32,415 bases of DNA, taken from contig NZAC01000024.1 of assembly GCA_002686085.1 (NCBI GenBank), forward strand, positions 42,912 to 75,326. Reading direction: 5' to 3'. The stretch is from Roseibacillus sp. GTDB lineage: Bacteria; Verrucomicrobiota; Verrucomicrobiia; Verrucomicrobiales; Akkermansiaceae. The translations under genes were made by a program, and so were the position numbers. Numbering within the stretch: position 1 is the first letter of the stretch; the number at the start of each line of letters is the position of its first letter. This document shows positions 1 through 32,415 of the stretch, one piece after another. The notes below the pieces were generated by a model that saw nothing but the letters and a program-made list of their open reading frames with translations, was not told the origin of the DNA and did not search any database.

Positions 1-47
1 ACAATAGCAGATGACGAGAGTCTCTGCCTCCTCTTTTTTCAGGAATG
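1..47. other. Short non-coding edge downstream of clpP
   Basis: Read on the minus strand this stretch contains a purine-rich, Shine-Dalgarno-like AGAGGAGG soon after the clpP stop, then no ATG before the window edge. It would fit a ribosome binding site for a following gene such as clpX, but the start codon is not in the window. Confidence 0.3.
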
Positions 48-704
48 TCAGACCTCGTCTGCGTCTCCAAGCTCCTTCCGGTTTTCAAGAACCCGATCCA
101 CGAGTCCATAGTCAGCGGCCTCTTGCGCCGACATGTAGTTGTCTCGATCGGCATCCCGATCAACGGTATCAAGGTCTTTCCCGGTGTGCTTGGAAAGAAT
201 CCCGTTCAAGCGCTTCTTCAGCTCAAACATGAATTCGACTGTTCGTTCGACATCGGAGGCAGTTCCCTGGGCACCACCAGAGACTTGGTGGATCATCACG
301 TGAGAGTTGGGAAGGCAGAAGCGCTTTCCTTCACTACCCGCTGTGAGCAGGACAGCCCCCATTGAGGCAGCGATTCCTATGCAGTAGGTGTTCACATCGC
401 AGGTGACGAACTGCATAGTGTCGTAAATCGCGAGCCCTGCAGTCACGCTCCCTCCGGGAGAGTTGATATAGATGTGAATATCCTTTTTAGGATCTGCCAT
501 CTGGAGAAACAGCATTTGGGCGATTACCGAATTGGCAACGAAGTCATCGATTGGCGTCCCAATAAAAATGATACGGTCCTTCAGGAGTCGGGAGTAAATA
601 TCAAAGGCACGCTCTCCACGACCATCCTGCTCGATGACCGTTGGAACAAGGTAGGAATTTTGTGGCGATGGTGGGGCCGCAGATGTTGGATCGAAGTTAC
701 TCAT
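48..704 (-). CDS. clpP: ATP-dependent Clp protease proteolytic subunit ClpP
   Basis: Serine peptidase subunit of the cytoplasmic Clp protease; it forms a barrel that degrades proteins unfolded by ClpX or ClpA. The 218-residue product has the usual length. The catalytic triad is visible as Ser114 in [11 protein letters not shown], His139 in SHVMIHQ and Asp188 in DADRDNYMS, each shifted by three from E. coli numbering. The [10 protein letters not shown] oxyanion region is intact at about 81-90. The start was set at the ATG at 704, giving MSNFDPTS; the open frame continues to 863 but that extension is basic, lies inside tig and has no family similarity. The start overlaps the 3' end of tig by 8 nt, so the two genes are probably translationally coupled. 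clpX would be expected next, beyond the left edge. Identification is very secure. Confidence 0.97.
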
Positions 705-2130
705 CGTTTTTTTCAGATTCTTCTTTTGCGTCGCTGTCTGGAGAGTCACTGCCGGACTCCTTGTCCGATTCTCCTGGTTCGGCTTGAGTAGCCTCTTCCT
801 CGGAGTCGGTCTCCAGATGCTCGCTGGCGTCTGTGACCTTCGCGTGCTCCAACAGGAAGTCAATGGTCTTACTCAGGATCATTGAGTGCTGAATTTCTCT
901 CAGGCGCCCACTTTTCTGGAGCTCTGATGCAAAGGTTTTGATCGGTTTCTTTGCCTGATTCGCCATCGCGGCCACCCTGTTAGCCATCTCTTCCTGAGTC
1001 ACCTGGATCTGCTCGGCCTCCGCGATTCTCTGGAGGAGGAAATCTGTTTTCAAGTTGGTCTGAGCTCTCTGTGATGCCGCAGCGAAAATCTCGTCCTGCC
1101 GCCCTTCGATTTCGTCTTCAGACATTCCAGAGCCGAGACCGCGCTCGACCATTTCATCAGCCTGGCCCTGTGTCTCTGCGGTTACTAACTCTGGGGGTAG
1201 TTCGAATTGAACCATGGAATTAAGTTTTTCGAGAAGCTGGCTGACTTTGAACTCCTCAATCTGCTGGTTAAGTTGGTGTTCCAGATTGCCCCTTATCATC
1301 TCCCTCAGGCCGTTGATATCAGATCCGGGCAGAATTTCTCCAGCAAGTTCGTCGGTAAGCTCGGGGAGCTCCTGAACCTTGATTCCTTTGACGGTAACAT
1401 GGAAATCGAGCTCCACCTGACGTAACTCTTCCACTGGAAACTCCTCCGGCACGATGCACGAAAACTTCCGCTCCTCTCCGAGGTTTGCTCCTTCGAGTGA
1501 TTTTGAGAACCCTGGCAGGATCGAGTCATCCTCCATCTTAAGCCAGTAATCCTCCCCGTTCCCAAGGTAGCCCACCGATTGGCCAACCGCTTCTTCGGTC
1601 GGCTTGCCGTCCAATTCTGAACGGTAATCGATTACGGCAAAATCTCCCGCCTTGAGAGGGCGGTCTGTCACTTCAGTGTAGTCCGCGTAGCGGGCTCTTA
1701 CGTTTTGAATTTCATTCTCAATGTCTTCCTCTCCAATGGCGCGATCAGGAATTTCCAGCTGGACGCTCTTGTAGTCCGGAAGCTCAAATTCAGGCGCCAG
1801 GGTCAGCATCGAGGAAAATGTCAGGGCTCCGTCAGGGTGATGGACGGTATCTTCCGGCTTTTTGGCATCGATGACTCGCAGGTTTTCTTTTTGAGTAGCG
1901 TCGTTTAGGGCCTGTTGCATCATTCGCTGTTCCAGTTCCCCGGTAATTTGCTCTCCGTATCGCTTTTCGATGACCGTACGTGGGACCTTGCCCGGACGAA
2001 ATCCGGAGATTCTAGCCTGGTTTCCGAAGGCTCGGATGATTTTTAGACGCTCCTCCTTCAGATTTGCAGGAGGGATTTCGACCGAGAGCCGGGCGGCACA
2101 GTCAGACTGTCTTTCGACGGTGATTTTCAT
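697..2130 (-). CDS. tig: Trigger factor (ribosome-associated chaperone)
   Basis: Trigger factor binds the ribosome exit tunnel and shields nascent chains; it also has a peptidyl-prolyl isomerase fold. The ribosome-docking signature SGFRPGKVP lies at residues 42-50, followed by a PPIase-type middle domain (roughly 155-245) and the helical C-terminal chaperone domain to about residue 432. The product is 477 residues, about 45 longer than E. coli trigger factor. The excess is a Glu/Asp/Ser-rich tail with no hydrophobic residues to speak of. The ATG at 2130 starts directly with the typical MKITVER strand. A promoter-like sequence lies about 40-65 nt upstream. The gene overlaps clpP by 8 nt, the common tig-clpP(-clpX) order linking nascent-chain folding to proteolysis. 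Confidence 0.96.
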
Positions 2131-2166
2131 GTTGTCTGCCGGATTCCGTCCGGTCGCGGGGGCGGA

Positions 2167-2195
2167 AAGCTAGAGCGCGAATGGAGGGTGGTCAA
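2167..2195 (-). promoter_or_regulatory. Predicted sigma70-type promoter of tig-clpP
   Basis: On the minus strand TTGACC (2195-2190), a 17-nt spacer and TAGCTT (2172-2167) form a -35/-10 pair. The predicted transcript would start near 2160, about 30 nt before the tig ATG. It resembles the promoter candidates of rpsT and the 6S-like RNA in this window. Confidence 0.5.
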
Positions 2196-2281
2196 GGACG
2201 CTGCCCGTCATCAGGCTTGCCGCAATCCAGTGACGAGTTTGGAAGTGGGATGCTGCAATGAATAGGCACCAAGGGTTAAAA

Positions 2282-2309
2282 TTGACGCAAAAAATGGCAA
2301 TATTATTTT
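2282..2309 (+). promoter_or_regulatory. Predicted sigma70-type promoter of bamA
   Basis: TTGACG (2282-2287), a 16-nt spacer and TATTTT (2304-2309) in an AT-rich patch between the divergent tig and bamA genes. Transcription would start near 2316, which argues against a start codon at 2317 and for the ATG at 2380. Confidence 0.45.
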
Positions 2310-2379
2310 ATGTTCATTGACCTTGGCTGGGAGACAGGTAAATGGTCTGGACCGCGGGCGCAGGAAAGGCCCTGCCAGC

Positions 2380-4743
2380 ATGTTAGTCATGACGATTTTT
2401 ACGCTTTGGATCTGTCGCTTGAGGAGCTGTGTTGCAGCAACCTTAATTCCTACGCTATTACTCGGTTCAGGAGTTCTCTCGGCTCAGGAGAACCAGCGGG
2501 CGCCCGGATCCCTTAATCTGGAAGAGCGTACAATTTCGACGGTTAAAATCCGCTACAAGGGGGCCAAGACGGTGGATGAGTCCCGGTTACGGGACTATAT
2601 GTCGGTGAGGGCAGGTCAGAAATATAACCCTGAGATCCTCGATAAAGACGCTGCAAGCCTCTATGAGAGTGGGCTGGTGGACGATGTCAGCTTTCTGGGA
2701 GACCCTGTCGGGGACGCGCAGATCGTGCTTATCGTGGAGGTCGCGACCCGCGGACAGATCGTTGAAATAGGATTCTCGGGTAATACCGTGTTTAGCGATC
2801 GAAAGTTGGCTGGAGAGGCTACCGTCAAGGCCGGTATTGTCAGTGATGCAGCGATTCTGGAGGCGCGGAGGAAGATCGAGGAGCAGTACACCGGATATGG
2901 GTATCCGGACGTGCTTGTTTCTCACCGACTGAAGGAAACAGATCGTCCCGGCCAGTATCAACTCGTCTTTGTCATTGAGGAAGGTAGCAAGAGCGAAGTG
3001 CGCAAGATTTTATTCGAGGGCAACACCGCTTTTTCGCGATCCGAGCTTCGAAGGCAAATGGAGACTAAGCAAAAGGGCTTGCTCTCCTTCATCAGCAAAA
3101 GCGGCCGCATTGACACAGAAAAGCTACAGTTGGATTTACTCAAGCTGGAGGATTTCTACAGGGACAGAGGTTACCGGATGGTGCGGATCGATTCTGTACG
3201 TCGTGAACCAGCCACAAGGGGGCGGGTCGATCTTGTTATTCCGGTCTACGAGGGCCCCAGATACAAGGTTGGCAGCGTTGCTTTTGGCAAGATGACCGTC
3301 TTTACCTCTGAGGAGCTGACTCCTGCATTAAGCGTGGCAGAGGGACAGGATTATTCCGGTAATAGGGTAAACGACGACGTCCGAATGATCCGGAGTTATT
3401 ACGGTTCGCGTGGCTATGCTGATGCGCGTGTCACTCCGGAAATGCGGGATGTTTCTCCGGGTGTTGTGTCGATTATCTACAAGGTGGTAGAAGGCACACT
3501 GTATCGCGTTGGAAAGGTGAATATTCAGGGGAACACTGTGACGAAAGACAAGGTGATCCGCCGGGAAATTCCGATGCGTCCCGGAGACTACTACAGCTCC
3601 GTGGACGAGGAGACGACCAAATCACGCCTTCAGAACCTGCGCTATTTTAAGCAGGTACAGGTCACCGGGTCTCGTAGTAGTCAGCCGGGGTATCGCGATG
3701 TCAATGTGCTGGTCAGTGAGGCCAAGACCGGGCAGGTAAGTTTCGGGGCTGGTTTCAGCTCAGTGGATAGCGTCGTGGGATATCTGCTCCTGGAGCAGAC
3801 GAACTTCGACATTGCCAATCCCAAGAACTTCTTCAGGGGAGGAGGTCAACGGTTCAGCATGCGTCTGCAGCTTGGTAATGAGCGTCGCGATCTGCGCCTC
3901 TCTCTCGTTGAGCCCTGGTTCATGGGGCGAAAGCTCTCTTTGGGTGGGGAAGTGTTCTATCGCGACCTCCTTTTCCTCAGCGATGAATATGACCAGAGTA
4001 ATGCTGGAGGAGCGGTTTTTGTTCGCCGCCCACTCGGGGAAAGAGGATATATCAAGGCTGAGTATCGTCTCGAGCAGGTAGGAATCGACGTTGAGCCCGT
4101 GCCTGCCGGTTCGGAGTTCCTTGCTGAGGATGGAGACTACGTCCGAAGCGCAGTCTCATTGAATTATGTGTATGACAGCAGGGATAGCAACATGGTGCCA
4201 AGGCGTGGGCACCGCCTCAACCTTGGAGCAACCTTGGCAGGTAGCTTTCTTGGTGGAGATGTCGACACCTATACCTTAAGTGCTTCGGGATCGAAGCACT
4301 GGAATCTTCCTTGGGATCTGATTTTTAATCTCAGCGGAGCTGTAAACGTGGTGGATGCTATCAGTGGCGACGTCCCGATCTTCGAACGACAGATGCTTGG
4401 AGGTGCTCGGAACCTGCGCGGGTTTGATACGCGGGATGTTGGTCCCAGAGATGCAGCAACAGGATCAGTGTTGGGAGGAAATACCTCTGCGTATGGCACC
4501 ATGGAGGTAACGTTCCCGATCGTGGGAGAGGTGAGGGGTGCATTCTTCGGGGATATAGGATTCGTCAATTCCGATTCATATGATTTCAGTCCGGAGCAGA
4601 TCCACAGTGATGTGGGTCTTGGAGTGAGGGCGAGCATCCCATTCTTTGGGCCGATGGCGCTTGATTACGCCTTCCCGATACAAAGCGAGAGCTTGGCTGA
4701 CGACGGTCCCCGTCTTCAGATCTACGTGAACTATCAATACTAG
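2380..4743 (+). CDS. bamA: Outer membrane protein assembly factor BamA (Omp85 family)
   Basis: Central subunit of the BAM complex, which folds and inserts beta-barrel proteins into the outer membrane. The product is 787 residues from the chosen ATG. A signal peptide (hydrophobic stretch about 18-33, cleavage after LSA at about 35) is followed by five POTRA repeats of about 75-90 residues, each with the GxxxF/V-type turn, for example VEIGFSGNTVF and VNIQGNTVTK. A C-terminal 16-stranded barrel domain then starts near KTGQVSFGAGF. The conserved L6-loop motif appears as NLRGF (nucleotides 4411-4425). An open frame extends to a TTG at 2317, but an AGGAAAGG ribosome binding site 10 nt before 2380 and the predicted promoter favour 2380; the ATG at 2389 is also possible. 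The expected downstream neighbour skp/ompH is missing; instead the gene ends 4 nt inside a convergent ygfZ. Confidence 0.95.
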   Translation: MLVMTIFTLWICRLRSCVAATLIPTLLLGSGVLSAQENQRAPGSLNLEERTISTVKIRYKGAKTVDESRLRDYMSVRAGQKYNPEILDKDAASLYESGLVDDVSFLGDPVGDAQIVLIVEVATRGQIVEIGFSGNTVFSDRKLAGEATVKAGIVSDAAILEARRKIEEQYTGYGYPDVLVSHRLKETDRPGQYQLVFVIEEGSKSEVRKILFEGNTAFSRSELRRQMETKQKGLLSFISKSGRIDTEKLQLDLLKLEDFYRDRGYRMVRIDSVRREPATRGRVDLVIPVYEGPRYKVGSVAFGKMTVFTSEELTPALSVAEGQDYSGNRVNDDVRMIRSYYGSRGYADARVTPEMRDVSPGVVSIIYKVVEGTLYRVGKVNIQGNTVTKDKVIRREIPMRPGDYYSSVDEETTKSRLQNLRYFKQVQVTGSRSSQPGYRDVNVLVSEAKTGQVSFGAGFSSVDSVVGYLLLEQTNFDIANPKNFFRGGGQRFSMRLQLGNERRDLRLSLVEPWFMGRKLSLGGEVFYRDLLFLSDEYDQSNAGGAVFVRRPLGERGYIKAEYRLEQVGIDVEPVPAGSEFLAEDGDYVRSAVSLNYVYDSRDSNMVPRRGHRLNLGATLAGSFLGGDVDTYTLSASGSKHWNLPWDLIFNLSGAVNVVDAISGDVPIFERQMLGGARNLRGFDTRDVGPRDAATGSVLGGNTSAYGTMEVTFPIVGEVRGAFFGDIGFVNSDSYDFSPEQIHSDVGLGVRASIPFFGPMALDYAFPIQSESLADDGPRLQIYVNYQY

Positions 4744-5609
4744 CGGATACGCACAGCTGCCTGCGAGCTCTCTGGAGCTTCCGCGTCAGGCCTGAGGTCG
4801 AAGGATTCGGCCTCTTTAAATTTACGCCGGCGGTAACCGAGGGCCAAGTGAGCTGAATCCCCGGGCAGGAGATCGGCGACGGTGGTGATTTCTCCAGCCT
4901 CAACGCCGTTGGAGTAGATCGGGCAGGGTGGATTGGTTCCGGGAGGGGCCAGGAACCTGGTTAGATATCGCGGGACCTTGCCTGCCCGCTTCATCCGGGA
5001 AATCACTTCCTGCCCGATGTAGCATCCCTTGGCGTATGATATTGTATCGTCCTCGAGTCCTGCCTCCTGTGGCATTTGTCCGAAATAAAGCTCCGATCCC
5101 CACTTGGGAATTCCGCGAAACGTCCTCAGGCCTTCATGATGCTTCTCTGTCGCGGTGGTTACTCCCTCGACTTGAAGTTCTGTCCGGGAAAAAATGTCCA
5201 GACCTTGTTGTCCAAGGCGTTTCGTCAACCAGGAAAGTTCTCCCGTCAGAGGCTCATCGTAGTTGAGAAGGTGGGTAATAGTCCAATCATCTGACTCATC
5301 CCGGATCTCGACGTCATCAGCTATAAGGTAACGCTCGAAGCGTGTCAGAAGATGCTCCCGTAATTCAATCGGGGCGTCGATGAGGTAGCTATCCTCGTAG
5401 GCCCGGATGTAGCATATCGCATCAAGTTGGCCTTTAGCGTTAAGAACGCAGGCGTATGCCGCTTCCGTTGTGGTAGCGAGCGATACATCCTGGGTTACCT
5501 GACCGCTGAGAAAGCGGGAACGGTCTGGCCCGGTCATGCGCAGGACAGCGCGCGGAGACAGGGGGATTTGCAAGGGCGAGCTGTCTTGCTCAAGAAATGG
5601 ATCACTCAT
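4740..5609 (-). CDS. ygfZ: YgfZ/GcvT-like folate-binding protein
   Basis: Folate-dependent protein of the YgfZ family (IbaG57-like), which supports assembly or repair of certain iron-sulfur enzymes. It shares its fold with the glycine-cleavage T protein but lacks the aminomethyltransferase role. The family signature KGCYIGQE is at residues 194-201, with the key cysteine at 196. The N-terminal RSRFLSGQVTQDV segment is also typical. At 289 residues it has normal length. The start ATG overlaps the stop of the upstream dehydrogenase gene by ATGA, indicating translational coupling. The 3' end overlaps the convergent bamA stop by 4 nt. This window also carries iron-sulfur glutamate synthase and true gcvT, so the distinction from GcvT rests on the KGCYIGQE motif. 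Confidence 0.88.
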   Translation of the reverse strand: MSDPFLEQDSSPLQIPLSPRAVLRMTGPDRSRFLSGQVTQDVSLATTTEAAYACVLNAKGQLDAICYIRAYEDSYLIDAPIELREHLLTRFERYLIADDVEIRDESDDWTITHLLNYDEPLTGELSWLTKRLGQQGLDIFSRTELQVEGVTTATEKHHEGLRTFRGIPKWGSELYFGQMPQEAGLEDDTISYAKGCYIGQEVISRMKRAGKVPRYLTRFLAPPGTNPPCPIYSNGVEAGEITTVADLLPGDSAHLALGYRRRKFKEAESFDLRPDAEAPESSQAAVRIR

Positions 5610-6460
5610 TTCTGTTTGAATTGTCTGTAGAGGATGGAAAAGTCACTCTCGCCTTCACCGAGATCATTACGCTTTTGCATCTGATCAGTCGTGTTTGCGA
5701 TTCCGGGGGTTTTCAGCCCTGCTCTTCGAGCCAAGTCCAGCATGTAGCGAGCATCTTTCAGCATATTGGAAAGAGAGAAGTGCGGGCTATAATCTCCTTT
5801 CGCCATGGATGGGCCCTTCATTTGAACGAGGGTAGAGGCACAAGCATTTGGTTCGATTGCTGAAAGATAGGTGTCGGCTGGGATCCCATGGGCAGCGTTG
5901 ATACTTAGCCCTTCGGCGAGCGCCTGAACGGTTGAGGCCGTAATCAGGTTGGTGGTCAGCTTTAAAATTGTGGCGGCGAGAGGAGATGGGACCTTCATAA
6001 TCTGCGTGGCGGTAGTTTCGAGGAAAGGCTGTAGACGCTCGATCAGCTCTTTGTCGCCCCCAGCGTAATAAACCAGTGAAGCGTTCCCTGCTGCCACCTT
6101 GCTTCCGGTGAAAGGGGCATTCAAAAATGCACAGCCCATCCGTGCGCACTCTGCGACCAGATATTCGGTAGTCTCGTAGTCAACTGTAGCATGATTGATG
6201 AATGTCTTAGCAGGGCCAAGTAAGGGTTTGATTACGTCGAAAATCTCTTTCACTGCCTCTACGTCCTTAAGGTAGCAGGCGATAATGTCGGCTTTGTCAG
6301 CTGCCACCTTTGGGTCAGGCTCGTAATCTGATCGGTCTCGAGTGTTGCGGCTCCATGTTATTGAGGGGTAACCTTTCTTAACAATGTGGTCTGCAGCTTG
6401 AGATCCGATGATTCCCAGACCAAAAATGGCGACAGTAGGTAAGGGTTGGCTTTGGTTCAT
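5606..6460 (-). CDS. NAD(P)-dependent beta-hydroxyacid dehydrogenase family oxidoreductase
   Basis: Member of the 3-hydroxyisobutyrate / glyoxylate-reductase (GarR/GlxR-like) dehydrogenase family, cytoplasmic. The N-terminal Rossmann motif is AIFGLGIIGS with glycines at 14, 16 and 19. The substrate-binding segment FTGSKVAAGNASLVYYAGG (about 116-134) corresponds to the family's SGG..A..G.L motif, and the catalytic-lysine region is ILKLTTNL. The C-terminal all-helical domain is complete; 284 residues is the usual size. The substrate cannot be told from sequence: glyoxylate/succinic semialdehyde reductase and imine-reductase-like members all share this layout. It is translationally coupled to ygfZ (4-nt ATGA overlap). 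The start is the only good ATG at the beginning of the Rossmann fold; no strong ribosome binding site is visible. Confidence 0.85.
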   Translation of the reverse strand: MNQSQPLPTVAIFGLGIIGSQAADHIVKKGYPSITWSRNTRDRSDYEPDPKVAADKADIIACYLKDVEAVKEIFDVIKPLLGPAKTFINHATVDYETTEYLVAECARMGCAFLNAPFTGSKVAAGNASLVYYAGGDKELIERLQPFLETTATQIMKVPSPLAATILKLTTNLITASTVQALAEGLSINAAHGIPADTYLSAIEPNACASTLVQMKGPSMAKGDYSPHFSLSNMLKDARYMLDLARRAGLKTPGIANTTDQMQKRNDLGEGESDFSILYRQFKQK

Positions 6461-6690
6461 TTGATTCGTCTAAGGGCGACACTGAGTTCTTGCAAGAGTG
6501 ACTAAGCAGGCAGGCAAGCTGTCCGCAGGGAAAGCTGCCACAACGGAAATCATAAACACGCAGAAGCTGTGGATAAAGGTTAAGAACTTGACTTTGTAAG
6601 TCCTTTGGGGCACAGCGACTGAGAGGTTGGTAGCTCCTAGCTAGCTCTTTCATCCGTTCTTGTTCGCATTATCAGCCTCCCTCTCGCATC
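6461..6690. other. Divergent intergenic region, no gene seen
   Basis: This 230-nt region separates the minus-strand dehydrogenase-ygfZ pair from the plus-strand glycosyltransferase gene and must hold both promoters. TTGCAA-like and TTGACT-like hexamers occur but none has a convincing -10 partner at proper spacing. Open frames crossing it look like chance. Confidence 0.4.
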
Positions 6691-8187
6691 ATGGAATTTC
6701 TCAAATGGAGCTGGTATGTAGCCTACCTTTTGGCTCTTCTCGGGCTCTCTGGTTATGGCTGCCACAGGCTGTGTATTGTTTATCTCTATCTGAGACATTC
6801 TAGGCGGCGCCCGGAGGTCAAGACCATGTTCACGGAGCTCCCGCTCGTTACGGTTCAGCTACCGGTCTTCAACGAGATGCACGTCGTGAAGCGCTTGCTC
6901 ACTTCGGTGGCACAGCTGGATTACCCCAAGGAGAAACTTCAGATTCAGCTTCTGGACGACTCTACCGACGAAACAACCTCGATCGCCGAGGGAGAGATCC
7001 TCAAGCTTCAGACTGATGGCTTTGATGCTGAACTCATCCACCGGGAGGACCGGACCGGATACAAGGCTGGAGCCCTTGAGAACGGATTGCAGACCGCGAA
7101 GGGGGACTACGTGTTCATTCTTGACGCAGATTTCGTGCCGAATGCTGATGTCCTGCGAGAGACGATCCACTACTTCACGGATGAAAAGATAGGTCTTATC
7201 CAGACTCGATGGGGACACCTCAATCGTAATTATAACCTGCTCACGAGAGTTCAGGCGATGTTTCTCGATGGGCACCTGGAGCTAGAGCAAACAGCTCGAA
7301 ACCGTAGTGGTCGGTTTTTCACCTTCAACGGAACTGGCGGAATCTGGCGCAAGGAATGCATCAGCGATGCCGGAGGGTGGGAGCATGACACTCTCACAGA
7401 GGACATGGACCTCAGTTACCGCGCGCAGTTGAAGGACTGGAGATTTATATTTCTCAATGAGGTGGAGACACCGGCGGAACTTCCGGTGGATATGGATGGC
7501 TTCAAGAGTCAACAGCACCGTTGGACCAAGGGGTCGATCCAGTGCTGTAAAAAAGTTCTACCAGCGATCTGGAGGAGTAAGTTTCCCTTGTATGTGAAGC
7601 TAGAGGCAACAGCCCATCTGACTTCGAATTTTGCCTGGTTGCTTCTAATGGTTCTGTGCTTCCTCATTTTCCCAAACACAAAATACCAGCCAGAGATGAG
7701 TCTCTGGGTGAAAGCGTTGATTCATATCCCTATTTTTATTTTTGCCTCCGGGTCAGTGGTGTTCTTTTACCTCATGTCCCAGAAGGCTCTTCACCCAAAG
7801 AGCTGGTGGAAAGAGATCGTTTATCTACCCTGCCTTCTCGCTCTTGGGATTGGGATGTCGATAAACAATGCGCGAGCTGTGATAGAAGCTCTGCTCAACA
7901 TGCAGTCTGGTTTTGTGAGGACGCCCAAATACGGAGTGGAAAAGTTGAAGAAAGAAAAAGCCCCGTCTCCGAGAAAGAGTCGTTATAAGGCAATCAAATC
8001 GGCTACTCCGCTAGTGGAGTTTTTCTTTGGGGTCTTCTTTCTCTTTGTGCTGATCGATGCGCTCCTCAGCGGTAATATAGTTTCCTTTATATTCCTTCTT
8101 CCCTTTCCTCTTGGCTTCTTTTATACATCGCTATCATCCTTCGCGATATCATGGAGAGCTGCCGCGGGGGATCGCCAGGTAGAGTAG
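6691..8187 (+). CDS. Processive family 2 membrane glycosyltransferase (cellulose synthase/CslA-like)
   Basis: Inner-membrane GT2 enzyme expected to polymerise a beta-linked polysaccharide from a nucleotide sugar and pass it across the membrane. All processive GT2 motifs are present: the first Asp pair in QLLDDSTD (89-90), DxD as DAD (145-147), the catalytic TED (236-238) and QQHRW (274-278). One N-terminal membrane segment (about 7-35) precedes the cytosolic catalytic domain, and several hydrophobic segments follow residue 300. There is no C-terminal PilZ domain, unlike BcsA. The 498-residue length fits glucan/mannan-synthase-like bacterial proteins. The sugar specificity is not readable. No BcsB, BcsZ or other cellulose genes are nearby; the downstream gene is an L,D-transpeptidase 32 nt away, probably co-transcribed. 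Confidence 0.88.
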   Translation: MEFLKWSWYVAYLLALLGLSGYGCHRLCIVYLYLRHSRRRPEVKTMFTELPLVTVQLPVFNEMHVVKRLLTSVAQLDYPKEKLQIQLLDDSTDETTSIAEGEILKLQTDGFDAELIHREDRTGYKAGALENGLQTAKGDYVFILDADFVPNADVLRETIHYFTDEKIGLIQTRWGHLNRNYNLLTRVQAMFLDGHLELEQTARNRSGRFFTFNGTGGIWRKECISDAGGWEHDTLTEDMDLSYRAQLKDWRFIFLNEVETPAELPVDMDGFKSQQHRWTKGSIQCCKKVLPAIWRSKFPLYVKLEATAHLTSNFAWLLLMVLCFLIFPNTKYQPEMSLWVKALIHIPIFIFASGSVVFFYLMSQKALHPKSWWKEIVYLPCLLALGIGMSINNARAVIEALLNMQSGFVRTPKYGVEKLKKEKAPSPRKSRYKAIKSATPLVEFFFGVFFLFVLIDALLSGNIVSFIFLLPFPLGFFYTSLSSFAISWRAAAGDRQVE

Positions 8188-8219
8188 CCTCTGGAGCCGA
8201 TTCTCAATTATACTGTTTG

Positions 8220-8879
8220 ATGACAAAAATAACATTTCCAAGCCGGGTAGGAATGCTCCTGGTAGGTGTGTTGTTCTCCGTCCTCCTCAGCAGTTGCGCA
8301 AAGATCGTTCCCGGGAATGAGGTCATTGTGAGCGTGCGTGATCAGAGAATGATGGTTTTAAAGGAGGGGGCACCGGTGAAAAGTTACCGTATTTCGACCT
8401 CTAAGTTTGGATTGGGGGATAAGCCAGGGAGCATGAATACCCCTCTTGGAACGATGCGAATCGCTCGGAAAATAGGAGCTGGAGCTCCTTCGGGAGCCGT
8501 CTTCAAAAGCCGGCGTCCGACTGGAGAAATTCTGAGGCCGAATTCGCCAGGGAGAGATCCTATCGTATCCAGGATTATCTGGCTTAAAGGCACCGAGAGA
8601 AGGAATAGGAATGCTTTCCGTCGATATATTTATATCCATGGCACCCCCGAGGAGAGGACGATAGGGAGGCCTTCCAGTTATGGGTGTATTCGAATGAAGT
8701 CCCGAGATGTCATAGACCTCTACAAGCGCGTTGGCGTCGGCGCTGAGGTCCGCGTTATCAAGGGCTCCCTTTTTGGGCTGACGTTTTCTTCGGCTGGCGG
8801 GGGATTTGCGCAACGGGGTCCCGAAGGCGGAGGCGGAGCGGGGCAAACTCGTATTTTCAGGGGTGGACCCTCAATTTAA
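8220..8879 (+). CDS. Lipoprotein L,D-transpeptidase (YkuD domain)
   Basis: Likely periplasmic, lipid-anchored enzyme of the ErfK/YbiS/YkuD class that forms 3-3 peptidoglycan crosslinks or attaches proteins to peptidoglycan. The signal peptide ends in the lipobox LLSSC with Cys26. The active-site signature runs from His140 in YIYIHGTPEE to SYGCIRM with catalytic Cys156. The rest of the YkuD fold starts at about residue 35. The chosen ATG at 8220 gives a proper signal peptide; the frame continues upstream to an ATG at 8151 inside the glycosyltransferase gene, but that extension lacks signal features. The last 30 residues are Gly-rich and low complexity, beyond the YkuD domain. It follows the GT2 gene by 32 nt, so the two may be co-expressed in envelope building. 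Confidence 0.88.
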   Translation: MTKITFPSRVGMLLVGVLFSVLLSSCAKIVPGNEVIVSVRDQRMMVLKEGAPVKSYRISTSKFGLGDKPGSMNTPLGTMRIARKIGAGAPSGAVFKSRRPTGEILRPNSPGRDPIVSRIIWLKGTERRNRNAFRRYIYIHGTPEERTIGRPSSYGCIRMKSRDVIDLYKRVGVGAEVRVIKGSLFGLTFSSAGGGFAQRGPEGGGGAGQTRIFRGGPSI

Positions 8880-8925
8880 CGGACCAGGAATTATCGAGGA
8901 TTCCTTGATTTTCAGTTGCGGGTGC

Positions 8926-8953
8926 TTGACAGGGGCCTCTTGTGGCCTAGTTT
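8926..8953 (+). promoter_or_regulatory. Predicted sigma70-type promoter of rpsT
   Basis: A perfect TTGACA (8926-8931), a 16-nt spacer and TAGTTT (8948-8953) lie just upstream of rpsT. The predicted 5' leader is about 20 nt and contains a GGGGAA ribosome binding site before the ATG. Confidence 0.6.
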
Positions 8954-8977
8954 CGTCGGCCCCTCGGGGAATTTATA

Positions 8978-9253
8978 ATGGCTAATTCAAAATCAGCGCT
9001 CAAGCGGGTTCGGCAGGCAGCACGTCGGACCGATCGCAACAAGACACTCAGAACGAGGGTGAAGTCCCTTAGGAAGAAGACGCTCGAGGCTGCTGAAGCT
9101 GGGAATGCAGAAGAGGCGCAGAGCGGCATGAAGCAGCTGGCCTCGGCGGTTGATAGAGCAACGCTTAAGGGGCTCTACCACAAAAACAAGGGAGCCAACA
9201 TCAAGAGAAAGACAGTCAAGGCAATCAAGGCTGCAGCCGGTTCCGCTTCCTGA
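8978..9253 (+). CDS. rpsT: 30S ribosomal protein S20
   Basis: Small basic protein of the 30S subunit that binds 16S rRNA. It begins MANSKSALKRVRQAARR, the family's N-terminal signature, and keeps the Lys/Arg-rich helical pattern through NKGANIKRKT near the C-terminus. The 91-residue length is typical. It is preceded by its own strong promoter-like sequence, and a short zinc-ribbon gene follows 72 nt later. The identification is certain from the termini and composition. Confidence 0.96.
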   Translation: MANSKSALKRVRQAARRTDRNKTLRTRVKSLRKKTLEAAEAGNAEEAQSGMKQLASAVDRATLKGLYHKNKGANIKRKTVKAIKAAAGSAS

Positions 9254-9325
9254 CTGATCTTGATTCGACCTGAGCTGCTCTATCCTTGGAGTTGCTCAAA
9301 TTGAATCACGAATGCCCTAAGCGTT

Positions 9326-9553
9326 GTGGAAACTGCTTCAAGCGAGCGTCTTGCCAAGGCAAAGGAAATTGCTTCGAACCCTGGGGAATACCAGGTCTGC
9401 GAAGGCTGCGAATCGATTGTAGGCCTCACCACAGCGGTATGTCCAAATTGCCACAGCTATCGCTTCGATAGAAGTTCAGCCCGGGTCGTTGACCAAGCTC
9501 TTCTGTTGGGTTCTCGTGAAAAGCGCTCAGTTACCGCTGAGGACCTTGCCTGA
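9326..9553 (+). CDS. Small double-CxxC (zinc-ribbon) protein of unknown function
   Basis: 75-residue acidic to neutral protein with one predicted zinc ribbon: Cys25-x2-Cys28 in VCEGCES and Cys39-x2-Cys42 in VCPNCHSYRFD. A short helical N-terminal region (SSERLAKAKEIASNP) precedes it and a charged helical tail follows. From memory, similar short proteins with the CEGC...CPNCH.YRF pattern occur in Verrucomicrobiota; their role is unknown to me. The only usual start in frame is GTG at 9326, since an in-frame stop lies at 9302. No clear ribosome binding site precedes it, so initiation may be weak or use an atypical codon upstream (the frame is open from 9305). The position just behind rpsT suggests co-transcription. 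The strict cysteine pattern supports a real gene. Confidence 0.72.
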   Translation: METASSERLAKAKEIASNPGEYQVCEGCESIVGLTTAVCPNCHSYRFDRSSARVVDQALLLGSREKRSVTAEDLA

Positions 9554-9571
9554 GACCAAGCGGCGTTTCCG

Positions 9572-11956
9572 TTAGCGAAAGCTGACAGGGAGTGTGCTGC
9601 TGAGGTGGTCCAAGGCCTTCTGGTGGGCCGCATCAACCTCCTTACTCGTTAGAGTATTGTCGTCGGACCGATAGTGAAAGGTATAGGCGAGAGATTTTCT
9701 CCCTGCATCCAATTGTTTTCCCGTCGGGTCCCGGAATACATCAAAGCATCCAAATGAGACTAGAAGTGGCTCATTGATTTTCCGGATGGCCTTTTCGATA
9801 TCGGCGTTGGGTAGGTCCGACGGAACCTCCATGGCTGCGTCCCGAGAGGAGCCGGGGAATTGAGGAAGCTCTTTAATATGTGAACTTCTTTTCCGAAGAT
9901 CGCATACTTTATTGAGGTCCAGTTCTACAAGGTAGACGGGGAATCCCAAGTCCAGTTCGCGACCACGGGAGAGTGATAGCTGCGCAAAAGACCCGATCGT
10001 TTTTCCGTTGGCTAGAACCTGAGCGCTCAGGAGAAAATTTCCCGGCTTCACCGGCGAAAGCTGGACTGCTACACCCGGGAGAAGCGATGCAAGAGCACCT
10101 TTCAGGTCGAATGCATTTGTCATTTCGCCATCCTTATCCTGCCATGAGCTCGGGCTTCTCCGTCCGCCGAGGATAATCCCGACAACGTCAGTTTCCAAGT
10201 CAGTGGCCTTTCCCCCCCCGGCATTGCGAAAGCATCTCCCAATTTCAAAAAAGCGGATCTCCTTTGCGCCTTGTCTGACATTCCGACTTGCGGTTGAGAG
10301 AAGAGCGGGGCTCAGGCTCGGGCGCATCACACTGTGATCTTCGCTAAGGGGTAGCCGGACCTTTATCACGTCTCCTTCCTGAAGAGGTCTGAGAGGCAGG
10401 GCATCACGCAGTTGATCTTCAGAAATCAACTTGATGGACTGAGCTTCAAAAAAGCCCTGTGCTACCAACTGTTTTTTAAGGTCGATTTCGAGGTCGTATC
10501 GCTCGTCAATCTTCCCGGGAGAAGTAGAGGGGGCGAGATTCCGAGAGGGGATAGAATCGAGGCCATTGACTCGAACGACCTCCTCCACAAGATCCACGTG
10601 TCGTTGAAGGTCCATTCGGTAGCTCGGAATTTGCCACTGGTTGTCTCCCTCGTGAATCAGCCCGAGGCGTTCAAGGGCCCTATGAGCAGAATCCATGGAA
10701 ATAGCTCCCCCAACCGTCTGATGAAACCGTTCCGGATCGAGTGAGACTGTACCCGTCAATACCGGTGCAACCCCGACAAAGGCAGTAGGGCCATCAATGA
10801 CTCCGCCCGCCAGCTCGGTAATGAGTTTCAACGCAAGCGCAGAGGCATTGGTTGCTCCTTGAGGGTCGACTCCTCTTTCAAACCTGTATGATGAATCAGA
10901 GTGCAGGTTAAGTCGTCGTGCAGTCCTCCTAATGCTAGGTGGATCAAACCATGCAGACTCAAGGATTACCTCGGTGGTAGAATTGGTAACACCCGAAGTT
11001 TCTCCTCCCATCACTCCGCCCAGGGCGAGGGCGTTTCCTGACTCATCCGAGATCACGCAATCAGAGGTTTCAAGATCATAGCTCTGCTCGTCGAGCGCGG
11101 CGAAGGATTCATTTTCGTGCGCGTAGCGAACCCTGATTCCGCCCTTTACCTCGGCAGCGTCGAAGGCATGAAGAGGATGGCCGACCTCGTGGAGAATGAA
11201 GTTTGTTATGTCGACAATATTGTTGATCGGGCGAAGGCCAATCGCCTCCAGCCTCTCCTTCAACCAAGACGGACTTTCGGTCACCTTAACGTCTCTGATT
11301 CTTGTGGCGGTATAAAAGGCGCATACTTCCTGCCCTTCGAGAGAGAGAGCCTTGTCAGCGGCCTTGAGCTCAATAGCTGGAATATCAATCGCCCTGATCT
11401 GCCGGCCGGTGAGTGCCGAGACCTCCCTCGCCATGCCGAAATGGCTAAGCAGGTCTGGACGATTGGGGGTTACTTCGATTTCAAAGATGGTGTCGTCGTC
11501 CACGAATTGTCGGAGAGGCTTACCTGTCTGCCACTCGGCAGGCAAAATCATCAGCCCGCTATGATCGGAGCCGAGTCCCACTTCGACTGCAGAGCAGAGC
11601 ATCCCTCGGGATTCTACTTTCCGCATGACGGTCTCTTTTATCTCAAATCCCCCGGGCAGCACAGCACCTGGAAGCGCACATGGAACTTTGTCTCCTACCT
11701 TGTAGTTTTTAGCTCCGCATACGATCTGCCGAAGCTCAGGTTCCCCGGCGTCTACCTTTGTCACACTGAGCCGGTCAGCGTTAGGGTGTTGTTCACTCGC
11801 AACCACCTCGGCAACAACCACCAGATCAGAAGCGACGCCTTGTTCGGTGATACCCTCTACTTCTACGCCGGCAAAGGTCAGGATATCATCGAACTCGCTG
11901 TTGCTGAGATCCGTGACATCGAGATGCGAATTGAGCCATTTTTTGGAGATTAGCAT
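9572..11956 (-). CDS. pheT: Phenylalanyl-tRNA synthetase beta subunit
   Basis: Large subunit of the (alpha-beta)2 PheRS that charges tRNA-Phe; the beta subunit carries the editing site. The 794 residues contain the full domain set: N-terminal strand, EMAP-like tRNA-binding OB domain (about 40-150), B3/B4 editing domain (about 210-360), B5 domain (about 405-475, with VDLVEEVVRVNG), synthetase-like core and the C-terminal ferredoxin-fold anticodon-binding domain (about 700-794, ending SSTLPVSFR). No truncation is visible. It lies 65 nt downstream of pheS and converges on the zinc-ribbon gene with 18 nt between the stop codons. A long plus-strand open frame (11117-11953) inside it is antisense and is not a gene. 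Confidence 0.96.
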   Translation of the reverse strand: MLISKKWLNSHLDVTDLSNSEFDDILTFAGVEVEGITEQGVASDLVVVAEVVASEQHPNADRLSVTKVDAGEPELRQIVCGAKNYKVGDKVPCALPGAVLPGGFEIKETVMRKVESRGMLCSAVEVGLGSDHSGLMILPAEWQTGKPLRQFVDDDTIFEIEVTPNRPDLLSHFGMAREVSALTGRQIRAIDIPAIELKAADKALSLEGQEVCAFYTATRIRDVKVTESPSWLKERLEAIGLRPINNIVDITNFILHEVGHPLHAFDAAEVKGGIRVRYAHENESFAALDEQSYDLETSDCVISDESGNALALGGVMGGETSGVTNSTTEVILESAWFDPPSIRRTARRLNLHSDSSYRFERGVDPQGATNASALALKLITELAGGVIDGPTAFVGVAPVLTGTVSLDPERFHQTVGGAISMDSAHRALERLGLIHEGDNQWQIPSYRMDLQRHVDLVEEVVRVNGLDSIPSRNLAPSTSPGKIDERYDLEIDLKKQLVAQGFFEAQSIKLISEDQLRDALPLRPLQEGDVIKVRLPLSEDHSVMRPSLSPALLSTASRNVRQGAKEIRFFEIGRCFRNAGGGKATDLETDVVGIILGGRRSPSSWQDKDGEMTNAFDLKGALASLLPGVAVQLSPVKPGNFLLSAQVLANGKTIGSFAQLSLSRGRELDLGFPVYLVELDLNKVCDLRKRSSHIKELPQFPGSSRDAAMEVPSDLPNADIEKAIRKINEPLLVSFGCFDVFRDPTGKQLDAGRKSLAYTFHYRSDDNTLTSKEVDAAHQKALDHLSSTLPVSFR

Positions 11957-12021
11957 TTCTTTGAGGTCTGAAAGGTTAGCGACAAGGCGAGTGATCTATA
12001 TCCTGCCCGCTCAGCGTGGGC

Positions 12022-13038
12022 TCAGGCGAATTGGGAGAGGAATCGTGCATCGTTCTCGATCAGAAGACGGATATCCTTGATTCCCCACTGAATCATGGCG
12101 AGGCGGTCGAGGCCCATACCGAATGCATAGCCAGTGACCTTGTCAGGGTTGTAGAAGTGGTCACCTCGCACCTTGCATATTTCCTCGAAGACTGCCGGAT
12201 CCACCATTCCACAACCCGCAACTTCAATCCATCTTGGCTCCTCGCCCTTGAGTTTAAGCAGGGCATCGATTTCAAAACTGGGCTCAGTGAAGGGGAAAAA
12301 ATGAGGACGGAATCGAACCTGAGTTTCCTCGCCGAACATAGCTCGATAAAAGAATTCCAGAGTTCCCTTGAGATCGCCAATCTGGACATCGTGGTCGACA
12401 TAAAGTCCCTCCAATTGATTGAATGCAGGAAGGTGTGTCTTGTCGACCTCGTCACGTCGATAGCATGATCCGGGAGCGATGACCCGGACCGGAGGAACCT
12501 CATCTTCCATGGTACGAACCTGAACTGTGGATGTGTGTGTTCGTAGCAGTTTTCCACTATCGAAGTAGAAGGTGTCCTTTTCGTTTCGGGCTGGATGCTC
12601 AGGGGGGGTATTTAGCGCATCGAAGCAGTGAAACTCCGTTTCAATCTCAGGCCCCTCGGCCAGCGAAAAACCAAGCCTTCTTAGAATGTTGATGGCGCGA
12701 TCCTTTACGAGGGTGAGAGGGTGGAGATTGCCGGGATGAAGAGGTAGTCCAGGGAGAGAAAGGTCGATGCCCTCCACCGAGGCAGAATCGGCATGGTCCT
12801 GGATCACTCTGCCCTTGGTGTCGAGGGCGTCAGTGATGGCCGCTCGAGTGGTGTTTAGTAACTGTCCAATTACGGGCTTATCCTCCTTGGAAAGATTTTT
12901 CATTCCAGCCGAGGCCGCGGTCAAACGGCCTTTTTTCCCCAGAAACGCGATGCGGACCTCCTCGAGTTCCTGCTCACCTGCTGCGGTCTCAATAGCCGAA
13001 AGGGCGTCAGTTTGGATATTGGCGATCTCTTCTTTCAT
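12022..13038 (-). CDS. pheS: Phenylalanyl-tRNA synthetase alpha subunit
   Basis: Catalytic subunit of class IIc PheRS, making phenylalanyl-adenylate and transferring Phe to tRNA. The N-terminal coiled coil that contacts tRNA spans about 1-85. Class II motif 2 is seen as YRRDEVDKTHLPAFNQLEG (193-211) and motif 3 as GYAFGMGLDRLAM (303-315). The Phe-binding FHCFDALNTPPEHPARN-type segment lies at about 136-152. At 338 residues it has normal length and begins MKEEI at the first possible ATG. It is followed by pheT after 65 nt and preceded by rplT with a 199-nt gap that contains a strong hairpin, so it may be partly uncoupled from the ribosomal genes. Confidence 0.96.
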   Translation of the reverse strand: MKEEIANIQTDALSAIETAAGEQELEEVRIAFLGKKGRLTAASAGMKNLSKEDKPVIGQLLNTTRAAITDALDTKGRVIQDHADSASVEGIDLSLPGLPLHPGNLHPLTLVKDRAINILRRLGFSLAEGPEIETEFHCFDALNTPPEHPARNEKDTFYFDSGKLLRTHTSTVQVRTMEDEVPPVRVIAPGSCYRRDEVDKTHLPAFNQLEGLYVDHDVQIGDLKGTLEFFYRAMFGEETQVRFRPHFFPFTEPSFEIDALLKLKGEEPRWIEVAGCGMVDPAVFEEICKVRGDHFYNPDKVTGYAFGMGLDRLAMIQWGIKDIRLLIENDARFLSQFA

Positions 13039-13184
13039 CGGGACGAATACGGGAAAGGGTTCTTCTCAGTCAGATATCACCGGCTCCTCGCGACAGATTC
13101 ATGACTGGGGGTGGAGAGACATGGTTCTGGTGGTCTAGGAGATCTGGAATTTCGGTCGAAGTGGAGGCTTATGCCGTAAACAGC

Positions 13185-13209
13185 ACAGGGTCGCACGTAG
13201 CGACCCTGT
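13185..13209 (-). terminator. Hairpin between rplT and pheS: possible terminator or attenuator
   Basis: A perfect 9-bp inverted repeat, ACAGGGTCG / CGACCCTGT with a 7-nt loop, starts 29 nt after the rplT stop on the minus strand. The bases after it, GCTGTTTAC, give only a poor U-tract, so it may be a partial terminator, an attenuator or an RNA-stability element controlling read-through into pheST. No Phe-rich leader peptide is visible in the gap. Confidence 0.45.
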
Positions 13210-13237
13210 AGGAAACTGCAGCTTTCAAGATCGGGAC

Positions 13238-13606
13238 TCAGGCTGCCTTGCCTTCCAGGGCCATCTTGGCCTTGTCAAAGATGGCATCGAACGCAGCAGG
13301 GTCATTTACCGAGAGGTCAGCTAGGATCTTTCGGTCGACCTCGACGCTTGCCGCGTTGAGGCCCTCCATAAATCGGGAATAGGTCAGCCCACGCTCTCGG
13401 ACCGCGGCGCTGATACGCTGAATCCAGAGACGCCGGAATTGGCTTTTACGCTTTTTGCGGTCGTAATACTCGTGTTGCTGAGCCTTGTAGACAGCATCCT
13501 TGGCATAACGGTAGAGCTTCGAACGGAAGCCCCGGAATCCTTTCGCACGAAGCAGGACTCTTTTACGTCGTTTACGACTGGCTGGACCATTGGTTGCGCG
13601 TGGCAT
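13238..13606 (-). CDS. rplT: 50S ribosomal protein L20
   Basis: Early-assembly 23S rRNA-binding protein; in several bacteria it also represses its own operon. Signature features are the start MPRATNG, the very basic helical arm SRKRRKRVLLRAKGFRG, and the globular segment SQFRRLWIQRISAAVRERGL. The 122-residue length matches the family. The gene follows rpmI with an unusually long gap of 141 nt containing short inverted repeats (for example AACGCC/GGCGTT at 13699-13715), which could be an L20 control site; this is speculative. Start is secure from the family N-terminus, with a purine-rich AGAAAGAAAAAGAA before it. Confidence 0.96.
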   Translation of the reverse strand: MPRATNGPASRKRRKRVLLRAKGFRGFRSKLYRYAKDAVYKAQQHEYYDRKKRKSQFRRLWIQRISAAVRERGLTYSRFMEGLNAASVEVDRKILADLSVNDPAAFDAIFDKAKMALEGKAA

Positions 13607-13747
13607 TTCTTTTTCTTTCTGAAGCGAACTGTTTTAGTAGTCCTCCCACAGTCTCATTCGCTCATATCCCGCATGGACGGGAAGGCTGTGTAAGAGGCAA
13701 CGCCCGGATGGCGTTTATGTCCCGTGGCAGCGAGAGAGAAGCTCTTC

Positions 13748-13957
13748 TCAAGAGAAAGGCAGGTTCGCCCTTACGTTTTTGAGATCTGCTTCGGAGACAA
13801 GTGTAGCTTTACCGAGGTTCCGCTTACGCTTACGATTCTTTTTCTGAAGAATGTGGCGCTTACCTTGTTTCCGCCGCAATATTTTGCCGGAACCAGTCAC
13901 TTTAAAACGTTTAGCGACGGCTTTCCGGGTTTTGGCTTTTCCTGCAGCGCGAGCCAT
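13748..13957 (-). CDS. rpmI: 50S ribosomal protein L35
   Basis: Small, highly basic large-subunit protein. The 69 residues carry the family pattern [20 protein letters not shown] and [16 protein letters not shown]. Normal order in many bacteria is infC-rpmI-rplT; here the upstream neighbour is a lipoprotein gene and infC is not adjacent. The 123-nt leader between that gene and the rpmI start may carry a promoter or control element, but I could not assign one. Identification is secure. Confidence 0.95.
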
Positions 13958-14080
13958 GGGGCGCGGAGGCTATCCGCCGACAGTGGGATTTCAAGGGATT
14001 TTACGGTTTTTTGCAGATTTAAAAGAGATTGCCCCCCGTCAGGCAGCAAAGTCTTATCAGGAAAGTGTCCTGAGGAGTCC

Positions 14081-14731
14081 TTATCGCCTCCGTGGTTGGA
14101 GGATTTCGCCTCCAATCTGGCGGTTTTCGTGGATCTGAAGATAATGAAGGGCCCTTTCGGCCCTGCTAGCCGTCGGGTCCTTCAAATAGGGCTCCAGCTG
14201 GGTCGAGAGCACTTCGAAGACAGAGGTTAGGTCCAATTTCCACATTCCGTCTTCCCGGATGAAAGAGACGAGGGCCTCATCATGCTTCTCGCCCGGAGCG
14301 AGAAAGACAGTAGCGGCTGCTTCCTCTCCAGATTTCCTGATAAGAATCTCTCCGATATCCAGGAAGTGGGGCGCTCCGCCCGGAAAGGTCATAGAGTCGA
14401 AGGCCTCCCGGACAATCATTTGGCTCGTTGTCGTATTCAGTTCCTCCGGGCTGTATTTGTGTCGAAGCGAGAGACAGGCGAAGAGGGCGAAGGGAGGGAG
14501 GTCGCTCAAGCGCTTTTCATCTGCATTAAGAAGGTGGGGGAGAAGCCGATCATAGTAGTCGAACGTTCTCTGGCTGACATAGTGGAGGGCCTCCTCGCCT
14601 CTTTGCGCGTAAAACGCCTGACTAAACTCTACGAATGACAGACGGATTTCCGTTCGTTGCTTATTAAGTGACTCCCCGCAGGAGGAAAGAAGAGTCAGTC
14701 CGAGTAGCCCAATGAGACCGCCTGCCCTCAT
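14081..14731 (-). CDS. Putative lipoprotein of unknown function
   Basis: 216-residue predicted lipoprotein. The short signal peptide ends in the lipobox LLSSC with Cys18. The mature part alternates helical segments (SFVEFSQAFYAQRGEEALHYV, about 32-52) with beta segments such as AAATVFLAPGEKHDEALVSFIREDGMWKLDL (about 138-168). That order, with a final DGxWKL strand, resembles NTF2-like/DUF4878-type small periplasmic domains, but this is only a structural guess. The ATG overlaps the stop of selA by ATGA, so it is translationally coupled to selA and probably co-expressed. No functional link with selenocysteine synthesis is evident. It lies directly upstream of rpmI. Confidence 0.75.
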   Translation of the reverse strand: MRAGGLIGLLGLTLLSSCGESLNKQRTEIRLSFVEFSQAFYAQRGEEALHYVSQRTFDYYDRLLPHLLNADEKRLSDLPPFALFACLSLRHKYSPEELNTTTSQMIVREAFDSMTFPGGAPHFLDIGEILIRKSGEEAAATVFLAPGEKHDEALVSFIREDGMWKLDLTSVFEVLSTQLEPYLKDPTASRAERALHYLQIHENRQIGGEILQPRRR

Positions 14732-16098
14732 CGCAGAACCTCAAGGAGAACGTTGACGATGCTTTGGTCCTGCGACGGGAAGACCGTGCGCAGGTTGAGA
14801 AGAAAGGTGTCATCACTGACATAACCGACGACGGCAGGGTTGGCGCGCCTCAGGCTGTGAGCGAGTTTTTTGAGAGACGTTCCATCTGATTCGATCTGCA
14901 GGGCGATGGATGGGATTTCCGCGCGAGGCATGGTGCCCCCTCCGGTTCGGGAGAGTGCTTCCACGATGGTGATTCGGGGCGAGAGGTCTTTTAGTTGAGA
15001 GGAGATCTTCTCCGCACGAACACGAAGTTCTTGCACGGGCGTGGAGAGGAAATCGAGGACGGGAAGACGGGGCTTTGTGTTGCCCTTGCACGCGAGGTAG
15101 TCGTCGATGCACTCCTGCAATACTGTGAGGATGAGCTTGTCACAGCGGACTGCCCGGAAGAAAGGCTCAGACTTGATACGGCCTACCAAGTCTGCATTTC
15201 CAGCGATGACTCCTGCCTGGGGGCCACCAAGAAGCTTGTCCCCTGAAAATATAACAAGATCGATGCCGTTACGTAGGGCATCCTGCGGGGTTGGTTCATG
15301 ATCGATGGGCGCGAGCTGATCAGTGTGCATGACCGCTCCCGATCCAAGGTCCTCAACAAGGGGAATGCCGTGATCGTGGGCGAGGGCTGAAATCTCAGTG
15401 ACGTCGGGCTCATCAGTGAATCCTTCGAGGTAAAAATTGGACCGGTGCACCTTGAGGATCAGGGCCGTGCGGTTACTGATGGCATTGGCGTAATCCTTGA
15501 GATGGGTTTTGTTAGTGGCTCCCACCTCAACCAGTTTCGCCCCGGAAGTCTCGAGAACCTCAGGGATACGGAAACCACCCCCAATTTCTACCAGTTCTCC
15601 CCGGCTCACTATCACCTCGTTTTTTTCGGAAGAGATCAGAGTGCGCAGCGTGAGGACGAGGGCCGCGGCGCAATTATTGACCGCGGTAGCAGCCTCGGTC
15701 TCCAGGAGAACGGCAAGTGCGGTTTCGAGGTAGCCCGCCCGCTTTCCCCGTTTCCCGTCCAGGAGGTTGAATTCGAGGTTGGAGTAGCCCGTGGCGATCT
15801 CGCTTAAGGTTTCAGATGCACGTTGGCCGAGAGGAGACCGACCGAGGTTGGTATGAATGATCACTCCTGTGGCGTTGATGACAGGCTGGAGCCTCGAAGA
15901 AGAAAAATCCTGAAGGCCACGTTGGATTTCCTGCTCGATGGAAGCTTTATCGGCAACTTCTCCTTCGGCGAGCCGTGTGCGCCATTCAGCTAGACGGCGT
16001 TTGACAAATCCCGTGACAAGAGGACGAGGAAGATTGCTCTCTCCCGTGAGGTGCTTGGAGAGCGTCTCTACGGAGGGCAGTTGACGGAAGTCGGGCAT
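14728..16098 (-). CDS. selA: L-seryl-tRNA(Sec) selenium transferase (selenocysteine synthase)
   Basis: PLP enzyme that converts Ser-tRNA(Sec) to Sec-tRNA(Sec) using selenophosphate, the last step before selenocysteine insertion. The 456 residues match family length. Diagnostic segments are INATGVIIHTNLGRSPL (about 74-90), GKRGKRAGYLE (115-125) and the PLP-lysine motif FSGDKLLGGPQAG with Lys288. The N-terminal helical tRNA-binding region (LPSVETLSKHL...) is present, which separates true SelA from short SelA-like proteins. It sits 30 nt after the rhomboid-like gene and overlaps the lipoprotein gene by 4 nt. No selB, selD, tRNA-Sec or obvious selenoprotein gene lies in the window. Confidence 0.94.
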   Translation of the reverse strand: MPDFRQLPSVETLSKHLTGESNLPRPLVTGFVKRRLAEWRTRLAEGEVADKASIEQEIQRGLQDFSSSRLQPVINATGVIIHTNLGRSPLGQRASETLSEIATGYSNLEFNLLDGKRGKRAGYLETALAVLLETEAATAVNNCAAALVLTLRTLISSEKNEVIVSRGELVEIGGGFRIPEVLETSGAKLVEVGATNKTHLKDYANAISNRTALILKVHRSNFYLEGFTDEPDVTEISALAHDHGIPLVEDLGSGAVMHTDQLAPIDHEPTPQDALRNGIDLVIFSGDKLLGGPQAGVIAGNADLVGRIKSEPFFRAVRCDKLILTVLQECIDDYLACKGNTKPRLPVLDFLSTPVQELRVRAEKISSQLKDLSPRITIVEALSRTGGGTMPRAEIPSIALQIESDGTSLKKLAHSLRRANPAVVGYVSDDTFLLNLRTVFPSQDQSIVNVLLEVLR

Positions 16099-16128
16099 GT
16101 CACAAAAAGGGAGAGGGGCCGAGGGTAA

Positions 16129-16914
16129 TCAGTCGAGGCATTTACTGCAAAGCTCTTGATCTTCTTCGGTAACTCGGAACTCCCGTTCAGGATGAGAGGA
16201 ATCCGTGGCGCCACACTGGGCACAATGGTGAAACGCCTGCCCTTCTGGCAGGACACCTTGCTGGAATTTAGCCCTCCGTGCCACGGTCTGACCACGGGTC
16301 ACATACCATTTGAGCAGACGAGGGAACGCCCAGAACAGGTAGGGCAGGGTGGGCAGCAATGTTATGGGAGCGTAACTAGGGGCCTGGAGCACGCCTATGA
16401 GCAATATGCCTCCCGAGATTAATCCAAGAACCCAAACCTTGATTGGGAGGATGAGAAACAAGTGGAATTCCACGCGGGGGAACAAGGTGGCAAAAGCAAA
16501 AAACAGTTGCGCGTAAAGGGTAATTCCCCCGAATCCTCCCGGGCCTTTGCCGAGAAATTGAGCGAAAATCATGCATGCGAGCACGGAGTAGACGTAGATC
16601 GAGGCCTTCAACTCTCCCCACGCCTCCTCGAGGCCATCGTTGAACATGAAGGTGATCCTCATGGCGAAAAACATAAACAAGGCGGACAGAAGGGGCGATC
16701 CGCCGGGGGGAACTGGGGGGAGGGCAGCAAATGAAATCACACGCCAGTATTCTCCAGATACAATCCGCTGATAATCAAAGGCGAAGGAACCGGCAGATGA
16801 CGGCAGGAACACCAGAAGCAAGAAAACAAAGACATGAATAATGCCAATTGCCCTGATGAGCCCGGGAAAGGCCATCCACCTGATTTTCGGCTCCAGCGAT
16901 TTGAAGAGGGGCAC
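16129..16914 (-). CDS. Rhomboid-like membrane protein with C-terminal zinc ribbon, probably not a protease
   Basis: 261-residue integral membrane protein with about six hydrophobic segments (about 20-38, 74-90, 104-120, 127-145, 152-176, 182-200). The segment GEYWRVISF (54-62) matches the G-x-x-WR-hhT/S motif that opens the L1 loop of rhomboids and Derlin/TMEM115-like relatives. The catalytic GxSG serine and the partner histidine of rhomboid proteases are not seen: the corresponding stretch reads GGFGGITLYAQ. A cytosolic C-terminal tail contains two CxxC pairs, Cys231/Cys234 (CAQC) and Cys256/Cys259 (CSKC), a probable zinc ribbon. It is first in the minus-strand block leading to selA and starts only 28 nt from the divergent gcvT frame. 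A membrane chaperone or quality-control role is possible but unproven. Confidence 0.75.
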   Translation of the reverse strand: MPLFKSLEPKIRWMAFPGLIRAIGIIHVFVFLLLVFLPSSAGSFAFDYQRIVSGEYWRVISFAALPPVPPGGSPLLSALFMFFAMRITFMFNDGLEEAWGELKASIYVYSVLACMIFAQFLGKGPGGFGGITLYAQLFFAFATLFPRVEFHLFLILPIKVWVLGLISGGILLIGVLQAPSYAPITLLPTLPYLFWAFPRLLKWYVTRGQTVARRAKFQQGVLPEGQAFHHCAQCGATDSSHPEREFRVTEEDQELCSKCLD

Positions 16915-16942
16915 AGAAGGAAGAAAGGGCGGGAAGCGCTGA

Positions 16943-18067
16943 TTGACAAGCCCGATCCGGCCTCACAGCATCCCGGAGGTGAGCCGGGAACTGAAAGAGA
17001 CGCCGCTGCGCGAGGTGCATCTTGAGCTGGGAGCCAAGCTGGTAGGCTTTGCCGGCTGGGAGATGCCGATCCGCTATGGATCTATTCTCGAAGAGCATCA
17101 ATCAGTGCGACAAGCTGCAGGGATTTTCGATATATCCCATATGGGGCATCTGCACGTAGAGGGGGCGGGATCTTCTGAATGGCTGAACCGAATGCTCACT
17201 AACAACGTGGATAAGCTTTCCGACGGAGAGGCTCAATATACCTTTCTGCTTAATGAGGAAGGAGGGGTGATTGATGATCTCATTCTCTACCGCCTCGAGG
17301 AAACTAGTTTTCTGCTGGTGGTGAATGCGGCGCGGGTTGCAGAAGCATTTGCATGGATGAGGGCGAACAAGATTAAGGAAGAGATAGACCTTACGGACCA
17401 GAGTGCGGAGATGGCTGGCATGGCCGTGCAGGGGCCATTAGTGGCGGAGGTCTATTCCCGAATTATGGGTGGTCGAACGCTCCCGAGGAGAAATGAAGTG
17501 GATATCTTCGAAATTGAGGGTCATCGCCTCACCGTCTGCCGGACCGGATATACTGGAGAGGACGGATTCGAGCTCTTTTGCAGAGCTGGAGTGGGGAGCT
17601 ACTGGTTTCGTAGGGCCCTTGAAGATGGGGCGCGGGCCTGTGGCCTCGGGGCGAGAGATACGCTTCGTCTTGAAATGTGTTATCCTCTCAATGGGTCGGA
17701 CCTAAGCCCGGAGCGAACTCCTCTGGAGAGTGGGCTTGGCTTTTTCGTGGACTTGGAGAAGGAGGATTTTGTCGGAAGGGAAGTGCTTCTCGCCCAGAAG
17801 TCTGAGGGCCTGTCGGAGGTTCTGACCCCGTTGGTATGTCTCGAATCGGGGCCGCCAATCCGCCCCGGCTGCAAAGTGTTTGCCCCAGACGGGCAGGAGC
17901 TGGGGCGATTGACCAGTGGGACGCTCTCGCCCTCGGTCGGGGTTGGGATCGGTATGGCGTATCTTCCCTGTGACATCGCGCAGGTAGGAACTGCGGTGTC
18001 CGTCGAGGTGCGGGGACGGATGATTCCTGCAGAAGTATCGAAAAAGCCTTTTTACAAGAAGGCGTAA
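16943..18067 (+). CDS. gcvT: Glycine cleavage system T protein (aminomethyltransferase)
   Basis: Transfers the methylene group from aminomethyl-lipoyl GcvH to tetrahydrofolate and releases ammonia. Typical segments are LKETPLREVHLELGAKLV, VGFAGWEMPIRYGSI, and GGVIDDLILYR with the catalytic Asp at about 111. The C-terminal GYTGEDGFELF and RLEMCYPLNG segments are also conserved. The family N-terminus needs the KETPL segment, so only TTG at 16943 (374 residues) or GTG at 16979 (362 residues) fit. The TTG has a GGGCGGGAAG purine-rich stretch at good spacing and is preferred, while the GTG has its GGAG directly adjacent. It is first in gcvT-gcvH-gcvP. Only 28 nt separate it from the divergent membrane-protein gene, so its promoter must lie within that gene. 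Confidence 0.94.
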   Translation: MTSPIRPHSIPEVSRELKETPLREVHLELGAKLVGFAGWEMPIRYGSILEEHQSVRQAAGIFDISHMGHLHVEGAGSSEWLNRMLTNNVDKLSDGEAQYTFLLNEEGGVIDDLILYRLEETSFLLVVNAARVAEAFAWMRANKIKEEIDLTDQSAEMAGMAVQGPLVAEVYSRIMGGRTLPRRNEVDIFEIEGHRLTVCRTGYTGEDGFELFCRAGVGSYWFRRALEDGARACGLGARDTLRLEMCYPLNGSDLSPERTPLESGLGFFVDLEKEDFVGREVLLAQKSEGLSEVLTPLVCLESGPPIRPGCKVFAPDGQELGRLTSGTLSPSVGVGIGMAYLPCDIAQVGTAVSVEVRGRMIPAEVSKKPFYKKA

Positions 18068-18095
18068 GGCGCTAGGTATACTACCAACAGACGCA

Positions 18096-18473
18096 ATGAA
18101 CATTCCCGACAATCTTCATTACACATCGGATCATGAGTGGGTGAGCATCGAAGGTGACCTCGCCACGGTTGGTATCACGGATCACGCTCAGGAAGAATTG
18201 AGCGATGTCGTTTTCGTCGAGCTGCCATCGGTTGGACAGGCCGTGGGTAGCGGAGATGAAGTTGGCACCGTAGAATCAGTCAAGGCGGCGAGTCCAATAT
18301 ACTCGCCGCTTGGAGGAGAGATCACGGCGATCAATACGGAGTTAGAGGGTGATCCCTCGGTGATTAACAGCAGCCCGTACGAGGAAGGTTGGATTTTCAA
18401 GATTCGCTTGGAAGATGCGGGGGATCTCGATGACCTCTTGGATGCCACATCATACGAAGATCTGATCAGTTGA
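18096..18473 (+). CDS. gcvH: Glycine cleavage system H protein (lipoyl carrier)
   Basis: Small lipoylated shuttle protein carrying the aminomethyl group between GcvP and GcvT. The lipoyl lysine is Lys63 in the motif [14 protein letters not shown]. The N-terminus [11 protein letters not shown] and the C-terminal EEGWIFKI segment match the family, and 125 residues is the standard length. It lies 28 nt after gcvT and 4 nt before gcvP, so all three are one transcription unit. Confidence 0.97.
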
Positions 18474-18477
18474 GGGC

Positions 18478-21351
18478 ATGGGAATTCCTGTTGCTCCTTC
18501 CAGCGGGCCCCCGGCGCCAGAGAGTTCCAGAGTGACGATCCCTCCCGGTTTCCCCGAACGCCACATAGGGCCGTCCGGGCAGCACTGTGTGGACATGCTT
18601 CGTGATCTGGGCTGTGATAGCTTGGAGACTCTGATTGAGGAGGCTGTGCCTCAGCCCATTCGCCTCGGTAAGGAGCTTGATCTTGAGGTTGCGCTTGGTG
18701 AAAGCGAAGCCCTCGAAGAGTTGAAAGAGGTCATGTCGCGTAATGAAGTGCGACGCTCGCTGATCGGACAAGGATACCATGGAACAAAAACTCCTTCGGT
18801 AATCCAACGCAACGTTCTCGAGAACCCCGGATGGTATACGGCCTATACTCCCTATCAGGCTGAAATTGCACAGGGCAGGTTGGAGGCATTGCTCAACTTT
18901 CAAAGTATGGTTGTGGATCTGACGGGGATGGATGTCGCAAATGCCTCTCTGCTTGATGAAGGAACCGCAGCGGCGGAAGCGATGGCGATGGCGATGGCTG
19001 TCAGCCCCAGATCAAAGAGCTTTTTTGCCGATTGTAATTGTCACCCTCAAACTCTCGATATTCTTCGAACCCGCTCTGAAGCTCTTGGAGTTGAGCTTGT
19101 GATTGGAAAGTGGCAGGAATTTCCCGCAGGTGAAGGGGTCTTTGCAGGGGCACTCGTCCAGTATCCCGATACGTTGGGATCGATCTCTGATTACGAGGGG
19201 TTCGCGGAGAGAGTGCATGCGGCAGGAGGAGTTTTGGTGGTGGCAGCCGATCCTCTGGCGCTGACGATCCTCAAGGAGCCTGGCGCCTTTGGCGCCGACT
19301 TATGCGTCGGATCGACGCAACGTTTTGGAGTGCCGCTGGGGTTTGGTGGTCCTCACGCTGCTTACATAGCATGCAAGGATCGGCTGAAGAGAAAGTTGCC
19401 AGGAAGGTTAGTAGGGGTTTCGGTGGATCATGCAGGTAAGCCGGCTTACCGCCTTGCGCTTCAAACTCGCGAGCAGCACATCCGGCGTGATAAGGCGACG
19501 TCAAACATCTGCACTGCCCAGGTCCTGCTCGCCGTAATGGCTTCGATGTACGCGGTGTATCATGGGCCTGAAGGGTTGCGGAAAATAGCCTCCCGGATCT
19601 ACTCCTTGACCGGGCGGATGGCGCGTGCGCTAAAACAGGCAGGTTTCAACTTCTCTGGTAGTGGATTTTTTGACACCCTTACCGTCGAGCTTGGGGGGCA
19701 AGCTGGAGACTTCGTCGAGGCCGCTGCAAGTAAAGGTTACAATCTTCGTCTGGTAAGTGCCGGGCAGGTGGGAATCACTCTGGACGAAACGGTGACCCTG
19801 GGAGAGGTTGAAGATGTTCTCGGCTGTCTCGGACTAGCGATGGACAGTGGTGAAGAGCAAGGGGTGCCTGAGCATCTGGTACGAAGTTCTTCGTTTCTCG
19901 AAAACGAAGTCTTCAACATTTACCACAGTGAGACCGAGATGATGCGTTACCTGCGTCGACTCGAGGGGAAAGATCTGGCGCTGAACGAGTCCATGATTGC
20001 GCTTGGGTCCTGCACCATGAAGTTGAATGCGGCCTCGGAAATGATGCCAGTTACCTGGCCTGAAGTGGGATCTATTCATCCCTTCGCTCCGGAAGAGCAG
20101 ACCGGAGGTTACCGTCTGATGTTGAAGACTCTCGAGAAGTGGCTGGCTGAAATCACTCAGTTTGCCGCAGTTTCTCTTCAGCCAAATGCTGGGTCTCAGG
20201 GTGAATATGCAGGATTGCTGGCGATTCGACGGTATCATCAGGGGAGAAACGATCCTGAGCGTGACGTGTGCCTTATTCCTCTCTCGGCGCATGGGACAAA
20301 TCCAGCTTCTGCTGTGATGGCAGGCTTTCGGGTGGTGCCCATCGAGTGTGATGAGGAGGGGAACATCGATGTGGAGGACCTCCAGTCCAAGTGTGAGGAG
20401 CATAGTGAACACCTAGGGGCCTTGATGGTGACCTACCCTTCAACCCACGGTGTTTTCGAGGAAACGATACAGACGGTGTGCGAAATAATACACTCGCATG
20501 GGGGACAGGTCTATATGGATGGAGCGAACATGAATGCTCAGGTGGGGCTTTGCAGTCCTGGGGGCATCGGGGCTGACGTCTGTCACCTTAATCTGCACAA
20601 GACGTTCTGTATTCCTCATGGCGGTGGAGGTCCGGGTGTTGGTCCGATCGGGGTGGCAAGCCATCTGGTTGAGTATCTACCGGGGCACGCCGTGTTGGGC
20701 GAAGAAGAAGGGGTCGTGAGCGCGTCTCCCTGGGGTAGCGCTTCGATCAATGTAATCTCATGGATGTATATCCGGATGATGGGGGCCGCTGGATTGGTGG
20801 CTGCGACTAAAGTGGCCCTTCTCAATGCCAATTATATTGCGCATAGGCTAAAGAGTTACTTCCCAGTGCTCTACACGGGAGCGAAGGGCCGGGTGGCGCA
20901 CGAGTGTATTATCGACCTGCGCCCTCTGCAGAAAGAGAGTGGAATTACGGTGGAAGATGTTGCCAAGCGATTAATCGATTACGGGTTTCATGCACCAACG
21001 ATGAGCTGGCCGGTGGCTGGGACCCTCATGATTGAGCCGACAGAATCAGAATCCAAAGAAGAGTTGGACCGCTTTTGTGAAGCGATGATTTCAATTCACG
21101 GAGAGATCCAGAAAGTCATCAGGGGAGATTGGGATTCGGAGAATAACGCCCTGCGCCGGGCTCCTCACACTGCAGAGATGGTTTCGAGCGATGAATGGAA
21201 TCGTCCGTATTCCAGAGAGTTAGCTGCTTTCCCTGTTTCGCGGTTGAGAGATCATAAGTTTTGGCCTGCGGTAGGAAGAATTGATAACGTGCATGGAGAT
21301 CGCAACCTCGTTTGCACCTGTGAGGGAATGGAGGGGTATCTCGAGGATTGA
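18478..21351 (+). CDS. gcvP: Glycine dehydrogenase (decarboxylating), single-chain P protein
   Basis: PLP enzyme that decarboxylates glycine and loads the aminomethyl group on lipoyl-GcvH. At 957 residues it is the fused homodimeric form, not the split gcvPA/gcvPB form. The N-terminal half begins with FPERHIGPS and includes MSVD-type helices around [20 protein letters not shown]. The catalytic half contains the PLP-lysine motif [16 protein letters not shown] with Lys708. The [19 protein letters not shown] linker-start of the second half is intact. A six-base microrepeat (ATGGCG) gives an AMAMAMA run near residue 165-171. The start ATG follows the gcvH stop by 4 nt; the stop TGA overlaps the next gene's start as TGATG. 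Confidence 0.97.
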
Positions 21352-21875
21352 TGAGCGTGGGGGAGGATTTCAGCAGCGTGCCTTCACCAATTGACTGGGG
21401 GCGATGGAGGCCAGAGATGCGGGCAACTCTGATGTTTATCCGGGACGGACATGAAGTGCTTCTCATGCGAAAGTTAAGAGGCATCGGGGCGGGAAAAATC
21501 AACGCGCCGGGGGGTAAAATTGAACCGGGGGAGACGCCGCTCGAGGGGGCGATCCGGGAAACGCAGGAGGAACTTCTCGTTACCCCCCTAAAACCGCGAA
21601 AAATGGGAGAGCTTTTTTTTGCGATGAGTGACCTGCCTGATATTTTTGTTCATGTTTTCATGGCTGAGGCCTTTTCAGGTAAGGCCGGAGAAACAGAAGA
21701 GGCGATTCCTCGGTGGACTAAGATTTCTGACATTCCCTATGACATGATGTGGGAGGACGATGAGCACTGGTTGCCAAGAATGCTTGAGGGCGAAAGGTTC
21801 AGAGGGCATTTTTACTTTGAAAGTGAACGCATCTGCTGGATGAAATTGGATTGGGGTGTGGGATTCAACGTGTAG
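21351..21875 (+). CDS. Nudix hydrolase, MTH1/8-oxo-dGTPase-like
   Basis: 174-residue Nudix-family pyrophosphohydrolase. The Nudix box is at 55-77: G55, E61, R69-E70 and E73-E74 of the GX5EX7REUXEEXGU pattern are kept, while the usual final glycine is replaced by Leu76. The preceding GIGAGKINAPGG resembles the GFGxGxWNGFGG segment of MTH1 (NUDT1)-type 8-oxo-dGTP diphosphatases, and the C-terminal DDEHWLPRMLEGERFRGHF also fits that group. A nucleotide-pool cleaning role is therefore likely but substrate is not proven. The ATG overlaps the gcvP stop (TGATG), so it is translationally coupled to the glycine cleavage operon. A bidirectional terminator follows 40 nt after the stop. Confidence 0.85.
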   Translation: MSVGEDFSSVPSPIDWGRWRPEMRATLMFIRDGHEVLLMRKLRGIGAGKINAPGGKIEPGETPLEGAIRETQEELLVTPLKPRKMGELFFAMSDLPDIFVHVFMAEAFSGKAGETEEAIPRWTKISDIPYDMMWEDDEHWLPRMLEGERFRGHFYFESERICWMKLDWGVGFNV

Positions 21876-21915
21876 ATCCAGACTGTTTCGTCCGCTCCGT
21901 TGCTGCCCAGAAATG

Positions 21916-21947
21916 AAAAACCCGCTCGGGTGAACGAGCGGGCTTTT
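21916..21947. terminator. Bidirectional Rho-independent terminator
   Basis: The inverted repeat CCCGCTCG / CGAGCGGG with a 6-nt loop is flanked by an A-run on the left (21916-21920) and a T-run on the right (21944-21947). On the minus strand the stem extends to 13 bp with one G-U pair and ends in five U, a strong terminator for the 6S-like RNA. On the plus strand it can end the gcv-Nudix transcript. Confidence 0.85.
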
Positions 21948-22125
21948 GCGGTCATCCGCCATGCCGTCCTTGACTACGCAAGCCACGTTCCCGTAGCCCA
22001 ATAGGTTGGGGGCTTCCTCCGGAGAGACACCTTCCAGTAAAGGCGTGGTCTCACTCCGCAGGGGCTGCCCCCTTTGTCAAAGCATCGGTCCGGGCGCGAG
22101 CCAAGAATTGACGCACACAGTAGAC
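21916..22125 (-). ncRNA. ssrS: Structured small RNA, candidate 6S RNA
   Basis: About 210 nt on the minus strand, bounded by a promoter-like sequence and a strong terminator, with no plausible protein. It can form a long closing helix between 22088-22076 and 21974-21956 (CCGATGCTTTGAC with GTCAAGGACGGCATGGCGG, small bulges). An upper helix follows (GGGGGC 22072-22067 with GCCCCC 22013-22008; CGGAG 22058-22054 with CTCCG 22024-22020). A small hairpin CTACG/CGTAG sits on the 3' side of the central region. A rod with a large internal bubble plus a 3'-side hairpin is the 6S RNA layout. The stretch GGGGCAGCCCCUG is reminiscent of the E. coli 6S 5' strand. 6S RNA binds RNA polymerase holoenzyme by mimicking an open promoter. 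The family call is inference; the RNA gene itself is better supported. Confidence 0.55.
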
Positions 22126-22131
22126 TTCCGG

Positions 22132-22160
22132 AAACTACCCTAGGTGACGATTAATCGCAA
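22132..22160 (-). promoter_or_regulatory. Predicted promoter of the 6S-like RNA
   Basis: On the minus strand TTGCGA (22160-22155), a 17-nt spacer and TAGTTT (22137-22132) would start a transcript near 22125. A 10-bp perfect palindrome CGATTAATCG (22148-22157) overlaps the -35 and spacer and could be a regulator site. The -10 is identical to that proposed for rpsT. Confidence 0.5.
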
Positions 22161-22249
22161 CGGGGTTTTCCGCGCCGTCGATATTTCGCTCCTTTTTAGG
22201 GCTTTTTGTGTATGGCGTAGGCTCATAAGGCCAGAATCCAGCCCGGAGA
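22161..22249. other. Rest of the gap downstream of the C39-like gene, nothing recognised
   Basis: The remainder of the 374-nt gap between the Nudix gene and the C39-like gene. It has T-runs on the plus strand (around 22192-22207) but no convincing hairpin, so the end of the minus-strand gltB cluster transcript is not clearly marked before the 6S-like promoter. Confidence 0.4.
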
Positions 22250-23581
22250 CTATGGCTTGAAATAAAAGGTTAGATAGGCCGTCGCGGCCATCTCTTCAGT
22301 CCTCATACGGCGGGGAACCTTCATTCCAGCCCAGCTTTCAACGAAGTGAACCTCTGAGCGGGTGGGATTGTAGCCGACGATCACGGAGGCATGAAGGGGG
22401 CTCTTTTCCCCAGGCCATGAATCACGAGTTGCGGTGTCGGGGCTGGGGATCCGGTAATCTGGATTTCTGGCTGCCGTCAGGGTTTGATAGGAATGGACCT
22501 TGTTGCGGGCACTCGAGAAGCGTCTCCAGACGATCACGGGTAGTCCTAGGTCGATAGATTTTCGCGTTTCGTCGAGTGAGAAGTCGTTAGATTTGTGAAG
22601 GTCCAGCTTCGCTTCTCGTGCTACTGCGAGGTAAAGGCGGGGGAGTTGCGAGCCTGCTGCTGATCCGGTGTTCTGGAACTTGCCAGCGACGGAAAGCCAG
22701 TCTTCGTCCAGATGCAGGCCGAAGTAGTGCGCTGCCATGACCAGAGTGTTGAGGCCGCAGTAGGGTTTGTAGCCCTGAGCCACAATGGGAAGGGCTCCTA
22801 TGCGTGTATCTCCGTTGTCGGATTTGGTGACTCCATCTTCGTAAATTCGGTTGAGACCGGTGTTAGAGAGGCTACTGCGATCTGGGTCGAGCCATTGCCG
22901 GGTGACAGAGTCAGAAGGTTGAATCAGGAGGCGGATCAATCGTTGGCTTCCTACAATGAGTCGAAGAGTGAGATTGCCCTTTCGGTAGTCAACGACCTCC
23001 GCCCGGAGAGCTCTGGTTTTTCCGATATAATTATCCCGCGGGCGTTTTTCGGAGAGTCCCTGTAGAGTCCTCTTGAGCGATATTTCCGTTTCGGCGAAGA
23101 ACGAGGAAAATTGCTGCTGCTTTGCTGCGAGACGCAGTTGCAGTTCCTTTTGTTGCTGTCGGCGGTTCAGGCCGGGTGGAAGTCTCTCGTCAAGGTAGCC
23201 GAAGTAGGATCCGGCATCGGCAAAGGTGACGGAGAGTGAGTCTAACTTTCCCTCACGGTGGCGAGCCTGGACCATGACGGCGGGGAGGCCCAATACCTTC
23301 GGGCGGGCGGCGAGGTAGCTTCCCTCGACGCTCGCGATCGGCGCTTCTTTTCGCCAGTTGCCAGGGAGCTCGCGTTGACCGGCCCAGAGCTTGGGGTCTA
23401 GAAGTTGATCGCCAATTTCGGTGTCGTTGAGGGGGCTTTCTGCTTGAGCCAGAAAGCCTCCCACCGCGTTGGGGATGGCTGACGCAGAAACGGTCATTAG
23501 TGCCAGAACGGTAATGACGGCCAGCGATCTGAGGCAAAAGTCCGGAGTGCCGGATCGAACTGTGAGGCAGTGAAAGTTCAT
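22250..23581 (-). CDS. Secreted C39-like (papain-fold) cysteine peptidase
   Basis: 443-residue exported protein. The N-terminal signal peptide (hydrophobic 18-33, cleavage after SASA at about 35) is followed by a roughly 220-residue region of unknown fold with a Gln-rich amphipathic stretch (RRQQQKELQLRLAAKQQQF). A C-terminal C39-like peptidase domain has Gln269 and Cys275 in QGYKPYCGLNTL, His397 in LHASVIVGYNP and a possible third residue near FVESWAG (Glu415). The spacing Q-x5-C-G and HxxxxxGY is typical of the C39/papain-like superfamily. The ATG at 23581 was chosen because it gives a clean signal peptide; the frame extends to 23629 into the next gene. It follows the isomerase-like gene by 29 nt. 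Substrate and function are unknown. Confidence 0.78.
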   Translation of the reverse strand: MNFHCLTVRSGTPDFCLRSLAVITVLALMTVSASAIPNAVGGFLAQAESPLNDTEIGDQLLDPKLWAGQRELPGNWRKEAPIASVEGSYLAARPKVLGLPAVMVQARHREGKLDSLSVTFADAGSYFGYLDERLPPGLNRRQQQKELQLRLAAKQQQFSSFFAETEISLKRTLQGLSEKRPRDNYIGKTRALRAEVVDYRKGNLTLRLIVGSQRLIRLLIQPSDSVTRQWLDPDRSSLSNTGLNRIYEDGVTKSDNGDTRIGALPIVAQGYKPYCGLNTLVMAAHYFGLHLDEDWLSVAGKFQNTGSAAGSQLPRLYLAVAREAKLDLHKSNDFSLDETRKSIDLGLPVIVWRRFSSARNKVHSYQTLTAARNPDYRIPSPDTATRDSWPGEKSPLHASVIVGYNPTRSEVHFVESWAGMKVPRRMRTEEMAATAYLTFYFKP

Positions 23582-23610
23582 GATGAGCAGCTGGAGTGCG
23601 TGGTGAAAAT

Positions 23611-24390
23611 TCAGGACGGCTGGGTCCATGCCTGAGCCGCCTCAACGAGAGATGCGAAGGGGTCAGCTGCGGTGGGGATAAACTCGTGGCCCACAAAGCC
23701 TGTATACCCTGTGCTGGCGAGGGCCTGAGCGATGGCCGGATAATTGAGCTCCTGATCCGGCCCCAACTCGTTTCGGCCGGGGACTCCAGCGGTATGAAAG
23801 TGGGCAAGGTATTCGATGTTTTCCCGGATGGTAGAAATCACATCTCCTTCCATCACCTGCATATGATAGATATCGTAGAGAAGCTTGAATCTTGGGTTCC
23901 CAATCTTGCGGCAGAGCTCTACTCCCCAGCTTGTGTGATCGCATTGGTAATCGGGGTGATCAACCCTGGAGTTCAGGAGTTCCATAACGAGAACAACATT
24001 GTGCTCTTCCGCAAGGGGGAGAATTCTCTCCAGTCCGAGGGCGCAGTTATCCAATCCCTCCTGATCTGAGATTCCCTCGCGGTTTCCGCTAAAGGTAATC
24101 ACGTGGGGGATTCCGGAGTGTGCTGCGGCAGGAATCAGCTCTTGGTAGATTTGGAACAAGGTGTCGTGGTGCTCACGGTGATTAAAGGCGCGCTCGATGC
24201 AGCCGAGTCCACTTTCATGTTCTGGTGCAGCCGTGACCGGGCAGGAGAGCCCAAAGGGGCGAATTGCGGAAACCTCTTCTGGATGGAGAAGGTCGATGCC
24301 TGCAAGTCCGATGCCTGCAGCATGCTCGGCGAGTTCTTCCAGGGAGTATTTTTCGAAGCACCAACGGCTGACGGATTGAGAGTAAGGCAT
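23611..24390 (-). CDS. Hydroxypyruvate isomerase-like TIM-barrel protein
   Basis: 259-residue sugar-phosphate isomerase/epimerase-type TIM barrel, cytoplasmic. Closest recognisable family is Hyi, which interconverts hydroxypyruvate and tartronate semialdehyde. Metal-binding positions appear as Glu137 (MELLNSRVDHP), Asp173 (LLYDIYHMQ), His199 (AHFHTAGVPGRNE) and Glu236 (GHEFIPT). The PGRNE segment and YDIYHMQ are Hyi hallmarks. However, the third ligand is His where Hyi enzymes usually have Gln (HIQIAD), as in ketose 3-epimerases, so the substrate may differ. It lies 16 nt from the LapA-like gene and 29 nt before the peptidase gene. Glyoxylate-type metabolism would fit with the 3-hydroxyisobutyrate-type dehydrogenase elsewhere in the window, but that is speculative. 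Confidence 0.82.
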   Translation of the reverse strand: MPYSQSVSRWCFEKYSLEELAEHAAGIGLAGIDLLHPEEVSAIRPFGLSCPVTAAPEHESGLGCIERAFNHREHHDTLFQIYQELIPAAAHSGIPHVITFSGNREGISDQEGLDNCALGLERILPLAEEHNVVLVMELLNSRVDHPDYQCDHTSWGVELCRKIGNPRFKLLYDIYHMQVMEGDVISTIRENIEYLAHFHTAGVPGRNELGPDQELNYPAIAQALASTGYTGFVGHEFIPTAADPFASLVEAAQAWTQPS

Positions 24391-24406
24391 AAGTGGGTGG
24401 TAGTGG

Positions 24407-24730
24407 TTAATCCCGTTTCCGCCATGGACGAAAGTAGGCGAGAAAAAGGCCTGCGATAGTTCCGCAGAAGAATGTCAGAATTAAAGTCAGTGAGAGTGAA
24501 GCTTCTATTTTTTTTGCAATAAGATCTATAGTGATGGACTGCCTGTTTGCAGTGGCGATGACCAGAAAGGCAGCTCCGATGATAAGGAGAATAAAAATCC
24601 TGATTTTAGAAAGGAGAGAGCTCTCCCTGCGATGAGCAGCTTCGCTATCCGGGGTCGCAGGATTGTCGTCCTCTTCAGGATATTCTTCAGTCACGATTGG
24701 ACCATGCTGGATAACACCCGTAAGGGGCAA
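24407..24730 (-). CDS. LapA/DUF1049-like small inner-membrane protein
   Basis: 107-residue protein with an acidic, disordered N-terminus (about 1-38) and two membrane helices (about 42-60 and 80-99). The segment between them, ATANRQSITIDLI, matches the FxxxNxxxVxxxxL linker of LapA (DUF1049) proteins, which in E. coli help regulate lipopolysaccharide assembly with LapB. There is no ATG in frame: TTG at 24730 or GTG at 24694 are the candidates. It lies 12 nt after the gltB stop and 16 nt before the isomerase gene, so it is part of the gltB transcription unit. No lapB is seen nearby. Confidence 0.72.
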   Translation of the reverse strand: MPLTGVIQHGPIVTEEYPEEDDNPATPDSEAAHRRESSLLSKIRIFILLIIGAAFLVIATANRQSITIDLIAKKIEASLSLTLILTFFCGTIAGLFLAYFRPWRKRD

Positions 24731-24742
24731 TGATTTACTTCA

Positions 24743-27700
24743 CTACTGGGGCGCGCTGGCGTGTTCGTGTTGGGACTCCTGGCGCTCTAGTTCGGCTCGT
24801 TCCTTCGGGATCACACGAATCATTTTTTTGAGGGCTGTCTCCCAGTCCTCTAAGAGGAGTTGCGCTCGGATTGATCCGGTCTGACGGTGATGAGTCTCAA
24901 TGAGAGTCTTTGCCTCTTTGATGTCTTCGCTACGTTTGACGGGGAGAGCAACAACCATCTCCGGGTTGACACGGGATTGGAAACGCCCATCAACATCGTA
25001 GACGTAAGCGGTTCCTCCCGACATTCCTGCGCCAAAGTTTTTCCCAGTCAGGCCGAGAATGATAGCGACACCACTCGTCATATATTCGCACCCGTGATCC
25101 CCAACGCCCTCAACTACCGCCGTGGCTCCGGAGTTTCGAACACAAAACCTCTCTCCAGCGCAGCCATTGACTAAAAGCGTGCCAGCTGTTGCTCCATACA
25201 ACACGGTGTTGCCCACAATCGAGTTGGATGCGGCATCAAATTCCGGAGAAATAGTGTCGGGGGGATAGATGATCACCTCGCCGCCGGACATTCCCTTACA
25301 GACGTAATCATTACCCTCACCGATCAACTCGAGACGGATTCCGCTACAGAGAAAGCATCCGAAGGACTGGCCTGCAGACCCTCGGAATGTGAGATTAATT
25401 GTGCCGTCCGGCAGCCCGCTGTTTCCATAGATCTCGGCAACACGGCCAGCCAATCTCGTGCCGATGTTGCGGTCGGTATTTACGACATCATATGTAAGTG
25501 AAATAGGGGGCCGATCCATGAGTTTAAGAAAGGTATCTCCGGCACATTGAGCACTGTCTGGTTTTGTAGAGGCGTCAGCGTTTTCTCCACGGGTGGCAGT
25601 TTTGTTCGTGAGATCGGCAATAATCCTGAGGTCGAGAGCCGGTTTGTGAATGCCGTCGTTCCGCTCAACCTGATGGATTCGAGCAACACGCTCGAGAGGA
25701 ACGCCGCTTGTCTTGGCAGCTTCGGGAGCAACATCTTTCAGGACGGTCGACAGGTTGATGGTATTGGCCTTGTTGTGATCAGTTACTTCCCGCTGCCTCA
25801 GGTAACCAGGATGACCAATCAGGTCATCCATGCGACGGACGCCGATGCTAGCCATGATCTCTCGCGCTTCATGTGCAACTGAGTCGAAAAATCGGATGAC
25901 CATCTCCGGAGTCCCCTTGAACTTCGCCCGGAATTTTGGGCTCGTTGTAGCGATGCCAACGGGACAGGTGTTAAGGTGGCATTTCCTGACGTAAACACAC
26001 CCCATCGCGATCATTGCGATGGTGCCGAAATTGAATTCTTCTGCGCCGAGGAGGGCAGCGATGACAATGTCGCGTCCGGTTCGCATGCCGCCGTCAGTTC
26101 TCAGGGTCACGTTTCCGCGTAAGTTGTTAAGGACGAGAGTCTGCTGGGTTTCGGATACGCCGAGCTCCCACGGAAGTCCGGCGTGTTTGATGGAGGAGAG
26201 TGGAGAGGCCCCGGTTCCGCCGTCGTGGCCGGAAACCAGAATGATGTCAGCGTTAGCCTTGGCTACTCCGGCTGCAATTGTCCCTACTCCAGATTCGGCT
26301 ACCAGTTTAACGGTGACCTTGGCGCGTGGGTTGATTTCCTTCAGATCATGAATGAGCTGGGCGAGATCCTCAATGGAGTAGATGTCATGATGAGGAGGCG
26401 GTGAAATAAGCTGTACGCCGGGCTGAGTGTGACGGAGCCTAGCGATCAGGCCGTTCACCTTGTGCCCAGGAAGCTGCCCCCCTTCGCCCGGCTTGGCTCC
26501 CTGCGCCATCTTAATTTCAATTTCGTCACAGTTGACAAGATAGTGGGCAGACACCCCGAAGCGACCTGAGGCGACCTGTTTGATGCGGGATCGCGCCCAG
26601 TCTCCATTAGGATAGGGTTCGAATCTCCGGGGATCCTCACCGCCTTCGCCGGAGTCTGACTTTCCCCCTATGGCGTTCATGGCGATTGCGAGTGTTTCAT
26701 GAGCCTCTGGAGACAGTGCTCCCATCGACATCGCCGCCGTGGTGAATCGGCGCCTGATCGTCTCAATGGGCTCGACTTCCTCGATAGCCACAGCGCCTTG
26801 CGAACCGGGAACGAACTCCAGAAGGTCCTTGATCGTGGATGGAGTAGTCTCGAGGGTGGCTTTTACGTAGTCTTCGTAGGTGTCTTTGTCGCCGGTTTTT
26901 ACGAAGGTATGAAAATTCTTGATGACTTCAGTTGTAAGGGCATGCCGTTCACCGGTTCTCCGGTAGCGGTTATATCCCGGATCGCCCAGATCAAGGGTTT
27001 CACCCTCCGGAATATCAGTCTCCCATGCTGCCCGGTGACGGATGATGCTTTCTTCTGCGATGTCGGAGAACCCCACTCCGGCGATGCGGGAGTGGGTGCC
27101 TGCAAAGCAGTAATCAATGACAGACTGGCCTATCCCAACAGCTTCAAAGATCTGGGCTCCCTGATATGAATTGAGAACGCTAATGCCCATCTTGGACATG
27201 ATTTTCAGGAGGCCTTTCTCAAGAGCTTTCCGGTAGTTGGCCATTGCCAGATGGGGAGTCATGGTCTCCCCCAGTTTTTTCCTGTTGTCGGTGGCAACAA
27301 CCTGCCGCACGGTCGCATATCCAAGGTATGGACATACCGCAGTGGCCCCAAAACCGAAAAGGCATGCGATCTGATGGGTGTCTCGGGCTTCGCCGGTTTC
27401 CACTACAATAGAGGCGCGCATTCTCTTGCGCACACCGTTGAGGTGCTGGTGGACCGCGCCGGTCACCAGCAGGGATGGCAGGGCTACTCTTGTTTCAGAG
27501 AAAGCGCGATCTGAAAGAATAAGGATACCAACGCCATCATCAACCGCCTTCTCTGCAAGCTGGCAAACCCGGTCGAGGGCAGTCTTGAGGCCGCCTGGCC
27601 CCTCCTCGAGGTTCCACGTAGCATCAATGGCAGTGGTGAGTAATCCATGCTCTTCTTTATTGCGTAGAGCCTCAAGTTCCTGCTCGAACAAGATGGCGGA

Positions 27701-29410
27701 CTCGAGCTGGAGAATGCGACCGTGCTCCGGCGTTTCCTCAAGAAGGTTTCGCTCCGGGCCAAGCCCGGCCGCAAGTGTCATAACTGCCCATTCCCTGATG
27801 GGGTCAATCGGGGGATTGGTTACCTGAGCAAAAAGTTGCTTGAAGTAAGTGAAAAGTAATCGTGGGTGCCTTGATAATGGAGCTAGTGGAATGTCGTCTC
27901 CCATGGAGTGGACGGCCTCCTGTGCCGCTTTGATCATGGGGGGGAACACCATATCGAGATCCTCGAGCGTGATGCCGTGCGTGACTTGGCACCGGGAGAG
28001 GTAAAGGGGATCCAGATCATCTGCCGGGACTTGAGGATCCGGAGTAACGAAATCTTTTAACTCTATGCGGTTCTCATCGATCCACTTCCCATAGGGTTGC
28101 TGAGCCGCCAATTCTTCCTTGATCTCCCGGTCAAACTTAAGTTCGCCGCTTGCGGTATCAGCCGAAAGCATCTGTCCAGGGCCGAGACGTCCTCGTCGAA
28201 TCACTTTTCCGTCCGGAATCTGAATAGCGCCAGACTCCGATCCTATGTAAAGAAGGCCATCTGAGGTCAGAGTAAAACGTGAGGGACGAAGCCCGTTTCG
28301 ATCTAGAGAAGCGCAGACCTTAGTTCCGTCAGTGTAAACAAGGCCAGCCGGCCCGTCCCACGGCTCGACGAAGGAACTCAGGTAAGAGTAGAAAGACCTG
28401 ACTTGATCGGATATCTCCGGGTCATGCCGGAATGCGGGAGGAACGAGCATGCACATCGCGTGCTCAAGAGATCTGCCGGAAAGAACCAGCAGTTCAAAGG
28501 CATGGTCCAGCGAAGCTGAGTCTGATTCGTCAAAACTGAGCAGGTTCTTGAGTAGTTCGATGTCGTCTCCCCAGAGATCAGAGGCGAAGAATTCTTCACG
28601 TGAAGCCATCCAGTTGCGGTTGCCTCGGACGGTGTTGATCTCCCCGTTATGGCAGAGCATTCGAAATGGTTGGCCAAGGGGCCAGGCCGGAAAGGTGTTG
28701 GTAGAGAATCTCTGGTGATACAAAGAGATGCCAATCTGATAATCACTGTCCTGCAGGTCGGCGTAAAAGGCTCGCAAAGTTTCTGGCTGCGCAAGACCCT
28801 TGTAACTAATCAGTCTGCTTGAAAGGGTGGGAATGTAAAATCCGGTGAGATCACCAAACTGCTTTTCCAATTCCCGTCGAACGAGGAACAGTTGCCGCTC
28901 ATAAAAATCGCTGTTCCATGTCGCTGGTTTCTCGAGAATCAGATGAAGAATCTCTGGTTGGGTCTCCCGCGCAACTTCACCGAGCTCGTCTGGATACACG
29001 GGCACCTGCCGCCATCCGATCAAGGTGATGCCGCGTCGTGCGACAATCGACTCTGTTGCAGATCGTACTTCGGCTTGCTTTTCCTTATTCCCCCGGGGCA
29101 GGAAGAACACTCCTACCGCGAGATCCGTGTCACTCCTCAGCTGGTGTCCCAGTGCGGATGCAACTTTCTTGAAAATCGGGTAGGGGATCTGGGTCAGGAC
29201 CCCAGCTCCATCTCCAGTTTTCATGTCGGCGTCTACAGCGCCTCGATGAGTCATGTTGCAGACCGAGGTTATAGCGTGATCCAGGGTCTGGTAATTCCGT
29301 TCGCCATTCAGAAGAGCGATGGCTCCCATTCCGCAATTGTCGCTTTCATTGCTCCATTCGTGTAGAGAATCGGTGGTGTCAGGAGTGAAAGCTGGATGGT
29401 AGGGATTCAT
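24743..29410 (-). CDS. gltB: Glutamate synthase large (alpha) subunit, paralogue 1
   Basis: Glutamine:2-oxoglutarate amidotransferase large subunit, central to ammonia assimilation with glutamine synthetase. Domains in order: N-terminal class II glutaminase domain with nucleophile Cys26 after a short propeptide (DNCGMG; family usually CGVG); central domain; FMN-binding synthase domain; the 3Fe-4S cysteines in CVYVRKCHLNTCPVG (Cys1138, 1144, 1149); and the C-terminal GXGXG beta-helix domain (GGEVIIYPP...AGMSGGTAYVYD). From the ATG at 29410 it has 1555 residues; GTG at 29461 would add 17, without a ribosome binding site. The electron-donating small subunit gltD is not in the window, so NADPH or ferredoxin dependence is open. 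A lapA-like gene follows after 12 nt. A different gltB paralogue diverges from it. Confidence 0.95.
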   Translation of the reverse strand: MNPYHPAFTPDTTDSLHEWSNESDNCGMGAIALLNGERNYQTLDHAITSVCNMTHRGAVDADMKTGDGAGVLTQIPYPIFKKVASALGHQLRSDTDLAVGVFFLPRGNKEKQAEVRSATESIVARRGITLIGWRQVPVYPDELGEVARETQPEILHLILEKPATWNSDFYERQLFLVRRELEKQFGDLTGFYIPTLSSRLISYKGLAQPETLRAFYADLQDSDYQIGISLYHQRFSTNTFPAWPLGQPFRMLCHNGEINTVRGNRNWMASREEFFASDLWGDDIELLKNLLSFDESDSASLDHAFELLVLSGRSLEHAMCMLVPPAFRHDPEISDQVRSFYSYLSSFVEPWDGPAGLVYTDGTKVCASLDRNGLRPSRFTLTSDGLLYIGSESGAIQIPDGKVIRRGRLGPGQMLSADTASGELKFDREIKEELAAQQPYGKWIDENRIELKDFVTPDPQVPADDLDPLYLSRCQVTHGITLEDLDMVFPPMIKAAQEAVHSMGDDIPLAPLSRHPRLLFTYFKQLFAQVTNPPIDPIREWAVMTLAAGLGPERNLLEETPEHGRILQLESAILFEQELEALRNKEEHGLLTTAIDATWNLEEGPGGLKTALDRVCQLAEKAVDDGVGILILSDRAFSETRVALPSLLVTGAVHQHLNGVRKRMRASIVVETGEARDTHQIACLFGFGATAVCPYLGYATVRQVVATDNRKKLGETMTPHLAMANYRKALEKGLLKIMSKMGISVLNSYQGAQIFEAVGIGQSVIDYCFAGTHSRIAGVGFSDIAEESIIRHRAAWETDIPEGETLDLGDPGYNRYRRTGERHALTTEVIKNFHTFVKTGDKDTYEDYVKATLETTPSTIKDLLEFVPGSQGAVAIEEVEPIETIRRRFTTAAMSMGALSPEAHETLAIAMNAIGGKSDSGEGGEDPRRFEPYPNGDWARSRIKQVASGRFGVSAHYLVNCDEIEIKMAQGAKPGEGGQLPGHKVNGLIARLRHTQPGVQLISPPPHHDIYSIEDLAQLIHDLKEINPRAKVTVKLVAESGVGTIAAGVAKANADIILVSGHDGGTGASPLSSIKHAGLPWELGVSETQQTLVLNNLRGNVTLRTDGGMRTGRDIVIAALLGAEEFNFGTIAMIAMGCVYVRKCHLNTCPVGIATTSPKFRAKFKGTPEMVIRFFDSVAHEAREIMASIGVRRMDDLIGHPGYLRQREVTDHNKANTINLSTVLKDVAPEAAKTSGVPLERVARIHQVERNDGIHKPALDLRIIADLTNKTATRGENADASTKPDSAQCAGDTFLKLMDRPPISLTYDVVNTDRNIGTRLAGRVAEIYGNSGLPDGTINLTFRGSAGQSFGCFLCSGIRLELIGEGNDYVCKGMSGGEVIIYPPDTISPEFDAASNSIVGNTVLYGATAGTLLVNGCAGERFCVRNSGATAVVEGVGDHGCEYMTSGVAIILGLTGKNFGAGMSGGTAYVYDVDGRFQSRVNPEMVVALPVKRSEDIKEAKTLIETHHRQTGSIRAQLLLEDWETALKKMIRVIPKERAELERQESQHEHASAPQ

Positions 29411-29549
29411 GTTTTCTGTCGGGGAAAGCTTCGGTGGAACCTTGGAGGTTCTGGACGGCACGTGGGTTTACACCCAGTCAGCCTTCTCATTCACTGGGCG
29501 TCCATTGACTCTCGAGGCTGGAAGCAGCTTCCGTGCCTCCTAATTTAGA

Positions 29550-29577
29550 ATAATAAAGCGCTCCGAGGCTCTGCCAA
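29550..29577 (-). promoter_or_regulatory. Predicted promoter of the minus-strand gltB
   Basis: On the minus strand TTGGCA (29577-29572), a 16-nt spacer and TATTAT (29555-29550) form a good -35/-10 pair. An AGGAGG follows shortly (29540-29535 region), too far from the gltB start to serve it. The predicted leader is about 130 nt and could contain short open frames. Confidence 0.45.
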
Positions 29578-29848
29578 GCGGATAAATTTTGCCGGCGGAC
29601 ACTAAGCGCATGGGGGATGCAAAATTGGGTTTTTTGCCGATGAGTCATGATGATTTTATGAGTGGAAATTGATTCTGAGTGAGATCCCGCAGCATCCTGT
29701 GTCTGAGAGAGGAAATGGGTGTTGATCTGCGCTTCAAGGTCATTTTCACGGTTATCAAGTTGCGGGAGCTGTTCTCTGGGCCTTTTTGGCAGGGTTTGCA
29801 GGGATGATGATAGGGCACGCTGGCGGAAAAACTGAGAAAACCCCGAGC

Positions 29849-29877
29849 TTGACCAGAACAAGGTGCCGCTAAATATT
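29849..29877 (+). promoter_or_regulatory. Predicted promoter of the plus-strand gltB
   Basis: TTGACC (29849-29854), a 17-nt spacer and AATATT (29872-29877) in an AT-rich patch. Transcription would start near 29884, giving an 80-nt leader that contains both hairpins upstream of the start codon. Confidence 0.4.
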
Positions 29878-29902
29878 TCCCTTCCACCATCAATCTCCAG
29901 AA

Positions 29903-29947
29903 GCCCTGCCCAGACAGGGCGCTGTAATGCCCCGCGTCATGCGGGGC
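29903..29947 (+). promoter_or_regulatory. Tandem hairpins in the leader of the second gltB
   Basis: Two GC-rich hairpins lie back to back: GCCCTG/CAGGGC with a 6-nt loop (29903-29920) and GCCCCGC/GCGGGGC with a 5-nt loop (29929-29947). The second ends 17 nt before the ATG at 29965. Neither has a U-tract, so they are more likely translational or stability control elements than terminators. They do not match a riboswitch I know. Confidence 0.5.
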
Positions 29948-29964
29948 TGACTATCGAAACCAAG

Positions 29965-32415
29965 ATGCAAGAGAGTCCAAGCCTTCCGCGTTCTTCAGGA
30001 GTGCCACCTAAACAGGGGTTGTATGATCCCATCAACGAGAAGGATTCATGTGGGGTGGGTTTTCTTTGCCATCTCAAGGGAAAAAGATCCTCGGGCATTA
30101 TCGAAGGAGCTTTGGAGATGTGTGTGAATATGGACCACCGCGGCGGGTGCGGATGTGACGCCAACACTGGCGATGGTGCCGGGATCTTTTTCCAATTACC
30201 CCACAAGTTCTTTGCGACCGTTTCTGCCGACCTGGGTATCGCGTTGCCGGCAGAAGGTCGGTATGCCGTAGGATTCCTTTATCTCTCTCCTGACCCGGCC
30301 GCGTGCTCCAGGGCAATGGCACTCTTTGAAGGTGTTGTAGCCGAAGAGGAGCAGTCGGTTCTTGGTTGGCGCGATGTGCCCGTGAAAAGTGAGATTCTTG
30401 GAAAGGATTCGAGAGCATGTGAGCCTCTGATGAAACAGATCTTCATCGGCCGTAGCGAAGATATCGACGATGATCAGGATTTTGAGCGAAAGCTCTACGT
30501 CATTCGCCGACGGGCTTCCGACGCGATTCGTTATAGCGGTCTTGATGGAGGAGATTTCTTTTACTCAGCAACTCTTTCGGCTCGGACAATCGTTTATAAG
30601 GGGATGCTGACTACTGGTCAGCTAGGTGAGTATTTCCCAGACCTGCATCATCCTGACATGGAGTCAGCCATGGCACTGGTTCATTCGCGCTTTAGTACGA
30701 ATACCTTCCCCAGTTGGCCTCGTGCGCAGCCTTTCCGTTACATGTCGCATAATGGAGAGATCAACACGATGCGGGGTAATGCGAACTGGATGCAGGCAAG
30801 ACAGCAGCTCCTAGACAGTGGAGTCTTGGGTAAGGACCTTGAGAAGCTTCTGCCCATTATCCGCGATGACGGATCGGACTCCGCAATGTTTGACAACTGT
30901 CTTGAATTTCTCGTTCTGTCCGGGCGCTCATTGCCGCATGCCGTCATGATGATGATTCCCGAGCCCTGGGAGAAGCATGAGCACATGACGGAGACCAAGA
31001 AAAATTTTTACGAGTACCACGCCTGTATGATGGAGCCTTGGGACGGGCCCGCCTCGATTGCTTTCTGTGATGGAGTTTCTATCGGTGCGGTTCTTGACCG
31101 GAATGGCCTTCGGCCCTCCCGCTACTACGTTACGTCGGATGACCTTGTGATCATGGCGTCAGAAGTTGGTGTTCTCAAAGTCGATCCTGCCACGGTTGTT
31201 AAAAAAGGTCGTCTCGAGCCTGGTCGTATATTTCTCGTCGATACGAATAAGGGCCGAATTGTGGGAGATGAAGAAGTTAAAGAAGAGATCGCCAGAGAGA
31301 ATCCCTACGGAGAATGGTTGAGCTCCAACCGGCTTCATTTTGATGATCTGCCTCGATTCGAGCAAAGAGAACGAATCGGGGGGTATGATCTTATCCAGCG
31401 CAACCGGGCCTTTGGATATACCTTTGAAGATAAGAGATTCATTCTTGGGCCTTCGGCCGAGACCGGAAACCAGCCCCTAGGCTCAATGGGTAATGACGCG
31501 CCAATGGCTGTCCTATCGGATCGCTCTCAGCTGCTGTATAATTATTTTCGTCAACTCTTTGCGCAAGTCACCAACCCTGCAATTGACCCAATCCGTGAGG
31601 AATTGATCACCGCGAGCGTGACATTTATAGGTTCGGAGAAGGATATTCTTGATCCGCAACCAGAGAACTGCCGGATGATTAGGTTGGAAAACCCAATTAT
31701 TGACAGCTCCTCCCTTGCCGCCTTGGAGAATATAGATTGTGTGGGATTCAAGAGTAAGACGCTTCCGATTACCTATACCTTCAAGGGAAGGAATTCAGAC
31801 TCGTCTGATAAGAACGAGGTGCAGAACGCTCAGGGGAGCGTTTCCGGTGCAGATCTCGAGCAAGCAATGGATAGTCTCTGCTCTGCAGCTGATTCCGCTA
31901 TCAGTGAAGGGGTAAATATTCTCATTCTTTCAGATCGTGGAGTGGACGGAGGGCATGCTCCGATCCCTGCGCTGCTTGCCGTGGCGGGTCTTCACCACCA
32001 CTTGATCAGTAAAGGAACCCGTACGAAAGTGTCTATAGTGCTCGAGTCCGGTGAGCCGCGGGAGGTGCATCACTTTGCGGTGCTTCTCGGCTACGGGGTC
32101 GATGTCGTGAACCCCTATCTGGCGATCGATACGATTGCCGCTATGATTGATAGTGGTGAGCTTTCCGATGAGTACGACAGCGCAGTTGCCAAGTATCTCA
32201 AGGCTTCTATCAAGGGAGTGGTCAAGACCATGTCGAAGATGGGAATCTCAACGGTTGCCAGCTACCGGGGAGCCCAGATTTTTGAGTGTGTCGGCCTTAA
32301 CAAAGAAGTTATTGATAAATATTTTTGTCGTACTGCTTCGCGAGTAGAGGGCATCGGATTGGATGTAATTTCCGAGGAAGTAAAAATTCGCCATGACGAC
32401 GCGTTTAAGCCCAGA
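29965..32415 (+). CDS. gltB: Glutamate synthase large subunit, paralogue 2 (cut by window end)
   Basis: First 817 residues of a second GOGAT large subunit; the frame runs open to the window edge. The nucleophile is Cys29 in [11 protein letters not shown], followed by [18 protein letters not shown]. Further glutaminase-domain marks are [33 protein letters not shown] and [11 protein letters not shown]. The central-domain [17 protein letters not shown] and [20 protein letters not shown] segments are intact. It differs widely from paralogue 1 outside these motifs, so it is an old paralogue or a transferred copy, not a recent duplication. The ATG at 29965 places the Cys in normal distance from the start, though the ribosome binding site is weak. 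The FMN, iron-sulfur and C-terminal domains and possibly gltD would lie beyond the edge. Confidence 0.93.

Follow-up and report, generated by a model that had tools for sequence, protein, structure and literature searches.

A divergent member of the 6S RNA family in a Roseibacillus-type genome of the Akkermansiaceae and its predicted release switch

6S RNA regulates transcription globally and has been recorded in almost every bacterial group; the synteny of its gene differs between taxa. The 2014 work of Wehner is reportedly a survey of 6S RNA across bacteria. Our search of the literature for 6S RNA combined with Verrucomicrobia, Akkermansia or Verrucomicrobiota returned no paper on the subject, as judged by title and abstract. 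In the described 6S RNAs the polymerase starts copying a product RNA (pRNA) inside the central bubble; the pRNA unwinds helix P2, and in Escherichia coli the bubble then folds on its 3' side into a 9-bp hairpin (PMC8876501). The pRNAs verified by experiment in E. coli, A. aeolicus and R. sphaeroides carry GG at positions 4/5 (PMC8414754). In Proteobacteria, 6S RNA is often neighbored by ygfA/fau (PMC9130861). The Ms1 RNA of Actinobacteria has a 6S-like rod as well (PMC9130861), and is set apart by description, since it binds core polymerase and belongs to another lineage.

The locus described here lies in a 32,415-nt stretch of DNA (the window) from Roseibacillus sp. The PheS protein encoded in the window is 98% identical to that of an Akkermansiaceae MAG and 91-96% identical to those of several Roseibacillus MAGs; the source lineage is a Roseibacillus-type member of the Akkermansiaceae, phylum Verrucomicrobiota. 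An earlier note, made from the letters of the sequence, had proposed a self-contained minus-strand unit at 21916-22160, composed of a -35/-10 pair, a long rod with a bubble and a 3'-side hairpin, and a terminator, as a candidate 6S RNA. These boundaries proved exact to the base: the interval 22160-21916 (minus strand) runs from the first T of the -35 hexamer TTGCGA to the final T of the terminator. The features of the locus are collected in Table 1.

Table 1. Coordinates of the 6S RNA locus and its neighbors in the window.
Feature	Position	Strand	Basis
-35 element TTGCGA	22155..22160	-	position; TTGC conserved in 15/16 loci
-10 element TAGTTT (family consensus TAnnnT)	22132..22137	-	position and conservation
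6S RNA, full-length RF00013 match	21949..22129	-	46.4 bits, single copy
Closing (terminal) stem, 5' strand	22110..22125	-	helix 1
Closing (terminal) stem, 3' strand	21954..21968	-	helix 1
Helix P2 (downstream helix), 5' strand, pRNA template	22086..22095	-	pairing in 30 sequences
Helix P2, 3' strand	21982..21993	-	pairing in 30 sequences
Central bubble, 5' side, holding predicted pRNA start	22073..22085	-	motif ACCGAU 22089-22084
Central bubble, 3' side	21994..22006	-	family alignment, E. coli comparison
Apical (internal) stem with small internal loops and loop	22007..22072	-	helices 3 to 7
Alternative 3'-bubble hairpin GGGCUACG-GGAA-CGUGGCUU	21980..21999	-	predicted when pRNA opens P2
Intrinsic terminator AAAAGCCCGCTCGTTCACCCGAGCGGGTTTTT	21916..21947	-	generic scan and genus-wide conservation
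Nudix gene	21348-21875	+	PF00293 match
C39-peptidase-like gene, 459 aa	22250-23629	-	no Pfam match

The unit matched the Rfam 6S RNA model RF00013 from end to end. A permissive regional scan placed the match at model positions 1-187, with 46.4 bits and E 5.3e-8; the gathering score of RF00013 is 46.4 bits, and the match thus lies exactly on the cut-off. It was the sole match in the 3.95-Mb genome (genome-wide E 5.5e-8). An Rfam scan of the whole window with default filters gave zero matches, which is a false negative. The earlier note had named a clear hit to another RNA family as a result that would speak against 6S RNA; none was found in Rfam. Hrs10, RsmY, the rnk leader and the Thr leader were matched far below their own cut-offs, several of these weak matches leaning on the terminator hairpin.

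The long rod proposed in the earlier note is stable beyond chance: its folding energy is -104.1 kcal/mol (z = -4.3), and not one of 200 dinucleotide shuffles was equally stable. Its pairing was examined in 30 family sequences on an RNAalifold structure of 35 pairs. In this set 95.5% of cells were paired, and both sides had changed in 20 of the 35 pairs. Both-side changes occupied 112 cells, compared to 31 in shuffled alignments, and none of 500 shuffles equaled any of five measures of covariation; when partner columns were slid by 1 to 3 positions, pairing fell to 36-47%. The closing stem was paired in 100% of cells, with both-side changes at 4 pairs, while in the two parts of P2 the bases could pair in 96.7% and 90% of cells. 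The alignment of homologous gaps suggested in the earlier note therefore yielded strong compensatory change.

Since the 30 sequences had been selected through RF00013 hits, searches with a genus-only model and a family model served as independent checks. The genus model, R1, was built from 13 genus sequences only. It hit 11 loci of the family beyond the genus (E 1e-12 to 1e-25) and four distant ones in other Verrucomicrobiota (E 0.0005 to 0.003), always at the same base positions. Because R1 was weak outside the family, a family model, R2, was made from the 30 sequences. R2 re-found 22 of 30 distant Verrucomicrobiota loci at their RF00013 coordinates with E < 0.01. Within the family it matched 90 of 97 genomes, nearly all at a single site, many of them missed by RF00013; two genomes gave two matches each, probably through assembly. 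The 6S RNAs of one Akkermansiaceae genus, g3 (G016, G100, G111 and others), scored 43-102 bits with R2, below the approximately 147-187 bits of genera nearer the window; the g3 RNAs are thus the most diverged and would need a model of their own.

With RF00013, 6S RNA was detected in 69 of the 97 family genomes, in 26 of them over the cut-off and with a family maximum of 57.7 bits. Across the phylum it was detected in 151 of 288 genomes, with scores of up to 100.7 bits. The earlier note's description of an orphan RNA that would help to fill in 6S RNA for the lineage thus holds only in part: 6S RNA occurs across the phylum, but in most of the family it lies at or under the Rfam cut-off. The distant Verrucomicrobiota 6S RNAs (L053-L082) share the family model and the fold with the RNA of the window, and score higher with RF00013 (68 to 101 bits).

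The promoter pair was confirmed by conservation. In 15 of 16 loci, that of the window among them, TTGC-N17-TAnnnT (N16 in two loci) ends 6-7 nt upstream of the closing stem, whereas a generic sigma-70 scan of the region detected no promoter. TTGCGA/TAGTTT is a weak match to what such a scan seeks, which accounts for the empty result, and conservation was used in its place. Judging from a distance of 7 nt, transcription would start near 22125 (minus strand). At the other end, the generic terminator scan did detect 21947-21916, approximately 0.7 such sites being expected by chance in the region, and the hairpin is conserved throughout the genus. T runs flank this hairpin on both strands, TTTTT on the minus strand and, behind the Nudix gene, TTTT on the plus strand; it is thus the probable end point of the convergent Nudix transcript as well as of the 6S RNA.

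The Nudix and C39-like genes flank the 6S RNA gap in most genomes of the genus, and the gap sequence is present in 14 of 15 genus genomes, that of the window included. The resemblance of the 459-aa protein to C39/papain-like peptidases lies in the motifs YCGLNT and HASVIVGY, which were spotted by eye; its identity across the genus is 50-94%, and it is kept beside the 6S RNA gene. One genus genome (G014) carries two different 6S RNA loci (L005 and L021), each adjoined by a Nudix gene and, on the opposite side, by a C39-like gene; mixed strains in this MAG are a likelier cause than a true duplicate. In two further genomes the assembly breaks inside or beside the 6S RNA gene and leaves pieces on two contigs (end of C5 and start of C176 in G009; C77 and C13 in G034), probably an assembly effect and not duplication.

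Taken at the level of sequence, a conserved promoter and terminator, a conserved, covarying rod of 6S architecture and the motif at which 6S pRNAs start were shown, and the unit is almost certainly a stand-alone 6S RNA (ssrS) gene. Like E. coli 6S RNA, it has a rod of closing stem, P2, central bubble and apical stem, is present as a single gene, and carries a CCGAU start that would give AUCGG, with GG at pRNA positions 4/5. It differs from E. coli ssrS in its neighbors, a Nudix hydrolase and a C39-like protein and not zapA and fau/ygfA, in having a terminator of its own, and in its low RF00013 score.

The CCGAU motif sits at the junction of P2 and the bubble (22088-22084, minus strand), and in 29 of the 30 family sequences it occupies identical alignment columns. 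The predicted pRNA start is U22084, from which the pRNA would read 5'-AUCGGUCCGGGCGC, with AUCGGUCCGGGC as its opening bases; it would thus start AUCGGUCCGG at 22084. In E. coli ssrS, CCGAU lies at U44 and the pRNA is AUCGGCUCAGGGGA. The start U is followed, in the 3' direction, by G in the window, compared to A45 in E. coli.

The bubble and the 3'-side hairpin foreseen in the earlier note are both real features of the predicted structure, but the hairpin is an alternative fold: in the modeled free RNA the strands at the side of the bubble pair as P2. The calculated probability of the hairpin at 21999-21980 rose from 0.02 in the free RNA to at least 0.98 when a pRNA of at least 6 nt was bound, at which point P2 had gone from the predicted ensemble. 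An identical calculation returned the 9-bp hairpin of E. coli. With a 9-nt pRNA bound, the hairpin was predicted to gain and P2 to lose pairs in 30 of 30 family sequences, although in several of them the model favored the hairpin already in the free RNA. The predicted Roseibacillus release hairpin differs from that of E. coli in its GGAA loop and its wobble pairs. Its strands showed no compensatory change beyond that of shuffles, and for this reason the release hairpin stays a prediction; a strand shared by two helices would limit such covariation. An E. coli-type release switch is accordingly a prediction of the folding model for the window RNA.

By analogy with the family, the RNA of approximately 175 nt would imitate an open promoter and be bound through its central bubble by the housekeeping sigma-70-type RNA polymerase holoenzyme, lowering transcription in slow growth or starvation. 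On the return of nucleotides, the polymerase would copy a short pRNA from U22084. In the model, this pRNA would open P2, the freed strand would form the 3'-bubble hairpin, and the polymerase would be released.

Other readings of the locus were weighed against this one. It is conceivable, but improbable, that the Akkermansiaceae RNAs form a 6S subclass of their own, set apart by release kinetics or sigma-factor preference, possibly working unlike the E. coli type and diverged enough to lie on the margin of the Rfam model. Much less probable is a 6S-like RNA of changed function, comparable to Ms1 of Actinobacteria. Structure alone cannot tell RNAs of the 6S and Ms1 kinds apart (PMC9130861); however, the 6S family model was matched over its full length, and two features that serve the release of pRNA, the start motif and the predicted switch from P2 to hairpin, persist in the relatives.

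Slightly less probable again is a structured small RNA of the Akkermansiaceae that has no relation to 6S RNA and the rod shape of which would yield a marginal 6S score. A score exactly on the cut-off would suit such an RNA, as would the search of E. coli ssrS with R2, which gave no direct match at E up to 1. Against it, the match spans the whole of model positions 1-187, the scores of relatives rise to 57.7 bits within the family and to 100.7 bits within the phylum, and the family model hits the same phylum sites to the base. Continuity with the established 6S RNAs, as traced by these comparisons, is through the relatives and not via a direct match between R2 and E. coli. That the unit is only the terminator of the C39-like gene with read-through, its structure arising by chance, would fit its same-strand position downstream of the gene but is hardly credible, given the z-score of the fold, a conserved promoter of its own and an RNA conserved far beyond the C39-like gene, and chance structure is refuted by the strong covariation.

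The RNA of the window is a new, divergent member of the known 6S family. Throughout the Akkermansiaceae, 6S RNA emerges as a conserved, usually single gene. For annotation, the lineage model catches 90 of 97 Akkermansiaceae genomes, compared to 26 of 97 by the standard Rfam cut-off. Knowledge of 6S RNA itself is left unchanged; the gain is a better annotation model and a concrete pRNA prediction.
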